NCBI RefSeq assembly: GCF_014137995.1
Contig: NZ_JACGWV010000001.1
Span: 434,001 to 498,000 of the forward strand
Direction of reading: 5' to 3'
Origin: Promicromonospora sukumoe
GTDB lineage: Bacteria; Actinomycetota; Actinomycetes; Actinomycetales; Cellulomonadaceae
Length of the DNA: 64,000 bases
Positions 1 through 64,000 of the stretch are shown here, in pieces (the stretch's first letter is position 1; each line of letters starts with the position of its first letter). A program made the translations under genes and the position numbers. The notes below the pieces were generated by a model. It searched no databases, was not told where the DNA came from, and worked only from the letters and a program-made list of their open reading frames with translations.

Positions 1-1337
<1,337 letters not shown>

Positions 1338-1405
1338 GTCTGTCACCCTCCTGACCCTACGCCGGAGTCGACGACCTGTGGGGGCTGCGGACATATCGGT
1401 CGCGG

Positions 1406-1450
1406 AAGGTCCGGCGGAAGGGCCTGCGCAAGGTCCGGCGGAAGGGTCTG
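1406..1450. repeat. two-copy direct repeat in the fdh/fdhD divergent region
   Basis: A 21-bp unit beginning AAGGTCCGGCGGAAGGG occurs at 1406-1426 and 1430-1450 with one base difference and a 24-nt period. It occupies much of the 147-bp region between the oxidoreductase and fdhD, so it may be a tandem regulator site or simple slippage. Confidence 0.5.
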
Positions 1451-1484
1451 GGGAAGCGCCCGCCGGAGGTGCGAGACTGGCGGT

Positions 1485-2390
1485 ATGGGAGTCGTCACCG
1501 ACCGACGCCGTGTGGTCCGCGTCCGCGAGGGCGTCCGCGCGGCACGCCCGGACACGCTCGCCGTCGAGGAACCGCTCATGGTCCGGCTCGTCGCGCCCGG
1601 GACGCCGCTCGGCGCCCCGCGGCCGCTGGGCGGCCCACGGCTCGTGGGGCCCGTGGTCCCGGTGGGCGGCCCGCTGTCCGACGACGGCGCCCCGGCGCGG
1701 CCCGGCAGCGAGACCCTGACCGTGACGATGCGGACCCCCGGCGACGACTTCGACCTGGTCGCTGGCTGGCTGGTCTCGGAGGGCGTCGTCGGGGCCGCCG
1801 CCGACATCGCCGCGATGCGCCTGTGCCCCGACGAGGACAACACCGTCGAGGTGGCCCTCGCGCGCGGCGTCGAGCCCCCGCGGGCCCGGGCGTTCGCGAC
1901 GACGAGCGCGTGCGGGGTGTGCGGGTCGGACACCGTGGTCGAGGTACGGGCCGCGCTGCGCTGGCCGGTCGCGGGCGACCCCGTCACGGTCGGCGCCGAC
2001 GTCATCTCCGCGCTGCCCGACCTGCTGCGCGAGCGCCAGCGTGCGTTCGAGCGGACCGGCGGCCTGCACGCCGCCGGCCTGTTCACGGCCGACGGCGAGC
2101 CGCTGTACGTCCGTGAGGACGTGGGCCGGCACAACGCCGTCGACAAGGTCGTGGGCGCGGCCCTGCGCGACGGCGCCCTGCCCGCTGCCGGGACGGTGCT
2201 CCAGGTCAGCGGGAGGGCGTCGTTCGAGCTGGTGCAGAAGGCCGCGCGGGCCGGCATCCCGGTGCTGTCCGCGATCTCCGCGCCGTCGACCCTCGCGGTG
2301 GACCTGGCCGAGGAGTGCGGCCTGACCCTGCTGGGCTTCGTGCGCGGCGACTCGATGAACGTCTACACGCGGGCGGACCGGCTGCGCTGA
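1485..2390 (+). CDS. fdhD: FdhD formate dehydrogenase accessory sulfurtransferase
   Basis: 301-aa cytoplasmic accessory protein that passes sulfur from a cysteine desulfurase to the molybdenum cofactor of FdhF-type enzymes. The diagnostic cysteine pair is in TSACGVCGSDTV, about residue 145. Downstream conserved blocks GGLHAAGLF, REDVGRHNAVDK and the C-terminal SGRASFELVQKA also match the family. The start is the ATG at 1485. GGAGG lies about 15 nt upstream, which is rather far, while GAGACT six nt before the ATG resembles a leaderless -10 element. It diverges from the oxidoreductase at 1-1337, its likely client. A Pro/Gly-rich stretch at residues 38-70 is longer than in many homologues. Confidence 0.95.
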   Translation: MGVVTDRRRVVRVREGVRAARPDTLAVEEPLMVRLVAPGTPLGAPRPLGGPRLVGPVVPVGGPLSDDGAPARPGSETLTVTMRTPGDDFDLVAGWLVSEGVVGAAADIAAMRLCPDEDNTVEVALARGVEPPRARAFATTSACGVCGSDTVVEVRAALRWPVAGDPVTVGADVISALPDLLRERQRAFERTGGLHAAGLFTADGEPLYVREDVGRHNAVDKVVGAALRDGALPAAGTVLQVSGRASFELVQKAARAGIPVLSAISAPSTLAVDLAEECGLTLLGFVRGDSMNVYTRADRLR

Positions 2391-2435
2391 GTCAGCACGC
2401 GGGGCGCGGACCGACTGCCACCGGCGTCACCGCCG

Positions 2436-2987
2436 TCACTGGCGCCACCAGCTCTGGAACGTGCTGGAGTTGCAGGAGTTGAGCCGGAAGCCGCTGCCGC
2501 TGGAGTCGTCGATGCAGGTGCCGTAGTACTCGTTCTTCAGCCTGCGGGTGCCGTCGGCCCAGTAGGTGATGATCCAGCTCTGCTGCTCCGAGGAGTCGCA
2601 GGTCCAGGTGCGGAGCGTGGTCGAGCCGGTCGCCTGGATGCACCGCCCGGTGGCGTGGTTCTGGAACCGCCACGTGCCGTCGTTCCACGGGTGCGCGGTC
2701 CACGTCTGGTTGCTGTTCTGGAAGCAGGTCCACGTGCGGAACCCCGCGCTGCTGTCGTCCATGCAGCGGTTGGTCGCCTGGTTCCGGTACCGGAGGACCT
2801 CGTCGGCCACCCGGAGGGGAGCGGCGGCCGCCTGGCGGGCCTCCGCCGTCGTGCCTGCGCCGGCGTCGGTGACGCGGGTGCCGGCCTGGGCCGTCTGGGC
2901 GCCGCCGAGGGCGCACAGGAGCACCATCAGGAGTCCCGACAGCGCGGCCACGCCGCGTCGTCGGGGGGTCAGTCTCTGAGCTGTCAT
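2436..2987 (-). CDS. secreted ricin-type beta-trefoil lectin
   Basis: 183-aa exported protein consisting essentially of one carbohydrate-binding beta-trefoil. An N-terminal signal peptide (RRR then a hydrophobic run ending GGAQTAQA) is followed by three homologous repeats, each with a Cys pair and a closing Q-x-W (NQTW, QQSW, FQSW), the ricin-B alpha/beta/gamma pattern. Two repeats share CMDDSS/CIDDSS. No enzyme domain is attached, so it is a stand-alone lectin; the glycan target is unknown. The start is the ATG at 2987, with AGGACGG about 10 nt upstream; an extension to 3050 would bury the signal peptide. It converges with fdhD, with only 45 bp between the stops. Confidence 0.85.
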   Translation of the reverse strand: MTAQRLTPRRRGVAALSGLLMVLLCALGGAQTAQAGTRVTDAGAGTTAEARQAAAAPLRVADEVLRYRNQATNRCMDDSSAGFRTWTCFQNSNQTWTAHPWNDGTWRFQNHATGRCIQATGSTTLRTWTCDSSEQQSWIITYWADGTRRLKNEYYGTCIDDSSGSGFRLNSCNSSTFQSWWRQ

Positions 2988-3163
2988 CGGTTCGTTCCGT
3001 CCTGCCCCGCGACCGACGCCCGACCCCGTGCCGAGCGCTGCGCGGAACACCAGGAACTCTGATCCGGGTGTCCCGCGCAGGCTATGACGTTCGATCCTCG
3101 GCGAATTCCGGCCGCACCGGCCGAAACAGGCCCGCGCCGTGTATCAGACCGGGCCCCGCCACC

Positions 3164-3310
3164 TCACCCCGTGAACAGCGGGATCACGCTCCGGACGGTC
3201 TGGAACAGCCCGTACGCCAGCGGCACCGTCACCACCAGCCAGGTCAGCACCAGCCGCAGGGTCTGGTTGGGCGGCTGCTCCGCCGTCGGCTCCTGGGTCT
3301 GCTCGACCAT
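3164..3310 (-). CDS. 48-aa membrane protein, OFA-type MFS transporter small partner
   Basis: Very short gene starting 2 nt after the stop of the MFS transporter upstream, so certainly co-transcribed and probably translationally coupled. The product has a polar N-terminus (MVEQTQEPTAEQPPNQ) and one transmembrane helix, about residues 20-36. Small single-helix proteins encoded next to oxalate/formate-type MFS carriers are annotated as 'MFS transporter small subunit' in actinobacteria; this one fits by size, position and topology. A role as a stabilising subunit is inference. A 176-bp gap follows, holding the lectin gene's promoter region; I see no further gene there. Confidence 0.7.
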   Translation of the reverse strand: MVEQTQEPTAEQPPNQTLRLVLTWLVVTVPLAYGLFQTVRSVIPLFTG

Positions 3311-3312
3311 GG

Positions 3313-4710
3313 TCACACCTTCCCCTCGACGAGCTCGTCCGGCTGTCCCGGCCGTTCGTGGAACCGCGCCGAGACCGGCCGGACCAGGGCGTTGGCCACG
3401 AAGCCGACGGCGAGCACGGCCACCATCGTGAACAGCGCGGGCCGGTAGTCCGCGGCGACCAGCTCACCGGGCGTGCCCTGGGCGTCGAGGAACCCGTTGA
3501 TGATCAGCGGCCCCGCGATGCCCGCCGCCGACCACGCGGTCAGCAGCCGGCCGTGGATGGCGCCCACCTGGAAGGTGCCGAACAGGTCGCGCAGGTAGGC
3601 GGGGATCGTGGCGAACCCGCCGCCGTAGAACGACAGGATCACGGCCGCCACCAGCACGAAGATCACCGTGGACGTGTGCCCGACGGTCGCCAGCAGCACG
3701 TACATGATCATCCCGACGCCCAGGTACAGGACGTAGGTGGGCTTGCGGCCGATGTAGTCCGACGTCGAGGACCACACGAACCGGCCCGCCATGTTGAACA
3801 GCGAGAGGAACGCGACGAACCCGGCCGCCGTCGCCGGCGCGACCGAGGACATGCCGTCCTCGCGGAAGAAGTCCTGGATCATCGGCGCTGCCTGCTCCAG
3901 GATGCCGATGCCTGCCGTCACGTTGCAGAACAGGACGGTCCACAGGAACCAGAACTGCGGGGTCCTGATCGCGTTCGCCGCGGAGACGTTCGCGGTCGAG
4001 ACCATCGGCTTGGCGGCGACCGCCGCGGCGTCGAACCCCGCGGGCGTCCAGCCGGGCGGCGGCACCTTCACGGTGAACACGCCGAGCATCATCACCAGGA
4101 AGTAGGCGATGCCCAGCGTCACGAAGAGCGAGGCGACGGCGCCGCCGGTGGCGACGGAGGTGGGGTCGGACGGGTCGTAGCCGCTGTCGTAGGCCGCCAT
4201 GAGCTGGCGGGAGAGCGGCGAGGCGATGAGCGCACCGCCGCCGAAGCCCATGATCGCCATGCCCGTGGCGAGGCCCGGCCGGTCGGGGAACCACTTGATC
4301 AGCGTGGACACCGGCGAGATGTAGCCGATGCCGAGCCCGATGCCGCCGATGAAGCCGTACCCGAGGTAGACCAGCCAGAGCTGCGACGTCGCGATGCCGA
4401 GCGCCCCGACGAGGAAGCCGGAGGCCCAGAAGCAGGCCGAGGCGAACATCGCCGCGCGCGGCCCGGCGCGCTCCACCCACGTGCCCATCACCGCGGCCGA
4501 GAGGCCGAGCATCACGATGGCGATGGAGAAGATGACGCCGATCGCGGTGAGGCTCGACTCGAAGTGGGCGACCAGCGCGCTCTTGTAGACGCTCGTGGCG
4601 TACGCCTGGCCGATGCACAGATGGATGGCCAGCGCGGCCGGCGGGATGAGCCACCTGCTGTAGCCGGGCTTGGCCACCGTGTGCTCGCGGTCGAGGAACG
4701 ACAGCGCCAT
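3313..4710 (-). CDS. OFA-family MFS transporter (oxalate/formate antiporter-like)
   Basis: 465-aa, 12-helix major facilitator of the oxalate:formate antiporter family. The family pattern is clear: IPPAALAIHLCIGQAYATSVY in helix 1, GIGLGIGYISPVSTLIKWFPDRPGLATG after helix 4, and FNMAGRFVWSSTSDYIGRK between helices 8 and 9. The start is the ATG at 4710, with AGGAGG 5 nt upstream; a GTG at 4716 overlaps the ribosome site. It forms an operon with the 48-aa membrane protein. The nearby formate-dehydrogenase-like enzyme (opposite end of this cluster) makes formate or oxalate a reasonable but unproven substrate guess. Confidence 0.88.
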   Translation of the reverse strand: MALSFLDREHTVAKPGYSRWLIPPAALAIHLCIGQAYATSVYKSALVAHFESSLTAIGVIFSIAIVMLGLSAAVMGTWVERAGPRAAMFASACFWASGFLVGALGIATSQLWLVYLGYGFIGGIGLGIGYISPVSTLIKWFPDRPGLATGMAIMGFGGGALIASPLSRQLMAAYDSGYDPSDPTSVATGGAVASLFVTLGIAYFLVMMLGVFTVKVPPPGWTPAGFDAAAVAAKPMVSTANVSAANAIRTPQFWFLWTVLFCNVTAGIGILEQAAPMIQDFFREDGMSSVAPATAAGFVAFLSLFNMAGRFVWSSTSDYIGRKPTYVLYLGVGMIMYVLLATVGHTSTVIFVLVAAVILSFYGGGFATIPAYLRDLFGTFQVGAIHGRLLTAWSAAGIAGPLIINGFLDAQGTPGELVAADYRPALFTMVAVLAVGFVANALVRPVSARFHERPGQPDELVEGKV

Positions 4711-4812
4711 GCGCACCTCCTCGTGCTCAGGGGATCAGGCCGCACGAGGTGCGGTTTCTCCCGTTTGCGTGCGCACGCTACTGGCGTCGGATGCCCGGGT
4801 CAATGGTCCGCG

Positions 4813-4840
4813 CCGCCGCGCCGCGGGGTCTGCGCGGCGG
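4813..4840. terminator. G+C-rich hairpin after the serpin gene
   Basis: CCGCCGCGC at 4813-4821 pairs with GCGCGGCGG at 4832-4840. It sits 11 bases past the serpin stop codon, as read on the minus strand, and has no T run, which is common for actinobacterial terminators. Confidence 0.45.
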
Positions 4841-4850
4841 GTGCGTGGGC

Positions 4851-6173
4851 TCAGTGCTGCGGGCTGCGGACCGCCGCGAGGAACAGGGGGAGGCGCGTCT
4901 CCGTGTGCGCGATCCGCAGCAGGTAAGGGCGGTCGACGGTCATGCGGACGGCGGGTTCCTCGGGCATGGCGCTGGTCGTCTCGGCGGCGATCTCGGTGAC
5001 GGCGGCCGCGACGGTGCCCTCCTCGTCCAGGCTCAGGTAGGCCTGCTGCAGCACCTGGCTCACCCGGAGCTGCTCGGCGGTGCTGATGCCGGACAGGTCC
5101 GGGGCGTCGAACAGCCCGCCCAGGCCCGCCTGCTCCAGGGCCGGGGCCAGGTCCAGGGTGGGCGGTTCGAGCTCCAGCGTCGGCATGGCGAGCTCGACCA
5201 CCTGAGGCGCCGCGTCGTCGAGCGCGGTCGTCAGCGCGGTCAGCGTCCCGGGGTCGACGTCGGCCGGGTCGGTGCCGGCCGGGGGCAGGAGCACGTCCGC
5301 GTGGAACGCCTCGGCGTAGGGGAGGCGGACGGCGGCCCAGCCGTCGGCCTCGGCGTAGGCCCACGGGCGCGTGCCGCGCAGCATCTCGGTGGGGGCCGTG
5401 CCGTCCGGGCCAGTGAACTCCTGGTCGCCGGTCGACGACTCCTCGAACGGGATCTGCCAGCGCGCCGCCAGCAGGATCGCGTTCTGCAGCACCAGGCGCA
5501 GCGACGGGTCGGGCTGGATCGCCGACTCCTCGATCAGGCCGCCCGTGTGGTGGTTCACCCAGGCGTCCAGCACCTTCTTGCCCTCGCCGCCGCCCAGGTC
5601 GGTGTGCTGCACCCCGGCGTCGAACCCGGAGGCCAGCGCGTCGAGGTAGTCCTGCTCGACGACGAGCTGGTCGTCCAGCACCGCCTGGTTCGCCAGGTGC
5701 AGCACGGGGCGTTCCGGGAGCTCGTCGTCCTGGGCGACGGCGGGGTCGCCGTCGTGCTTCGCCAGCTCGCCCCGCAGGGCGTTGTAGGCCGCGGTGCGGT
5801 CCGCGCCCGCCGCCCCGAGCGCGGTGTCGAGGGTCGCCGCCGTCTCGCCGCGGGCGCCCTCGGCCAGCAGCGCCAGCGCGAACGACAGGGACGCGGGGGA
5901 GACGAGGGCGTTGTCCTCGGGCTCGGCGGTCGCGCGCAGGGCGAGCAGGCCGAGCTCCTCGGTCGCGGCGACGGCGTCCGGCCCGGCGGTCGCGTCGGCG
6001 GGGGCGACGACGACGCGCGCGGCGTCGGAGCGCTCCAGGCCCTCGGCGGCGGCCTCGTCGGTGGCGGGGGCGCAGGCGGTCAGCGCGAGGAAGCATGCTG
6101 CGCCGACGGACGCCGCGATCGTTGCGCGACGACGTGCTCTGGTGGGGCCTACGACTGAATCGCGACGATGCAC
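4851..6173 (-). CDS. serpin-family protease inhibitor, probable lipoprotein
   Basis: 440-aa serine protease inhibitor. A lipobox LTAC places the lipidated Cys at residue 34 after a hydrophobic segment. Serpin landmarks are NAILLAARWQIPFEESST (strand 3A region), a hinge DEEGTVAAAVTEIAAE at about 383-398 and the C-terminal RPYLLRIAHTETRLPLFLA. The small-residue hinge is that of an inhibitory serpin. Counting from the hinge Gly as P15 puts the scissile bond near Thr-Ser in AETTSAM, which is an estimate. The GTG start at 6173 has GGGAGGT 6 nt upstream. It probably acts on the outer face of the membrane against exogenous or its own secreted proteases. Bacterial serpins are patchily distributed, so transfer is possible. 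Confidence 0.9.
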   Translation of the reverse strand: MHRRDSVVGPTRARRRATIAASVGAACFLALTACAPATDEAAAEGLERSDAARVVVAPADATAGPDAVAATEELGLLALRATAEPEDNALVSPASLSFALALLAEGARGETAATLDTALGAAGADRTAAYNALRGELAKHDGDPAVAQDDELPERPVLHLANQAVLDDQLVVEQDYLDALASGFDAGVQHTDLGGGEGKKVLDAWVNHHTGGLIEESAIQPDPSLRLVLQNAILLAARWQIPFEESSTGDQEFTGPDGTAPTEMLRGTRPWAYAEADGWAAVRLPYAEAFHADVLLPPAGTDPADVDPGTLTALTTALDDAAPQVVELAMPTLELEPPTLDLAPALEQAGLGGLFDAPDLSGISTAEQLRVSQVLQQAYLSLDEEGTVAAAVTEIAAETTSAMPEEPAVRMTVDRPYLLRIAHTETRLPLFLAAVRSPQH

Positions 6174-6252
6174 GACGACCTCCCTGTGTGCCTTCGGGTT
6201 CGGTCTGTATCTGTCGCGGTGGCGTGCGGTCTTGCAGGGAGGTCTGCCCTGT

Positions 6253-6669
6253 TCAGGGTCGGCCCACGTACCCCTCCATGGAGTCCACGAGCGACCGGGA
6301 GTGCTTGACCATGTAGGCGCTCTGCTGAGGGCTCAGGAACGAGGTGCCGTAGTGGGCGGCGGTCTTCTCGTCGAGGACCTTGCGCAGGCGTACGGAGAGC
6401 TCCTTCCCGTCGGGAGCCACCGTGGCCAGGAGATCCGCGGCACGGGAGTGGTCCTGGTCCCTGGCGCACTCGCGGAGCGTCGCCCCGCAGATCGCGTCCG
6501 ATGCCGCGATGGCGGCCAGCACCGCGAGGCCCGCCGCCACGTGGCGGTCCGCGCTGTCCTCACCCATGACGAGCTCCGCGACGTCCTGGTACTTCCGAGC
6601 GGTGGCGGCTCGTACCGTGACGTCGCCGCGGCTCATCGAGCGGGTGCGCGGCGGATGCTTCGGGCTCAT
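6253..6669 (-). CDS. HEPN-like partner of the adjacent nucleotidyltransferase
   Basis: 138-aa helical protein overlapping the nucleotidyltransferase stop by 4 nt (ATGA), so translationally coupled. The core AAIAASDAICGATLRECARDQDHSRAADLL, followed by a second helical region ending KTAAHYGTSFL, resembles small actinobacterial HEPN-like proteins that travel with MNT domains. A strict R-x4-6-H RNase motif is not visible, so nuclease activity cannot be claimed. The start at 6669 is fixed by the overlap; longer readings lack a ribosome site. It may be a toxin-type or substrate-recognition partner. Confidence 0.6.
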   Translation of the reverse strand: MSPKHPPRTRSMSRGDVTVRAATARKYQDVAELVMGEDSADRHVAAGLAVLAAIAASDAICGATLRECARDQDHSRAADLLATVAPDGKELSVRLRKVLDEKTAAHYGTSFLSPQQSAYMVKHSRSLVDSMEGYVGRP

Positions 6670-7295
6670 GTGGTTCCTCGGAGATAGGTGCGTACGTCGG
6701 GTCCGTGCAGGTGTTCGCTGTCGTCCTGGAACGACTGGACGATCGGGTCCCGGGTCTCGACCGCCTCCCGGAGGCGGCCGGGGTCGGTGAGATAGACCTG
6801 GATCCACTGGCCGATCCGTGGTTCGAGCGCACGGAGGTCGTCCGCTACGCGCTGGGCAGGTTCGGAGTACGAGTCGGGAACGACGACGAGCACATCGACG
6901 TCGGAGTCCAGCCGCGCCTCGCCGCGCGCGACGGAACCGAACAGCGCCACCGACACGGCCCCCGGGTCGTCCGGGAAGTGTTCGGTGACGATGGCTTCCA
7001 CGAGGCTCCGGAAGGCTCGGCCCGGCTGCAGCGCGCTGAAGGCGCCGTCGACCGCGGGAAAGGCCAGGTGCTCCCGGTTCAGCGTGTAGAGGGTGGCTCG
7101 TCCCGCCTGACGGGAGCGCACGATGCCGAACCTGACGAGTCGTTCCAGGGCTCGGCGGACACCCTGGTCCGAACCTGTGCCGGCCAGGCGGTGTATCTGC
7201 GCCCCGGTCATGCTCGACGTGGTTCGCCAGAGCACCTGGAGAACTACTGGTTCGAGCGACGTCCCGAAGACGTGCTCGGGGTGGTTCCAGTCCAT
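6666..7295 (-). CDS. winged-helix / MNT nucleotidyltransferase fusion
   Basis: 209-aa protein with two parts. Residues 10-85 form a winged-helix DNA-binding domain (TGAQIHRLAGTGSDQGVRRALERLVRFGIV, then YTLNREHL). Residues 95-205 are a minimal nucleotidyltransferase with GSVARGEARLDSDVDVLVV, carrying the GS and D-x-D metal-binding signature. MNT proteins paired with HEPN proteins form toxin-antitoxin modules in which the MNT AMPylates the HEPN toxin; here the MNT is also fused to a DNA-binding domain, suggesting autoregulation. The ATG at 7295 has GGGGAG 4 nt upstream. It diverges from tex across a 257-bp region carrying two palindromes. Confidence 0.78.
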   Translation of the reverse strand: MDWNHPEHVFGTSLEPVVLQVLWRTTSSMTGAQIHRLAGTGSDQGVRRALERLVRFGIVRSRQAGRATLYTLNREHLAFPAVDGAFSALQPGRAFRSLVEAIVTEHFPDDPGAVSVALFGSVARGEARLDSDVDVLVVVPDSYSEPAQRVADDLRALEPRIGQWIQVYLTDPGRLREAVETRDPIVQSFQDDSEHLHGPDVRTYLRGTT

Positions 7296-7400
7296 CGCGC
7301 TCCCCAACCGTCCGACTCGTATCAGAACTATTGTTCGCTCATCAGAATAATAGTTGGAAGAAGGGGCGTCCGCCCTGCGAGCCCGGCCTCGCCCCGACCA

Positions 7401-7446
7401 CGTGTCAGACACACAGGTCCCTTGGGTGATCTGTGTGTCTGACACG
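7401..7446. repeat. palindrome family B, copy 1
   Basis: Perfect 16-bp arms CGTGTCAGACACACAG (7401-7416) and its complement (7431-7446) around a 14-nt centre that can pair partly. It shares the outer GTGTCAGAC...GTCTGACAC with copies at 20280 and 60605. It lies between the divergent nucleotidyltransferase and tex genes, so it is not a simple end-of-gene terminator. Confidence 0.85.
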
Positions 7447-7459
7447 CGTGGGCGGATGC

Positions 7460-7492
7460 GACAGATGTCAGTGGCGCCGGGCACAATCTGTC
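7460..7492. promoter_or_regulatory. dyad upstream of tex
   Basis: GACAGAT at 7460-7466 and ATCTGTC at 7486-7492 form a hyphenated dyad with a 19-nt spacer, 60 nt before the tex start. It is a candidate protein-binding site; the factor is unknown. Confidence 0.3.
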
Positions 7493-7552
7493 CCGACCAC
7501 CCGGGTGGGCTCGACGCACGGGGTCTCGACGCACGAAGTGAGGTAGGGGACG

Positions 7553-9973
7553 TTGGCAAGCATCAACCAGCGCATCGCTGAGGAGCTGGGCGTTCGCGAA
7601 GGGCAGGTGACCGCGGCGGTCGACCTGCTCGACGGCGGCGCGACCGTGCCGTTCATCGCCCGCTACCGCAAGGAGGTGACCGGCACCCTCGACGACGCGC
7701 AGCTGCGCACCCTCGAGGAGCGGCTGCGGTACCTGCGCGAGCTCGAGGAGCGGCGCGCGGCGATCCTGGCGTCGGTGCAGGAGCAGGGCAAGCTCACGGA
7801 CGAGCTGCGCGCCCAGATCCTGGCGGCGGAGACGAAGTCGCGTCTGGAGGACATCTACCTCCCGTACAAGCCCAAGCGGCGCACCAAGGCGCAGATCGCG
7901 CGCGAGGCCGGCCTGGAGCCGCTCGCCGACGCGCTGATCGGCGACCCGTCGCTCGACCCGACGACGACGGCCGGCCCGTACGTCGACGCCGACAAGGGCG
8001 TGGCCGACCCGGCCGCGGCCCTCGACGGCGCCCGCGCGATCCTCGTGGAGCGCATGGGCGAGGACGCCGACCTGATCGGCACGCTGCGCGAGCGGCTGTG
8101 GAAGCGCGGGCGCATGCTGTCCGCCGTCCGCGACGGGGCGCAGGACAAGGGCGCCAAGTTCTCGGACTACTTCGAGTTCGCCGAAGCCCTGTCCAGCCTG
8201 CCGTCCCACCGGGTCCTCGCCCTCTTCCGCGGGGAGAAGGAGGACGTGCTGGACCTCACGATCGAGCCGGAGGAGGGCATCGAGCAGGGCGTGCCGACGT
8301 CGTACGAGGGCACGATCGCGCACCAGTTCGACATCGCCAACCAGGGTCGTCCGGGTGACCGGTGGCTCAACGACACGGTCCGCTGGGCCTGGCGCACCAA
8401 GATCCTGGTGCACCTCGGCATCGACGTGCGGCTGCGGCTGCGCTCCGAGGCGGAGGACGAGGCCGTGCGCGTCTTCGCCGCCAACCTGCGCGACCTGCTG
8501 CTCGCGGCGCCCGCGGGGACGCGGGCCACGATGGGGCTCGACCCGGGCCTGCGCACGGGCGTCAAGGTCGCCGTCGTCGACGCCACGGGCAAGGTCGTGG
8601 AGCACGCGACCATCTACCCGCACCAGCCCGCCAACCGCTGGGACGAGTCGCTGGCCGTGCTGGCCCGGCTGGCCCAGAAGCACAACGTGGACCTGGTGGC
8701 GATCGGCAACGGGACGGCATCGCGCGAGACCGAGCGGCTGGCCGCCGACCTCATGAAGAAGGTGCCGGACCTCGGCCTGACCAAGGCCGTCGTGTCCGAG
8801 GCGGGCGCGTCCGTGTACTCGGCGTCCGCCTACGCGAGCGCGGAGCTGCCCGACCTGGACGTGTCCATCCGTGGCGCCGTCTCGATCGCGCGCCGCCTGC
8901 AGGACCCGCTCGCCGAGCTCGTGAAGATCGACCCCAAATCGATCGGCGTGGGCCAGTACCAGCACGACATCACCGAGACCAAGCTGTCGCGGTCGCTGGA
9001 CGCCGTCGTGGAGGACTGCGTGAACGGCGTCGGCGTGGACCTGAACACCGCGTCGGTGCCGCTGCTGTCCCGCGTCTCCGGCATCACCTCGACGCTGGCC
9101 GAGAACATCGTGGCGCACCGGGACGCCAACGGGCCGTACGCGTCGCGGGCGTCGCTCAAGAACGTGCCGCGCCTGGGCCCCAAGGCGTTCGAGCAGTGCG
9201 CGGGCTTCCTCAAGGTGTCGGGCGGCGCCGAGCCGCTGGACGCGTCGTCGGTGCACCCCGAGGCGTACCCGCTGGCGCGGCGCATCGTGACGGCGTCGGG
9301 CGCGGACGTGCAGGCGCTCATCGGCAACGGCGGCGCCCTGCGCACGCTGAAGCCCACGCAGTTCGTGGACGAGACGTTCGGTCTGCCGACCGTGACCGAC
9401 ATCTTCGCCGAGCTGGAGAAGCCGGGCCGCGACCCGCGTCCGGCGTTCACCACGGCGTCCTTCGCGGACGGCGTCGAGACCCTCGGCGACCTGGTGCCCG
9501 GCATGGTGCTGGAGGGTCAGGTCACCAACGTCGCGGCGTTCGGCGCGTTCGTCGACGTCGGCGTGCACCAGGACGGGCTCGTGCACGTCTCGGCGATGTC
9601 CAAGAACTTCGTCAGCGACCCGCGCGAGGTCGTGAAGTCGGGCGACATCGTCAAGGTGAAGGTGATGGACGTCGACCTGCAGCGCAAGCGGGTCTCGCTG
9701 ACCCTGCGCCTGGACGACGAGATCGGCGTGGCCCCCGGTGGCCGCACGTCGGGCGGCGGGCGTTCCGGCGGGTCGGGTGGCTCCGGGTCCGGCGGCGAGG
9801 GCGGTGGCCAGCGCGGCGGTCGCCCGGGTGGCGACGGTCGCGGCCGGGGCGGTCAGGGCCGAGGCCATGGCGGTCAGGGCCAGCGCGGCCAGGGCGGACA
9901 GGGCGGCCGCGGCCGCCCGGCCCCGGCAGACACGGCCATGGCGGACGCCCTCCGCCGAGCGGGCCTGGCCTGA
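7553..9973 (+). CDS. tex: Tex RNA-binding transcription accessory protein
   Basis: 806-aa Tex/Spt6-like protein. In order: helical Tex N-terminal domain (1-190), a YqgF RNase-H-like fold starting [18 protein letters not shown] near 325, helix-hairpin-helix region (about 500-570: [20 protein letters not shown]), an S1 RNA-binding domain (about 650-720: [20 protein letters not shown]) and a Gly/Arg-rich tail of about 75 residues with RGG-like repeats that may bind RNA. The start is TTG at 7553; the in-frame GTG at 7538 runs into a stop, and the product begins as other Tex proteins do ([11 protein letters not shown]). GAGGT lies about 11 nt upstream. The tail is longer than in E. coli Tex. Confidence 0.97.
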
Positions 9974-9983
9974 CGCCCGCTTA

Positions 9984-10005
9984 CCCGCCCCGCCCCGGGG
10001 CGGGG
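9984..10005 (+). terminator. G+C hairpin after tex
   Basis: CCCCGCCCC/GGGGCGGGG-type inverted repeat starting 11 bases after the tex stop; no T tract. It lies directly before the family C palindrome. Confidence 0.45.
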
Positions 10006-10008
10006 ATC

Positions 10009-10070
10009 GGTTGAACGTAGGGTTGGTCGCTGCAAGAGGCGTGATGCGGCGACCAACCCTACGTTCGACC
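10009..10070. repeat. palindrome family C, copy 1 (intergenic)
   Basis: 22-bp arms (10009-10030 and 10049-10070) with a single G-T mismatch and an 18-nt loop. The arm core GAACGTAGGGTTGGTCGC is shared in pattern with the copy inside the ABC ATPase gene at 41155. It sits between tex and the tandem TetR gene. Confidence 0.85.
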
Positions 10071-10149
10071 ACCACGTGATCTTTGTGCGCCCGAAGCGTG
10101 CGAGACTTGGTGCCACATTGTCGTCACCATCGGAGATCAAGTACGCCCC

Positions 10150-11925
10150 GTGAGCACCAAAGCAGAGGTCACGCCGCGACGGCGTCGGCGCCAGGAGCTG
10201 ATGAGCACCTCGATCGCCACGGCGCGTCGCCTCCTCGCCGACGGCGGCGTCGAGAGCGTGACGATGCTGGCGGTCAGCCGGGAGGTCGGCATCGCCGGGC
10301 CCGCGCTCTACCGCTACTTCCCGAGCCGCGCCGACCTGCTGCGCGCGACGCACCGGGACGTGCTCGACGAGCTGGTGGCCCACGTCCGCGCCGCGACGAC
10401 CCGCCAGCCGGCCGGCGACCGCGCCGCCGCGCTGCAGGCGCTGACCTACGCCATGTTCGGGTGGTGCGTGGCGCACCCCCGGGAGTTCGACCTGCTGCTC
10501 GGCGGCGACCTGCGCCTGGCCGAGGCGGACGCCCCGGTGGGCGACGAGGGCGGCAACGGCACGTTCTACGAGGTGGCGGCCCTGACGTTCACGGCGCTCG
10601 CCGGGCAGTGGGCCGACGGCGCGGCCCGCTTCGACGAGCCCGTCCGCCCGGAGCTGGCGCCCGAGCTGGCCGCGCGGCGCGACGTGCTGCTCGCCGCGTA
10701 CCCGGACGTTCCCCCGGGCGCGCCGCTCGGGCTGCTCGCCGCCGGCCGCGTGGCCTGGCAGCGCACCTTCGGCCTGCTGTGCATGACGGTGTACGGCCAC
10801 ATCACCGAACCCGACGGGCCGGTCCGGCGCGGCTACATCACCGCCCTGCTGGACGACCTGACCGCGCGCAACCTCGCGCTCTTCGGCCTGGGCGTCAGCG
10901 CCGCCGCCGTCGTCGACCCGGTCTTCGCGTCCGGTCCCGGGACCGGTGGGCCCGACGCCGGTAGGCCCGATGCTGGAGTGCCCGACGCCGGTGCACCCGC
11001 TGCCGGGACGCCCGCGCACGGTCCGGGTCCGGCGCAGGCGGGCCTGACCGGCGTCGGCCGAGCGGAGACGCGGGAGGGCGCATACCCGGCGGCCGCGCAC
11101 CCCGCGGGCCCGCACCCCGCGGACGGGGAGTCGCCGAGCGCCACGGGCCGCCGCGCCCGCCTGCGCCGCGCGCTGCTGGAGGAGTCGCTGGCCTCGGCCC
11201 GCCGCCTGCTGGACGAGCACGGCGCGGACGGCGTCACGATGCAGGCCGTCGCGAAGGACGTCGGGATCGCGGCGCCGGGGCTCTACCGCTACTTCGACGG
11301 CCGGCCGGGCCTGCTGCACGCCACCCACCAGGACGTCGTCGACGAGCTGCTGGCCGCCGTCGAGGACGCCAGGTCGCGCCAGCCCGCGGACGACCCGAGC
11401 GCGCAGTGCCACGCCGTCGTGCACGCGACGTTCCGCTGGTGCCTCGCCCACCGCAACGAGTACGACCTGCTGATGTCGGGCCGGCTGCGCATCTCCCGCC
11501 CGGGCGTCGCGGCGGCCGAGGAGTCCCACGGGTCCGGCCCCGCACCGCTGATGGCGCTGGAGCGCGTCGGCGCCGTGTTCGCGCCGATCGCCCTGGCCTG
11601 GTGGCGGGCGGGCTGCCGCGTGATCCCCGACGACGAGCTCCCGCCCGCGCTCGTGCCCCACCTGCGGGCGGCGCGGAAGGCGATGCTCGGCATCCCGGAC
11701 TTCCCGCCGGACGTGCCGCTCGGTCTGCTGCACGCGATGAACCTGTGCTCGGCTCGGCACTGGGGCCTGCTCACGCTGACGGTCTACGGCCACGTGGGCG
11801 ATGTCGGCGCGCCCGAGGCCGCGGCGCGCCTCGACGCCCTGGTGCTCGACCTCATGGCGGACGTCCACGAGATCTTCGACCGACCGGTCTCGCCCGACGT
11901 CGTGCTCGTACGAGACATCTCGTGA
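10150..11925 (+). CDS. tandem TetR-family regulator (two complete repressors fused)
   Basis: 591-aa protein containing two complete TetR units. Unit 1 (about 12-255) has an HTH ending GIAGPALYRYFPSRADLLRATH; unit 2 (about 335-585) has GIAAPGLYRYFDGRPGLLHATH. The ligand domains also match each other (AMFGWCVAHPREFDLL / ATFRWCLAHRNEYDLL; FGLLCMTVYGHI / WGLLTLTVYGHV), so the protein arose by internal duplication. The linker (about 258-330) is Gly/Pro/Asp/Ala-rich with PDAG repeats. A TetR dimer normally has two HTHs; this chain could bind as an intramolecular pseudo-dimer or tetramer. The GTG at 10150 lacks a strong ribosome site; an internal ATG at 10201 would clip helix 1. The likely target is its own promoter or the downstream flavin reductase. 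Confidence 0.88.
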   Translation: MSTKAEVTPRRRRRQELMSTSIATARRLLADGGVESVTMLAVSREVGIAGPALYRYFPSRADLLRATHRDVLDELVAHVRAATTRQPAGDRAAALQALTYAMFGWCVAHPREFDLLLGGDLRLAEADAPVGDEGGNGTFYEVAALTFTALAGQWADGAARFDEPVRPELAPELAARRDVLLAAYPDVPPGAPLGLLAAGRVAWQRTFGLLCMTVYGHITEPDGPVRRGYITALLDDLTARNLALFGLGVSAAAVVDPVFASGPGTGGPDAGRPDAGVPDAGAPAAGTPAHGPGPAQAGLTGVGRAETREGAYPAAAHPAGPHPADGESPSATGRRARLRRALLEESLASARRLLDEHGADGVTMQAVAKDVGIAAPGLYRYFDGRPGLLHATHQDVVDELLAAVEDARSRQPADDPSAQCHAVVHATFRWCLAHRNEYDLLMSGRLRISRPGVAAAEESHGSGPAPLMALERVGAVFAPIALAWWRAGCRVIPDDELPPALVPHLRAARKAMLGIPDFPPDVPLGLLHAMNLCSARHWGLLTLTVYGHVGDVGAPEAAARLDALVLDLMADVHEIFDRPVSPDVVLVRDIS

Positions 11926-11979
11926 CGTTCCGCCCGCGTCCGATAGACCGGTAACGCGGGTCAGGTCCAGGATGGCGAC

Positions 11980-13620
11980 ATGAACAACGCACCTGAGACA
12001 CCCGGCGAGCAGGCGGACGAGACCTACGACGTCATCGTGATCGGTGGCGGGCCCGTGGGCGAGAACGCGGCGGACCGCGCCTCCCGCACCGGCCTGTCCG
12101 TCGCCCTCGTCGAGTCCGAGCTCGTGGGCGGTGAGTGCTCGTACTGGGCCTGCATGCCGTCCAAGGTGCTGCTGCGCGCCGGCACCGTGCGCGCGCTGGC
12201 GCGCGACACGCCAGGGCTGGCCGACCCGGGCGCGCCCGACGTCGCCGCCGTGCTGGCACGGCGCAACGAGATCACCAGCGACTGGGACGACTCCGGGCAG
12301 GTCTCGTGGGTCGAGGGTGCGGGCCTGACGCTCGTGCGCGGGCACGGCCGCCTCGCCGGCGAGCGGCTGGTGGAGGTCACGTTGCCGACGGCGGACGGGG
12401 CCGGCGGTTCCTCGGCCAGCGGCGCCGGCGCGGGTGCCGGTTCCGGCTCCGACGACGAGGACGCCGGCGGCGGCCTCGCGGAGGCCGAGACGGGCGAGGC
12501 CCCCCGGACCCGGCTGCTGCGCGCCCGGCACGCCGTGATCGCCGCGACCGGCAGCGTGCCCGTGCTGCCCGACACGCCGGGCCTCGCGGCCGCCTCACCG
12601 TGGTCCAGCCGTGAGGCGACGGGCGCCGAGGCGATCCCCGAGTCGCTGGTCGTGGTCGGCGGCGGCGTGGTGGGCGTCGAGATGGCGAACGCGTACACGG
12701 ACCTCGGCGCGCAGGTCACGCTGCTCTCCCGGGGCGGCCTGCTGTCGAACGCCGAGCCGTTCGCGGGCGAGATGGTCGCCGAGTCGCTGCGCGCGGCGGG
12801 CGTCGACGTGCGGACCGGCGTCGGTGTCGCCTCGGTGGACCGGCCGGGCACGGGGAGCGACAACGAGCCCGCGGGCCCGGTCACCGTCACGCTGTCCGAC
12901 GGCGGGACGGTCACCGCTGCCGAGATCCTCGTCGCGACGGGCCGGGTGCCCCGTACGACCGACCTCAACGTGGAGAGCGTGGGCCTGGACGCGTCGAGCC
13001 TGGGCCGCGGCGGGGCGCTCGTCGTCAACGAGTCCCTGGAGGTCGTGGGCGTGCCCGGCGGCTGGCTGTACGCGTGCGGCGACGTGACCGGCCGGGCGCC
13101 GACCACGCACCAGGGCAAGTACCAGGGGCGCATCGTCGGCGACGTGGTCGCGGCGCGGTACGGCACGGAGGCCGGCGACCGCTCCCCGACGAGCGGTGAC
13201 CCGGAGCCCGCCGTCGGGCAGGAGGGCAAGCCGTGGTCGCGGTATGCCGCGACCGCCGACCACGGCGCGCGCGTCCAGGTCGTGTTCACGCGGCCGCAGG
13301 TGAGCTGGGTGGGGCCGACGGAGCGCGAGGCGCGGGCGGCCGGCATCCCCGTCGAGGCCGTGTCGTACGACCTGTCCTGGATGGCGGGGGCCAGCGTGGA
13401 CGGCCCGAACTACACGGGCCGCGCCCAGGTGCTCGTCGACACGCAGCGCCGGGTGCTGGTGGGCGCCACGTTCGTGGGGCCCGACGCCGGCGAGATGCTG
13501 CACGCCGCGACGATCGCCGTCGTCGGCGAGGTGCCGCTGGACCGCCTCTGGCACGCGGTGCCCGCGTACCCGACGGTCAGCGAGGTCTGGGTCCGCTTCC
13601 TGGAGTCCTACGGCCTCTGA
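11980..13620 (+). CDS. FAD-dependent pyridine nucleotide-disulfide oxidoreductase
   Basis: 546-aa class I flavin disulfide reductase (dihydrolipoamide dehydrogenase / mercuric reductase fold). FAD-binding IVIGGGPVGENAA is near residue 20, and the redox-active GGECSYWACMPSK (C-x4-C) near residue 48. The NAD(P)-binding VVVGGGVVGVEMA is near 225, the second FAD motif LYACGDVTG near 365, and the dimerisation domain is C-terminal. Two Gly/Ser/Asp-rich insertions (about 138-165 and 395-415) make it longer than the usual 460-480 aa. No lipoyl-enzyme partner is adjacent, so it need not be a true Lpd. The ATG at 11980 has AGGA about 9 nt upstream and lies 54 bp after the tandem TetR gene. Confidence 0.88.
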   Translation: MNNAPETPGEQADETYDVIVIGGGPVGENAADRASRTGLSVALVESELVGGECSYWACMPSKVLLRAGTVRALARDTPGLADPGAPDVAAVLARRNEITSDWDDSGQVSWVEGAGLTLVRGHGRLAGERLVEVTLPTADGAGGSSASGAGAGAGSGSDDEDAGGGLAEAETGEAPRTRLLRARHAVIAATGSVPVLPDTPGLAAASPWSSREATGAEAIPESLVVVGGGVVGVEMANAYTDLGAQVTLLSRGGLLSNAEPFAGEMVAESLRAAGVDVRTGVGVASVDRPGTGSDNEPAGPVTVTLSDGGTVTAAEILVATGRVPRTTDLNVESVGLDASSLGRGGALVVNESLEVVGVPGGWLYACGDVTGRAPTTHQGKYQGRIVGDVVAARYGTEAGDRSPTSGDPEPAVGQEGKPWSRYAATADHGARVQVVFTRPQVSWVGPTEREARAAGIPVEAVSYDLSWMAGASVDGPNYTGRAQVLVDTQRRVLVGATFVGPDAGEMLHAATIAVVGEVPLDRLWHAVPAYPTVSEVWVRFLESYGL

Positions 13621-13671
13621 CCCGGGCCCTCTGCCCCGAGGCCGGGACCCAAGGTCCGGGCCCCCAAACCA

Positions 13672-13733
13672 CTTCGAGACCTAAGTTTCTTCGCTTTGAG
13701 CAGGCTCAAAGCGAAGAAACTTAGGTCTCGAAG
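13672..13733. repeat. palindrome family A, copy 1
   Basis: Perfect 30-bp arms (13672-13701, 13704-13733) with a 2-nt centre. The arm contains TTCGAGACCTAAGTTTCTTC. It lies between two convergent genes and can act as a hairpin in either direction; there is no T run. Confidence 0.9.
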
Positions 13734-13801
13734 GTGAGTTGCTAGCCGCGATCCGCAGACCGCACCCGGCGGGTCAGCGCCTGGGCGCGGTCAGCGGGTC
13801 G

Positions 13802-14836
13802 TCACTCCGACGGGGTCAGCGAGCCGTCCGAGCTGAAGACCAGGCCGAGGGTGACCTCGCCCTGCTGCAGCGCCGACTTGGTCAGCGGGCCGCCGGCGTC
13901 GAGCGAGCGGAACTCCGCGAACTGCAGGCCGTACGTCTCCTCGAGACCCGGCTGGCAGAACGGGCGCTCCGTGCACTCCGGCGGGCCGCCGAGCACGAGG
14001 CCGCCGCAGGTCTCGGCGAGCTCGCTGAGCGTGGTGACGCCGTTCTCGTCGGCGAAGGCCTTGGTCACGGCGAACGCGTTCTGGTCCTGCGCGGGGGACG
14101 GCGTCCCGAACACGAGGCCGACCTCCTCGCCCAGGCCGGTGAGGCCCTCGACGGTCGCGTCGAGGTCGCTGCTCGCGACCGGCTCGGCGTCGGCGCCGTT
14201 GACGTCCTTGTTGATGAACTCGGTCAGGGTGCCCACGTACTCGGGGATCACCTGGACCTGCTTGCCGTCCTCCAGGGCGGGCAGGTAGGCCTCGCGGTTG
14301 CCGATGGTGGTCACCTCGGCGTCGTACCCGGCGGCGTTGAGCACCGTCGCGTAGATGGTGCCGAGCGTGGCGCTCTCGGCGAAGTCCGCGGCGCCGACGA
14401 CGATCTTGCCGCTGCCGCTCTGCTCGGGGTTGTCCAGGCCGGCGTCGGCGACGAACTCCTCGGCGACCTCCGCGGAGGTGCGGCGGTCGACGTCCACGGC
14501 CTTGTTCAGGCCGATGAGGGTGTCGGTGTCGAGGGCGGCGGAGACGGAGTCGAGGAGCGGGATCAGCGTGTCGTCGCCCTCCACCGCCGCCGCGTTGATC
14601 GCCGGGATGATGTTGTCGACGGTCTGGAGCTGCTTGTCGTCGTCGAGCACGACGAGCTCGTCGCCGGGCACGGCCTCGCAGGCGGCGAGGCTGGTGCCGC
14701 CGGTCGGGCTGCTGCCACCGTCGTTGCCACCGGCGGAACCCGGCTCGCCACAGGCGGTCAGGAACGCGAGGGAGACGACGGCGGCCGCGGCGCCGAGCGC
14801 GCGGGGCAAGGACACATGCTTGCGGGGGAACTTCAT
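13802..14836 (-). CDS. osmoprotectant ABC transporter substrate-binding lipoprotein
   Basis: 344-aa lipoprotein of the glycine-betaine/OsmF-like binding family (OpuAC domain). Signal peptide with lipobox LTAC (Cys 29) is followed by a Ser/Gly spacer. The core includes KIVVGAADFAESATLGTIYA (about 197-216), NREAYLPALEDGKQVQVIPEYVG and FVADAGLDNPE. It belongs with the two permeases upstream on the same strand and the divergent ATPase; a 157-bp A+T-richer gap separates it from the permeases, so it probably has its own promoter. The start at 14836 is chosen because the signal peptide begins there and GGAG lies 8 nt upstream. The ligand (betaine, choline or ectoine type) cannot be fixed. Confidence 0.88.
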   Translation of the reverse strand: MKFPRKHVSLPRALGAAAAVVSLAFLTACGEPGSAGGNDGGSSPTGGTSLAACEAVPGDELVVLDDDKQLQTVDNIIPAINAAAVEGDDTLIPLLDSVSAALDTDTLIGLNKAVDVDRRTSAEVAEEFVADAGLDNPEQSGSGKIVVGAADFAESATLGTIYATVLNAAGYDAEVTTIGNREAYLPALEDGKQVQVIPEYVGTLTEFINKDVNGADAEPVASSDLDATVEGLTGLGEEVGLVFGTPSPAQDQNAFAVTKAFADENGVTTLSELAETCGGLVLGGPPECTERPFCQPGLEETYGLQFAEFRSLDAGGPLTKSALQQGEVTLGLVFSSDGSLTPSE

Positions 14837-14939
14837 CGAATGTCTCCGAACGTGGGTGGCGTACATCTGTTCTACGGCTTCGATCTGTACCATTCGACCT
14901 CGGCCGGCGGACGATCGCAAGGGATAAACCCTCTCGTGA

Positions 14940-14955
14940 GAATGTCGTTACATTC
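14940..14955. promoter_or_regulatory. candidate operator upstream of the binding-protein gene
   Basis: GAATGT-CGTT-ACATTC, a 16-bp palindrome 104 bp before the start, in the most A+T-rich part of the gap. The binding factor is unknown. Confidence 0.3.
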
Positions 14956-14993
14956 GGTCGGGCACTTCGAACTTTATTCCCGGAGAAGGCAGG

Positions 14994-15677
14994 TCACCCG
15001 GCGCGCAGCCGGAGCGGCGCCGGGGTGGCGAGGCGCTGCCCGACGGCGAGCACGGCGTCGATCAGCAGGCACAGCCCGGCGACCACCACGCCGCCCGCGA
15101 GCACCTCGCCGTAGCGCTGCGTGCCCATGCCGAGCGCGATGATTTGGCCCAGGCCACCGCCCCCGGCGAGCGCCGCGAGCGGGATGGTCGCGACCACCTG
15201 GACGATCGTGACGCGCAGGCCGGCGGAGACCAGGGTGGTGGCGAGCGGCAGCTCGACCTGGAGCAGGATGCGGCCGTCGCTCATGCCCATGCCGCGGGCG
15301 GCGTCCTTGGCGTCGGGGTCGGCGCCGCGCACGCCCTCGTAGGTGTTGACGAGCAGCACGGGCACGGCGAAGAAGGCGGCCGCGATGACCGTCGCGGTGT
15401 TGCCGAACAGCCCGCCGGCGGCGAGCAGCAGGATGATGCCGAGCGTCGGCAGCGCGCGGGAGGCGTTGGTGAGCCAGACGACGGTGCCCGCGCCGCGGCC
15501 GCTGTGCCCCAGCCAGGCGCCGGTCGGGATGGCGACGGCGGCGGCGATGACCACGGCGATCGCCGTCATGACCAGGTGCTCGCCCGCGAGCTCGAGGATG
15601 CCGCCGGGCTCGGTCCAGGTCAGGGGGTCGTTGAGCCAGACGATCGCCTGCTGGACGACTCCGGTCGGGGCGCTCAT
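14994..15677 (-). CDS. osmoprotectant ABC transporter permease (OpuBB-like) 2
   Basis: 227-aa inner-membrane permease of the OpuBB/ProW type with about six helices. The EAA loop that docks the ATPase reads KDAARGMGMSDGRILLQVELP (about 115-135), followed by GGGGLGQIIALGMG, typical of the family. The start overlaps the stop of the first permease by 4 nt (ATGA at 15674-15677), fixing the frame and indicating coupled translation. It pairs with permease 1 as a heterodimer, served by the divergent ATPase and the downstream lipoprotein. Confidence 0.9.
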   Translation of the reverse strand: MSAPTGVVQQAIVWLNDPLTWTEPGGILELAGEHLVMTAIAVVIAAAVAIPTGAWLGHSGRGAGTVVWLTNASRALPTLGIILLLAAGGLFGNTATVIAAAFFAVPVLLVNTYEGVRGADPDAKDAARGMGMSDGRILLQVELPLATTLVSAGLRVTIVQVVATIPLAALAGGGGLGQIIALGMGTQRYGEVLAGGVVVAGLCLLIDAVLAVGQRLATPAPLRLRAG

Positions 15678-16333
15678 GCGGTCCTCCTGCGCAGCCAGGG
15701 GGTCAGGGCTCTGCCGACGGCCCACAGGGCGAGGTCGAGCACGAGCGCGAGCAGGATCGTGGCGAGCGTCGCCGTCATGATCTCGGCCCGGTAGAAGTTG
15801 TTGCGGAAGCCCTGGAACATGAGCTGCCCCAGGCCTCCGTAGCCGACGACGACGCCCACGGTCACCAGGGCGACGGTCGACACGGTCGCCAGCCGCAGCC
15901 CGGCGATGATGCTCGGCAGCGCGCTCGGCATGGCCACCTGGACCAGCAGGCGGCCGGGCCCGTAGCCCAGGCCGCGGGCGGCGTCGGTGACGGCGGGGTC
16001 CACGGTCGAGAGCCCGGCGACCGTGTTGCGCAGGATGATCAGCAGCGCGTAGACCACCAGGCCTACCAGGACCGGCGTGCGCCCGATGCCGAGCAGCGGC
16101 GCGAGGATCGCGAACAGCGCCAGGGACGGCACGGTGTACATGACCGCCGCGGTGCCGAGCACCGGCCCGGCCAGCCACCGCGACCGCGAGACCAGGGCGC
16201 CGAGCGGGATGGCGATGGCCGCCGAGATCAGGACGGCCTCGATCGTCAGGCCGGCGTGCTCGAGCGTGCGCTGCCAGATCAAGGGCGCGTTGTTGACCAC
16301 GTACGACCAGGAGAACCATGGGTTGCCGGGCAT
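15674..16333 (-). CDS. osmoprotectant ABC transporter permease (OpuBB-like) 1
   Basis: 219-aa permease, paralogue of the next gene. EAA loop TDAARGLGYGPGRLLVQVAMP (about 129-149) is followed by GYGGLGQLMFQGF, with about six transmembrane helices. The start is the ATG at 16333, exactly 6 nt after a TAGGTT -10 element on the minus strand with no ribosome site, so the mRNA is probably leaderless. It is first of the permease pair and divergent from the ATPase gene with overlapping promoters (16334-16375). Confidence 0.9.
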   Translation of the reverse strand: MPGNPWFSWSYVVNNAPLIWQRTLEHAGLTIEAVLISAAIAIPLGALVSRSRWLAGPVLGTAAVMYTVPSLALFAILAPLLGIGRTPVLVGLVVYALLIILRNTVAGLSTVDPAVTDAARGLGYGPGRLLVQVAMPSALPSIIAGLRLATVSTVALVTVGVVVGYGGLGQLMFQGFRNNFYRAEIMTATLATILLALVLDLALWAVGRALTPWLRRRTA

Positions 16334-16375
16334 GGTGAGAACCTATCGTGCTCTTCACCCGGTAGGTTCGAGCAC
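16334..16375. promoter_or_regulatory. overlapping divergent leaderless promoters
   Basis: In 42 bp there are two identical -10 hexamers on opposite strands. On the minus strand TAGGTT (plus positions 16340-16345) is 6 nt before the permease ATG. On the plus strand TAGGTT (16363-16368) is 7 nt before the ATPase ATG. The 17 nt between them is the canonical -35/-10 spacing, so each -10 occupies the other promoter's -35 position. Confidence 0.65.
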
Positions 16376-17494
16376 ATGGCTTCTCGCACCGTGATCGAGC
16401 TCGACTCCGTCCGTAAGTCGTTCGGCAGCGGAACCGTCGCCGTCGAAGGGCTGAGCCTCTCCGTGCGCGAGCACGAGGTCCTGGCGCTCGTCGGGCCGTC
16501 GGGCTGCGGCAAGTCCACCACGCTGCGCATGGTCAACCGGCTGGTGGAGCCGACGTCGGGCCGCATCCTGCTCGACGGCGAGGACGTGACCACCACCGAC
16601 CCCGTGGCCCTGCGCCGCCGCATCGGCTACGTGATCCAGAACGTCGGGCTCTTCCCGCACCGGACCGTCGAGGCGAACATCGCCACCGTGCCGGGCCTGC
16701 TCGGCTGGGACCGCCGGCGCACCCGGGCGCGCGTCGCCGAGCTGCTCGACCTCGTGGGCCTGCCCGCCGCCACGTACGCGAAGCGGTACCCGCACGAGCT
16801 GTCCGGCGGTGAGCGCCAGCGCATCGGCGTGGCCCGGGCGCTCGCGACCGACCCGCCGGTGCTGCTGATGGACGAGCCGTTCGGCGCCGTCGACCCGGAG
16901 TTCCGCCGCCACCTGCAGACCGAGTTCCAGCGCATCCAGCAGGAGACCGGCACCACGGTGATCCTCGTGACGCACGACATCGACGAGGCCGCGCGCCTGG
17001 GCGACCGCATCGCCGTGCTGTCCCGCGGCGGCAGGCTGGAGCAGGTCGCGAGCCCGCTCGCGGTGCTGGCCCACCCGGCCTCCGAGCGCGTGCGCGACTT
17101 CATCGGCGACGGCGCGGCCTCGCGCATGCTGTCGCTCGCCCGCGTGCAGAGCGCCGACCTGGACGGCGCGGACCGGATCGTGCAGCCGGCCCCCGCCCCC
17201 GTGCGGCTGGGCGCGCGCCTCACCGACGCGTTCGAGGCCGTGGCCGCGCTGCCGGCGTCGGCCATGGGTCGGGTGCCGGTCGTGGGGGAGTCGGGCGACG
17301 TCGTCGGCTCGCTCACGGCGGACGGGATCCTCGGGGCGCTGCGCCGCGCGGCGGACGCGGCGGCCCAGGAGCCGGCGAACGGTGTGCCGGGCGACGCTGA
17401 TGGTGCGGCCGGGAGCGGCGGGGCGGGCGCGACGAGCGCGACGGGCGCGACGGCGGACGCCGACGACGCCGCTGTGACCGACGCCGCGTCTTGA
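16376..17494 (+). CDS. osmoprotectant ABC transporter ATPase (OpuBA/ProV-like)
   Basis: 372-aa ATPase. Walker A GPSGCGKSTT near residue 42, Q-loop YVIQNVGLFPH, signature LSGGERQR near 142, Walker B VLLMDEPFGAVD near 163, and H-switch THDIDEA. A C-terminal extension (from about 240) ends in one CBS-like segment (GRVPVVGESGDVVGSLTADGIL, about 300-321) plus an Ala/Thr-rich tail, as in ProV relatives that sense ionic strength; a second CBS copy is not evident. It energises the two divergent permeases. The ATG at 16376 is 7 nt from a TAGGTT -10 box. Confidence 0.92.
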   Translation: MASRTVIELDSVRKSFGSGTVAVEGLSLSVREHEVLALVGPSGCGKSTTLRMVNRLVEPTSGRILLDGEDVTTTDPVALRRRIGYVIQNVGLFPHRTVEANIATVPGLLGWDRRRTRARVAELLDLVGLPAATYAKRYPHELSGGERQRIGVARALATDPPVLLMDEPFGAVDPEFRRHLQTEFQRIQQETGTTVILVTHDIDEAARLGDRIAVLSRGGRLEQVASPLAVLAHPASERVRDFIGDGAASRMLSLARVQSADLDGADRIVQPAPAPVRLGARLTDAFEAVAALPASAMGRVPVVGESGDVVGSLTADGILGALRRAADAAAQEPANGVPGDADGAAGSGGAGATSATGATADADDAAVTDAAS

Positions 17495-17532
17495 CCTGCG
17501 CGCACGCCGGGACCTCAACGAACGTGTCCGGA

Positions 17533-17538
17533 TAGTCT
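17533..17538 (+). promoter_or_regulatory. -10 element of the ATP-grasp gene (probable leaderless)
   Basis: TAGTCT followed by 7 nt and then the GTG start at 17546; no Shine-Dalgarno sequence fits in this space unless transcription starts further upstream. Confidence 0.45.
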
Positions 17539-17545
17539 CGGGGGC

Positions 17546-18442
17546 GTGACCAACGCACGTGTAGCCCTCGCGACCTGCTCCCAGCTGCCCGACCTCGACA
17601 AGGACGACGTGCCGCTGATCGCGGCGCTCGCCGAGCGCGGCGTGACGGCCGAACCCGCCGTGTGGGACGACCCGGCCGTCGACTGGCAGGCCTACGACCT
17701 GGTGCTGGTCCGCTCGACCTGGGACTACTCGCCGCGCCACGACGAGTTCCTCGCCTGGGCGCGCTCGCTGCCCAAGGTCGCGAACAGCGCCGACGTCATC
17801 GAGTGGAACACCGACAAGCGCTACCTGCGCGAGCTCGAGGCGGCGGGCGTCCCGGTGATCCCGACGATCTGGCTCGACCCCGAGCGGCACCTGTCCAAGC
17901 GCGCCGTGCACACCCGCATGCCCGCGTTCGGCGACTTCGTGGTCAAGCCCGTGGTCAGCGCCGGCGCGCAGAACACGGGCCGGTACCAGCCGGTGTCCGC
18001 GCAGTCGCGCGGCAAGGCGATCGCGCACGCCATGCGCCTGCTCGACGACGGCCGCTGGGCCATGATCCAGCCCTACGTCACCTCCGTGGACACCACGGGC
18101 GAGACCTGCCTCGTCTTCGTCGACGGCGAGCTCACGCACGCCGTCCGCAAGAACGCGCTGCTCACCGGCCCGGCCGAGGAGTCCGGCGAGCTGTACGCCC
18201 GCGAGGAGATGGCGGCGTTCGAGGCCACGCCCGACCAGGTCGAGGTGGCCCGGCGGGCGCTCGACGTCGCCCGGGCGGCCACGGGCGCGGACCTCACCTA
18301 CGCGCGCGTGGACCTCGTCTCGGGCGACGACGGCGTGCCGATGGTCATCGAGCTGGAGCTGACCGAGCCGTCGCTGTGGATGAAGTACGGCACGGGCGTC
18401 GAGGGCCGGCTCGCGGACGCGGTGGTCAAGCTCCTGGGCTGA
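17546..18442 (+). CDS. RimK-like ATP-grasp protein
   Basis: 298-aa cytoplasmic enzyme with the ATP-grasp fold. A pre-ATP-grasp N-lobe (VLVRSTWDYSPRHDEFLAWA, about 52-71) is followed by FVVKPVVSAGAQNTGRY (ATP-binding lysine, glycine-rich loop, about 131-147), EELx-type loop residues near 210 and a metal-binding end MVIELELTEPSLWM (about 271-284). This group, often called RimK-type glutathione synthase-like, joins a carboxylate to an amine; the substrates are unknown here and no partner gene is adjacent. It is transcribed away from the ABC ATPase by 51 bp and ends before a strong bidirectional terminator. Confidence 0.8.
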   Translation: MTNARVALATCSQLPDLDKDDVPLIAALAERGVTAEPAVWDDPAVDWQAYDLVLVRSTWDYSPRHDEFLAWARSLPKVANSADVIEWNTDKRYLRELEAAGVPVIPTIWLDPERHLSKRAVHTRMPAFGDFVVKPVVSAGAQNTGRYQPVSAQSRGKAIAHAMRLLDDGRWAMIQPYVTSVDTTGETCLVFVDGELTHAVRKNALLTGPAEESGELYAREEMAAFEATPDQVEVARRALDVARAATGADLTYARVDLVSGDDGVPMVIELELTEPSLWMKYGTGVEGRLADAVVKLLG

Positions 18443-18510
18443 CGGTGACCGGCCGGAGGCTGACGGAGGCGGCACCGGTGCCGCCTCCGGCGTCGTCGGG
18501 CAACGCGAAA

Positions 18511-18536
18511 GGGCCCCTCGCCGAAGCGAGGGGCCC
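18511..18536. terminator. bidirectional terminator between ATP-grasp gene and tRNA-His
   Basis: GGGCCCCTCGC, a CGAA tetraloop and GCGAGGGGCCC form a perfect 11-bp stem. GAAA precedes and TCTT follows, so both convergent transcripts are served. Confidence 0.8.
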
Positions 18537-18548
18537 TCTTGCGCATGG

Positions 18549-18622
18549 GGTGAGCGACGGGACTTGAACCCGCGGCCCTCGCGACCACAACGCGATGCTC
18601 TACCAGCTGAGCTACGCCCACC
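18549..18622 (-). tRNA. tRNA-His (GTG anticodon)
   Basis: Read on the minus strand, GTGGGCG pairs with CGCTCAC as acceptor stem. D stem GCTC/GAGC, anticodon loop TTGTGGT with anticodon GTG, and T loop TTCAAGT are all present. A G precedes position 1 and the discriminator is C, both typical of tRNA-His. CCA is not encoded. Confidence 0.95.
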
Positions 18623-18694
18623 ATGTCCGCCGATTCGTGGACCGGCGACCGTCGAAAAGCATACATGGTCAGCGGCCGCGGACCGAACTCAAAT

Positions 18695-19330
18695 CTACGG
18701 AGCGAGCTGCTTCGTGACGGACGTCTCGGCAACACGCGCCGCTGCGGCGCGGGCGGTCGTGGTGTCGGGGCCGGGCTGCGCGGGGAACAGGACCTCGCGG
18801 TAGTAGCGCAGCTCGTCGATCGACTCCAGGATGTCGGCCAGCGCGCGGTGCCCGCCGTCCTTCTTCGGAGAAGCGAAGTAGACGCGCGGGTACCAGCGGC
18901 GCGAGAGCTCCTTGATCGAGGACACGTCGATGATCCGGTAGTGCAGGTAGTCCACCAGCTCGACCATGTGCAGGTCGAGGAACGACTTGTCGGTGCCGAC
19001 GGAGTTGCCGGCCAGCGGAGCCTTGCCCGGCTCGGGCACCCACTCGCGGATGTAGGCCAGGATCTGCTCCTGCGCCTCCTCGAGGGTCAGCCCCTGGTCG
19101 AGCTCGTCGAGCAGGCCGGACGTGGTGTGCATGGTGCGGACGAAGTCGTTCATCTGCGCCAGCGCCTCGGCCGGGGGTTTGACGAGGACATCGACACCGG
19201 TGCCCAGGACGTTGAGGTCGGAGTCGGTGACGATCGCGGCGACCTCGATCAGCGCGTCTGCGCGCAGGTCGAGGCCGGTCATCTCGCAGTCGATCCAGAC
19301 GATGCGCTCGTTGGGGTTGGGAAGGCTCAC
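18695..19330 (-). CDS. orn: oligoribonuclease
   Basis: 211-aa DEDDh 3'-5' exonuclease that degrades 2-5 nt RNA fragments and, in actinobacteria, linear cyclic-dinucleotide products such as pGpG. The catalytic motifs are present: IDCEMTGLD (D14, E16), the second Asp in TDKSFLDLH, and HRALADI near the end. An Ala/Thr-rich tail of about 25 residues extends past the E. coli length of 181. The start is the GTG at 19330, with TAGGCT 6 nt upstream, so the transcript is probably leaderless. It ends 73 bp from tRNA-His on the same strand. Confidence 0.97.
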   Translation of the reverse strand: MSLPNPNERIVWIDCEMTGLDLRADALIEVAAIVTDSDLNVLGTGVDVLVKPPAEALAQMNDFVRTMHTTSGLLDELDQGLTLEEAQEQILAYIREWVPEPGKAPLAGNSVGTDKSFLDLHMVELVDYLHYRIIDVSSIKELSRRWYPRVYFASPKKDGGHRALADILESIDELRYYREVLFPAQPGPDTTTARAAAARVAETSVTKQLAP

Positions 19331-19336
19331 CGACCT

Positions 19337-19342
19337 AGCCTA
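19337..19342 (-). promoter_or_regulatory. -10 element of orn (probable leaderless)
   Basis: TAGGCT on the minus strand, 6 nt before the GTG start of orn. Confidence 0.5.
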
Positions 19343-19382
19343 TTCCGTCCGGTGCCTGGGGCAGTCCGGCGGGGTACACGAA

Positions 19383-19422
19383 GGCCCTTCCGCGAGGCGA
19401 CGAGGTCGCTCGGGGAAGGGCC
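19383..19422. terminator. hairpin after the 48-aa basic protein gene
   Basis: GGCCCTTCC (19383-19391) pairs with GGAAGGGCC (19414-19422), about 90 nt beyond the small gene's stop and upstream of orn. Confidence 0.5.
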
Positions 19423-19510
19423 CAGGATGTCCGACGGCGGTCGGGGCGCTGTTGCTCGGCGGGTCGGCCGTGCCGACGGGGCCGGTCGATCGACCGACCG
19501 GGTCAGTCGG

Positions 19511-19657
19511 TCAGATCAGGCGGAAACGCTTGGTGCGCTTGGTCGCGCGCTCGGGGCGCTCACGCAGGGCGCGCTCCTGGGCTTCGGCAACCTCGGCGCG
19601 GCGGGCGATCTCGGCGACCTGTGCGCGGCTGATGTAGTAGGCGGTCTCGGCATGCAT
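19511..19657 (-). CDS. 48-aa basic helical protein, function unknown
   Basis: Short reading frame MHAETAYYISRAQVAEIARR followed by an Ala/Glu/Arg helix and a basic end (ERATKRTKRFRLI). AAGGA lies about 10 nt before the ATG and a hairpin follows it, so it looks like a real, separately transcribed gene. The N-terminal half is predicted amphipathic; the tail could bind nucleic acid. I do not recognise a family. The 290 bp between it and the next small gene hold that gene's terminator and this gene's promoter, and no other gene that I can see. Confidence 0.55.
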   Translation of the reverse strand: MHAETAYYISRAQVAEIARRAEVAEAQERALRERPERATKRTKRFRLI

Positions 19658-19860
19658 GTCCGTGGTCCTTCCAGGGGTGGGGAGAGGTGACGGTGGCAGT
19701 GGGCGTGCTCCGGCCGGGTCGCGGCGCGGTGCTCCTCAGTGTTTCCGTCGTGTTACATCATCCCTGATTCCGGAAATGCCGCGCAAGGCGGACAGGGGTG
19801 ACGTGCAGCACCCTGTTCGCAGGTCAGGGGCGATGCGAGGCGTGTTCGGGCGCACAAGAG

Positions 19861-19897
19861 CGAAGCAGAGCGTGTGCCGCGCACACGCTCTGCTTCG
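19861..19897. terminator. 17-bp hairpin after the 59-aa basic protein gene
   Basis: CGAAGCAGAGCGTGTGC, a 3-nt loop and its exact complement. It is located 52 nt past the stop of the small minus-strand gene at 19949. Confidence 0.7.
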
Positions 19898-19948
19898 GGA
19901 TGTCGGAGGCGCCGGTCGCCGGAGGTGCTCCGGCGGACGCCGTACGGG

Positions 19949-20128
19949 TCATGCGGACCGCACGCGCAGGGCGGGTGCCGATGCGCGGCTGTCGTTCCGG
20001 TGTGCGGCGCGGGCCTCGGCCCTGCGTCGCTTCTGCTCCTCGCGGAGCTTGCGGGAACGCCGGTATTCCTCGGCGTCCTTCAGGCGGTCCCGGTGGAGGG
20101 ACTGCGCCAGGTCGTACTCGGTGTGCAC
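19949..20128 (-). CDS. 59-aa highly charged protein, function unknown
   Basis: Product begins MHTEYDLAQSLHRDRLKDAE and continues as an Arg/Lys/Glu-rich helix (EEYRRSRKLREEQKRRRAEA), ending ALRVRSA. The start is the GTG at 20128, with AAAGG 7-8 nt upstream; longer readings have no ribosome site. A strong hairpin follows. The charge pattern suggests a coiled coil or RNA/DNA-associated helix. No family assigned. It diverges from the ArsR gene across a 261-bp region that includes a family B palindrome and an operator. Confidence 0.55.
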   Translation of the reverse strand: MHTEYDLAQSLHRDRLKDAEEYRRSRKLREEQKRRRAEARAAHRNDSRASAPALRVRSA

Positions 20129-20279
20129 GTGAGTGCCTTTCGTGACGCTGGATTGCCGGTCTCCCGACAGGAGGGTCTGGCCGGACCCTGTCCACCGCCC
20201 GGTATGGGACCGGACGGACGTCACCGCGGTGTGCCCTGAGCCTCCCAGGAGACCCCGGTGCCGCGCACGCCTTTTTCCG

Positions 20280-20333
20280 CGCACGTGTCAGACGTACAGG
20301 TCACCCGAGTGACCTGTACGTCTGACACGTGCG
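20280..20333. repeat. palindrome family B, copy 2
   Basis: Perfect 25-bp arms (20280-20304, 20309-20333) with a 4-nt CCGA loop. The arm contains CACGTGTCAGACGTACAGG. It lies between the divergent small gene (20128) and the ArsR gene (20390). Confidence 0.88.
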
Positions 20334-20340
20334 GGGAAGT

Positions 20341-20374
20341 CGCTAAAGGATGCTTGCGCAAGTTCCCTTTAGCG
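20341..20374. promoter_or_regulatory. nested-palindrome operator upstream of arsR-type gene
   Basis: CGCTAAAGG (20341-20349) and CCTTTAGCG (20366-20374) flank a central CTTGCGCAAG palindrome. It covers the -35 region of a promoter whose -10 is TACGCT at 20378. It is probably bound by the encoded ArsR-type regulator. Confidence 0.6.
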
Positions 20375-20377
20375 TCC

Positions 20378-20383
20378 TACGCT
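20378..20383 (+). promoter_or_regulatory. -10 element of the ArsR gene (probable leaderless)
   Basis: TACGCT, then 6 nt, then the ATG at 20390. No ribosome site is present. Confidence 0.5.
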
Positions 20384-20389
20384 CGGCGC

Positions 20390-21019
20390 ATGCCCGAGCA
20401 GATGCAGCCAGAGGTCCAGGGGTTCACACGCCCGGTGTCGCCTGACGACGCCGTCATCTCGCAGGCCGACGCCATCAAGGCCATGACCCACCCGTTGCGC
20501 ATCCGGCTGCTCAGCCTGTTCGCTGCCGGCGTCGAGCTCACCGCCACGCAGTGCGCCGAGCGCACGGGCGAGTCCGTGGCGAGCTGTTCGTTCCACCTGC
20601 GCCAGCTCCAGAAGTACGGGCACGTCGAGCGCGCCGAGCCGCACGGCAAGGAGCGACCCTGGCGGGCCGTGAGCAGGGGGTTCAGCGTGCGTCCCGACCT
20701 CGCGGACCCGGAGTCGTGGCCCGCCGCCCAGGCGTTCGGCAGCATGTTCGTCGCCGAGCAGTTCGCGGCGCTCCAGCGCTGGCTCGCCGACGCCGGCCGC
20801 GACGACCCGGCCTGGATCTACGCCACGACCCAGACACACCAGGAGTACTGGGCGACCCGCGACGAGCTCGACGACCTGTCCCGCCGGCTCGAGGAGATCG
20901 CTGCACCGTTCCGCGGCCGCTCCGAGGACCCCGCGAAGCGCCCGCCCGGTGCGCGGCGGGCGCACCTGTTCGGCGCCGTCTGGTCCGACATCCCGGACCC
21001 CGAGGGCGAAGACGCATGA
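20390..21019 (+). CDS. ArsR-family winged-helix regulator
   Basis: 209-aa regulator. The winged helix occupies about residues 22-95: AIKAMTHPLRIRLLSLFAAG, then ESVASCSFHLRQLQKYGHVE as recognition helix and wing. The C-terminal half is longer than in metal-sensing ArsR proteins and lacks a clear metal-binding Cys/His cluster, so it probably senses something else. It overlaps the MFS gene by 4 nt, implying that it controls this exporter; the nested palindrome just upstream is the likely operator, giving autoregulation of the pair. Confidence 0.9.
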   Translation: MPEQMQPEVQGFTRPVSPDDAVISQADAIKAMTHPLRIRLLSLFAAGVELTATQCAERTGESVASCSFHLRQLQKYGHVERAEPHGKERPWRAVSRGFSVRPDLADPESWPAAQAFGSMFVAEQFAALQRWLADAGRDDPAWIYATTQTHQEYWATRDELDDLSRRLEEIAAPFRGRSEDPAKRPPGARRAHLFGAVWSDIPDPEGEDA

Positions 21020-22440
21020 CCACCACCCTGCCCCCGGCCCACGGCGACGAGACCGCCGCGGCCGACGATGCCACCTCCGGCGTCCGCCCGGCCCCGGGCA
21101 CCGCTCAGGGCGACCCGTCCGCCGTCGGGCAGGAGGCAGCCGCACCGGCCGTGGTCTCACCACCGGCGCCCGTCGGAGCGACTGCGAGCCTCCCGCCGAC
21201 ACCACCCGCGGACCCGTCCGCCGTCGGGCAGCCGGTCCCCGACGACCCCGCCCGACATCTGCGGACCCCCGTGTTCCGCACCCTCGTGGTGGGCTGGACG
21301 CTCGCCAACGTGGCCGACTCCCTGCTCACGCTGCTCATGGCCGTGTGGGTCGCTGACCTGACCGGCAGCGCCGCCCTGGGCGGCGTGACGTTCGCGGTCC
21401 TCGGACTGCCCGCCCTCGCATCGCCCTTCCTCGGGTACCTCGCGGACCGGGTGTCGCGCCGCCGCATGCTCGTGGTCGCCTACGTGGTGGGCGCGCTCGG
21501 GCTGGTGCCCCTGTTCTGGGTCACCGCGCCGGGCCAGGTCTGGGTGATCTTCGCGTCCACGCTGGTCTACTCGGCGGTCGCGTACGTGACGGGCGCCTGC
21601 CAGTCGGGCCTGCTCAAGGACCTGCTGCCCGACGAGGCCCTCGGGCACGCGAACGGCCGCCTCTCCATGATCGACCAGGTCTTCCGGGTGGCCCTGCCGG
21701 TGGTCGGCGCGGCCGTGTACGCGCTGGCCGGCGTGGTGCCGCTGGTCGCCGTCGCGATCGGCGGGTTCGTGGGCGCGGCGATCGTGCTCGGGTTCGTGCG
21801 GGTCGTCGAGTCGCGGTTCGAGGACTCCACGGGCGAGTCGTACCTGGCGGCGACGACGGCGGGGTTCCGGCACCTGTTCGGCACCCAGCCGCTGGGCGGG
21901 ATGACATGGAACGCGGTGATCGTCTTCGCGTCGGTCGGCCTCGTGAACGCCGTCGTCTTCGCCGTGCTCGACGGGCTGGGGCTGCCCGCGGCCTGGCTCG
22001 GGCCGATCACCGTGCTGCAGGGTGTGGCCGGGTTCGTCGCCGGGGCGGTCACGCCGCGGCTCATGCTCCGGTACGGGCGGCCGCGCGTCTACGCCCTCGG
22101 GGTCCTGGCCGTGGGCGTGTCCCTCGTGCCGTTCGCGTTCCAGTGGGTCATCCCGGCGGTCGCGGCCCAGGCGCTGCTCGGCTTCGGCGTGACGGCCGCG
22201 GTCATCGCATGGGTCACCGAGCGTCAGGTCGTGACCCCCGACCGGCTCCAGGGCCGGGTCGCCGCGGCAGGGCACCTCGTGAACAACCTGCCGGGCACTC
22301 TCGTGACGGCGCTCGGCGCGGGGCTGCTGGCGTTCGTCGACTACCGGCTGCTGGTGCTCGTCAACGTCGTCGTGGTGGTCGGCGCCGGCCTGGTCGCGCT
22401 CCGCCTCCGCCGCGCCGACGCCCCCGCCTCGGAGGCCTAG
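21016..22440 (+). CDS. MFS transporter controlled by the ArsR-type regulator
   Basis: 474-aa major facilitator. An 80-residue Pro/Ala-rich cytoplasmic tail is followed by 12 predicted helices; the loop 2-3 motif reads GYLADRVSRRRML (about 139-151), typical of drug-export MFS proteins. The tail carries two (G/A)DPSAVGQ peptides encoded by an exact 21-bp direct repeat (21112-21132 and 21211-21231). The start ATG overlaps the regulator's stop (ATGA). It is probably an exporter of a toxic compound sensed by the regulator; the substrate is unknown. It ends 8 bp before a family A palindrome. Confidence 0.88.
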   Translation: MTTTLPPAHGDETAAADDATSGVRPAPGTAQGDPSAVGQEAAAPAVVSPPAPVGATASLPPTPPADPSAVGQPVPDDPARHLRTPVFRTLVVGWTLANVADSLLTLLMAVWVADLTGSAALGGVTFAVLGLPALASPFLGYLADRVSRRRMLVVAYVVGALGLVPLFWVTAPGQVWVIFASTLVYSAVAYVTGACQSGLLKDLLPDEALGHANGRLSMIDQVFRVALPVVGAAVYALAGVVPLVAVAIGGFVGAAIVLGFVRVVESRFEDSTGESYLAATTAGFRHLFGTQPLGGMTWNAVIVFASVGLVNAVVFAVLDGLGLPAAWLGPITVLQGVAGFVAGAVTPRLMLRYGRPRVYALGVLAVGVSLVPFAFQWVIPAVAAQALLGFGVTAAVIAWVTERQVVTPDRLQGRVAAAGHLVNNLPGTLVTALGAGLLAFVDYRLLVLVNVVVVVGAGLVALRLRRADAPASEA

Positions 22441-22447
22441 GTCGCTC

Positions 22448-22517
22448 TCTCCTTCGAGACCTAAGTTTCTTCGCTTTGAGGAGCTCGAAAGCGAAGAAAC
22501 TTAGGTCTCGAAGGAGA
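22448..22517. repeat. palindrome family A, copy 2
   Basis: 30-bp perfect arms (22448-22477 and 22488-22517) around a 10-nt centre. Same core as copy 1 (TTCGAGACCTAAGTTTCTTC). It lies between the convergent MFS and FHA genes. Confidence 0.9.
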
Positions 22518-22577
22518 AGGCGACCCGAGGGTCCGACGCGAAGGCGTCTGACATGTCCGGGCCGACAGAAGAGAAAG

Positions 22578-23570
22578 TCAGGCCTCGCCCGGGAGGGCCT
22601 TGCGGACCACCAGGCGGGTCCACGCGCCGATGAAGACCCGGTCGTTCTCCTCGATCTCGCGCCGGACGCCCTGCGTGAGCGGGGTGTCCGGCAGCGGGTC
22701 GCCCGCCGCCGCGACGAAGGTGCCGTTCGACGAGCCCAGGTCCTCGACCCACCAGCGCTGACCGTCCGTCGAGAGCTGGCAGTGCCGCCGGGAGACGCCC
22801 GGGTCGCTGCCGCAGTCGATGTCGGGCCGGATGCCGCGCGACTTCGACGGCCGCCCCACCAGCAGGCTGCGCTGCCGCAGCGTGACCAGGCCGGGCAGCC
22901 CCGCGGACGGCATCGGGTCCTCGGGCCGCTCGTGCGCGTACCAGTCGGGGTCCACCCAGATCTCGGCCACCCAGGTGTCGTCACCCGGGACGGGCGGCGC
23001 GGCGAGGCCACCACCCTCCGCCGACGGCCCGGGCACCGCCCCACCGGCCGACGGCGCGGGCACCCCGGCCGACGGCGCCGGAGTACCGGCCGACGGCGCA
23101 GCAGACCCCACCGACCCGGCACCCGCCGGCACCGACCCCGCCGAAGCAGGCACGGACCCGACCGACGCCGACCCCGGACCGGGGTCGCCCGCGGGAGCAG
23201 ACCCGGCAGGCGCAGACCCGCCCGGAGCAGAGCCGTTCCCCGGCTGCGTCGCGCCCAGGTCGCCGAGGTCCAGGCCCGACGTCGCCCCGGGCGGGGGCGG
23301 CGGGGCCGGCGTCCCGGTCGTGAAGTCGTACCCGCAGTTCTCGCAGAACAGGGAGTCGGCGGGGGACACGTCGCCGCAGTTCGGGCAGGTCACCGGTCCG
23401 GCGGCGGCCCCGCCGGCGGCAGCGCCACCAGAAACCGCACCACCAGAAGCGGCCGCACCGGTCCCGCTCGCAGGCCCCGGGTCGGCCGAGGCCGCCGGGA
23501 TCGGCGTGCCGCAGACGTCGCAGTAGTCCGTGGACTGGCTGGTGTGTCCCTCCGGGCAGACGACGGTCAT
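22578..23570 (-). CDS. zinc-ribbon / FHA-domain protein
   Basis: 330-aa phosphothreonine-binding protein, last gene of the ten-gene kinase operon. Two zinc ribbons occupy the N-terminus (CPEGH...CDVCG; CPNCG...CENCG), followed by about 120 residues of Ser/Ala/Gly/Pro repeats including several SAG/PSAG units. A C-terminal FHA domain (about 235-325) has GRPSKSRGIRPDIDCG, SRRHC and GSSNGTFV, the phosphopeptide-contacting residues. It probably reads phosphorylation by the PknG-type kinase. In mycobacteria the PknG target GarA is also an FHA protein, but GarA's N-terminal threonine motif is absent here. The start overlaps the VWA gene stop by 4 nt. Confidence 0.88.
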   Translation of the reverse strand: MTVVCPEGHTSQSTDYCDVCGTPIPAASADPGPASGTGAAASGGAVSGGAAAGGAAAGPVTCPNCGDVSPADSLFCENCGYDFTTGTPAPPPPPGATSGLDLGDLGATQPGNGSAPGGSAPAGSAPAGDPGPGSASVGSVPASAGSVPAGAGSVGSAAPSAGTPAPSAGVPAPSAGGAVPGPSAEGGGLAAPPVPGDDTWVAEIWVDPDWYAHERPEDPMPSAGLPGLVTLRQRSLLVGRPSKSRGIRPDIDCGSDPGVSRRHCQLSTDGQRWWVEDLGSSNGTFVAAAGDPLPDTPLTQGVRREIEENDRVFIGAWTRLVVRKALPGEA

Positions 23571-24883
23571 GCGCGCCGGACCCGGGTCGTCTTGGTGGAG
23601 GCGGTGTCGAGTGCCATCTCGTCCAGCTTGGCGGTGTTCCGCTTGAGCCGCACGGTGCCCTCCTCCTCGTTCTCGACCTCCACGATCTTGCGCAGCCGCG
23701 ACGTGGCCTCGTCGTTGCCGGTCTCGGCGGCGAGCTGCACGGCGCGGCCGAGCTTGACGGTCGCCGTCGCCTCGTCGCCCGAGGCCTTGGCCGCCAGGCC
23801 CTCCTGGATGGCGGAGGCGAGCTCCGCCTGGCCCGTGTAGTGCGCGACCTCGGGGCTGATCCGGGCGGTGAGCGTGGAGTCATCCGACCACTTGGCCTTG
23901 ACCAGGCCCGACGCCTGCACCTCGCCGCCCACCGCGACCTGGACGCGCGCGGCGAGCTGCTCCGAGCCCACGGGCTTGGCCGCCACGCGGACCGCCACGT
24001 GGTAGTCGCGGGTCTCGTCGGCCCACGCGCCCGTGGGGAACCCGCTGGTCAGCGGGTTGACCTCGGTGCGGCGGCTCGTCAGGTCGTCGACCTCGGGGGC
24101 CACCTGCTTGACGAACAGCACCTGGGAGCCCTGCGGCGCCCAGACGCGCAGGTCCACGTCGGCGACGCCGCGGGCCATGGACTTGCGCACGAGGGCCGCG
24201 AAGTCCTCGGCGATGTCCTCCGGGCGCGCGATGAGGTCCACGGTGCCGAGCAGCGCCGTCGAGATCTTGCGCAGCTCCTCGACCACCCAGCGGTCGCCCA
24301 CGCCGCGGGCGTCGCACTGGAAGTGGCCCGTGACGTCGGTGATCATCCGGTCCAGGTGCATCGACGGCTCGGACTCGTTCTTGCCGTCGGTCAGCAGGAT
24401 CAGGTGTTTCTGCGCCGCGGGCACTGTGGCGAACAGGTCGTCGGCGAGCCGCAGCCACGTCGAGATGGCCGTGCCGCCGCTCGCCGACATGGTCGAGATG
24501 GCGCGCTTGGCCTCGTTGCGGGCGCCGGGCTCCATGGCGACCATCGGCACGCGCGCGTTGGGGTACGGGAAGATCCGGGTGGCCACGTGCGAGCCGCCGA
24601 TGATCGCGAACAGCGTGCCGTCCGGGATCTGGTCCACGGCGACCGCTGCGGCGTGCTTGGCGGCCTCCATGTTGCGGCCCTGCATGGACCCGGACGTGTC
24701 GACGGCGACGATCTCGGCGACCTGGCCCCCGCCCACGCCGTCGGCGGTCCCGCTCAGGGATGCGGCGGCGCCCGCGCCGGCAGCGCCCGCCCCGGTGCAG
24801 GTCACGGACACGATGGCGTGCACGTCGGTGCCGCCGTCGGACAGGAACTCGTTCTGGAAGACCTCGGCGGAGAACTCGGCCAC
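23567..24883 (-). CDS. VWA-domain protein
   Basis: 438-aa protein with a von Willebrand A domain (about 55-235). The metal-ion adhesion site is complete: DTSGS at 62-66, a threonine in GGTAIST, and Asp in LLTDGKNES. The C-terminal half contains beta-rich repeats and a TPR-like helical end. No signal peptide, so it is cytoplasmic. VWA proteins often scaffold AAA+ or kinase complexes; the AAA+ gene in this operon is a possible partner. Start: GTG at 24883. It lies 25 bp after the phosphatase gene and overlaps the FHA gene by 4 nt. Confidence 0.88.
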   Translation of the reverse strand: MAEFSAEVFQNEFLSDGGTDVHAIVSVTCTGAGAAGAGAAASLSGTADGVGGGQVAEIVAVDTSGSMQGRNMEAAKHAAAVAVDQIPDGTLFAIIGGSHVATRIFPYPNARVPMVAMEPGARNEAKRAISTMSASGGTAISTWLRLADDLFATVPAAQKHLILLTDGKNESEPSMHLDRMITDVTGHFQCDARGVGDRWVVEELRKISTALLGTVDLIARPEDIAEDFAALVRKSMARGVADVDLRVWAPQGSQVLFVKQVAPEVDDLTSRRTEVNPLTSGFPTGAWADETRDYHVAVRVAAKPVGSEQLAARVQVAVGGEVQASGLVKAKWSDDSTLTARISPEVAHYTGQAELASAIQEGLAAKASGDEATATVKLGRAVQLAAETGNDEATSRLRKIVEVENEEEGTVRLKRNTAKLDEMALDTASTKTTRVRRA

Positions 24884-24908
24884 GGTGGCTCCTCTCGGTT
24901 ACGGCAGG

Positions 24909-26027
24909 TTAACGCTGCTCGGTGACAGTCGGGTCGATCCGCGCGAGCGCGGCGGTGATGTTGTCCCGCCCGCCCTGGGCGTTGGCCCAGCGGACGAGGG
25001 CCGACGCGGCGGCGTGGGGCTCGCCGCAGCCGGCGAACTTGCGCACGAGCTCACCCATCTCGTGGGCGCCGGAGCAGTAGTTCCACAGGCCGTCGGAGCA
25101 GACCAGCAGCCAGCCGGGCCCCGACGGGACGGTCGCGGCGCAGCGCGCGTCGGTGTCGGCGGCGTCGGGCCCGAGCCACCGCGTGATGGCGTGCGCCTGG
25201 GGCGAGGTCTCCGCCTGGGCGCGCGGCACGCCGGCGGCGATCATCTCCTGCGCCCACGAGTCGTCCACGCTGAGCTGCTCCGCGGGCCCGGCGTCCGGCA
25301 GCCAGTAGACGCGCGAGTCGCCCAGCCAGCCGGCCACGATCAGGTCGCGGTCCACGACGGCGGCCACGAAGGTGCACGACGGCGGGTCGTCCGCCACGTC
25401 GGTGCCCTTGGTCGCGGCGAGCTGCTCCGCCGCGCCCCGCACGGCCTGGCCCGCCGCGCGCGACGCCGCGACCATGGCGTCGGTCCAGCCGGCGATGCGC
25501 CGGCTGGTCGCGCCCGCGACCGAGCTCGACCCCTCGGGGCCGTAGGCGACCAGCACCTCCCGGGCGGCGCGGCTCGCGGCGAGCGAGGCGACGTCGGAGT
25601 CCGGGGCGCTGGAGACGCCGTCGCACACCACCAGGGCCGCGAAGTCCTGGCTCGCGGCCAGCGCCATCGCGTCCTCGTTGCGGGAGTGCCGGATGCCGCG
25701 GTCGCAGACACCGGCGACCCAGGTGGCCGGACGCTCCTCGAAGTGGTCGCGCTCGGACTGGCCGGGGGTGCCGCAGTCGGCGCAGTAGCCGTCGTCGGCG
25801 ATGACGCCGCCGCAGGCCGCGCACCGGCGCCGGCCGCCGGCCTCGCCCGTCGCCGGGTCGAGGTCCAGCACGGTGGGTGCCACGTCGAGGGTCACCTCGG
25901 ACGGCAGCGACGGGTCGCTCGCCCCGGCGCCCAGCGCGGTGCCGCAGTTCTCGCAGAATCGGGCGCGGGGCGCCGCGGTCTCGCCGCAGCTCGGGCAGCG
26001 CACGAGGACGCTGTCGTCGGCACTCAT
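24909..26027 (-). CDS. zinc-ribbon PP2C-type Ser/Thr phosphatase
   Basis: 372-aa phosphatase. Two zinc ribbons (C11-C14-C25-C28 and C69-C72-C82-C85) precede a PP2C domain (about 100-365). The metal-binding motifs are present: RNEDA, VCDGVSS, GDSRVYW, VCSDGLW and GGRDNIT. It is cytoplasmic, with no transmembrane segment. It probably reverses phosphorylation by the PknG-type kinase encoded 43 bp upstream. The same ribbon style occurs in the kinase and the FHA protein of this operon, which suggests a common docking or redox-sensing module. Confidence 0.93.
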   Translation of the reverse strand: MSADDSVLVRCPSCGETAAPRARFCENCGTALGAGASDPSLPSEVTLDVAPTVLDLDPATGEAGGRRRCAACGGVIADDGYCADCGTPGQSERDHFEERPATWVAGVCDRGIRHSRNEDAMALAASQDFAALVVCDGVSSAPDSDVASLAASRAAREVLVAYGPEGSSSVAGATSRRIAGWTDAMVAASRAAGQAVRGAAEQLAATKGTDVADDPPSCTFVAAVVDRDLIVAGWLGDSRVYWLPDAGPAEQLSVDDSWAQEMIAAGVPRAQAETSPQAHAITRWLGPDAADTDARCAATVPSGPGWLLVCSDGLWNYCSGAHEMGELVRKFAGCGEPHAAASALVRWANAQGGRDNITAALARIDPTVTEQR

Positions 26028-26070
26028 GTCTGGGTGGATCTCCTTGCTCTTGTCAGGGCTCCCGCCCCGT

Positions 26071-28359
26071 CTATCGCCACGTCCACTGCCGTACGGAGTT
26101 TGCCCGGTCGACGAGCGCCACGCGCTCCGAGCGCTCGTCGGTGAGGTGGGCGAGGTTGCGCAGGGCGAGCTCCAGCCGGTCCCGCAGCTCCCGCTCCTCG
26201 GCGGCCACCCCGGCCACGCGCACCGTCGGCACGGGGCCGTCGCTCAGCACCAGGTCGAGCGCCTCGTCGAGGGCGTCGACGGTGACCTCGGCCTTGGGCC
26301 GCGCGGGGATGTGGGCGGCGTCGAGCCCGGCGACGGCGTCGGCCAGGTCGAGCAGGGTGCGGTGCGCGGAGACGAGCAGCCGGGCCCGCTGCAGCCGGGC
26401 GTCCGGGAACGAGCCACGCGTGGGGCCCACCAGCTCCAGCGCGTCGAGGGCGCCGTCGAGGTCGCCGCCGCCGGAGCGCACGCGGGCGAGGCCGAACGCG
26501 GCGGCCCCGGTGTAGTTGGCGTCGGCCCGCGCGATGGTGCCGTAGAGCTGCTCGGCGACGCCGGGCTCGCCCGACAGCTCGCAGACCGTGGCCAGCGCCA
26601 GCTTGGGCGCCGGCTCGCCGGGGATCTGACCGTAGACGGCGTTGAACGACGCCCGCGCCGCCGCCGCGTTGGCCGTCGACAGGTGCCCGAGGCCCTCCAT
26701 CCAGGCCGCGCGCCACTCCCAGGGGTCCTCCTCCAGGATCTGCGCGACGGTGGTGCGCAGCAGCGCGCCGTCGCCCGCCTCGATGGCGGCGCGCGCGACG
26801 GCGAGGCGCACCTCGACGGTGTGCTCGGCGGGCCCGGCCAGCGCCTTGATGCGCTCGGCGGGGTCCGCGACGTTGACGCCGGACAGCCAGGACGCCATCG
26901 GGTCGGACGAGTCGACCTTGAGCAGGGGCAGCTCGTTCCAGTCCAGGGCGCCGTCCGCGCCGTCGAGCGGCGGCACGCCGAACAGCAGCGACTCGGCGGA
27001 CGTCGTGGCGGTGTAGCCCGGGCCCTTGTCCGTGGCGACGACCTCGCGCAGCACGCCCAGGAGCTGGACCCGGGCCTCGTCCACGGAGGCGAACCGGTCG
27101 GCGGGCGCGGGGGCGCACGCCTTGGCGAGCCAGCGGTAGAAGGAGTCGTACTTCTGGAAGACGGGGGTGTCCGCGACCGGCGGGAACGACGCCTGGTAGA
27201 CGGTCGTGTTGCCGCGGAAGTCCAGCACCAGGGACGCGAGCGTGCGGCCGAGCGTGAAGATGTCGGACGCGACGGACGGCCCGACCTCCGGCACCTCGGG
27301 CGCCTGGTAGCCGACCGTGCCGTAGATGGCGGAGGTGAGGTCGTCGACCCGGCGCACGCCGCCCATGTCGATCAGCTTGACGCCGTCGCCCTGGGCGATG
27401 ATGTTGTCCGGCTTGAAGTCGCAGTACAGCAGGTCGTGGTCGTGCAGGTAGCTGAACGCCGGCAGCACCTCGAGGATGTAGGCGATGGCCTGGTCCACGG
27501 GCAGCGGGCGGGGCTTGCCGCCGTCCTGCTCGCGGCGGTCCTTGAGCACGTCCTTGAGCGAGCGGCCGCCCACGAACTCCATGACGGTGTAGCCCAGGCC
27601 CTCGTGCAGCACGAAGTTGAAGATCTCGACGATCAGCGGGTGCTCGACCTCGGCCAGGTACTGGCGCTCGGCGACGGCGGCCTCGTACGCCTCCTTGTCG
27701 CCCGCGTTGAGCAGGCCCTTGAGCACTACCCAGCGGCCGCTGACGTTGCGGTCCCGCGCCAGGTAGATCCAGCCGAGGCCACCGTGCGCGAGGCAGCCCA
27801 CGACCTCGTACTGCCGGGCCACGAGGTCGCCGGCCTTGAGCGCGGGCGCGAAGTCGTACCGCGCGCCGCAGTGCCCGCAGAACCCGGCGATGCGGCCGGG
27901 CACTCCGTCCCGGGCGCGGCCCACGGGCTGCCCGCAGGTGGGGCAGTACCGCTTGGACTCCGCGAGCTCGGGCGTCTCCATGACGGCCTGCAGCGGGTCG
28001 GCCACGGGCGTGTGCGGCACGGTGGTCAGGCCGGCCCCGAGCCGGTGCCCGCGCAGGCGGGTCGAGCCGGTGCCGACGCGGCGCGTCTGGCTGGTGCCGC
28101 CCGTCACGCGCGCGGAGCCCAGGGCCGTGGACGCGAGGCGCGACGAGCTGGTGCGCCCGGTCGACGGCTCGGCGGCGCTCGGCAGCGAGCCCGCGGAGCG
28201 GACCGTCGCGGCGTCGAGGTCGCCGTCGGCCCAGGACGCGGCGACGGCGGCTAGCCCGTCGCCGTCGGGGTTGCCCCCGGCCGGCGTGCCGCACACGTTG
28301 CAGTAGCCGTCCTCGATGGTGCCGGTGCAGCCCGGCTCGGCGCAGGCCTGTTCAGTCAT
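26071..28359 (-). CDS. pknG: PknG-type serine/threonine protein kinase
   Basis: 762-aa soluble kinase with the PknG architecture. N-terminal C6/C11/C20/C23 ribbon and a disordered region are followed by a rubredoxin-like zinc site (C139, C142, C161, C164), the kinase domain (about 180-450) and TPR-like helices to the end. Kinase residues seen: glycine loop CLAHGGLGW, Lys214, catalytic YCDFKPDNI (Asp314, non-RD) and DMG at 331-333. PknG regulates 2-oxoglutarate/glutamate metabolism through GarA/OdhI in actinobacteria and is activated through GlnX-GlnH, both encoded here. The start overlaps the coiled-coil gene (ATGA), with GGAGG 7 nt upstream. The extra N-terminal ribbon is additional to the mycobacterial protein. 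Confidence 0.95.
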   Translation of the reverse strand: MTEQACAEPGCTGTIEDGYCNVCGTPAGGNPDGDGLAAVAASWADGDLDAATVRSAGSLPSAAEPSTGRTSSSRLASTALGSARVTGGTSQTRRVGTGSTRLRGHRLGAGLTTVPHTPVADPLQAVMETPELAESKRYCPTCGQPVGRARDGVPGRIAGFCGHCGARYDFAPALKAGDLVARQYEVVGCLAHGGLGWIYLARDRNVSGRWVVLKGLLNAGDKEAYEAAVAERQYLAEVEHPLIVEIFNFVLHEGLGYTVMEFVGGRSLKDVLKDRREQDGGKPRPLPVDQAIAYILEVLPAFSYLHDHDLLYCDFKPDNIIAQGDGVKLIDMGGVRRVDDLTSAIYGTVGYQAPEVPEVGPSVASDIFTLGRTLASLVLDFRGNTTVYQASFPPVADTPVFQKYDSFYRWLAKACAPAPADRFASVDEARVQLLGVLREVVATDKGPGYTATTSAESLLFGVPPLDGADGALDWNELPLLKVDSSDPMASWLSGVNVADPAERIKALAGPAEHTVEVRLAVARAAIEAGDGALLRTTVAQILEEDPWEWRAAWMEGLGHLSTANAAAARASFNAVYGQIPGEPAPKLALATVCELSGEPGVAEQLYGTIARADANYTGAAAFGLARVRSGGGDLDGALDALELVGPTRGSFPDARLQRARLLVSAHRTLLDLADAVAGLDAAHIPARPKAEVTVDALDEALDLVLSDGPVPTVRVAGVAAEERELRDRLELALRNLAHLTDERSERVALVDRANSVRQWTWR

Positions 28360-29459
28360 CGGTGTCCCTCCGGGAGATCGCGCACGAGCACCTCGAGCTG
28401 CTCGGTGAAGTGCCGGGCCAGGACCAGGTCGCAGGGGGTCGCGTCGAGCGCCTCGCGCGCCTCGTCCTCGCCCGCCTTCACGGTGGACGACGACGCCCGC
28501 CCGTTGCCCTGGGCCTTCGTCATCAGGTTCTTGACGCGGTAGCGCAGCTCGGCGCGCTCCCGCAGGGGTGCGGTGTAGGCGTCCTCGACCTTCTCCATGG
28601 CGCGCTCGACGGCGCCCAGCCGCTGGACGTACGTCGTGAGCCGGTCCTGCTCGTCGGGGACCTCGCCGAGGCGGTGCACGTCCGGGATCGCGAGGTGCGG
28701 CGGGTCGGCGACCTCCCGGCGGCAGCGGTCGGCGACCTGGGCGATCCGGGGCGCGCGGTCCGCCAGGGTGGCGCGCAGCTCGACGGCGCGCTGCCGGTCC
28801 TTGGCCAGCGACCGGCTTCGCGCCGCGTGCACGATGAGGTCCCGCTCGGTGCGCGCGACCTCGTCCTCGAGCGACCCGAGGGGGCCCGTCACGTCGGCGC
28901 CGCGGGCGGCGTCGGCCTTGAGCCGCGCGTGCCGGTCGCGCAGGCGCGCGACGGCGGCGTCGTCCTCCGTCGTGGCCGTCGCGCGGGCGGCGTCCTCGGC
29001 GCGGACGATCCCGGCGGACAGCGCCCGGAAGCGCGCGGTGACGTCGGCGGCGTGCGGGTCGAAGGACAGCCGGGTGGCGAGCTGGTCGGCCTGCGCGTCG
29101 CAGAGGCGCGCGGCGTCGACCAGGGACAGGAGCGACGTGGCGGGGTCGCCGCCGAGGCGGCCCCAGACGAGCTGCGACATGCGCTCGCGCGCCACGGTGT
29201 CGGCCCGGCCGGAGTCCCAGACCTCGACCAGCTCGTCCGTGCGCGTGCGCACGGCCTGCCACAGCGTCAGGGCGAGCACGACGTCGGCCGTGACGGCGTC
29301 CGCGCCGGACTGCCGGGCCGCCGCGTCCAGGCGGTCCAGGTCGGCGCGGCGCACGTCCAGCCACGCCTGCAGGTCGGTCAGGTACGCCAGGAGCGCGGCC
29401 GGCTCGGCCGCCACCCCCAGCGCGCCAGGCGGCGCCGGGGCGCGCTGCGTCCGGCTCAC
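28356..29459 (-). CDS. coiled-coil protein of the PknG operon, function unknown
   Basis: 367-aa, almost entirely helical, rich in Arg, Asp, Ala and Leu, with long heptad-like stretches (for example LRDRHARLKADAARG near residue 175). No signal peptide or transmembrane helix, so a cytoplasmic rod or scaffold is likely. The GTG start at 29459 overlaps the GlnH stop (GTGA) and its own stop overlaps the pknG start, so it is translationally coupled on both sides. Mycobacterial glnX-glnH-pknG loci do not have an obvious counterpart, making it a candidate new component of the signalling complex. Confidence 0.7.
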   Translation of the reverse strand: MSRTQRAPAPPGALGVAAEPAALLAYLTDLQAWLDVRRADLDRLDAAARQSGADAVTADVVLALTLWQAVRTRTDELVEVWDSGRADTVARERMSQLVWGRLGGDPATSLLSLVDAARLCDAQADQLATRLSFDPHAADVTARFRALSAGIVRAEDAARATATTEDDAAVARLRDRHARLKADAARGADVTGPLGSLEDEVARTERDLIVHAARSRSLAKDRQRAVELRATLADRAPRIAQVADRCRREVADPPHLAIPDVHRLGEVPDEQDRLTTYVQRLGAVERAMEKVEDAYTAPLRERAELRYRVKNLMTKAQGNGRASSSTVKAGEDEAREALDATPCDLVLARHFTEQLEVLVRDLPEGHR

Positions 29460-30511
29460 GGCGTCCGTCCGTACACGGGCTCGGGAGCGGACGGCGCGTC
29501 GCCGAGCGCGTCGCCCAGCCACCTGTCGTAGGACTGCTCCCACTGCCCGTCCGCGACCATCTCCTCCAGCACCCCGTTGACGAACCGCACCATGTCCGCG
29601 TCGCCGGACGGGATGCCGACGCCGTAGGGCTCGTCGCTCACGGCGTCGCCCACGACCTTGGCGTACGGGTCCTGCGCGGCGAAGCCGGCCAGGACGGTGT
29701 CGTCACCGGTGATGGCGTCCACGGCGCCCTGCTGGAACAGGACCAGGCACGTGGTGTGCGTGGCGGCGGGCACCGCCTCGACGCCCTCCCACTGCTGCAG
29801 CCGCTCCAGCGTCGTGGTGCCCTCGGGCGCGCACACGCGCTGGCCCGCCAGGTCGTCGATGCCGCGCACGTCCGACGTCGACGGCACCAGCAGCTTCTGG
29901 CCCGCGTGGTAGTACTCCGCCGAGAACGCGATGTTCTCCCACCGGTCGCAGTTGATCGTGAACGCGCGCGTCACGATGTCCACGTCGCCGTCCTCCAGGA
30001 CGGTCTCGCGGTCGCCCGACGTGATGACCCGGAACTGGATCTTGTCCGGGTCGCCCAGGATCGCGTCGGCGACCTGCCGGGCCACGTCGATGTCGAAGCC
30101 CTCGATGTCCCCCGTGAACGGGTTGCGCGAGCCCATCAGCAGCGTGTCCGCCGAGACGCCGACCCGCAGAGCGCCGCGGTCGCGGATCTCGGCCATCGTG
30201 GAGCCGGAGGTGACCCGCGGGCTGCCGTCCGGCTCGATCGACGCGACCGCCGGCAGGCCGTCGCTGCAGTCCTCCGCCGGGGCGGTGGCCGTGCCCGACG
30301 TCGTCCCACCCTGCTGGGCCGAGCCCTGGGCGGACTGCTGCGCGGAGTCCTGCGTGGACTCCTGGGCCGACTGCTGGGCCGACGAGCCGGCCCCGGCCGC
30401 GCCCGTCAGGAGCTGGGTCGAGGACTGGGGCGCGCACGCCGCCGTCGTGCCCACCAGGGCCAGCGCCACCAGCGCGGTGACGATCGGTCTGCGGGCTGCA
30501 CGCGTGCTCAT
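29456..30511 (-). CDS. glnH: GlnH-like amino-acid-binding lipoprotein
   Basis: 351-aa solute-binding lipoprotein (SBP_bac_3 family). Signal peptide with TAAC lipobox (Cys 26), then a Gln/Ser-rich spacer (SAQQSAQESTQDSAQQSAQ) and a two-lobed domain (about 80-345) including LRVGVSADTLLMGSRNPFTG, GFDIDVARQVADAILG and DIVTRAFTINCDRW. In mycobacteria GlnH binds aspartate/glutamate/asparagine outside the cell and signals through GlnX to PknG rather than feeding a transporter; the same gene set and order here, with no ABC permease, supports that role. Start overlaps the GlnX gene stop. Confidence 0.9.
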   Translation of the reverse strand: MSTRAARRPIVTALVALALVGTTAACAPQSSTQLLTGAAGAGSSAQQSAQESTQDSAQQSAQGSAQQGGTTSGTATAPAEDCSDGLPAVASIEPDGSPRVTSGSTMAEIRDRGALRVGVSADTLLMGSRNPFTGDIEGFDIDVARQVADAILGDPDKIQFRVITSGDRETVLEDGDVDIVTRAFTINCDRWENIAFSAEYYHAGQKLLVPSTSDVRGIDDLAGQRVCAPEGTTTLERLQQWEGVEAVPAATHTTCLVLFQQGAVDAITGDDTVLAGFAAQDPYAKVVGDAVSDEPYGVGIPSGDADMVRFVNGVLEEMVADGQWEQSYDRWLGDALGDAPSAPEPVYGRTP

Positions 30512-31839
30512 CGGTACTCCTTCAGGCGGACGTTCATCCCGGCGGCCGCGGCCACGGCTCCGGCGACCCCCAGCACGAGGGCGACCCAGGCCGCGATCTG
30601 CGCGGTCGTCGCCGCGGAGGCGAGCCGGTCCACCGCCTGGGTGCTCGTTGTCTGGACGTCGGCGTGGGCGGCGTCGGAGAACGCGGTGAAGGCCGCGCCC
30701 GCCGAGTCGTCGGCCGTGGACGTCGCCGCGGCGACGGCGTCGTCCCACTGCCCGTCGTCGTCCAGGGCGCGGATCTCGGCGTGCTTCTCGTCCCACGCGT
30801 CCAGCAGGGACAGCGGGTCGTTGCGGGTGCCCGCGGCGTCGTCCGCCTCGTTCAGCAGGTCGCGCGCCTGGGTGACCGAGGTCTGGTACGAGTCCTCGAA
30901 CTCGGCGCCCGAACCCCGCTTGATCAGCGTGAACGACTCCATCGACTTGGCGTCGGTCGCCAGCGACAGGGCCTGCGACGTGGCGACCGTGGCCGCGTAC
31001 GGGCCGCTCGCCACCGACCGGGCCACGCCGTTGCCGCCCAGCACGGCGGCCGTCGCCACGATGCCGCCCACCAGCAGGGCGACGGTCGCGGCCGCCAGAC
31101 CCATGTTCAGGCGGCGGTGCGTGCGGCGGGCGAGCCAGAGCTGCACGGCGGCCAGCGCCACCAGACCCAGCAGCACGAACAGCAGCAGCGCCTGGGACAG
31201 GGAGACCGACGTCAGGTCGGAGTCGACCCGCTGCGACGTCGATACCGCCACGTCGTCGAGCGTGGGCAGCACCTCGTCGCGCAGCGCCGACGAGGCCTGG
31301 TCCAGGTAGGCGGCGCCGACCGGGAAGCCCTGCCGGTTGTTCGCGCGGGCCGACTCGACCAGGCCCGCGTACCGCTGCACCGAGTCGGACACCGTGGCCA
31401 GGTCGTCCGTCTCGGCCGCGCCCTGCGCGGTCGCGGCCAGCGCCGGCAGCGACTGCGCTGCCTCCGACACGCTCGCCTCGTAGGCCTCGCGCGCCTCCGC
31501 GGGCTCCAGCCCGCCGACGAGGAACGAGTTGGTCGCCGTCGCGTCGGCGGACACCAGGTCGTTGCGCAGCTCCTGCGTGCCGACGAGCTGCGCGGCGTCG
31601 CGCTGCGCGTCCCGCAGCGCGGCCGACTGGCTGTTGCCCGCCAGGAACCCGGTGATCGCCAGCAGCAGGCAGGCCACGACGGCGACGGCGGTGGCCAGCG
31701 CGAGGCGGCCCGGGGTGGTCGCGAGCTCCGCGGCGAGGCGGTCCCGGACCGACCTGCGGGCCGGACCCTCGTCCGGGGCGCCGGCGGGCGTGCCCGGGTC
31801 GGCCTGCGGCGGGCTCGTGGTGGTCGGTGGTGCGGTCAC
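30508..31839 (-). CDS. glnX: GlnX-like transmembrane signal transducer
   Basis: 443-aa membrane protein with four predicted helices (about 47-67, 216-236, 245-270, 413-435), each pair enclosing a helical extracytoplasmic domain. The first reads like a chemoreceptor-type four-helix sensor. This topology and the position next to GlnH and PknG match GlnX, which passes the GlnH-ligand state to PknG. The second outside domain contains NEADDAAGTRNDPLSLLDAW. The GTG start at 31839 overlaps the AAA+ gene stop (GTGA) and its own stop overlaps the glnH start. No kinase, HAMP or methylation output domain is seen in the protein itself. Confidence 0.85.
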   Translation of the reverse strand: MTAPPTTTSPPQADPGTPAGAPDEGPARRSVRDRLAAELATTPGRLALATAVAVVACLLLAITGFLAGNSQSAALRDAQRDAAQLVGTQELRNDLVSADATATNSFLVGGLEPAEAREAYEASVSEAAQSLPALAATAQGAAETDDLATVSDSVQRYAGLVESARANNRQGFPVGAAYLDQASSALRDEVLPTLDDVAVSTSQRVDSDLTSVSLSQALLLFVLLGLVALAAVQLWLARRTHRRLNMGLAAATVALLVGGIVATAAVLGGNGVARSVASGPYAATVATSQALSLATDAKSMESFTLIKRGSGAEFEDSYQTSVTQARDLLNEADDAAGTRNDPLSLLDAWDEKHAEIRALDDDGQWDDAVAAATSTADDSAGAAFTAFSDAAHADVQTTSTQAVDRLASAATTAQIAAWVALVLGVAGAVAAAAGMNVRLKEYR

Positions 31840-33296
31840 AGGCCGGCCTCGCTGTCTGTCCCGATGTCCACGACGTCCTCCAGGTCTTCCGGGACCAGCG
31901 TGCGCAGCTGGTCCACCGTCGGTCGTTCAACGTCCCGCAGGCGCCAGGCGTGCCGGGCGATCGCGGAGTCGAGCACGTTGCGTGCCCAGCGGCCGTTGCC
32001 GAAGCCCTCGCCGCGGTGCTGGTCGGCCGCGAGGCGGTCGAAGCGGTCCAGGGCGGCCGGCTCCGGCTCGAAGTCGGCGGCGCGGGACATGGCCTCGAAG
32101 ATCCGCCGCAGCTCGTCGGCCGAGTAGTCCTCGAACGTGATGGTCCGCGCGAACCGGCTCTCCAGCCCGGGGTTCGTGCCGATGAACCGGGCCATGGGGC
32201 CGGGGTAGCCCGCCACGATCACCACGAGGTCGTCGCGGTGGTCCTCCATGTCCTTGACCAGGGTGTCCACGGCCTCGCGGCCGTACTGGTCCTCGGCCAG
32301 CGCGTAGGCCTCGTCGATGAAGAGCACGCCGCCCAGGGCGCGCTGCACCACCGCCGTCGTCTTCTCGGCGGTCTGGCCCAGGTAGCCCGCCACCAGCTCG
32401 GACCGGTCCACCTCCACGAGGTGGCCCTTCTCCAGCAGCCCCAGCGCGCGGTAGATGCCGGCCACGAGCCGGCCCACGGTCGTCTTGCCCGTGCCCGGGT
32501 TGCCGGTGAACACGAGGTGGCGCGTCAGCGTGGGGGAGGTGAGCCCGGCCTCGGCCCGCAGGCGCTCGATACGCAACAGCTCGGTCTGGCGGTGGATCTC
32601 GTCCTTGACCCGGCCCAGGCCGATGAGCCGGTCGAGCTCCGCGAGGAGCTCCTCCAGGGTCTTCTCGGGCTCCTTGCCCTCGGTCGGCTCGGCCGGGGCT
32701 CCCGCGTCCTGCGCCGTGGCGGTCGCTCCCGCTCCTGCCGGGTCGGAGCCCGCGGCCGACGGCGCCGGCCCGGTGGGCGGCGTCGTCGTCGGGAGGGGCG
32801 TCGCGGGCTCGCCGAACAGTGTCGGGAGGCCGGGCGGGTAGGCGGCCGACGGCGCCTGGTCGCGGCCCGCCGCCGCGCTGCGGTGGACGGCCTTGGTGCC
32901 CTCCGCGGCGGCGATCGCGCTGATGCTCGGGTCGCCCAGGGAGGCGGCCGCGTCGACGACGGCGGCCAGCGCGTCGGCGTAGCCGGCGGCCTGCTGCGGC
33001 GCGGTCGCGATGAGGCCGGCGAGCAGGTCGGTCGGGGCGGAGCGCCAGCGGCGGGCGCTCACGGCGGCGTCGAAGAACGGCTGCAGCGTGGCCGACGTCG
33101 GGCGGGCGGAGCCGCTCGCCGCCGCGCCACCGGAGGCGGTGGCCGCGAGCCAGTCCGCCGGGGCGCCCGGGGACGACTCAGCCACGGCGGCGGCCAGCCG
33201 CTCGCCCTCGGCCCGGGCGGCGGGGCCGTCGACGCCCGCGGCGGTGCCGGCCCGGGCGAGGGCGTCGAGCGCGGCGGTCAGCGCCGTCGTCGTCAC
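31836..33296 (-). CDS. CbxX/CfqX-type AAA+ ATPase
   Basis: 486-aa protein. The N-terminal 215 residues are helical and then Pro/Ala/Gly-rich; the AAA+ domain (about 225-480) resembles CbbX and SpoVK: FTGNPGTGKTTVGRLVAGIY (Walker A), VLFIDEAYAL (Walker B), the arginine-finger region NPGLESRFARTITF and a sensor-2 helix. CbxX-type ATPases remodel client proteins; the client here is presumably another product of the operon such as the kinase or VWA protein. The GTG start overlaps the preceding gene's stop (GTGA at 33293-33296). Confidence 0.88.
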   Translation of the reverse strand: MTTTALTAALDALARAGTAAGVDGPAARAEGERLAAAVAESSPGAPADWLAATASGGAAASGSARPTSATLQPFFDAAVSARRWRSAPTDLLAGLIATAPQQAAGYADALAAVVDAAASLGDPSISAIAAAEGTKAVHRSAAAGRDQAPSAAYPPGLPTLFGEPATPLPTTTPPTGPAPSAAGSDPAGAGATATAQDAGAPAEPTEGKEPEKTLEELLAELDRLIGLGRVKDEIHRQTELLRIERLRAEAGLTSPTLTRHLVFTGNPGTGKTTVGRLVAGIYRALGLLEKGHLVEVDRSELVAGYLGQTAEKTTAVVQRALGGVLFIDEAYALAEDQYGREAVDTLVKDMEDHRDDLVVIVAGYPGPMARFIGTNPGLESRFARTITFEDYSADELRRIFEAMSRAADFEPEPAALDRFDRLAADQHRGEGFGNGRWARNVLDSAIARHAWRLRDVERPTVDQLRTLVPEDLEDVVDIGTDSEAGL

Positions 33297-33886
33297 GGGG
33301 CCTCCAGCGGGGCCGGGCCCGACGCCGTGCCAGGACCCGCCGTACCCGGGCCGGGCAGCGGCTGGCCCGGCAGGGCCTGGCCCGTGCCGGCGCTCGGGAG
33401 GGTGAGCCCGCCCGAGCCGCCGAACTTCTCCTCCAGGAACCGGCCGTGCGCGACGAGCGCCACGGCGTCGGCGCGGGAGACGGCGTCGGAGATCTTGTCG
33501 AGCGTGGCGCCCAGCAGGTCGAGCTGGTCGCACAGGATCAGCAGCGACGTCTTGCCGCGGTCCACGACGCGCCGGTCGGCGAAGTCGCGGGGCAGGCGCA
33601 GGTAGGCGTCCACGGCCTCGGGCAGGTAGCTCGTCGCCGTCGCGACCACGGTGTGCGCCTGCTGGGAGCCGGCGCCGAGCCGGTCCAGCCGGGGCACCAT
33701 CTCGTGCACGGTCTCGGCGACGCGCTGCACCCGGGCGGTCACGGCGGCGGGAGCCTTGCCCGACGCGCGGGCCAGCACCGCGTCGACGGAGGTGACGATC
33801 TGCTCCGTCGTCGGCGGTGCCGGGATGGCGAGAGGCTGCTCCTCCTCGGTGCGTCCGCCGCCGAAGATCCGCTGCCACCAGCCCAT
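33293..33886 (-). CDS. TelA-associated helical protein
   Basis: 197-aa helical protein located 23 bp after the TelA gene. It starts MGWWQRIFGGGR, a short amphipathic membrane-binding-like N-terminus. The helical core (ARVQRVAETVHEMVPRLDRL; AVDAYLRLPRDFADRRVVD) is followed by a Pro/Gly-rich tail. The position next to TelA recalls XpaC in Bacillus, and the core is similar in style, but identity is not proven. It overlaps the AAA+ gene by 4 nt. Confidence 0.65.
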   Translation of the reverse strand: MGWWQRIFGGGRTEEEQPLAIPAPPTTEQIVTSVDAVLARASGKAPAAVTARVQRVAETVHEMVPRLDRLGAGSQQAHTVVATATSYLPEAVDAYLRLPRDFADRRVVDRGKTSLLILCDQLDLLGATLDKISDAVSRADAVALVAHGRFLEEKFGGSGGLTLPSAGTGQALPGQPLPGPGTAGPGTASGPAPLEAP

Positions 33887-33909
33887 ACGTTCCCCCGTGC
33901 CTGTGGCCG

Positions 33910-35127
33910 TCACCGGGTGCCGAGGTCGAGAGAACCGCTCGCCACGCCGTCGGTGTTCGTGCGTCGCGCCCGCTCGACGTACTCGGACGCCTTGGTCGTC
34001 TCCGTCTGCAGCACCCCGATGGTCTGCGACATCGAGTCCAGGGCCCGCGTCTTGAAGTCGCTGATGGAGTCCATCGTCGCGTAGATGTTCGCGAACGCGG
34101 ACTGGAGCTGCTCGATGCCGACGGTCGAGCTCGCGGCCTGCTCCTGGATGGTCGCCGACTGGTCGGCGAGCATCTTGGACGTCGAGGCGATCATGTTCGA
34201 CGTCGTGGTGTTCAGGGCGCCGATCTGGTCGAGGACCAGCTTCTGGTTCGCCAGCGCCTGCGCCACGATGACGGCGGTGCGCAGCGCGGAGACCGTGGTG
34301 GTGGTCGCGCGGTCGACGCCCTTGGTGAGCTCGATGTTGTTCTTGATGATGATGTCGATCGCGAGGTAGCCCTGGATCGAGACGGCGAGCTGGGTGAGCA
34401 GGTCCTGGTGCTTCTGGCGCACGTAGAACAGGACGTCCTCGGACAGCGCCTTGGCCCGCTCCGGCTCGGCGATCTGCAGCTCGGCGATCTTCGCGGAGAG
34501 CTGGGCGTCGAGGCGCTCGGCCACGTAGATGTACTGGTTCAGCCGGGACATCGTGTCCCAGAGGTTCTGCTTCTCCAGGTTGAGCGCGGCGTTGTCCTTG
34601 CGCAGCTCGTCCTGGCCGTTGTAGAGCGCCTGGATGATGGCGTTGAGCTGGCCCTGGGCGGACTCGTAGCGGCGGAAGTAGTCCTGGATCTTGTCGCCGA
34701 ACGGGATGACGCCGAGGATCTTGCGGCCCACGCTCGCCTCGGACGGGTCGAGGTCCTCGACGGTGCGGCGCAGCTCCAGGAGGGTCTGGCCCACCTTCGA
34801 GCCGTCGGCGAGGCCGCCCTCCTTCAGGGCCCGGACGGGCGTGGCCAGCAGGCGGTTGCTGGAGTCGGCGGCCTGCCGGATGTCCTGGTCGCCCATGGTG
34901 CGCACGTCGTCGGCGCGCTTGGCGAACTCGGGTGAGCGGGTGTCTGTGCCGAGCAGGCCGTCCAGGTACGTGCTGACCTTCTGGTCGAGCGCGGGCGCGA
35001 CCGCGGGGTCCACCTTGGGCGCCATCTTGGGGGCCTGCGTCGCCGCGACGGGCTGCACGGGGTCGGGCGCGCTGAGCACGAGCGGCTCTGCGGGCGCGGG
35101 GGGTTGAAGCGGCATCGGCTCGGTCAT
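33910..35127 (-). CDS. TelA-family toxic anion resistance protein
   Basis: 405-aa TelA/YaaN/KlaA-family protein, first gene of the ten-gene operon. After a Pro/Ala-rich start, residues 45-395 are continuous helices with the family blocks LGVIPFGDKIQDYFRRYESAQ (about 138-158) and ALRTAVIVAQALANQKLVL (about 288-306). TelA proteins are linked to tellurite and cell-envelope stress in an unknown way. The ATG at 35127 has AGGAG 6 nt upstream. The 256 bp upstream, shared with the divergent VanY gene, should contain the operon promoter; no clear operator was recognised. Confidence 0.92.
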   Translation of the reverse strand: MTEPMPLQPPAPAEPLVLSAPDPVQPVAATQAPKMAPKVDPAVAPALDQKVSTYLDGLLGTDTRSPEFAKRADDVRTMGDQDIRQAADSSNRLLATPVRALKEGGLADGSKVGQTLLELRRTVEDLDPSEASVGRKILGVIPFGDKIQDYFRRYESAQGQLNAIIQALYNGQDELRKDNAALNLEKQNLWDTMSRLNQYIYVAERLDAQLSAKIAELQIAEPERAKALSEDVLFYVRQKHQDLLTQLAVSIQGYLAIDIIIKNNIELTKGVDRATTTTVSALRTAVIVAQALANQKLVLDQIGALNTTTSNMIASTSKMLADQSATIQEQAASSTVGIEQLQSAFANIYATMDSISDFKTRALDSMSQTIGVLQTETTKASEYVERARRTNTDGVASGSLDLGTR

Positions 35128-35371
35128 CGGTGCTCCTCGAGATAGGGCGTCCGAACGCGGCGAGTATATGCCGCGGGCTACCGTCGGCGAGGGGCGGAAG
35201 CGCTGCTCGGCGGGGTGAGAACGAGGGGGCCGCCGGGAGAGTTCCCGGCGTCGCGGGTGACTCTTCCGAGGCGCTGCCGGCGACGCTTCCGGAGCGCCGC
35301 CGGTGACTCTTCCGGACGGCCCGCGAGGAGGCGTATCGCAGGTATTCGCTGCGCCGCGGCGGCGCGCGGCG

Positions 35372-35377
35372 TACGTT
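35372..35377 (+). promoter_or_regulatory. -10 element of the VanY-type gene (probable leaderless)
   Basis: TACGTT followed by 6 nt and the GTG at 35384. Confidence 0.45.
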
Positions 35378-35383
35378 GCTCCG

Positions 35384-36538
35384 GTGCCCCCCGAGACGTC
35401 CCTGTGGCCGGAGCAGCGGCGGTCCCGCCGGTCCGCCCGGTCGCGCCGTCGTGCCCCCGCCGGACGCCGCCACGGGCGCCGTCGACGGCGCCACCCGGCG
35501 GTGCTGTTCGTCCTGGCCGTCGTGCTGGGCGTGACGGCGTCGTCGGGCACCGCCTGGGCGCTCGGGATGCTCGACCCGGGCACGGTGGCGGCGGTGCCGG
35601 CGACCGTCCTGAGCGACGTCCGCGAGCGGGCGGCCGGGCACACCACGGAGACCGTCGCGCGGACCGCCGTCGCGGACAGCACGGTCCTGGCCGCGGAGCT
35701 GGAGACCGAGGTGCGGTCCGCGCGCGCCCTGCTGCGCGGCGGCGACGACACGGCCGCGGGCCGGGCCGAGCGTGCGGAGCTGCGCGCGGCGATCGAGGAG
35801 GCGGAGCGGGTGGCGACGGCGCTGGCCGCGGTGACGTGGTCGCCGTCGGGCACGCACGAGGAGGCCGCCGCGCTGCGGGAGCAGGCCGCCGTCCTGCGCG
35901 ACGAGGCGCGCGCGGCCGGTGCCGCGCTGCGGAAGGCGACCGAGGCGGTGGCCGCGTCCGGGCGGGAGCGCCGCGAGGGCGTCCAGGCGGCGGGCGGCGC
36001 CTCCGCCGCCCCGACGGACCGGACGACGGGTGCCGCGACGACCGACCTCGGCACCGGGACCGGCCCCGACGGCGTCACCGCGTCCGCCGGGCCCACGGGC
36101 ACCTGCCCCGAGCCGGACCAGGTGTGGTCGGCCGACAACGGGCGGCTGGGGCCGGCCCAGCTCGCCCAGCTCCCGTTCGCGCCGGGGCACGCCGTGCGCT
36201 CGGACGTCGTGAGCGGGCTGACCGACCTGAACGCGGCGTTCGCCGCCGAGTTCGGCGTGAACCTGACGGTCAACTCCTCCTACCGCACCTACGCCGAGCA
36301 GGAGGCGCTGTACGACCCGGCGTCGAAGACCGCCGCGCCGCCCGGCTGCTCCAACCACGGCACGGGCCTCGCGGTCGACCTGGGCGGCGGCGCGGAAACC
36401 TTCGGGTCGGCGCAGTACCAGTGGCTCCAGGCCAACGGCGAGGCCTACGGCTGGGTGCACCCGCCGTTCGCGGAGCCCACCGGGCGCAACCCGGAGCCCT
36501 GGCACTGGCAGTCGGTCCTGGCGCCGAACAGCTACTGA
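35384..36538 (+). CDS. VanY-type D-Ala-D-Ala carboxypeptidase (M15B)
   Basis: 384-aa membrane-anchored, cell-wall-facing peptidase. A basic N-terminus and one helix (about 36-60) are followed by a coiled-coil stalk rich in Ala/Glu (about 90-190), a disordered linker and the M15B domain (about 240-384). Zinc/catalytic motifs present: SSYRTYAEQEALY, SNHGTGLAVDLG and EPWHWQ. It probably trims the terminal D-alanine of peptidoglycan stems. The start was placed at the GTG at 35384 because TACGTT lies 6 nt upstream; an in-frame GTG at 35303 would add 27 residues in a region of low-complexity repeats. No van resistance genes are nearby, so a housekeeping role is likely. Confidence 0.88.
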   Translation: MPPETSLWPEQRRSRRSARSRRRAPAGRRHGRRRRRHPAVLFVLAVVLGVTASSGTAWALGMLDPGTVAAVPATVLSDVRERAAGHTTETVARTAVADSTVLAAELETEVRSARALLRGGDDTAAGRAERAELRAAIEEAERVATALAAVTWSPSGTHEEAAALREQAAVLRDEARAAGAALRKATEAVAASGRERREGVQAAGGASAAPTDRTTGAATTDLGTGTGPDGVTASAGPTGTCPEPDQVWSADNGRLGPAQLAQLPFAPGHAVRSDVVSGLTDLNAAFAAEFGVNLTVNSSYRTYAEQEALYDPASKTAAPPGCSNHGTGLAVDLGGGAETFGSAQYQWLQANGEAYGWVHPPFAEPTGRNPEPWHWQSVLAPNSY

Positions 36539-36675
36539 GGCTGCCGGCCCGCGCGCGGACGGAGCGCGGACCGGGCGCCGGCGTCGTCGTATGCCCGGTA
36601 TGTACCGGGTGTGGCGCGCCTCACCCGAGCCCGGACCACGGAATATGCCCGCCCGGCCCCGGGGTTTGGGAGCAT

Positions 36676-36689
36676 GAACGAAGTCGTTC
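36676..36689. promoter_or_regulatory. palindrome upstream of the peptide ABC operon
   Basis: GAACGA-AG-TCGTTC, 34 nt before the binding-protein start. A possible repressor site for the operon. Confidence 0.35.
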
Positions 36690-36722
36690 GGACACCCTTC
36701 CAGACAGGATGCACCCGTAGCC

Positions 36723-38390
36723 ATGCCCTCGCGCCGGTTCTCCCGCCCGCGTGCCGCCGTCGTCGTCACGGCCGCCGTCGCCCTTCTGCTCGCCGCCTGC
36801 TCGCCCGGGGGAGGGACCAGCAGCGAACCGTCCGGCGAGCCCGTCACGGGCGGCACCCTGACCTACGCGTCGGGCGACGCCGAGCCGTCCTGCCTCGACC
36901 CGCACGTCGGCGGCAACTACCCGCAGGCGCTCATCGCCACCCAGTACCTGGAGTCGCTCGTCTCGCTGGACGAGGACGGCGAGGTGGTCCCGTGGCTCGC
37001 CACCGAGTGGGACGCCAGCGACGACGGCCTGGAGTGGGAGTTCACGCTCCGCGACGACGTGACGTTCACCGACGGCACCCCGTTCGACGCCGAGGCCGTC
37101 GCCGCGAACATCGCGCACGTGCAGGACCCGGCCACGGCGTCGTCGACCGGGTACCTCGCGCTGGCGAAGATCAAGGACGTCGTCGCCGTCGACGACCACC
37201 TGGTCCGGTTCGAGATGAGCGCCCCCGACTCCGCGCTGCTGGAGTCGCTGTCGCAGGTGTGGGTCGCGATGGAGTCGCCCACGGCCCTGGAGCGCAGCCA
37301 GGAGGACAACTGCGCGGCGCCCGTCGGCACCGGGCCGTTCGTCGTCGACACCTGGGAGCGCCAGGACTCGGTGACCCTCGTCCGCAACGACGACTACAAC
37401 TCGCCGCCCGCCGACGTCGCCGAGGCGACCGAGGGCAGCGACCTGCCGTACCTCGACTCGATCGTGTGGCGGTTCATCCCCGACTCCGCGAGCCGCTACG
37501 CCGCCCTGCAGTCCGGTGAGGTGCAGGTCATCGACAACGCCCAGCCGGACACGATCAAGTCGGCCGAGTCGGACGACGCGATCGAGGAGCTGGACGCACC
37601 CCGTCCCGGCGCGTCCAACCGCATCGAGCTCAACTCCGGCAAGGCCCCGTTCGACGACGAGCGCGTGCGCGAGGCGTTCATCCGCTCCGTGAACGTCGAC
37701 GACGGCATCCAGAGCCTCTTCTTCGGCACCGCCGAGCGTTCGTACTCGCCGCTGTCCAGCGTCGAGCCGCTGGGCCTGAGCCTGCCCGACCTGTTCGCCG
37801 TCGACACCGACGGCGCGAGCACGCTGCTCGACGACGCCGGCTGGGACGAGCGCGACGCCGACGGCTACCGCGTCAAGGACGGCGAGCGCCTCACCCTCGA
37901 CTTCCCGGTGAGCACCAACCAGTCGATCCCGGCCGAGCAGTCCCTGTTCGAGCAGGTCCAGGCCGACGCGAAGACCGAGGGCTTCGAGATCAAGCTCCAG
38001 CCGCTGGACCTGTCGAGCTGGTACGGCGTGCTCGCCGAGAACGAGTACGACCTGGTCAGCGCCCCGTACACGAAGGTCGGCCCGGACGTGCTGCGCATCC
38101 TGTACCACTCCGACTCGATCACGCCGGCGCCCAGCGGGTACTTCGCGAACCTCGCGCAGGTGGACGACGCCGACCTCGACGAGCTGCTGACCCAGGCCTC
38201 CGCCACGAGCGACGCCGGCGAGCGGGCCAGCCTCTACGAGGAGGCCCAGCGGATCATCCTGGAGGGCTACTACATCCTGCCGCTGTACGACCAGCAGAAC
38301 CACTTCCTGCGGTCGTCGGCCGTGCAGGGGCTGCGCGCGATGCCGACGGTGTCGACGCCCACCTTCGCCGGGGCCTGGCTGGTGCCTTGA
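36723..38390 (+). CDS. peptide ABC transporter substrate-binding lipoprotein
   Basis: 555-aa SBP_bac_5 (DppA/OppA) family lipoprotein; lipobox LAAC, Cys 26. Family blocks: LTYASGDAEPSCLDPHVGGN, WEFTLRDDVTFTDGTPFDAE (about 102-121), and RVREAFIRSVNVDD (about 311-324). It captures a peptide or nickel/oligosaccharide-type ligand for the permeases downstream. The first gene of a four-gene operon, its stop overlaps the TTG of the next gene (TTGA). The ligand cannot be fixed from sequence. Confidence 0.92.
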   Translation: MPSRRFSRPRAAVVVTAAVALLLAACSPGGGTSSEPSGEPVTGGTLTYASGDAEPSCLDPHVGGNYPQALIATQYLESLVSLDEDGEVVPWLATEWDASDDGLEWEFTLRDDVTFTDGTPFDAEAVAANIAHVQDPATASSTGYLALAKIKDVVAVDDHLVRFEMSAPDSALLESLSQVWVAMESPTALERSQEDNCAAPVGTGPFVVDTWERQDSVTLVRNDDYNSPPADVAEATEGSDLPYLDSIVWRFIPDSASRYAALQSGEVQVIDNAQPDTIKSAESDDAIEELDAPRPGASNRIELNSGKAPFDDERVREAFIRSVNVDDGIQSLFFGTAERSYSPLSSVEPLGLSLPDLFAVDTDGASTLLDDAGWDERDADGYRVKDGERLTLDFPVSTNQSIPAEQSLFEQVQADAKTEGFEIKLQPLDLSSWYGVLAENEYDLVSAPYTKVGPDVLRILYHSDSITPAPSGYFANLAQVDDADLDELLTQASATSDAGERASLYEEAQRIILEGYYILPLYDQQNHFLRSSAVQGLRAMPTVSTPTFAGAWLVP

Positions 38391-39370
38391 CCCTTCCGGT
38401 CCCCACCACCGGGGCGCGCAGGAAGCCGGTGCCGGGCAACCGGCACTGGCTGCTCCTGCGCGCCGGCGGGGTCCTCTTCGTGCTCTGGGCGGCCGCGACG
38501 ATCACGTTCTTCGCGCTCCGGCTCGTGCCCGGCGACCCCGCGGAGGCGATCCTCGGCGGCCCCGGCTCGCAGGCCGGGCCCGAGGCCCTTGCGCAGGTGC
38601 GCCGCGAGTACGGGCTCGACCAGCCGCTCGTGGTGCAGTACCTGACCTACCTCGGGCGGCTGCTGACGGGCGACCTCGGGCAGTCGTACTCGCTGCACAA
38701 GCCGGTGCTGACCGCGATCGGCGAGCAGTTCGGCGCCACGCTCACGCTCGCCCTGGTCTCGCTCGCCCTCGCGTGGGCGCTCGCCACGGGTCTGGCGGCG
38801 TGGAGCGTGCGCGGCGGACGGGTCGCGTGGGCGATCGGCTCCGGGCTGGAGCTGGTCGCCGCCGCCGTGCCGCACTTCTGGCTCGCGACCGTGCTCATCC
38901 TGTTCTTCAGCCTGACCCTCGGCATCCTGCCGCCCGTCAGCGTGCCCGGGCCGCTGGGCATCGTGCTGCCCGCGCTCACCATGGCCATCCCGCTCGCCGG
39001 GTTCCTCGGCCAGGTCATGCGCGAGTCCCTGCTCACCGCCATGGAGTCGCCGTTCGTCACCACGGCCCGGGCCCGCGGCGAGAGCGAGGTGCGCATCTTC
39101 TGGCGGCACACCCTGCGGCACGCCGCCATCCCCGCCGTCGGGCTGTCCGGCTGGGCGTTCGGGTCGCTGATCAGCGGCGCCGTCGTGGTGGAGTCGGTGT
39201 TCGCCCGGCAGGGTCTCGGGCGCAGCCTGCTGTCCGCCGTCCAGCTCCGCGACGTGACGCTCGTGACCGGGATCGTGCTGGTGGTGGCGCTCGCGTACAC
39301 GGTGATGACGCTGGTGACCGATCTCGCGGACCGGGTCATCGACCCGCGGACCCGGGGGGTGGGGGAATGA
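38387..39370 (+). CDS. peptide ABC transporter permease (DppB-like)
   Basis: 327-aa DppB-type permease with six predicted helices; EAA loop TTARARGESEVRIFWRHTLRH (about 225-245), conserved VPGDPAEAILGG near residue 48 and C-terminal TLVTDLADRVIDPR. Starts with TTG, overlapping the binding-protein stop; its stop overlaps the next permease start (ATGA). Confidence 0.92.
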   Translation: MTLPVPTTGARRKPVPGNRHWLLLRAGGVLFVLWAAATITFFALRLVPGDPAEAILGGPGSQAGPEALAQVRREYGLDQPLVVQYLTYLGRLLTGDLGQSYSLHKPVLTAIGEQFGATLTLALVSLALAWALATGLAAWSVRGGRVAWAIGSGLELVAAAVPHFWLATVLILFFSLTLGILPPVSVPGPLGIVLPALTMAIPLAGFLGQVMRESLLTAMESPFVTTARARGESEVRIFWRHTLRHAAIPAVGLSGWAFGSLISGAVVVESVFARQGLGRSLLSAVQLRDVTLVTGIVLVVALAYTVMTLVTDLADRVIDPRTRGVGE

Positions 39371-40221
39371 GCCTGACTTTCCGGGGCGCCGGGTCGCGGC
39401 GTGCGGGCGGGTTCCGGTCCCGGTTCTCGGTCGCGGAGGCGCTGGCCGCGGTGTTCCTGCTGCTGCTCGTGGTCGCCGCGCTCTGGCCGAGCCTGCTCGC
39501 GCCCGGCGACCCGCTCGCCGTCTCGCACGCCGACGCCTTCCAGCCCCCGTCGTTCGCGCATCTCTTCGGCACCGACGAGTCCGGCCGGGACATCTATACG
39601 CGCGTGGTGCACGGCGCCTCGGAGTCGCTGCTGATCGGTGTGCTCGCCACCGCGATCGGCATCGGGCTGGCGATCGTGCTGGGCTTCGTGGCCGGACTCG
39701 GGCCGCGCTGGCTCGACTTCGGCACCACCCGCGTGGTCGAGGTGCTGTTCGCGTTCCCCGGCCTGCTGCTGGCGCTGCTGTTCATCGTGGTCACCGGGCC
39801 GGGCGTGCTGAGCTCGACCATCGCCGTCGGGCTGGCGACCGCGCCCGGGTACGCGCGCATCATCCGCTCCCAGGTGCGCCGCACGGCGTCGGCGGAGTTC
39901 ATCGAGGCCGCGCGCGTGCTGGGCCGCGGCCGGCTGTGGATCACCGTGCGCCACATCCTGCCGAACGTGACGGCCGCGCTGTTCGTGCTCGCCACGCTCG
40001 GGCTGGGGCAGGCGATCATCTGGGTGTCGTCGCTGAGCTACCTCGGCCTGGGCGCCGTGCCGCCCGCCGCCGAGTGGGGCGCGATGCTCGCCGCGGGGCG
40101 CACCTACATCGCCAACTTCTGGTGGATGACGTTCTTCCCCGGGCTCGCGATCGTCGCCAGCGCCGCCGCCGCGACCGTGATCGGGCGGGGCATCCAGAAG
40201 CGGAACAGGAGTGCTTCGTGA
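39367..40221 (+). CDS. peptide ABC transporter permease (DppC-like)
   Basis: 284-aa DppC-type permease; N-terminal helix, FGTDESGRDIYTRVVHGA (about 67-84), EAA loop EAARVLGRGRLWITVRHILPN (about 179-199) and SLSYLGLGAVPPAAEWGAML. Overlaps the preceding and following genes by 4 nt, so the four genes form one translationally coupled unit. Confidence 0.92.
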   Translation: MSLTFRGAGSRRAGGFRSRFSVAEALAAVFLLLLVVAALWPSLLAPGDPLAVSHADAFQPPSFAHLFGTDESGRDIYTRVVHGASESLLIGVLATAIGIGLAIVLGFVAGLGPRWLDFGTTRVVEVLFAFPGLLLALLFIVVTGPGVLSSTIAVGLATAPGYARIIRSQVRRTASAEFIEAARVLGRGRLWITVRHILPNVTAALFVLATLGLGQAIIWVSSLSYLGLGAVPPAAEWGAMLAAGRTYIANFWWMTFFPGLAIVASAAAATVIGRGIQKRNRSAS

Positions 40222-41999
40222 GTGTGGTGACGCCTGGTCCCGTGGGGGAGCCCGTGCTGGACGTGCGGGATCTTGTCGTGTCGTTCGGCGGGCGGCGGGT
40301 CGTCGACGGCGTGAGCCTCCAGGTCGCGGCGGGCGAGTGCGTGGCGATCGTCGGCGAGTCCGGCTCGGGCAAGAGCGTGACCGCGCGCAGCGTCGTCGGC
40401 CTGGCGGGGGACGGGGCGCGGGTCTCGGCCGGGCTGTTGTCGGTCGCGGGGCAGGACGTGCTGTCCCTGTCCGGGCGGCGCCTGCGCCGGCTGCGCGGCG
40501 GCACCGTCGGGCTCATCGCGCAGGACGCCCTGGTCTCGCTCGACCCGCTGCGCCCCGTCGGCCGGGAGATCGGCGACACGCTCGCCCTGCACACCGACCT
40601 CGACGCCGCCGCGCGCCGCGTCCGCACCGTCGAGCTCCTGGAACGGGTCGGCCTGCCCGACGCCGAGCTCCGGGCCGGTCAGCGACCCGGCCAGCTCTCG
40701 GGCGGGCAGCGGCAGCGTGCCCTGATCGCCGCCGGCATCGCGGCCGACCCGCGGCTCGTCATCGCCGACGAGCCCACCACCGCGCTCGACCAGCCCGTCC
40801 AGGCCGGAGTGCTCCGGCTGCTGGGGCAGCTGCGCGACGAGGGCACCGGCGTGCTGCTCATCAGCCACGACCTGTCGGTGGTGCTCGGTATTGCCGACCG
40901 GTTGCTCGTGATGACCGACGGCGTCGTCGTCGAGGAGGGCACGCCCGCCGAGGTGTTCGAGCGCCCCCGGCACCCGTACACGCGCAAGCTGGTCGCCGCG
41001 GTGCCGGCGGGCCGGCCGCGGGGGGAGTCGCTGACCGGGGGTGCGGGTGCCGGTGCGGCGCCGGTGGGCGCTGTCGGCGATGCCGCGTCGTCGCCCGGGG
41101 GCGCCGCCGCGCCGTCGTCGGCCCCCGCCGTCGTCGCGCCGTCGGCCGCGGGTAGTGAACGTAGAGATAGTCGCTCTCTGAGCGCCGATAAAGCGACTGT
41201 CTCTACGTTCGATCTGACCGACGCCGACGGCGACGCACAGGGCGTGCTGGTCGAGGCGCGGGGGCTGTCGCGGGTGTTTCATGTCGGCGGGCGGGAGATC
41301 GTCGCCGCCGACGACGTGTCGTTCTCCCTGCGGGCGGGCCGCACCCTAGGGCTGGTCGGGGAGTCGGGGTCGGGCAAGTCGACCACCGCGCGGCTCCTGC
41401 TCGGCCTGGAGCATCCCGACGCCGGCGAGGTCACGCTGCTCGGCGAGCCGTGGAGCCCGCTCCCCGAGGCCCGACGGCGGCCGCGCCGCTCGCTGATCGG
41501 CGCGGTGTTCCAGGACGCCCTCAGCTCGTTCGACCCGCGCTGGACGGTCGGCGCCGTCCTCGCCGACGCCGTCACCCACGGCCGGTCGGTCCGGCCCGGA
41601 CCCGTGCGCGCGGAGATCTCGGCGCTCCTCGACACCGTGGGCCTCGACCCGGCGCTCGCCGCCCGCCGACCCCTGCACCTGTCGGGCGGGCAGCGGCAGC
41701 GCGTCGCCGTCGCACGGGCACTCGCCGCCGAGCCCCGGGTGCTGGTCCTCGACGAGCCGGTCTCGGCGCTCGACGTCTCGGTCCAGGCCCAGGTGCTCGA
41801 CCTGCTTGACCGGCTCCAGCGGGAACGCGACCTCGCATACCTGCTGATCACGCACGACCTCGGCGTCGCGCTGCACATGAGCGACGACCTCGCCGTCATG
41901 CAGGAAGGCCGCATCGTCGAGCAGGGCCCGGCGTCGAGCGTCTTCGACGACCCGGAGCACCCCTACGCCCGGCTGCTCCGCGACGCCGTCCGGATCTAG
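40218..41999 (+). CDS. fused peptide ABC transporter ATPase (DppD-DppF)
   Basis: 593-aa protein with two ATPase domains. Domain 1 (about 12-280): GESGSGKSVTARS, LSGGQRQRALIA, LVIADEPTTALD. Domain 2 (about 345-590): GESGSGKSTTARLLLG, LSGGQRQRVAVARA, VLVLDEPVSALD. Each ends in the oligopeptide-type motif (HPYTRKLVAAVP; HPYARLLRDAV). Fusion of DppD and DppF replaces the usual two genes. The linker (about 283-345) is Ala/Gly/Ser-rich, except residues 313-332, which are encoded by a family C palindrome. The GTG start overlaps the DppC stop; AGGAG lies about 7 nt upstream. Confidence 0.93.
   Translation: MSVVTPGPVGEPVLDVRDLVVSFGGRRVVDGVSLQVAAGECVAIVGESGSGKSVTARSVVGLAGDGARVSAGLLSVAGQDVLSLSGRRLRRLRGGTVGLIAQDALVSLDPLRPVGREIGDTLALHTDLDAAARRVRTVELLERVGLPDAELRAGQRPGQLSGGQRQRALIAAGIAADPRLVIADEPTTALDQPVQAGVLRLLGQLRDEGTGVLLISHDLSVVLGIADRLLVMTDGVVVEEGTPAEVFERPRHPYTRKLVAAVPAGRPRGESLTGGAGAGAAPVGAVGDAASSPGGAAAPSSAPAVVAPSAAGSERRDSRSLSADKATVSTFDLTDADGDAQGVLVEARGLSRVFHVGGREIVAADDVSFSLRAGRTLGLVGESGSGKSTTARLLLGLEHPDAGEVTLLGEPWSPLPEARRRPRRSLIGAVFQDALSSFDPRWTVGAVLADAVTHGRSVRPGPVRAEISALLDTVGLDPALAARRPLHLSGGQRQRVAVARALAAEPRVLVLDEPVSALDVSVQAQVLDLLDRLQRERDLAYLLITHDLGVALHMSDDLAVMQEGRIVEQGPASSVFDDPEHPYARLLRDAVRI
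41155..41213. repeat. palindrome family C, copy 2 (inside the ABC ATPase gene)
   Basis: 19-bp arms GAACGTAGAGATAGTCGCT (41157-41175) and 41192-41210 with one mismatch and a 16-nt loop. Visibly lower in G+C than the flanking linker. It is read in frame as about 20 residues (GSERRDSRSLSADKATVSTF), with no stop or frameshift. Same arm pattern as the intergenic copy at 10009. Confidence 0.85.
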
Positions 42000-42051
42000 G
42001 CCGCTGCCGCGAGCGTGGCCCGGTGCCCCGGCCGACCTCCGGGGGAATGAT

Positions 42052-42115
42052 GTGCGCCCCGAACAGGTAACACTGAGTTTCCATCGCTAGCTCAGCATTA
42101 CCCACCTGTGGGCAC
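42052..42115. repeat. imperfect long inverted repeat after the peptide ABC operon
   Basis: GTGC...ACAGGTAACACTGAG is mirrored by CTCAGCATTACCCACCTGT...GCAC with a 2-nt bulge and two mismatches. It sits 52 nt past the operon stop, so it probably serves as terminator. The remainder of the roughly 300-bp gap to 42301 shows no gene. Confidence 0.55.
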
Positions 42116-42300
42116 AACGTCCGCCCGGACCAGTCCGGACACCACCGCGAGATATGGGGAACCGTCGTCGGCGCGCGGGTGCACTCCCGGGCCGGCCCCC
42201 GGGGAACTGCTCCCCGGCTACGCCGATGAGTTTCGCGGGCGGACGACGTCCACCTCGGTGGAGTCCGGCCCGACGGGGCCGCCGAGACTGGAGGACTGCG

Positions 42301-42639
42301 ATGCCGCGATACCTGATCTCGTTCGACGACGGTGCGATGACGTTCCCGCGGGAGGACCTGCCCGCCGTGGCCGAGGCCTCGCACGCGGTCGTGCAGGCGG
42401 CCAAGGATGCTGGCGTCTGGATCTTCGGCGCGGGACTGGAGCGACAGCGGGCGTCGGTCGTCGGGACCGACGGCGCTGTGACCGACGGACCGTTCCCGGA
42501 GACCAAGGCCGTGATCGGCGGGTTCTCGATCCTGGAGGTGGCTTCGCGCGACGAGGCCCTGAAGTGGGCCGCCCGGATCGCGGAGGGCTGTCGCTGCGCC
42601 CAGGAGGTCCGAGAGCTCATGTACGACCCGGAGTCTTGA
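42301..42639 (+). CDS. YCII-related domain protein
   Basis: 112-aa cytoplasmic protein of the YCII/YciI-like superfamily (dimeric ferredoxin-like fold). Signature TDGPFPETKAVIGGFSILEV (about 61-80) and the strand RASVVGTDGAVTD preceding it. Family members often sit with extracytoplasmic-function sigma factors, but none is adjacent here. The start is well supported: GGAGG 6-7 nt upstream. Biochemical role unknown; members have been suggested to be dehalogenase- or isomerase-like. Confidence 0.85.
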   Translation: MPRYLISFDDGAMTFPREDLPAVAEASHAVVQAAKDAGVWIFGAGLERQRASVVGTDGAVTDGPFPETKAVIGGFSILEVASRDEALKWAARIAEGCRCAQEVRELMYDPES

Positions 42640-42673
42640 CGCCGGGCCCCCGCCAAACGTCGTCGGCCGCATT

Positions 42674-42741
42674 CCCCTTCGAGACCTAGGTTTCTTCGCT
42701 TTCAGCCACCGGAAAGCGAAGAAACCTAGGTCTCGAAGGGG
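42674..42741. repeat. palindrome family A, copy 3
   Basis: Perfect 30-bp arms (42674-42703, 42712-42741), 8-nt centre. Here the core reads CCTAGG in both arms, where copies 1, 2 and 4 read CCTAAG/CTTAGG, a paired change. Lies between convergent genes. Confidence 0.9.
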
Positions 42742-42756
42742 ACCCGCAGAGGCGGG

Positions 42757-43095
42757 TCAAGGTCGAGCGACCTTCTCCAGCAATCGGAGGAGGCCGACGA
42801 CGTGGCTGAGCGCGTGCCACGCGGGGGTCGCGTCCGCTTCCGCGACGAATCCTCGGATCTCGTCGAGGTCATCGCTGATCTGTCCGACGCTGAGATCGCG
42901 TGGCTCGCCCCGCAGATCGAAGGCGGCGCCGACCGGAAGGTGCCAGTAGTGGTCGTGCTCCACCGGAACCTGATTGCCGTGCTCGGCCACGAAGGCGTCC
43001 AGCGCGAGCTCGATCGCCGCCCGGAGCTCCGCGACCTGGAAGGCGTCGTCCGAGCCGGCCTGCTCCGGGTGTTCGTTGCTCGTCTCCGCGCTCAT
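42757..43095 (-). CDS. 112-aa conserved-looking hypothetical protein
   Basis: Acidic small protein, mostly helical with a central strand segment: AELRAAIELALDAFVAEHGNQ, VEHDHYWHLPVGAAFDLRG, then VGQISDDLDEIRGFV. The charged D-H-Y-W segment looks conserved-type, but I cannot name the family. The ATG at 43095 was chosen over a TTG at 43101; neither has a strong ribosome site. It lies 68 bp upstream (in direction of travel, downstream) of the DNA ligase's 3' end and is followed by a family A palindrome. Confidence 0.6.
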   Translation of the reverse strand: MSAETSNEHPEQAGSDDAFQVAELRAAIELALDAFVAEHGNQVPVEHDHYWHLPVGAAFDLRGEPRDLSVGQISDDLDEIRGFVAEADATPAWHALSHVVGLLRLLEKVARP

Positions 43096-43162
43096 CGACA
43101 ACCCGTCATGCGGTCATCCTGCCGAACTGGTCGAGGTCGGTCGACACGAATTCCCGGAGCCG

Positions 43163-44818
43163 TCAGACGGCGAGCGCGCGGACCGTGTCGATCGTGTCGG
43201 CCTCCGCCGCGGTCTTGTCGTCGCGGTAGCGCAGCACCCGCGCGAAGCGCAGCGCGAGGCCGCCCCGGTAGCGGGTCGAGCGCTGGAGGCCGTCGAACGC
43301 GATCTCGACCACCTGCTCGGGGCGCACCGTCACGACCCAGCCGTTGTCCTCGACCTCCAGCTCGCGGAAGCGCTCGGTCTGCCACTGCAGCATCTCGTCG
43401 GTCATGCCCTTGAACGTCTTGCCCAGCATCACGAAGCCGCCCTCCGGGTCCCGCGCGCCCAGGTGGATGTTGGACAGCCAGCCCTGGCGGCGGCCCGAAC
43501 CACGCTCGACCGCCAGCACCACGAGGTCCAGGGTCTTGCGGGGCTTGACCTTGACCCAGCCGGCGCCGCGTCGTCCGGCCGCGTACGGCGTGTCCAGGGA
43601 CTTGACCACCACGCCCTCCTGGCCCTCGCGGAGCGCGCCCGCGAAGAACTCGGCTGCCGCCTCCGGGTCGGACGTCCGCAGGCGGCGCACCGTGTGCGCC
43701 CCCGCGACCTCGTCCAGCACCGTCAGGCGTTCGCGCAGCGGGGCGTCGAGCAGGTCGCGCCCGTCGGCGTGCAGCACGTCGAAGAAGAACGGGGTGAGCT
43801 GGAACTGGTCGGCCAGCGCCTCCTCCGCCGACGTCGCCCGTCCCGGGCCGCGCGCCGACCCCCGCCCCGGCTCGTGCGTCGCCGACCGCGACGCCGTCTC
43901 CTGGAACGGCCGCGGCACACCGTCCGGACCGACGCCGAGCGCCTCGCCGTCCAGCACCAGCCGGTCCGACGGCAGCGCGCGCACCGCCTCGACGATCTCC
44001 GGCACGCGCTCCGTGATGTCGTCCAGGGACCGCGTCACCACCCGCACCTCGTCGCCGAGCCGGTGCACCTGGATGCGGATGCCGTCGAGCTTCACGTCCA
44101 CGCACAGCTCGACGGGCTCGTCGCCGGAGCCGAGCTTCTCGAACGCCGCCGCGATGTCCGGCGCCGAGGCGGCCAGCATCGGCCGCACCGGCCGCCCGAC
44201 CTCCAGCGTGAAGTCCGCCAGCGCGGCGAGCGGGTCGTCCGCGAGAAGGGCGGCGCTCGCGACCGGTCCCGTGGCGCCACGCAGCATGACGGCGCGGCGG
44301 ACGGCGTCGGCGGGGGTGCCCGCGGCCTCCGCGACGGCGTCGACCACCACCGAGTCGAGCGCCCCCTGCCGCAGCTCGCCCGCGACCAGTCCGCGCAGGA
44401 ACGCCTGCTCCCGCTCGGTCGCGGCGCCGAAGAGCTCCGCGGCCGCCGTCGACCGGGCCTGCGCGGAACCCGGGCCCTCCAGCGCGGCCATCGCGTCGAA
44501 CGCGGCGTCGACGTCGCGCACCGTGAGCGTGCTGTCCACGGCCGGCGGCGGCAGGTCGCGCAGCGCGGCGTAGCCGAGGCCCGTCCGGCGCTGACGCAGC
44601 GCCCCGGCGAGATAGGCGACGACGATCTCGAGGTCGCCGGCCCGGCCTGGGGCGTCGGCCGGGTCTGAGGTGACGGCTTCCGACGGCGCCGCTCCGCCCA
44701 CGCCGTCTGCGCCGTCCGCCGTCCGGCGCAGCAGGTCGGCGATGGCCGCCCGCTTGGCCAGGCGCGAGCGCGTGGCGGCGACGGCGTCGGACGTGGCGGC
44801 GACCTCGGCGAGAAGCAT
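43163..44818 (-). CDS. ATP-dependent DNA ligase (LigB-type)
   Basis: 551-aa ligase. N-terminal helical DNA-binding domain (about 1-205), adenylation domain (about 210-430) with nucleophile motif DVKLDGIR (Lys243), motif III-IV LVLDGEALG and FFFDVLHADG, motif V EGVVVKSLD and KVKPRKTLDLVV, then an OB-fold (about 440-551). The length and three-domain plan match the mycobacterial LigB type, an accessory nick-sealing ligase, not LigD (no polymerase or nuclease domain). An AlkZ-like gene lies upstream on the same strand; a shared repair role is plausible but the two are separated by a large hairpin. Confidence 0.93.
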   Translation of the reverse strand: MLLAEVAATSDAVAATRSRLAKRAAIADLLRRTADGADGVGGAAPSEAVTSDPADAPGRAGDLEIVVAYLAGALRQRRTGLGYAALRDLPPPAVDSTLTVRDVDAAFDAMAALEGPGSAQARSTAAAELFGAATEREQAFLRGLVAGELRQGALDSVVVDAVAEAAGTPADAVRRAVMLRGATGPVASAALLADDPLAALADFTLEVGRPVRPMLAASAPDIAAAFEKLGSGDEPVELCVDVKLDGIRIQVHRLGDEVRVVTRSLDDITERVPEIVEAVRALPSDRLVLDGEALGVGPDGVPRPFQETASRSATHEPGRGSARGPGRATSAEEALADQFQLTPFFFDVLHADGRDLLDAPLRERLTVLDEVAGAHTVRRLRTSDPEAAAEFFAGALREGQEGVVVKSLDTPYAAGRRGAGWVKVKPRKTLDLVVLAVERGSGRRQGWLSNIHLGARDPEGGFVMLGKTFKGMTDEMLQWQTERFRELEVEDNGWVVTVRPEQVVEIAFDGLQRSTRYRGGLALRFARVLRYRDDKTAAEADTIDTVRALAV

Positions 44819-44858
44819 GCTCCATCTTGACCCGCCGCCCGCTCAGCCGCGGCCCCAG

Positions 44859-44923
44859 GTGTCGACCACAGCAGCTGCTGCCACGCCGGGCGCGATCCTG
44901 GCAGCAACCGCTGTGGTCAACAC
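44859..44923. repeat. two-tier inverted repeat between the AlkZ-like gene and the ligase
   Basis: Outer arms GTGTCGACCACAGC / GCTGTGGTCAACAC and inner arms GCTGCCA / TGGCAGC form one long hairpin, 25 nt past the AlkZ-like stop. Probable terminator; single copy in this window. Confidence 0.65.
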
Positions 44924-44948
44924 GGGGGGCGTCACCGGGAAGTGACGC

Positions 44949-46055
44949 TCAGCCCAGCGGCCAGGCCGCCACCGCCTCCTCCACCGCTGTGCGGGTCGGG
45001 GCCGCCACGCCCGGCACCAGCTCGTACGGCGCCTCGCCCGACTTGGGCGCGCGCCGCCAGGTGCCGATCAGCCGTCCGTCCAGGAGCACTGCCGGCCGGA
45101 AGATGCCGTTGGTGAACGGGACGACCGTCCGCATCGCCTCGGCGTCCGCGACCAGCTCGCGGTCCTGGTAGCCCAGCACGATCTCGTCGAACCCCGGCGC
45201 GAGCACCACGCCGCCGGGCTCGTCGAGCCCGAGATCGAGCCCGGCGTCGCCCCCGAGCACCCCGCCCCCGACGAGCATGACCCGCCCGTCCACCGTGACC
45301 TCGGCGAGCGCGTCCGGCTCGGCCTCGCGCAGCGCGGCCACGGCGGCGCGCACGGGCGTCTTGGGCAGGCCGAGCCACCAGGCCAGGTCGTCGACCGTGG
45401 CCGGTCCGCGGCTCGTGAAGTACGACCGGGCGATGCGGCGCAGGGCGGCGTCGGGCTGCTCGGCGGGGACGGCGACCGGCGTCGCGACCATGCGCTGCTG
45501 CGCCCCCGCGAACGGTCCCCAGTGCAGCACCCCGCGCAGCGCCAGGGTGACGATCAGGTGGTACCCGCGCTGCCCCTCGATGGGCACGCCGGCCTGCTGC
45601 CACAGGTCGATCATCTCGGCGCGCGTAATCCCCTCCGACGCCGCGAGCAGCTCCCGGGTGAGCGCCTCCGCGCGGTCCACGAGCGCGTCGTCGAGGCCCT
45701 CGGCCTCGCGGACCCGGCGGCCCAGGTGCGTCACGCGCTCGCCCGTCAGCGAGACGAGCCCGGCCAGGTCGCGCGGCGTGGTCGCGAAGATGGTGCCGCG
45801 CTGCGTCCAGCCGCGCACGAGCTCGCCGCCGTCGAACGCGGCGCGCACGTCGTCGAGGGTGGTGCCTGACCGCGACCGGACGGCGATCGCGCGCAGCACG
45901 GCGGGCAGGTCCTGACCCTGCAGCGCGACCATCCGGCGCACGACGTCGACCGGCGACGCGGCGGCCTGTCCGCCGTCGGGCAGCGCGAGGCCCTGCGTAC
46001 GCAGGCGCAGCCGGCGCGCGGCGTCGGGGGAAAGGGCGGTCGTTCCGGAGGGCAT
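44949..46055 (-). CDS. AlkZ-like winged-helix DNA glycosylase family protein
   Basis: 368-aa protein of the HTH_42 (AlkZ/YcaQ) family, three winged helices in a C-shape. The N-terminal block RRMVALQGQDLPAVLRAIAV carries Q-x-Q at residues 46-48, the position of the catalytic glutamines that open crosslinks or remove alkylated bases in AlkZ. Later blocks WTQRGTIFATTPRDL, YFTSRGPATVDDLAWWLGL and LLDGRLIGTWRR also match. Probably an alkylation/crosslink repair glycosylase; the lesion is unknown. Start: the ATG at 46055, 6 nt after TAGCCT, so likely leaderless. Confidence 0.85.
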   Translation of the reverse strand: MPSGTTALSPDAARRLRLRTQGLALPDGGQAAASPVDVVRRMVALQGQDLPAVLRAIAVRSRSGTTLDDVRAAFDGGELVRGWTQRGTIFATTPRDLAGLVSLTGERVTHLGRRVREAEGLDDALVDRAEALTRELLAASEGITRAEMIDLWQQAGVPIEGQRGYHLIVTLALRGVLHWGPFAGAQQRMVATPVAVPAEQPDAALRRIARSYFTSRGPATVDDLAWWLGLPKTPVRAAVAALREAEPDALAEVTVDGRVMLVGGGVLGGDAGLDLGLDEPGGVVLAPGFDEIVLGYQDRELVADAEAMRTVVPFTNGIFRPAVLLDGRLIGTWRRAPKSGEAPYELVPGVAAPTRTAVEEAVAAWPLG

Positions 46056-46061
46056 GCGGGA

Positions 46062-46067
46062 AGGCTA
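46062..46067 (-). promoter_or_regulatory. -10 element of the AlkZ-like gene (probable leaderless)
   Basis: TAGCCT on the minus strand, 6 nt before the ATG at 46055. Confidence 0.45.
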
Positions 46068-46229
46068 CGACGCGCCCCTGACACTCACCGGTCCGTGGTC
46101 CGCAGTGTCGTGCCGGCTCGCCAGGCCGCACCAGTGACGCCCTGTCATGGTCTGCCCTGCGCTTTGTCACGGGTAATCGGTGACACGGCTGCACTGGCGG
46201 TCGCGGTCGCGGACGGGTGGGATCGGGGG

Positions 46230-47915
46230 ATGACCTCGACACCAGCGTTCGATCCTGAGGGACCCGAGCCGGCCCGGCAGGGCACGACCAGGCAGGTCCC
46301 GGCCCGGAACGGCAAGGTGATGCGTGTCTCCGTGCTGACGATCGCCGTGGCGCTCCTGGCGGCCACGCTGGCGCCGGGCACGGCGTCGTCCGCGCCCGCT
46401 CCGGCGGCCTGGCCGACGACGGCGGTGTCCCCGGCCGGGCAACCGACGACGGCGACGTCTCCGGAACCGACGCTGACCTGGGGCGACTGCCCGGAGGCCG
46501 TGGCCGCGCCCGGGCTGGAGTGCGCCACGATCGACGTGCCGCTGGACTACGCCGAGCCGGACGGGCGCACCATCGAGGTCGCGGTCTCGCGGCTGGCGAG
46601 CACCAACCCGCAGGAGCGTCGCGGGGTGCTGCTGACCAACACCGGCGGGCCGGGCGGCGAGGGCCTGTCCTACCCGGCGGGCCTGCGCGACGTGCTCAAG
46701 CTGCCGCAGGCGCTGCTGGACCAGTACGACGTGATCGGCATGGACCCGCGCGGCGTCGGGCACAGCACGCCTGTGACCTGCGGCCTCTCGCCCCTGGACC
46801 AGCCGACCAACATCCCGATGTACGCCCGGGGCGCGGCCGACGTCCGAGCCGAGGCGAAGCGCGTGGCGGCGGTGGCCGAGAAGTGCGGGGCCTCCCCGAC
46901 GGCGGACGTGCTGCCGCACGTCACGACGGCCAACACCGCCCGCGACATGGACCGCATCCGCGTGGCGCTGGGCGAGTCGACGATCTCCTACTTCGGCATC
47001 TCGTACGGCACCTACCTCGGCTCGGTCTACACCTCGCTGTTCCCGGAGCACAGCGACCGGTTCCTGCTCGACAGCGCGACCGGGCCCGGCGGCTGGGACG
47101 CCTCGTTCTCCCGGCTGTTCGGGCAGGGCGTCGAGGACCGGTTCCCGGACTTCGCCCGCTTCGCCGCCGCACGTCCGGAGTACGGCCTCGGCGAGACGCC
47201 CCGCCAGGTGCGGGCCAAGTACTTCGAGCTGGCCGCGCGCCTGGACAAGACGCCGAGCCCCGACGGCTACACCGGCGCGGCCTTCCGCTTCGCGACCTTC
47301 GCCGCCCTCTACTACGACTCCAGCCTGCCCGGGCTCGCCGAGACGTGGCAGGCGCTCGACCAGGGTGAGCCGGTTCCGGTTCCGGGTGCTGTTACTGCGC
47401 CCGCGCCGGCCGATCCGGGCATCCCGGGGGAGCAGGCCACCCCGGGCGAACAGGCCGCGCCGTCGTCCGAGGCTGCCGGAATCCCGGCGGACAACTACGT
47501 GGCCAGCCAGCTCCACGTGATCTGCAACGACTCCGACTGGCCGGAGCAGCTCTGGCGGTACCAGGTCAACGTCGCGATCGACCGGGTCCGCTACCCGATG
47601 TTCGGCGCGGCAGGGGCGAACGTCACACCGTGCGCGTACTGGCCGTCGGAGCCGGTCGAACCCCAGGTCGAGATCACCGACGAGGGGCCGTCGAACGTGC
47701 TCATCCTGCAGAACCTGCGCGACCAGGCGACGCCGCTGGCCGGAGCCCGGGACCTGCGCGACGCGTTCGGGGACCGGGCCCGCATGGTGACCGCCGACCA
47801 GGGCGGCCACCTGTCCTACCTGCGGCTGGGCAACGACTGCGCCGACGACATCGCCACGGAGTTCCTGCTCACGGGCGTGCTTCCCGCGGACGACGTCGCC
47901 TGCGGGGCGCTGTGA
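46230..47915 (+). CDS. secreted alpha/beta hydrolase (S33-type tripeptidyl aminopeptidase-like)
   Basis: 561-aa exported hydrolase. Catalytic nucleophile in FGISYGTYLG (Ser about 258), oxyanion block NTGGPGGEGLSYPAG, acid in LRDQATPLAGARDL and His in TADQGGHLSYL near the end. The signal-like hydrophobic segment starts MRVSVLTIAVALLAATLAPG about 30 residues in, so an alternative start is the ATG at 46320. A Pro/Ala/Glu-rich insertion (about 386-420) is unusual. Family members (actinobacterial tripeptidyl aminopeptidases) remove peptides from protein N-termini; the substrate is not established here. Followed by tRNA-Arg. Confidence 0.85.
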   Translation: MTSTPAFDPEGPEPARQGTTRQVPARNGKVMRVSVLTIAVALLAATLAPGTASSAPAPAAWPTTAVSPAGQPTTATSPEPTLTWGDCPEAVAAPGLECATIDVPLDYAEPDGRTIEVAVSRLASTNPQERRGVLLTNTGGPGGEGLSYPAGLRDVLKLPQALLDQYDVIGMDPRGVGHSTPVTCGLSPLDQPTNIPMYARGAADVRAEAKRVAAVAEKCGASPTADVLPHVTTANTARDMDRIRVALGESTISYFGISYGTYLGSVYTSLFPEHSDRFLLDSATGPGGWDASFSRLFGQGVEDRFPDFARFAAARPEYGLGETPRQVRAKYFELAARLDKTPSPDGYTGAAFRFATFAALYYDSSLPGLAETWQALDQGEPVPVPGAVTAPAPADPGIPGEQATPGEQAAPSSEAAGIPADNYVASQLHVICNDSDWPEQLWRYQVNVAIDRVRYPMFGAAGANVTPCAYWPSEPVEPQVEITDEGPSNVLILQNLRDQATPLAGARDLRDAFGDRARMVTADQGGHLSYLRLGNDCADDIATEFLLTGVLPADDVACGAL

Positions 47916-47950
47916 CGCCGCTATTTGCCATGGTCAAGACCGGCCCGGCC

Positions 47951-47956
47951 TAGGCT
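47951..47956 (+). promoter_or_regulatory. -10 element of tRNA-Arg
   Basis: TAGGCT 15 nt upstream of the tRNA 5' end, with TTGCCA at 47925 as a poor -35 (20-nt spacing). Confidence 0.35.
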
Positions 47957-47971
47957 AAACTCGGCTCGCTT

Positions 47972-48045
47972 GCCTCCGTAGCTCAGCTGGATAGAGCGGG
48001 TCACTTCTAATGACTAGGTCGCGGGTTCGAATCCTGCCGGGGGCA
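47972..48045 (+). tRNA. tRNA-Arg (TCT anticodon)
   Basis: Acceptor GCCTCCG pairs with CGGGGGC; D stem GCTC/GAGC; anticodon loop CTTCTAA (anticodon TCT); T arm GCGGG-TTCGAAT-CCTGC. CCA is not encoded. I found no integrase or repeat of its 3' end in this window, so there is no sign of an attachment site. Confidence 0.93.
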
Positions 48046-48166
48046 CTGATCTGCTGTCGTCGGGCGTCGGGCGTTTATTCCGACAGCCTGCACAAATCCG
48101 TTGTTTCTGCGTATCTACCAGCCTCTACGGCTTGGCAGAACGATCTTGACCTATCAGGATGAAGCC

Positions 48167-49846
48167 GTGACTCCAGGAACACGCTCCGCTGTGCTCGGCC
48201 GTCGGGGTGGTGTGGACCCGAACGTTGCGGAGCAGCTCGGCTTCACGGTGCACGACGTCGTGCGCGACCTGCGCCGCGACGTCGCCGCGGCGACCCTGCC
48301 CCTGCCGGTCGACGGCACCGAGGAGGCCGAGGCGTCCCGGGAACGCCTCCTCGCGCAGCTCGACGAGCACCTCCTGCCGCGCCTCGCCGAGCTCTCCAGC
48401 CCCGCCGTCGTCGTGCTCGCGGGGTCCACGGGAGCGGGCAAGTCCACGCTCTTCAACAGCCTGCTCGGCGAGGAGGTGTCCGAGGCCGGCGTGCTGCGGC
48501 CCACCACCCGCGAGCCCGTCGTGGGCGTGCACCCGCGCGACGTCGACACGCTCACCGCGGGGCCCGTCACCGAGCTGGCCCGGCTGGTCAAGCACGAGGG
48601 CGTGCCGCGCGGCACCGCGCTGATGGACGCCCCCGACCTCGACTCCCTCCTCAAGGAGAACCGCTCCACGGCCCACCAGCTCCTGGAGGCGGCCGACCTC
48701 TGGCTCTTCGTCACCACGGCGGCGCGCTACGGCGACGCCCTGCCGTGGCAGGCCCTGGACCGCGCCAAGGAGCGCGGGGCGAGCGTCGCGATGGTGCTCA
48801 ACCGGGTGCCCAAGGAGAACCTGACGACCATCCGGGCGGACCTCAACGCGCGCATGAAGGAGCGCGGCATGAAGGACGTGCCGCTGTTCGTCGTGCCCGA
48901 CGTCGGGCCGCACGAGGGGCTGCTCGACCCGAAGCTGGTGGCGCCCATCCAGCGCTGGCTCAACCTGATGGCCGGCCCCGAGCGCTCGCGGACCGTCATC
49001 CTGCGCACCCTCAAGGGTGCCCTCGGCGCCCTCCCGGACTGGGTGACCGGCCTCGTCACCGCCGTCGAGCAGCAGGGCACGGTCGCCTTCGACCTGCGCA
49101 ACGCCGTCCAGTCGGTGGTCCCGGACGCGCAGCTGGCCGCGCGCACCGCCGTCCTGTCCGGCACCTCGGGCGAGGGCACGGTCGCGGCGCGGTTCGCGGA
49201 GCTCGCCAGCACCGACCACATCTCCCGCGTCACCGTGCGCGACGGCATCGCCCGCACCACCAAGCGAGCCGGCAAGGCCCGCGAGACGGCGCTCCTGCGG
49301 CTGCGCGAGGAGGTCGAGGCCACCGCGACCCGCGCGTTCGTCGCCGCGGGCGTGCGCACCGAGGAGAGCCTCCAGGGCGCGCTGGCCGGACCCGGGGCGC
49401 CGGCCGCCGGCGAGACGATCCTCCCGTCCGCGACGAGCCGCGCCAAGGACCGCCTCGCCTGGGGCCAGCGGACCGCCGCGGAATGGTCCCGGCTGGCCGA
49501 CGACGTCGTCGGTCGGATGGCGGACTCCGACCCCGACAGCTCCGGCACCGAGGCCGCCGCCCGCGCGGCGGGGGCCCGCAAGGCGTTCGGCGACGTCGGG
49601 CTCGCCACGCTCCTGCAGGCGACCGCCCTCGGGAACGAGGACTCGGCGAACCTCGTGGACCGTGTGCTCGGCGAGACGGCGGGCGCCGCGATCGAGGAAC
49701 TTCAGGGCGAACTCGCCGACCAGGTCGCGCTAGCGGTTGCGGAAGAGGCCCGTTCTGTCCAGAGTGCCCTTGACGTCCCCGCGCTAGCCGACGACGCGGC
49801 CGCTCCGCTCCGTGTCCGGCTGGCCGAGCTCAGGAGGCTGACATGA
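48167..49846 (+). CDS. dynamin-like GTPase A1 (first pair)
   Basis: 559-aa P-loop GTPase. Motifs: VVVLAGSTGAGKSTLFNSLL (G1, about 82-100), RPTTREP (G2-like, 111-117), DAPDLDS (G3, 154-160), LWLFVTTAARYGDALPW after it, and LNRV (G4, degenerate NKxD, 211-214). The second half is helical. It begins at the GTG at 48167 (TATCAGGAT immediately upstream); the frame is open upstream into non-coding sequence but lacks a ribosome site. It overlaps gene B1 by 4 nt, so the two proteins are probably made together and act as a pair. Its paralogue A2 is at 56023. Likely role: membrane or cell-envelope remodelling, by analogy with bacterial dynamin-like pairs. Confidence 0.85.
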   Translation: MTPGTRSAVLGRRGGVDPNVAEQLGFTVHDVVRDLRRDVAAATLPLPVDGTEEAEASRERLLAQLDEHLLPRLAELSSPAVVVLAGSTGAGKSTLFNSLLGEEVSEAGVLRPTTREPVVGVHPRDVDTLTAGPVTELARLVKHEGVPRGTALMDAPDLDSLLKENRSTAHQLLEAADLWLFVTTAARYGDALPWQALDRAKERGASVAMVLNRVPKENLTTIRADLNARMKERGMKDVPLFVVPDVGPHEGLLDPKLVAPIQRWLNLMAGPERSRTVILRTLKGALGALPDWVTGLVTAVEQQGTVAFDLRNAVQSVVPDAQLAARTAVLSGTSGEGTVAARFAELASTDHISRVTVRDGIARTTKRAGKARETALLRLREEVEATATRAFVAAGVRTEESLQGALAGPGAPAAGETILPSATSRAKDRLAWGQRTAAEWSRLADDVVGRMADSDPDSSGTEAAARAAGARKAFGDVGLATLLQATALGNEDSANLVDRVLGETAGAAIEELQGELADQVALAVAEEARSVQSALDVPALADDAAAPLRVRLAELRRLT

Positions 49847-51423
49847 TGAGCCACGACGCGACCCTCGGCGCCCGCACCGAGGACCTCGGCCGAGCCCTCC
49901 AGATCGCCGGGTCCCGGCTCGACGACACGGTCTTCGGCAAGGTCGCCAGCTCTGTCGCGGGCGTGCGCGAACGACTCGCGCTCGGCGTGGACCACACGGT
50001 GGTGGCGCTCGCGGGCGGCACCGGTTCGGGCAAGTCGAGCACCTTCAACAAGATCTCCCGCCTCACCTTCGCCGACGTCGGGGTCAAGCGCCCCACCACC
50101 GCCAAGGTCACCGCGTGCTCGTGGAGCGACGACGCCGCGACCCTGCTGGACTGGCTCGGCGTGGAGCGGGAGCGCCGCATCACCCGTGCGGGCGAGCTGG
50201 ACTCCGCCGACGAGGCGGCCCTGAGCGGCCTCGTGCTGCTGGACCTGCCCGACCACGACTCCGTGGCGCCCGGACACCGCGACGTCGTGGACAAGGTGCT
50301 GCCGCTGGTCGACCTGCTGGTGTGGGTGGTCGACCCGCAGAAGTACGCGGACGACGCCCTGCACACCGGCTACCTGCGCGACTCGTCGGGCATGCGCGCG
50401 TCCACCGTGGTGGTGCTCAACCAGATCGACACCGTCCCCGTGGGCCAGCGCGACAACCTGGTCAACGACGTGAAGCGCCTGCTGCGCGACGACGGCCTGG
50501 ACGACGTGCCGGTCATCGCCGCGTCCACCAAGACCGACATCGGCATCGAGGACCTGCGGGGGCTGCTGGAGCAGACCGTCGCCCGCCGGTCCGTCTCGGC
50601 CGGCCGCGCCGCGGGCGAGCTCGACGCCGCCGCGACCCTGCTGCTGGGCCAGTCCCCGGCCGAGGTGCCGTGGCACATCGACACGGTCCTGGAGCGCGAG
50701 GTCGACGCCCTGGCCCGCGCGGCCGGGCTGGAGTCGGTCGCCGCCCAGGTCGGCGCCGCGGTGCGCAACGGCTACGGCTCGCCCGAGTTCCGCAATCCTG
50801 ACCCGGACTCGATCGCGCTGTCCCGGTCGCGCTGGCTCACCGGCTCGGGGGAGTCGCTCAAGCCGGGCTGGCAGCGCTCTCTCGCCGAGAGCGTGGCGAC
50901 CGCCCGGGACGTCGCGGGCGCCGTGTCCACCGCGCTGCAAGGAATCACCCTGGACACCCGCGGCCCGACGACGCAGCCGCTCACCCGCCGTCTCGCGCTC
51001 GGGGCGGTGCTGATCGCGGTGGTGCTGGGGATCGCGACGGTGCTCGCCTCGGTGGACGTCCTGCCCGTCGGCGAGACGTGGACCACCGTGCTCGGCGTGG
51101 CTGCCGTCGTCGCCGCGGTGGCGGCGCTCGCGGTCTTCCTCGTGGCGATGCAGCTGCGCCGCGCGCTGGCCGCCCGCCGGGCGCAGGGCGTCATCGCGTC
51201 GGGCCGGGCGGCGCTGGAACGGGTGCTGCAGCAGACCCTCGGCGTGCCCACCCAGAAGCTGCTCGACGAGCACCGCGCGGTGCGCGAGCTCGCACAGAGT
51301 GCGCGCGACGACGGACCGTCGGTACCGCTCCGTGTGGAAGAGAACGCGACCACAGGCAGCCAGATCCGGGTTTCGTCCACAGGTGGCGTCCGACTGACCG
51401 ACCTGCGCTCCGTCCGCGCCTGA
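49843..51423 (+). CDS. dynamin-like GTPase B1 with C-terminal membrane hairpin
   Basis: 526-aa GTPase. G1 LAGGTGSGKSSTFNK (56-70), G2-like RPTTAK, G3 LLDLPDHDSV (132-141), WVVDPQKYADDALH, and a good G4 LNQID (192-196) with G5-like AASTKT. Two transmembrane helices (about 384-403 and 412-432) close to the C-terminus anchor it. Translationally coupled to A1 (ATGA). Its paralogue B2 at 58206 has the same order of motifs and membrane hairpin. The combination of a soluble and a membrane GTPase resembles paired bacterial dynamins such as DynA/DynB, although the sequence family is distinct. Confidence 0.85.
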   Translation: MMSHDATLGARTEDLGRALQIAGSRLDDTVFGKVASSVAGVRERLALGVDHTVVALAGGTGSGKSSTFNKISRLTFADVGVKRPTTAKVTACSWSDDAATLLDWLGVERERRITRAGELDSADEAALSGLVLLDLPDHDSVAPGHRDVVDKVLPLVDLLVWVVDPQKYADDALHTGYLRDSSGMRASTVVVLNQIDTVPVGQRDNLVNDVKRLLRDDGLDDVPVIAASTKTDIGIEDLRGLLEQTVARRSVSAGRAAGELDAAATLLLGQSPAEVPWHIDTVLEREVDALARAAGLESVAAQVGAAVRNGYGSPEFRNPDPDSIALSRSRWLTGSGESLKPGWQRSLAESVATARDVAGAVSTALQGITLDTRGPTTQPLTRRLALGAVLIAVVLGIATVLASVDVLPVGETWTTVLGVAAVVAAVAALAVFLVAMQLRRALAARRAQGVIASGRAALERVLQQTLGVPTQKLLDEHRAVRELAQSARDDGPSVPLRVEENATTGSQIRVSSTGGVRLTDLRSVRA

Positions 51424-51476
51424 TGCTGGGTACGGGCCGGCCGCGAGGGCCGGTCCCGGACACCCAGGAGGGCCCC

Positions 51477-51953
51477 ATGAACGACGTGACGGTGACTGTC
51501 TCCGGCTTCGCCGGCAACACCCCCGCGCTGCACACGGGCAAGGACAAGGACTTCGCCATGTTTCGCGTGGCCAGCACGCGGCGCTACGTGAACGACGTCG
51601 GCGACTGGACCGACGGCTCGACGCTCTGGTTCACGGTGAAGGCGTGGCGGACGGCGGCGGCGAACCTGGCCCGGTCGGTCCGCAAGGGCGACCCGGTGGT
51701 CGTCACGGGCCGCCTCGAGCTCGACGAGTGGGAGGACGCCGACGGCAAGGCGCACACCGGCCTGGTCATCGCGGCGACGTCGGTCGGCGTGGACGCGACC
51801 AAGGGCAAGGTCGAATTCTCCCGGGTGGTCCACCAGGCGGCGCTGCCCGGGGCCCCGGCGGACGACGGCGGGCTGGTCGCGGCCCGGGCGGGCGAGACCG
51901 ACCCGTTCGACATCGAGGCAGAGGCCGGGCGGCGGGAGCTGGTGACCGCGTAG
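51477..51953 (+). CDS. single-stranded DNA-binding (SSB-like) protein
   Basis: 158-aa OB-fold protein; conserved strands TVSGFAGNTPALHTGKDKDF, TLWFTVKAWRTAAANLARSV and KGDPVVVTGRLELDEWED. The C-terminal peptide is GRRELVTA, not the D-D-I-P-F-type tip that recruits repair proteins, though an internal ETDPFDIEAE resembles it. Likely a secondary SSB rather than the replicative one. AGGAGG lies 6 nt before the ATG. It is 53 bp after the B1 GTPase and may be co-transcribed with it. Confidence 0.88.
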   Translation: MNDVTVTVSGFAGNTPALHTGKDKDFAMFRVASTRRYVNDVGDWTDGSTLWFTVKAWRTAAANLARSVRKGDPVVVTGRLELDEWEDADGKAHTGLVIAATSVGVDATKGKVEFSRVVHQAALPGAPADDGGLVAARAGETDPFDIEAEAGRRELVTA

Positions 51954-51980
51954 GCTGGTGCCAGTCGTGCTCAGCGGTCC

Positions 51981-52024
51981 GCGGGTGTCAGGGTTCTCCT
52001 GCGCGGACGAACCCTGGCACCCGC
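51981..52024. terminator. hairpin between the SSB-like gene and ettA
   Basis: GCGGGTGTCAGGGTTC pairs with GAACCCTGGCACCCGC (one G-T pair), 12-nt loop. It is a terminator or part of an ettA leader; the ettA -10 (TACCTT) lies downstream of it. Confidence 0.55.
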
Positions 52025-52049
52025 TCCGCGCGAGCGCACCCATCCGACG

Positions 52050-52055
52050 TACCTT
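52050..52055 (+). promoter_or_regulatory. probable -10 element of ettA
   Basis: TACCTT, 23 nt before the GTG of ettA and just after the hairpin. Confidence 0.35.
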
Positions 52056-52078
52056 TTGTGAACGGTGGAACACAGGCA

Positions 52079-53761
<1,683 letters not shown>

Positions 53762-53773
53762 CGACGCGGCCGC

Positions 53774-53810
53774 AGGGGTGGGCGACCGAGGAACGAGGCC
53801 GCCCACCCCT
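53774..53810 (+). terminator. terminator after ettA
   Basis: AGGGGTGGGCG (53774-53784) pairs with CGCCCACCCCT (53800-53810), 12 nt past the stop. Confidence 0.65.
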
Positions 53811-53856
53811 ACGGTCCCGAGGAAGTCGCGCGACAAGCACAGCGACTGACGCTTCT

Positions 53857-53920
53857 CTTTCGAGACCTAAGTTTCTTCGCTCTGGAGCCCTCCAGAGCGA
53901 AGAAACTTAGGTCTCGAAGG
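53857..53920. repeat. palindrome family A, copy 4
   Basis: 29-bp perfect arms (53859-53887, 53890-53918), 2-nt centre. The tip reads CTCTGGAG/CTCCAGAG where copy 1 has CTTTGAGC/GCTCAAAG, again with both arms changed together. The only copy lying between genes that run in the same direction. Confidence 0.9.
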
Positions 53921-53999
53921 CGAGTGGCCGTACCGACATCGCGGGCGAATTGCACATACGTTCCTTGCCGTACACGGACATGTTCGACAAGATGCCGCA

Positions 54000-54950
54000 G
54001 TGACCCCTGCCCTACCCGGATGGCGCGAGCTGCCGCCCCTGCTGCGTGACCGCATCACCGACCTTCTCGGTGCCCGGGTGATCGCGGCCCGGCAGCCGGA
54101 CCACTCCGGCATCCTGCCCGCCGCGCAGTTCGAGGTGCAGACGACGCGAGGTCACGTCTTCATCAAGGTGATCGGCACGGAGCAGCCCGGCCCGCTGAAC
54201 TTCCTCCGGCAGGAGATCCAGCTCTCGCCGCTGCTGCCCGCGGCGGCCCCGCACCCCGAGCTCATGTGGTCGCTCGACGAGGTGCTGCCGAACCTGGGCA
54301 CGTGGCTGGCGGTCGGCTACGCGGTGAAGTCCAGCGTGCGGCCCATCGACCAGTCCTGGCCCGACGACGACGTCGCGGCCATGGTCAAGGTCGTGCGGGG
54401 GATCGGTGAGGTCGAGGCGCCCGACGACCCGATGTTCCTGCCCGAGGAGAAGGTGTTCCCCACCGACTCCTGGGACTACCTCGCGGACAAGCGCCCGGCC
54501 GGGCTCGCCAACCACTCTCCGTGGCTCGCCAACCGGCTGGAGGGCCTCGCGGAGATCGTTCAGCACGCGCCCCAGGCGATCGCCGGCAAGAGCCTGCAGC
54601 ACGGCACGCTGCGCGTGCAGAACGTGCTGCTGCCGGCGCGTCTGGGCGAGAAGCCGCTGGTGACGGACTGGATCCGGGGCAGCGTCGGCGCTCCGTACCT
54701 CGACCTGGTCTCGATGCTGCTGCACGTGCGGGCCAACGACGGTCCGCCGCCGGAGGCCACCCTGCGCCGGTTCGGGCTGCCGCCCGGCACCGAGCGCGAC
54801 GCCGTCACCTGCTGGATCGCGGTGCTCGCCGGCCACTACGTGAAGTCGTCGATGGACCCGCCGCCCACCGACATGCCGGAGCTGCGTGCCTACCAGCACC
54901 GGCTGGCCCGCGCCGCGGTGTCATGGCTGCAGACCAGGCTCGGTTTCTGA
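54000..54950 (+). CDS. aminoglycoside-phosphotransferase-fold protein lacking the catalytic Asp (1)
   Basis: 316-aa kinase-fold protein. FIKVIG supplies the N-lobe lysine (Lys56). The catalytic loop reads LQHGTLRVQN (200-208), so the Asp of H-G-D is Thr203, while the loop Asn208 and the metal-binding TDW (Asp223) are kept. It is therefore probably a pseudokinase or an atypical nucleotide-binding protein. It is paralogous to the next gene. The GTG start at 54000 has no clear ribosome site. It lies after ettA and before the second GTPase pair. Confidence 0.7.
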   Translation: MTPALPGWRELPPLLRDRITDLLGARVIAARQPDHSGILPAAQFEVQTTRGHVFIKVIGTEQPGPLNFLRQEIQLSPLLPAAAPHPELMWSLDEVLPNLGTWLAVGYAVKSSVRPIDQSWPDDDVAAMVKVVRGIGEVEAPDDPMFLPEEKVFPTDSWDYLADKRPAGLANHSPWLANRLEGLAEIVQHAPQAIAGKSLQHGTLRVQNVLLPARLGEKPLVTDWIRGSVGAPYLDLVSMLLHVRANDGPPPEATLRRFGLPPGTERDAVTCWIAVLAGHYVKSSMDPPPTDMPELRAYQHRLARAAVSWLQTRLGF

Positions 54951-55016
54951 CGCCTGCGAATCCCGCAACACGGACTGTGGTTTGCGGGTGAAAGCACAGT
55001 TCGGCACACTCCGGCC

Positions 55017-55958
55017 ATGAGTGCTGTGCGGCGACCGGCTTGGTCGGATCTACCCCCGTCTGTCCGATCCCGGGTCAGCGAGTCGATGGGTGGTCGTGTG
55101 ATCGGCTCGGCCCCGATGAGCGGCACCGACCTGGCCCCGCTCGAGGTGCTGCAGACGGCGTCGGGCCGGTCGATCGTGCGCGCGGTGGGCCCGGAGGCCC
55201 CGGTGACCCAGGACCGGATGGCCGCTGAGGCGGTCTCGCTGGCCACGCTGCCCGACGACGTGCCCAGCCTGGAGCGCGAGTGGTACGTCGACGAGGACCT
55301 CCCCGGGGCGGGTCGCTGGGTTGTGCTCGGCTACCGGAACGAGCCCATCCGCCCGCCGCGCGACCCCTGGGACGACGGCGACCTCGCCGCGGCCGTCGAG
55401 CTCGCCATCCAGATCGGCTCGACCGAGGCGCCCCCGGGGCTGCCCGACGCGCTCGACCTCATCGACGTCGACGCCTGGTCCACGATCGCCGCCATGCGGC
55501 CGTCCGGGCTGCTGGCCTTCACGCCGTGGCTGTCCGACAAGGTCGAGCACCTCGCGGACATCGCCCGCTACGCCGAGGAGGCGATGTCGGGCAAGAGCCT
55601 GGTGCACGGAGCGCTGCGCCGGGAGTCGATCCTGATCACCGACCACGGCTGGGACGCGACCAGCGCCCACGCCGTCGACTGGTTCATGCCGTCGCACGGC
55701 GCGTCGTTCCTCGACGTCGTGCTGCTGCTGCCGTACCTGCGGGTCGACGGCGCCCCGCCACCCGGGATCGTGCTCGACCGGCACCCGCTGCCCGACGTCG
55801 ACCCCGAGGCGCTGACCTGTGCCGTCACCGTCATCGCCGGTGCGCTGGTGCTCCAGTCCATGCGCCCGCCGGAGCCGGGTGCGCCCCACGGCCGCGCCGT
55901 GCAGCGCGAGGTGGCGCACGCCGCCCTCGACTGGCTGCGCTCGCGCCTGGGCGGCTGA
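55017..55958 (+). CDS. aminoglycoside-phosphotransferase-fold protein lacking the catalytic Asp (2)
   Basis: 313-aa paralogue of the preceding protein, more degenerate. The catalytic loop reads LVHGALRRES (196-204): Asp to Ala199 and Asn to Ser204; the N-lobe Lys is Arg55 (SIVRAVG). The DW of the metal site remains (Asp221). Several flanking blocks match the first copy (SWSDLPPSVRSRV / GWRELPPLLRDRI; GKSLVHG / GKSLQHG; AALDWLRSRLGG / AAVSWLQTRLGF). The ATG at 55017 is 6 nt after CACACT, a weak -10. A co-evolving pseudokinase pair; the function is not known. Confidence 0.68.
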   Translation: MSAVRRPAWSDLPPSVRSRVSESMGGRVIGSAPMSGTDLAPLEVLQTASGRSIVRAVGPEAPVTQDRMAAEAVSLATLPDDVPSLEREWYVDEDLPGAGRWVVLGYRNEPIRPPRDPWDDGDLAAAVELAIQIGSTEAPPGLPDALDLIDVDAWSTIAAMRPSGLLAFTPWLSDKVEHLADIARYAEEAMSGKSLVHGALRRESILITDHGWDATSAHAVDWFMPSHGASFLDVVLLLPYLRVDGAPPPGIVLDRHPLPDVDPEALTCAVTVIAGALVLQSMRPPEPGAPHGRAVQREVAHAALDWLRSRLGG

Positions 55959-56022
55959 CGTCTTCACCCGGTCGGCACGCCAACGGCGCGCCTGACCTGC
56001 GCGGCTGCGGCAGACTGGCGCC

Positions 56023-58209
56023 ATGACCGAGAAGCCCGACGACGGAGCGGTGCCCGGCGGCTCGAACGCGGGCGCGAGTCCCTGGCAGGCCGCCGGACGG
56101 CCCGCCGAGCCGGTGACGTCCGCGGAGCCGGCGACGTCCGGCGATCCTGCGGAGCCGGGGCAACCGACCGAACCGGCGGCCCCGGCCCAGCCCGCCGCCG
56201 TCGGCGCCGGGTCGCCCGCCCCGGCGTCCGCCGAGCCCGGGTCCACGACGCCCGCGGACCCCGACGGCGAGTCCGGCCTGACCGATGCCCTCGAGGTGCT
56301 TCGCGCCCGGCTCGGCGCCCTGCGCCTGCCCCTGGAGACCGCGGGCGTCGAGGCGGCGCGCACCGAGCAGCGTCGCGCCACGGACCAGCTCGACGACTAC
56401 CTGCTGCCGCGGCTGCGCGCCCAGAAGGCGCCGCTGCTCGTCGTGGTCGGCGGGTCCACGGGCGCGGGCAAGTCGACCCTGGTCAACTCCGTCCTGGGCG
56501 AGAAGGTGACGCAGCCGGGCGTGCTGCGGCCCACCACCAAGGCGCCGGTCCTCGTGCACCACCCGCTGGACGCCCGGTGGTTCTCCACGGACCGGGTGCT
56601 GCCGGGCCTGGCGCGCGTGACGGCGTCGGGCAACGGGTCGCCGCTCCGGTCGGCGGTGGGGCCGGCCGCCGTGACGCAGGGCCACGGCACGCCGTCCGAA
56701 CCCTCCCGCACGCTGCGGCTCGTGCCGAGCGACGCGCTGCCGAAGGGCCTGGCGCTGCTGGACGCACCGGACATCGACTCGGTCGACACCGCCAACCGCG
56801 AGCTCGCCGCGCAGCTCCTCGGGGCGGCCGACCTCTGGCTGTTCGTCACCACGTCGGCGCGGTACGCCGACGCCGTCCCGTGGGACCTGCTGAACCAGGC
56901 CGCCGCCCGCAAGGCGCAGGTGGCGATGGTGCTGGACCGCGTGGACCCGGGCGCCGAGGCCACGGCCGACGACCTGCGGGACATGATGGCCGAGCACGGC
57001 CTGCCCGACAGCCCGCTGTTCGTCATCCCGGAGGGCGAGCTCTCCGGCGAGGGCCTGCTGCCCGAGGGCGCCGTCGGCGACGTCTCGCGCTGGCTCACCG
57101 GGCTGGGCGGCGACGCCGACGCCCGGCGCCGCGTCATCGCCGCCACGCGCGACGGCGTGGTGGACTCCCTCGTGGTCCGCGCCGACGAGCTGGCCGACGC
57201 CGCCGACGAGCAGCAGGCCGCCGACGTCCGGCTGCGGCACGTCGTGGACCGCGCCTACGCGGACGCGGTCGCCCACGTGACGGCGGCGACGTCGGACGGC
57301 GCGCTGCTGCGCGGCGAGGTGCTCGCCCGCTGGCAGGACTTCGTGGGCACGGGCGAGTTCTACCGGGCGGTCGAGGAGAACATCGGCCGGTTCCGCGACG
57401 CGGTGGGGTCGTTCTTCCGGGGCAAGCCCAAGGAGGCGCCGCAGGTCGAGAAGGCGATCGCCCACGGGCTGGAGTCGGTGGTGCTGGACGCCGCCGAGGA
57501 GGCCGCCGAGCGCTCCTACCAGGGCTGGCGGGGCGACGCCGCGGGCGCGGCGCTGCTGGAGGGCCTGGAGCTGTCGCGGACGCCGGCGGCGCTGCGCGCC
57601 GAGGTGGGCGAGCAGATCCGGGGCTGGCAGGGCGACGTCCTGGCGCTGGTGCGCGAGCAGGGCGAGTCCAAGCGGGGCCGGGCGCGCGCGCTGTCCTTCG
57701 GCGTCAACGGCCTGGGCGCGGCGCTGATGATCTTCGTGTTCGCCTCGACGGGTGGGCTGACCGGCATCGAGGTCGGCATCGCGGGCGGTTCCGCCGTGCT
57801 CGCGCAGCGGCTGCTGGAGGCCGTGTTCGGCGAGGACGCCGTGCGCGGGCTCGCCACGCAGGCTCGCGACCGGCTGCGGGCCCGCATCCAGACGGTCATG
57901 GACGGGCAGGCGGCGCGCTACACCGCCCAGCTCGACGCGCTCGGCTCCGCGGAGGCCGGCGGTTCCGGCCTGCGGACGGCGGCCGCCGGTGTCGCCTCGG
58001 CGGCGTCGGCCGAGCGCCGCGTGCGGTCCCGTGCGGACGCCGTTCCCGGCGACGGCGCGTCCGCCGCGGACCTGCTGGAGAGCCGCGGGCTGCGCGGCGT
58101 CCGGGCCGGGACGGACGACGGGCGTCCGGCGGGCGGCCACGACACCGCGGCCGAGGAACCGGCCCGGAAGGGCTTCTGGAAGCGCCTGTTCGGGGACGGC
58201 GAGCGATGA
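56023..58209 (+). CDS. dynamin-like GTPase A2 (second pair)
   Basis: 728-aa paralogue of A1. An 85-residue Pro/Ala/Glu low-complexity N-terminus is followed by G1 VVGGSTGAGKSTLVNSVLG (141-159), G2-like RPTTKAP, G3 LLDAPDIDS (245-253), LWLFVTTSARYADAVPW, and a weak G4 (VLDRVD). A helical second half contains a hydrophobic hairpin (about 560-600: GLGAALMIFVFAS; GIAGGSAVLAQRL), then a Ser/Arg-rich tail ending ARKGFWKRLFGDGER, an amphipathic membrane-binding-like end. It overlaps gene B2 by 4 nt. About 170 residues longer than A1, mostly at the termini. Confidence 0.85.
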   Translation: MTEKPDDGAVPGGSNAGASPWQAAGRPAEPVTSAEPATSGDPAEPGQPTEPAAPAQPAAVGAGSPAPASAEPGSTTPADPDGESGLTDALEVLRARLGALRLPLETAGVEAARTEQRRATDQLDDYLLPRLRAQKAPLLVVVGGSTGAGKSTLVNSVLGEKVTQPGVLRPTTKAPVLVHHPLDARWFSTDRVLPGLARVTASGNGSPLRSAVGPAAVTQGHGTPSEPSRTLRLVPSDALPKGLALLDAPDIDSVDTANRELAAQLLGAADLWLFVTTSARYADAVPWDLLNQAAARKAQVAMVLDRVDPGAEATADDLRDMMAEHGLPDSPLFVIPEGELSGEGLLPEGAVGDVSRWLTGLGGDADARRRVIAATRDGVVDSLVVRADELADAADEQQAADVRLRHVVDRAYADAVAHVTAATSDGALLRGEVLARWQDFVGTGEFYRAVEENIGRFRDAVGSFFRGKPKEAPQVEKAIAHGLESVVLDAAEEAAERSYQGWRGDAAGAALLEGLELSRTPAALRAEVGEQIRGWQGDVLALVREQGESKRGRARALSFGVNGLGAALMIFVFASTGGLTGIEVGIAGGSAVLAQRLLEAVFGEDAVRGLATQARDRLRARIQTVMDGQAARYTAQLDALGSAEAGGSGLRTAAAGVASAASAERRVRSRADAVPGDGASAADLLESRGLRGVRAGTDDGRPAGGHDTAAEEPARKGFWKRLFGDGER

Positions 58210-60041
58210 GCCGGCTCGACCTGGCCGGCCGCACCGCGGCCCTCGACACCGCCGTCCAGGCCGCCGAGGGCCGCATCGAGCCCGCGCTCCTGGAGGAGGC
58301 GCGCGCCGTCGTGACCCGGGCGCGCGAGCGCGGCGGGCTGTCCGCGGAGCACACCGTCGTGGCGCTGGCCGGGGCCACCGGCTCGGGCAAGTCGTCGGTG
58401 CTGAACGCGGTGGCGGGCGTCGCGATCGCGCAGCCCGGCGTGCGGCGTCCGACGACGTCGCACCCGATGGCCGCCGTCTGGGGCGACGGCGCGGACCCCC
58501 TGCTGGACTGGCTGGAGGTGGGCCGCCGGCACCACGTGGGCGCGGTGGACGAGCCGGGCGCGCCGGTCGAGCCGAACCCGCCGGTCGAGCCTGTCGAGAC
58601 CCCCCGGGACGGTACGGGGGTCTCGACAAGCTCGACCAGCGGCGCGGCCCAGACCAGCGCCGGCGGCGGCGGCCCGTTCCGTCGTCGGACGCCCGCCGGG
58701 GACACCACCGGGCTGGTGCTGCTGGACCTGCCCGACCACGACTCCGTCGTCACCGAGCACCGGATGCGCGCCGAGCGCCTGGTGCAGCGCGCCGACCTGC
58801 TGGTCTGGGTCGTGGACCCGCAGAAGTACGCGGACGCCGCGCTGCACGAGGGCTTCCTGCGGCCGCTCGCGGGCCGTGCCGAGGTGGTGGTCGTGGCGCT
58901 CAACCAGGCCGATCGCCTCACGCCCGACGAGACCTCCGCGATGCTCTCCGACCTCCGGCGGCTGGTGGCCGAGGACGGCCTGGACGGCGCGCGGGTCCTG
59001 GCCGTGTCCGCCAAGACGGGGCAGGGCATGGACGACCTGCGCGGGCTGCTGGCCAATGCCGCGGCCCGGCGGGAGGCCGCGACGGCCCGGCTCGCCGCGG
59101 ACGAGCGGGTCGTGGCCCGGCGGATCGTCGACGAGTGCGGCACGCCGCCGCCGTCGCGCGCGGGAAGCCAGGCGCGGGGCGACCTGGTGGCCGCGCTGGA
59201 GGACGCCGCGGGCGTGCCCACGGTGGTCGAGGCCGTCCGCGGCTCGGCGCGCCGGGACGCGCGGGCGGCGACCGGCTGGCCGCTGACCCGGTGGATCGGG
59301 CGGCTGCGCAAGGACCCGCTGCGGCGGCTCGGGCTGCGGACGGCGGACCGGGAGCACCGTGCGCCGTCGGGCCGCGAGGACCTGGTGCGCACGTCCTTGC
59401 CGACGGCGCGGCCCGCGGTGCGGTCCACCGCGGCGTCGGCCGTGCGGCGCTACGTCGAGGACGTGACGCGCGGCGTCGCCGACCCGTGGGTCCTGGCCGC
59501 GCGCTCGCGCGGGCAGGCGGGCATCGACACCCTGCCGGACGCCCTCGACCAGGCGGTGGCCGCGACGCGCGTCGAGGCGGCGCGCCGTCCCGTGTGGTGG
59601 TCGCTGGTCAACGTGGTGCAGTGGGCGCTGGTCGCCGTGCTCGCGGCGGGCCTGCTGTGGCTGTTCGTGCTGTTCGGGTTCACGTACCTGCAGCTCCCGC
59701 CGCTGCCGACGCCGGTGCTGACCCTGCCGGTCTGGTCGGGCGACGGCGTCGTGTTCCCCGGGGCGCCGGAGTCCGGCTCGGGCGAGGGCCTCGGCGTCGA
59801 CCCCTTCACCATCCCGTGGCCCACCCTGATGGTGCTCGGCTCGGTGGTGCTCGGCCTGCTCGTCGCCCTGGTCTGCCGGGTGTTCGGCGCGCTGGGCGCG
59901 CGGCGCCGGGCGCGCGCGGCACGACGCCGGCTGCGGCAGTCGGTCGGCGCCGTCGCCGACCGGCTGGTGCGGGAGCCCGTGGGGGAGGAGCTGACCCGGC
60001 TCGCGAGCTGCCGGACGGCGGCGGTGGTCGCCGCGAGCTGA
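58206..60041 (+). CDS. dynamin-like GTPase B2 with C-terminal membrane hairpin
   Basis: 611-aa paralogue of B1. G1 LAGATGSGKSSVLNAVA (54-70), G2-like RPTTSH, G3 LLDLPDHDSV (172-181), WVVDPQKYADAALH and G4 LNQAD. Two helices (about 463-485 and 535-560) are separated by a longer outside loop than in B1. Compared with B1 there is an insertion of about 45 residues (118-165) between G2 and G3; residues 126-144 are encoded by a family D palindrome (58583-58637). The start overlaps the A2 stop (ATGA). Confidence 0.85.
   Translation: MSRLDLAGRTAALDTAVQAAEGRIEPALLEEARAVVTRARERGGLSAEHTVVALAGATGSGKSSVLNAVAGVAIAQPGVRRPTTSHPMAAVWGDGADPLLDWLEVGRRHHVGAVDEPGAPVEPNPPVEPVETPRDGTGVSTSSTSGAAQTSAGGGGPFRRRTPAGDTTGLVLLDLPDHDSVVTEHRMRAERLVQRADLLVWVVDPQKYADAALHEGFLRPLAGRAEVVVVALNQADRLTPDETSAMLSDLRRLVAEDGLDGARVLAVSAKTGQGMDDLRGLLANAAARREAATARLAADERVVARRIVDECGTPPPSRAGSQARGDLVAALEDAAGVPTVVEAVRGSARRDARAATGWPLTRWIGRLRKDPLRRLGLRTADREHRAPSGREDLVRTSLPTARPAVRSTAASAVRRYVEDVTRGVADPWVLAARSRGQAGIDTLPDALDQAVAATRVEAARRPVWWSLVNVVQWALVAVLAAGLLWLFVLFGFTYLQLPPLPTPVLTLPVWSGDGVVFPGAPESGSGEGLGVDPFTIPWPTLMVLGSVVLGLLVALVCRVFGALGARRRARAARRRLRQSVGAVADRLVREPVGEELTRLASCRTAAVVAAS
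58583..58637. repeat. palindrome family D (inside the GTPase B2 gene)
   Basis: 22-bp arms (58583-58604, 58616-58637) with one G-T pair. The core GTCGAGACCCCC / GGGGGTCTCGAC is a repeat type dispersed in actinobacterial genomes. It is read in frame as PVEPVETPRDGTGVSTSST, with no stop. Confidence 0.85.
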
Positions 60042-60101
60042 GGCGCGTGGTCTGCCCGACGGCGCGCGGGCGGTGCGCCGTCGGCGGGAGAAGATAAGCC
60101 C

Positions 60102-60602
60102 ATGACACGCCTGCACGTCCCCGTCACGCTGCGCTGGTCCGACCTGGACGCCTACGCCCACGTGAACAACGTCGCGATGTTCCGCCTGCTGGAGGACGCG
60201 CGCATCACCGCCTTCTGGCTGCACCCCGAGGCGCCCGAGGGCGAGGCCTGGCCGACGGCGGTGGTGCCCACCGGTCCGGACGCCGACTCGCACACGCTCG
60301 TGGCCGGGCAGCGCATCGAGTACCTGCGCCCGCTGCTGTTCACCCGCACTCCGGTGCGCGTGGAGATGTGGCTCGGCCGCATCGGCGGGGCCAGCGCCGA
60401 GGTCTGCTACGAGGTGCACGACGGCGCGGCGAGCATGCCGAAGACGGGCCCGACGTCGGGCGGCAAGCCCTACGCGCGGGCGACCACCACGCTCGTGTTC
60501 GTCGACGCCGCCACGGACCGGCCGCGCCGCCTCACCGAGGGGGAGCGCCTGGCGTGGAAGGCGTTCCAGGAGGACCCGATCACCTTCCGCCACCGCGGCT
60601 GA
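60102..60602 (+). CDS. 4HBT-fold acyl-CoA thioesterase
   Basis: 166-aa YbgC/FadM-like hotdog thioesterase. The active-site region is RWSDLDAYAHVNNVAMFRLL, with catalytic Asp16 and His20. The rest follows the family (QRIEYLRPLLFTRTPVRVEM). Hydrolyses acyl-CoA in the cytoplasm; chain preference unknown. The ATG at 60102 follows GGAGAAGATAAGCCC. Followed at once by a family B palindrome. Confidence 0.9.
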   Translation: MTRLHVPVTLRWSDLDAYAHVNNVAMFRLLEDARITAFWLHPEAPEGEAWPTAVVPTGPDADSHTLVAGQRIEYLRPLLFTRTPVRVEMWLGRIGGASAEVCYEVHDGAASMPKTGPTSGGKPYARATTTLVFVDAATDRPRRLTEGERLAWKAFQEDPITFRHRG

Positions 60603-60604
60603 CC

Positions 60605-60649
60605 CGTGTCAGACCTACAGGTCCCCGGGGGACCTGTAGGTCTGACACG
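60605..60649. repeat. palindrome family B, copy 3
   Basis: Perfect 22-bp arms (60605-60626, 60628-60649), with CGTGTCAGACCTACAGG in the arm. It begins 3 nt after the thioesterase stop and ends 80 nt before the next start. Confidence 0.88.
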
Positions 60650-60728
60650 TGGGGTGGTGGCGTCGAGTGGCCTTCGGTGTGTCCGAATTGGTAGATTCAT
60701 CCCCCTTGGTTTCGGCCACGGAGGAACT

Positions 60729-61379
60729 GTGGATCTGCCCTCGCACTACCTTGACCCGGTCACGCTGCACGAGGTGTTCGACGACGTCCCGGCCGCTCAG
60801 GCGTATCTCGTCGAGCTGGCCCGGGGGCCGGCGTGCGACGAGCCGGCGACGCTCGCCGTCCGCGTGCCGCTGACCCGAGCCCTCGCCCCGGAGGCCGACG
60901 ACCCCGACGCCGAGCTGGCCGAGGCGGAGCGCCTCGGCTGGCTCGCCGTCGACCTGGCCGGCGGCCCGGACGACGACGCTGCCGCGGCCCACTCGCACGC
61001 CGCCGACGTACCCCTGGCCGCCCTGACCCCGCTGCTGCGGCTGGCGCACGTGCTCCAGTGGCGGCACCGGTTCTCGGAGGCCGACCTGCTGTTCGGCCTG
61101 ACGCTGGAGGCCGCGCACTACTACGGGGAGCACGCCGCGAGCATCGAGCACGCGCGCCGGCTGGAGTTCTTCGCCCTGCAGCACTGGGGGCGGTGCCGGT
61201 ACGACCAGGCGCTCGAGGTGCACGCCGACCAGGCCCGGCCCTACCTCGGCGAGGCGCTGGCCCTGTTCGTGCGCGCCCTGGAGCAGCGCGTGGACGTCGC
61301 CGCGTCGCCCGCCGAGGTCGCGACCATCCGCCTGGCGGAGCAGGCGGCCCGCGACCGGCTGGCGGAGCTCGGGGCGTAG
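60729..61379 (+). CDS. 216-aa protein of unknown function
   Basis: Acidic, Ala/Asp/Leu-rich protein. N-terminal MDLPSHYLDPVTLHEVFDDV, a Pro/Asp-rich middle, then a helical half with HVLQWRHRFSEADLLFGLTL and HARRLEFFALQHWGRCRYDQ, which looks like TPR- or helical-repeat packing. GGAGG lies 5 nt before the GTG. I do not recognise a family; the product is cytoplasmic. It converges with the tesB-like gene. Confidence 0.6.
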   Translation: MDLPSHYLDPVTLHEVFDDVPAAQAYLVELARGPACDEPATLAVRVPLTRALAPEADDPDAELAEAERLGWLAVDLAGGPDDDAAAAHSHAADVPLAALTPLLRLAHVLQWRHRFSEADLLFGLTLEAAHYYGEHAASIEHARRLEFFALQHWGRCRYDQALEVHADQARPYLGEALALFVRALEQRVDVAASPAEVATIRLAEQAARDRLAELGA

Positions 61380-61417
61380 ACGCGGGCCTACGCGGCCCGG
61401 CTCGCCCCGGCCCGGGG

Positions 61418-62389
61418 TCACGCCGGCAGCCGGATCATGCCCTCCTGGCCCACGGAGGCGACGAGCGCGCCGTCCTGCCGGTAGACCTGCGCCGTGCCCA
61501 GCGCGCGGCCGCCCTGCGCCGTCGGCGAGGTCTGGACGAACAGCATCCACTCGTCCACCCAGACGTCGCGGTGCCACCACATGCCGTGGTCGAGGCTGGC
61601 CATGGGCACCGACACGGCGACGTCCTGCCAGGACTTGCCGGCGGCGCGCATGGCGGGCTCCAGCATGAGCTGGTCGCACGCGAACGCCAGCAGCGCGCGG
61701 TGCATGGCCTGCGACTTGATCCCCAGCGGGCGGCGGGCGCGCATCCAGACGAGCTGCGTCGCGGGCGGCGTGCCGCCGTCGGCCACCGCGGTGTCCGGGT
61801 GCAGGTAGAGCGACCCGCCCACGTGGCGCAGCTCGAAGGCCGAGTCGGCCCAGAACTGGGCGCGGGCGTCGACGCCGCCGGGCACGTTCGCGAGCTCGTC
61901 CAGGGAGGAGCCGACCTCCTCGGGCGGGGGCACGTCGTGCGGCATCGGCATGGCGTGCTCGTAGCCGGGCTGGTCCTCCTGGAAGGACGCGATCATCGAC
62001 AGGATCGGCTTGCCGAACTGGATGGCGTGCGTGCGCCGCGCGCTGAACGAGCGCCCGTCGCGCAGCCGCTCGACCGCGAAGTCGATGGGCTCCTCGACCC
62101 GGCCCTCCCGCAGGAAGTAGCCGTGCAGCGAGTGGATCTGGCGGCCCTCGGGCACCGTGCGGTCCGCGGCGATGATGGCCTGCGCGAGCACCTGGCCGCC
62201 GTAGGCACGGTTGGCCGGGCCCGGCACGCTGTCGCCGCGCAGCACGTCCTCCTCGCCGCGCGGACCCCAGCCCTCCAGGTGCCGCAGGTCGAGGACCTCC
62301 AGCAGGCGGTCGAGCGCGTCGGGCGCGCGGTCACCGGGGGTGCCGGAAGCCGGGGTGCCGGCGGTCGGGTCAGGGGTGGTGGCGTCCAC
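61418..62389 (-). CDS. tesB: acyl-CoA thioesterase II
   Basis: 323-aa double-hotdog thioesterase of the TesB family. Conserved blocks: NRAYGGQVLAQAIIAADRTV (about 60-79), SLHGYFLREGR, and LDHGMWWHRD in the second hotdog (about 266-275), ending GTAQVYRQDGALVASVGQEG. Cleaves medium/long acyl-CoAs. GTG start at 62389. A short Thr/Pro/Gly tail precedes the domain. With the 4HBT enzyme at 60102, two unrelated thioesterases flank one unknown gene. Confidence 0.95.
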   Translation of the reverse strand: MDATTPDPTAGTPASGTPGDRAPDALDRLLEVLDLRHLEGWGPRGEEDVLRGDSVPGPANRAYGGQVLAQAIIAADRTVPEGRQIHSLHGYFLREGRVEEPIDFAVERLRDGRSFSARRTHAIQFGKPILSMIASFQEDQPGYEHAMPMPHDVPPPEEVGSSLDELANVPGGVDARAQFWADSAFELRHVGGSLYLHPDTAVADGGTPPATQLVWMRARRPLGIKSQAMHRALLAFACDQLMLEPAMRAAGKSWQDVAVSVPMASLDHGMWWHRDVWVDEWMLFVQTSPTAQGGRALGTAQVYRQDGALVASVGQEGMIRLPA

Positions 62390-62446
62390 GCGGGGCGTCT
62401 CCTTCGGTGCTCAGGTCTTCGGTGCTCAGGTCCGGCTGGTGCCGGG

Positions 62447-62833
62447 TCAGTCCTCGAACGTGTTGATCATGCTGAACGCCGCGCGCTCCAGGTAGTCCCA
62501 GAGCTGCGACTCGTGGATCGGCGCCAGGTCCAGGGAGTCGACGGCGGTCCGCATGTGGGCGAGCCAGCGGTCGCGCGCGTCGGGGTTCACCTTGAACGGC
62601 ACGTGCCGCATCCGCAGGCGCGGGTGGCCGCGCTGGGCGGAGTAGGTGCCCGGGCCGCCCCAGTACTGCTCCAGGAACATCGTCAGACGCTCCTTGGCCG
62701 GCCCCAGGTCCTCCTCGGGGTACATGGGACGCAGCACCGGGTCGCCGGCGACGCCGTCGTAGAACACGTCGACCAGGCGCACGAACGTGTCGTGGCCGCC
62801 GACGGCCTCGAAGAAGGATGGTTCCTGAGTCAC
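62447..62833 (-). CDS. glbO: truncated haemoglobin, group II (trHbO)
   Basis: 128-aa globin. Features: [20 protein letters not shown] at the N-terminus, [23 protein letters not shown], proximal His77 in RMRHVPF and the group II Trp90 at G8. Binds oxygen or other small ligands at low turnover; linked to oxidative/nitrosative stress in actinobacteria. The GTG start at 62833 has AGGA about 8 nt upstream; a longer reading to 62959 lacks homology. It lies 57 bp upstream of the tesB-like gene on the same strand. Confidence 0.95.
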
Positions 62834-62974
62834 GCAGCCATCCTGCCACCCACCTCTGACAGTCCGGTGAAACTGGGTCTCGTGTGAGCAACTCGACAAT
62901 TGCCCGGGCGAAAGACTTGCCAGCACAGATAGGGTGGGGACAAACCTGCAGCGACGCACGGTGGGAGTTGAGAC

Positions 62975-63208
62975 ATGACCAAGGCTGACCAGATCCTTGC
63001 GGCACTCGGGGGAACCTCGAACGTCGTCGAGCTGGAACCGTGCATCACCCGGCTACGGGTCGAGGTGAGTGACCCGTCCCTCGTGGACGAGCCCGGACTG
63101 AAGTCGTCGGGAGCGTTCGGCGTGGTGCGGTCGGGCAGGGTGGTCCAGGTGATCGTCGGACCGGAGGCGGACAACCTCGCGGCCGAGCTCGACACGCTCA
63201 GGGTGTGA
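62975..63208 (+). CDS. stand-alone PTS glucose-type EIIB domain
   Basis: 77-aa domain of the glucose/N-acetylglucosamine PTS class. [20 protein letters not shown], phosphocysteine in [11 protein letters not shown] (Cys23), then [20 protein letters not shown]. No EIIA or EIIC gene is in the window, so it must work with permease units encoded elsewhere or have a regulatory role. GGGAG lies 9 nt before the ATG. Followed by a strong hairpin. Confidence 0.9.
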
Positions 63209-63242
63209 TCACGAGGGCGTGAGACGCAGAGCATGACGAGTG

Positions 63243-63270
63243 CGGGCCCGGGAGCACGCTCCCGGGCCCG
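63243..63270. terminator. terminator after the EIIB gene
   Basis: CGGGCCCGGGAGC, 2-nt loop, GCTCCCGGGCCCG: perfect 13-bp stem. Confidence 0.75.
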
Positions 63271-63387
63271 TGATCTGCTTCACGACCGTCGGCCGTCCTG
63301 GAACCGGGGCGCGAACGGGCTGTGAAGGTCACGCAGTGGTCCTTCGGACGCGGCCGGACATGTCCGGTCCAGGCGTGCCCACCCGAG

Positions 63388-63393
63388 TAGGTT
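63388..63393 (+). promoter_or_regulatory. -10 element of the MscS gene (probable leaderless)
   Basis: TAGGTT followed by 7 nt and the GTG start at 63401. Same hexamer as the two promoters at 16334-16375. Confidence 0.5.
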
Positions 63394-63400
63394 TGGGCGC

Positions 63401-64000
63401 GTGTTCGAGTCTCTTGCCGCCTCCGTGTTCGACAACGCCGAGGACTTCTGGATCTGGTTCGCCGACAAGCCTCTGACGGTGATCCTGATCCTTGTGATCG
63501 GCCTGGTCGCCATCGCCGTGCTGCGGCGCGTCATCACCGCCCTCACCGAGCGCATCGCGATCGGCCAGAAGCCCCGCTCCGTCGAGACGGTCCCCGTGGG
63601 CACCACCACGGGCGCCATCCCCGTGACCACCACGGGCGCCATCCCCGTGACCACCACGGGCACCATCCCCGTGACCACCACGGGCACCATCCCCGTGACC
63701 GCGCCGGGCTCCGTGCCCGGACAGGGCCGCAAGCGCCGGCGCAAGAACGTGCTGATGACGCCGCAGGCTCTGGCCGACGTCTTCGGCGCCGTCAACCCGC
63801 GGGCCGCCGAGCGACGCGCTCAGCGCGCCCGGACCGTCGGCTCGGTGCTCAACTCGTCGGTCAACATCGTGATCGGCACCATCATGGTGCTCTCGATCAT
63901 GCAGACGGTCGGCCTGCCCGTCGCCCCGCTGCTGGCCGGTGCCGGTGTCGTGGGTGTCGCCATCGGTTTCGGCGCGCAGAGCCTGGTCAAGGACTTCCTG
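63401..64000 (+). CDS. MscS-family mechanosensitive channel (3' end outside window)
   Basis: First 200 residues of a small-conductance mechanosensitive channel. Helix 1 is about 25-42, helix 2 about 148-165. The pore-lining third helix begins AGAGVVGVAIGFGAQSLVKD, the Gly/Ala-rich family motif, and runs off the window. Between helices 1 and 2 the usual short loop is expanded by a Thr/Pro repeat region (68-99) and a basic stretch (GRKRRRKN). The GTG start is supported by TAGGTT 7 nt upstream. Confidence 0.9.
   Translation, partial: MFESLAASVFDNAEDFWIWFADKPLTVILILVIGLVAIAVLRRVITALTERIAIGQKPRSVETVPVGTTTGAIPVTTTGAIPVTTTGTIPVTTTGTIPVTAPGSVPGQGRKRRRKNVLMTPQALADVFGAVNPRAAERRAQRARTVGSVLNSSVNIVIGTIMVLSIMQTVGLPVAPLLAGAGVVGVAIGFGAQSLVKDFL
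63602..63697 (+). repeat. 24-nt tandem repeat inside the MscS gene
   Basis: Four units of ACCACCACGGGC-x-CCATCCCCGTG (63602, 63626, 63650, 63674), encoding TTTG(A/T)IPV four times. The first two units read GCC and the last two ACC at one codon. In-frame copy-number change is possible. Confidence 0.9.

Follow-up and report, generated by a model that had tools for sequence, protein, structure and literature searches.

A palindrome lies in frame inside an ABC ATPase gene of Promicromonospora and belongs to a family of copies, here called family C, that is dispersed, of fixed length (56 nt) and confined to the genus; the account we regard as quite probable is that of a non-autonomous palindrome which has a hairpin role at transcript ends and is tolerated in protein loops as about 20 extra residues. 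The window, that is, the whole analysed stretch of 64,000 nt, corresponds to C1:434001–498000 of the 6.5-Mb genome of the source strain (G000); the features discussed are collected in Table 1.

Table 1. Family C features of the window (positions are those of the window) and the five genes carrying family C copies in frame
Feature	Position	Strand	Remarks
Intergenic family C copy	10012–10067	.	38 nt past the stop of 7553–9973, before 10150–11925; genes in tandem
Host gene: two-domain dipeptide/oligopeptide-type ABC ATPase, DppD–DppF-like fusion, 593 aa	40218–41999	+	PF00005 (two stretches), PF08352, NF008453 (430.8 bits, cut-off 408)
Inter-domain linker holding the ABC palindrome, residues 277–338	41046–41231	+	pLDDT <50 (AlphaFold)
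Family C palindrome core, 56 nt, in frame	41156–41211	.	0 mismatches at the 26 specified pattern positions
Left arm, GAACGTAGAGATAGTCGC	41157–41174	+	family consensus: outer end GAACGTAGG, inner GTCGC
Right arm, GCGACTGTCTCTACGTTC	41193–41210	+	
In-gene site 1: ABC ATPase linker			ERR...PTF frame
In-gene site 2: TilS			TIGR02432, PF09179; ERR...PTF frame
In-gene site 3: M20 amidohydrolase			NF006770 (363 bits against a cut-off of 372); NV...LRS frame
In-gene site 4: luciferase-like oxidoreductase			TIGR03558; ERR...PTF frame
In-gene site 5: heparinase-like protein			resembles solved heparinases (8r75, E 4.7e-57); ERR...PTF frame

The first-pass annotation had placed a palindrome at 41155–41213, in frame within the ABC ATPase gene, and had credited it with adding about 20 residues to the inter-domain linker, with a G+C content below that of its surroundings and with membership in the same family as an intergenic copy; all of this was borne out. 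Translation of the 593-residue frame shows that 41154–41213 encodes residues 313–332, SERRDSRSLSADKATVSTFD (S ERRDSRSLSADKATVSTF D), without a stop. At 41155–41213 the G+C content drops to 50.8%, the 300-nt flanks having 78% and 76% and the whole gene 75.6%; 9 of the 1,723 overlapping 59-nt segments of the gene are equally low, the palindrome's own included. The arm geometry equals that of the intergenic copy, whose upstream and downstream neighbours are, by our reading, Tex-like and TetR-like, respectively. In the AlphaFold model of the ATPase (38 sequences) the palindrome falls within the low-confidence stretch listed in Table 1, that is, the copy sits in a linker predicted to be disordered.

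Family C was searched for with the pattern GAACGTAG-N5-GTCGC-N18-GCGAC-N5-CTACGTTC, allowing at most 3 mismatches over 26 fixed positions. In the source genome this gave 22 matches, the reversed control giving 0, which puts the palindrome far outside what chance would produce; among 13 Promicromonospora genomes it gave 190 copies in 11, again with 0 in the reversed control, and the copy number per genome ranges from 0 (G001 and G007) to 53 (G010). The same pattern returned no copy from 208 genomes that represent 24 further genera of the bacterial family; such searches fix the length, so that family C copies of other length would escape them. A search of the source genome for single arms, with free spacing and at most 1 mismatch, found 24 places, all of which pair into one 56-nt geometry, Y-GAACGTAGG-N4-GTCGC-N9, then the centre, then the complement. 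The consensus extends weakly past the 56 nt (C at 85%, two bases out), to about 60 nt overall. Copies may also stand close together: in G010 six of them form an array with a spacing of about 133 nt (C10:375617–376334, L282), further clusters lie at C3:128126–130128 and C11:1011305–1011760 of the same genome, and at four loci (L248, L184, L215 and L203) right-arm half copies directly adjoin full copies.

Twelve congeners have a readable ABC gene at this position, G009 being left out of the count for an N gap at the element. Eight of them carry the element and two, G001 and G012, are without any trace of it; the genes of G011 and G007 appear, by our reading, to keep remnants. None of 33 non-Promicromonospora orthologues in the alignment has the element by a peptide-pattern check. 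The case that all orthologues hold the same residues, which the first-pass annotation had named as speaking against an insertion, was thus not encountered; of its expectation for the alignment, absence from some orthologues was found, whereas absence at exactly the same point was not, as the linker of this gene varies too much for an empty site to be defined to the base. By this distribution the ABC copy is old, not young. That the stretch is ordinary ancestral linker, palindromic by chance, would agree with its being common to most of the genus; this idea was set aside on account of the family geometry, with its reversed control of 0, and of its absence from every outgroup orthologue examined, and since the identical peptide frame recurs in three other unrelated genes as well, we give it practically no credence.

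Altogether, 23 of the 188 copies retrieved for context analysis (the two absent ones are both from G010) are in-frame copies within genes and fall at five sites unrelated to one another; 22 were assigned by the frame model and one, the TilS copy of G012, on recheck. Three of the 22 copies of the source genome are among those inside genes. The context labels stem from the frame model, and at least two copies were mislabelled by it, L211 and the window copy at 10012, which was called divergent and is truly tandem. In-frame retention is possible because two of the three frames of the family C consensus are open, the third containing TAG, because either strand of the palindrome reads much the same, and because a length of 60 nt makes whole codons. 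The best-scoring profile stretches of the TilS, M20 and luciferase-like proteins begin behind the element or end before it; for the heparinase-like protein, neither Pfam nor NCBIfam gave a match at E 1e-5.

At each of the four further genes the element is present in some congeners and absent from others. TilS, a tRNA-modifying enzyme that is essential in many bacteria, has it in 3 of 12 aligned congeners and a remnant in G002, the remaining 8 having none, with the same conserved residues on either side. In the heparinase-like gene it is found in 3 of 11 aligned rows and is absent from 8; in the luciferase-like gene in 3 of 8, with a more decayed copy in G009 and absence from 4; in the M20 gene in 5 of 12 (G010 with two copies), with a remnant in G000 and absence from 6. 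The outgroups covered the ABC gene alone, so at these four genes presence is a presumed gain, as opposed to a condition retained from the ancestor. A tree built from four proteins of 12 congeners contains inner branches with support of 31–44, for which reason no count of gains and losses is given. Base-exact empty sites were not found among the automatic junction alignments, which were poor, nor among seven pairs re-examined. Clear empty sites between genes exist in G004 (compared with G012; missing block of about 130 nt) and in G006 (compared with G009 and G010; about 100 nt relative to G009); these blocks exceed 60 nt, which makes a deletion in the empty genome possible.

The loop of the M20 protein looks like a hot spot. 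Read from the DNA, it contains in G011, G007, G002 and G001 a palindromic motif other than family C (CGACTGCAGACTT / AAGTCTGCAGTCG), likewise in frame (L321 from 1398 in G011, L316, L314 and L315); a stricter scan of the loop finds paired arms of the CGACTGCAGACTT motif in G011 only. Other palindromes occur in the window itself. Family A, with the core CGAGACCTAAGTTTCTTCGC, is seen at 13672–13733, 22448–22517, 42673–42742 and 53859–53918, and 17 of 17 distinct copies in the stretches examined have 56 nt between the core ends, which is the length of family C. Family B (CGTGTCAGAC..ACAGGTC; 7401–7446, 20280–20333 and 60605–60649) has 45–46 nt between core ends. A further palindrome, TGTCGAGACCCCC..GGGGGTCTCGACA, lies at 58592–58628, in frame inside 56577–60041 (GTPase-like by reading), where it encodes VEPVETPRDGTGVSTSSTSG, ahead of the motif LVLLDLPDHDS.

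Outside genes the palindrome is maintained as a hairpin. Positions 11, 12 and 14 pair there in 66, 70 and 77% of copies, where independent columns would give 38, 32 and 37%; these positions vary freely, with 4 pair types each, and yet pairing is kept, while pairs 13 and 25–28 show little or no excess above independence. With the largest cluster (32 copies) excluded, double changes that still pair make up 164 of 1,485 cells at 33 orthologous intergenic sites, compared with 19 of 660 at 4 purely in-gene sites. The mean folding energy is −38.3 kcal/mol for the 164 copies outside genes and −25.9 kcal/mol for the 23 in-gene copies (one copy is unclassified). Pairing at positions 11–14 amounts to 72% outside genes versus 35% inside, and at positions 1–9 to 96% versus 98%; in-gene pairs 19–28 are paired at 46%. 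The pairing difference was assessed by site (5 in-gene versus 66 other sites; p = 0.007), because copies at orthologous sites are related. At one intergenic site of G004 (L353, on C23), orthologous to G012 C30:175745, the outer ends have been lost and the inner hairpin is perfect, with paired changes, GTCGC being replaced by GTCTC and the facing arm altered to match; a family A palindrome is found near this hairpin. As to location, 60 of 76 copies between tandem genes are closer to the 3′ end of the upstream gene, and convergent sites outnumber divergent ones 31:8.

The paired changes might also result from correction of one arm by the other during replication (quasi-palindrome repair), without any function of the hairpin. 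Some copies are indeed perfectly symmetric right to the centre, and the strand test for an effect at the RNA level, which compared G-T with A-C mismatches on the transcribed strand, was borderline (103:80; p = 0.052), with no clear excess of G-U over A-C. However, arm correction should operate in genes too, and there the inner pairing is low; we therefore take this origin of the changes to be rather unlikely.

It could furthermore be argued that a protein recognises the element as its DNA site, be it for chromosome organisation, for recombination or for an unidentified recombinase, and that its ends, GAACGTAGG/CCTACGTTC, are selected at fixed spacing as DNA, in genes too, the peptide being a by-product. 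Within the element, 5 residues are fully conserved among the eight pattern-matching ABC orthologues, and 4 of them are written with a single codon in all eight (GAA, CGT, ACG and TTC), rare codons being among these; outside the element GAA makes up 19 of the 209 codons for Glu, and CGT occurs 20 times versus 395 for CGG and CGC. Of 366 conserved degenerate codons in the rest of the gene, 146 have an invariant third base, and the remaining linker cannot be aligned. The near-complete pairing of the outer positions inside genes, where the inner ones pair in fewer than half of the cases, and the equal length of family A, which is unrelated in sequence, point in the same direction. The codon retention is, however, partly ascertained, because the pattern itself demands most of the outer bases, the eight orthologues being those that match it, and because both excluded remnants have altered ends (one base in G011, several in G007). 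Moreover, two congeners are without the family by pattern, and the G004 site mentioned above retains the hairpin without the ends. Such a DNA site is, to our judgement, improbable, and equally so its broader form, according to which fixed-length 56-nt sites of several unrelated sequences would spread without RAYTs and keep their outer ends as DNA in genes, a DNA-level function would have repeatedly written one 20-residue peptide into unrelated proteins, and hot spots such as the M20 loop would take up different families in different species.

How the copies have spread was approached from several sides. A Y1 transposase (RAYT, Y1_Tnp) is encoded in none of the 13 Promicromonospora genomes, while 5 of 14 control genomes were positive, and a RAYT-driven REP/REPIN system was rejected on this ground. 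Target duplication is not above control, direct repeats of 2, 3 and 4 nt flanking 21, 2 and 1 of 187 copies, compared with 16, 2 and 1 when flanks were exchanged; a parent element with separated arms was not found in the source genome at up to 1 mismatch. On these three grounds active mobility can be no more than presumed. Phage and plasmid collections gave no match to the intergenic copy, taken as 62 nt, at E ≤0.1, and an Rfam scan of the window returned no more than two tRNAs at gathering scores. A minimal MITE, in which a pair of 28-nt terminal inverted repeats directly abut and which is moved in trans by a lost or unfound transposase, is conceivable: the inverted-repeat structure, the dispersal with unequal copy number and the clusters of G010 suit it, but the lack of target duplication above control and of separated arms in the source genome does not, and we hold it to be a possibility well short of even chances.

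The best-known palindrome insertions in frame are those of Rickettsia (Rickettsia palindromic elements, RPEs) and of certain other bacteria. The RPEs measure about 150 bp, and nearly half of them lie in ORFs (PMC10969869). Like the RPEs, family C shows palindromic repeats in frame in unrelated genes, here five, with a recurring peptide, and several palindrome families in one genus (PMC10969869); unlike them it is 56–60 nt long, has 23 of 188 copies in genes and belongs to another phylum and another range of G+C, a distinction that is drawn from the description of RPEs. The parallel that the first-pass annotation drew with in-frame elements of Rickettsia, transferred to a high-G+C actinobacterium, holds, four further genes having copies of this sort; by length the element is not an RPE.

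REPs are 20–40 bp long, carry a tag at one end and, in the GTAG type, are linked to RAYTs; most of them lie close to the 3′ ends of genes, where neighbouring genes converge or run in one direction, and some are in ORFs, including those of RNA-modification genes (PMC3733652). Family C resembles them in its location near gene 3′ ends, but it is a symmetric 56-nt structure, has no one-end GTAG/CGTC tag, since GTAG is part of a paired arm (positions 6–9) and has its complement in the opposite one, and is accompanied by no RAYT gene in the 13 genomes. The word “Actinobacteria” is absent from the main text of that paper (PMC3733652). With MITEs such as ERIC and QMITE2, the latter found primarily in 3′ untranslated regions of Coxiella, the element shares its shortness, non-autonomy, terminal inverted repeats and hairpin transcripts (PMC10969869); it differs in being shorter, without an internal region, without target-site duplication above control and with no parent transposon found in the source genome. 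Family C works in the manner of RPEs and of intragenic REPs, but as some of the features tested (length, one-sided tag, RAYT, target duplication) fail for each, it is classed with neither; it belongs to the general kind of palindromic elements in protein genes. None of the papers among the literature matches listed deals with this element in Promicromonospora or with palindromes inserted in frame in genes of Actinobacteria.

The reading we prefer, that of a non-autonomous palindrome acting as a hairpin at the ends of transcripts, would then work as follows. Most copies are located between genes near gene 3′ ends, where a strong hairpin would form in the RNA, possibly serving as a terminator or at the mRNA end. 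Copies would spread in a transposition-like manner, and occasionally one would land in a gene, where a loop or a disordered linker may allow its retention as about 20 residues. The inner part of an in-gene hairpin would subsequently weaken, since a strong hairpin presumably hinders expression, and selection would thus act against it within genes.

Protein genes enlarged by palindromic elements have a counterpart here in a high-G+C actinobacterium, in which congeners differ by presence or absence at five sites in genes, TilS among them. The hairpin maintained outside genes and weak inside them constitutes a natural contrast, by which the function of the hairpin becomes testable.
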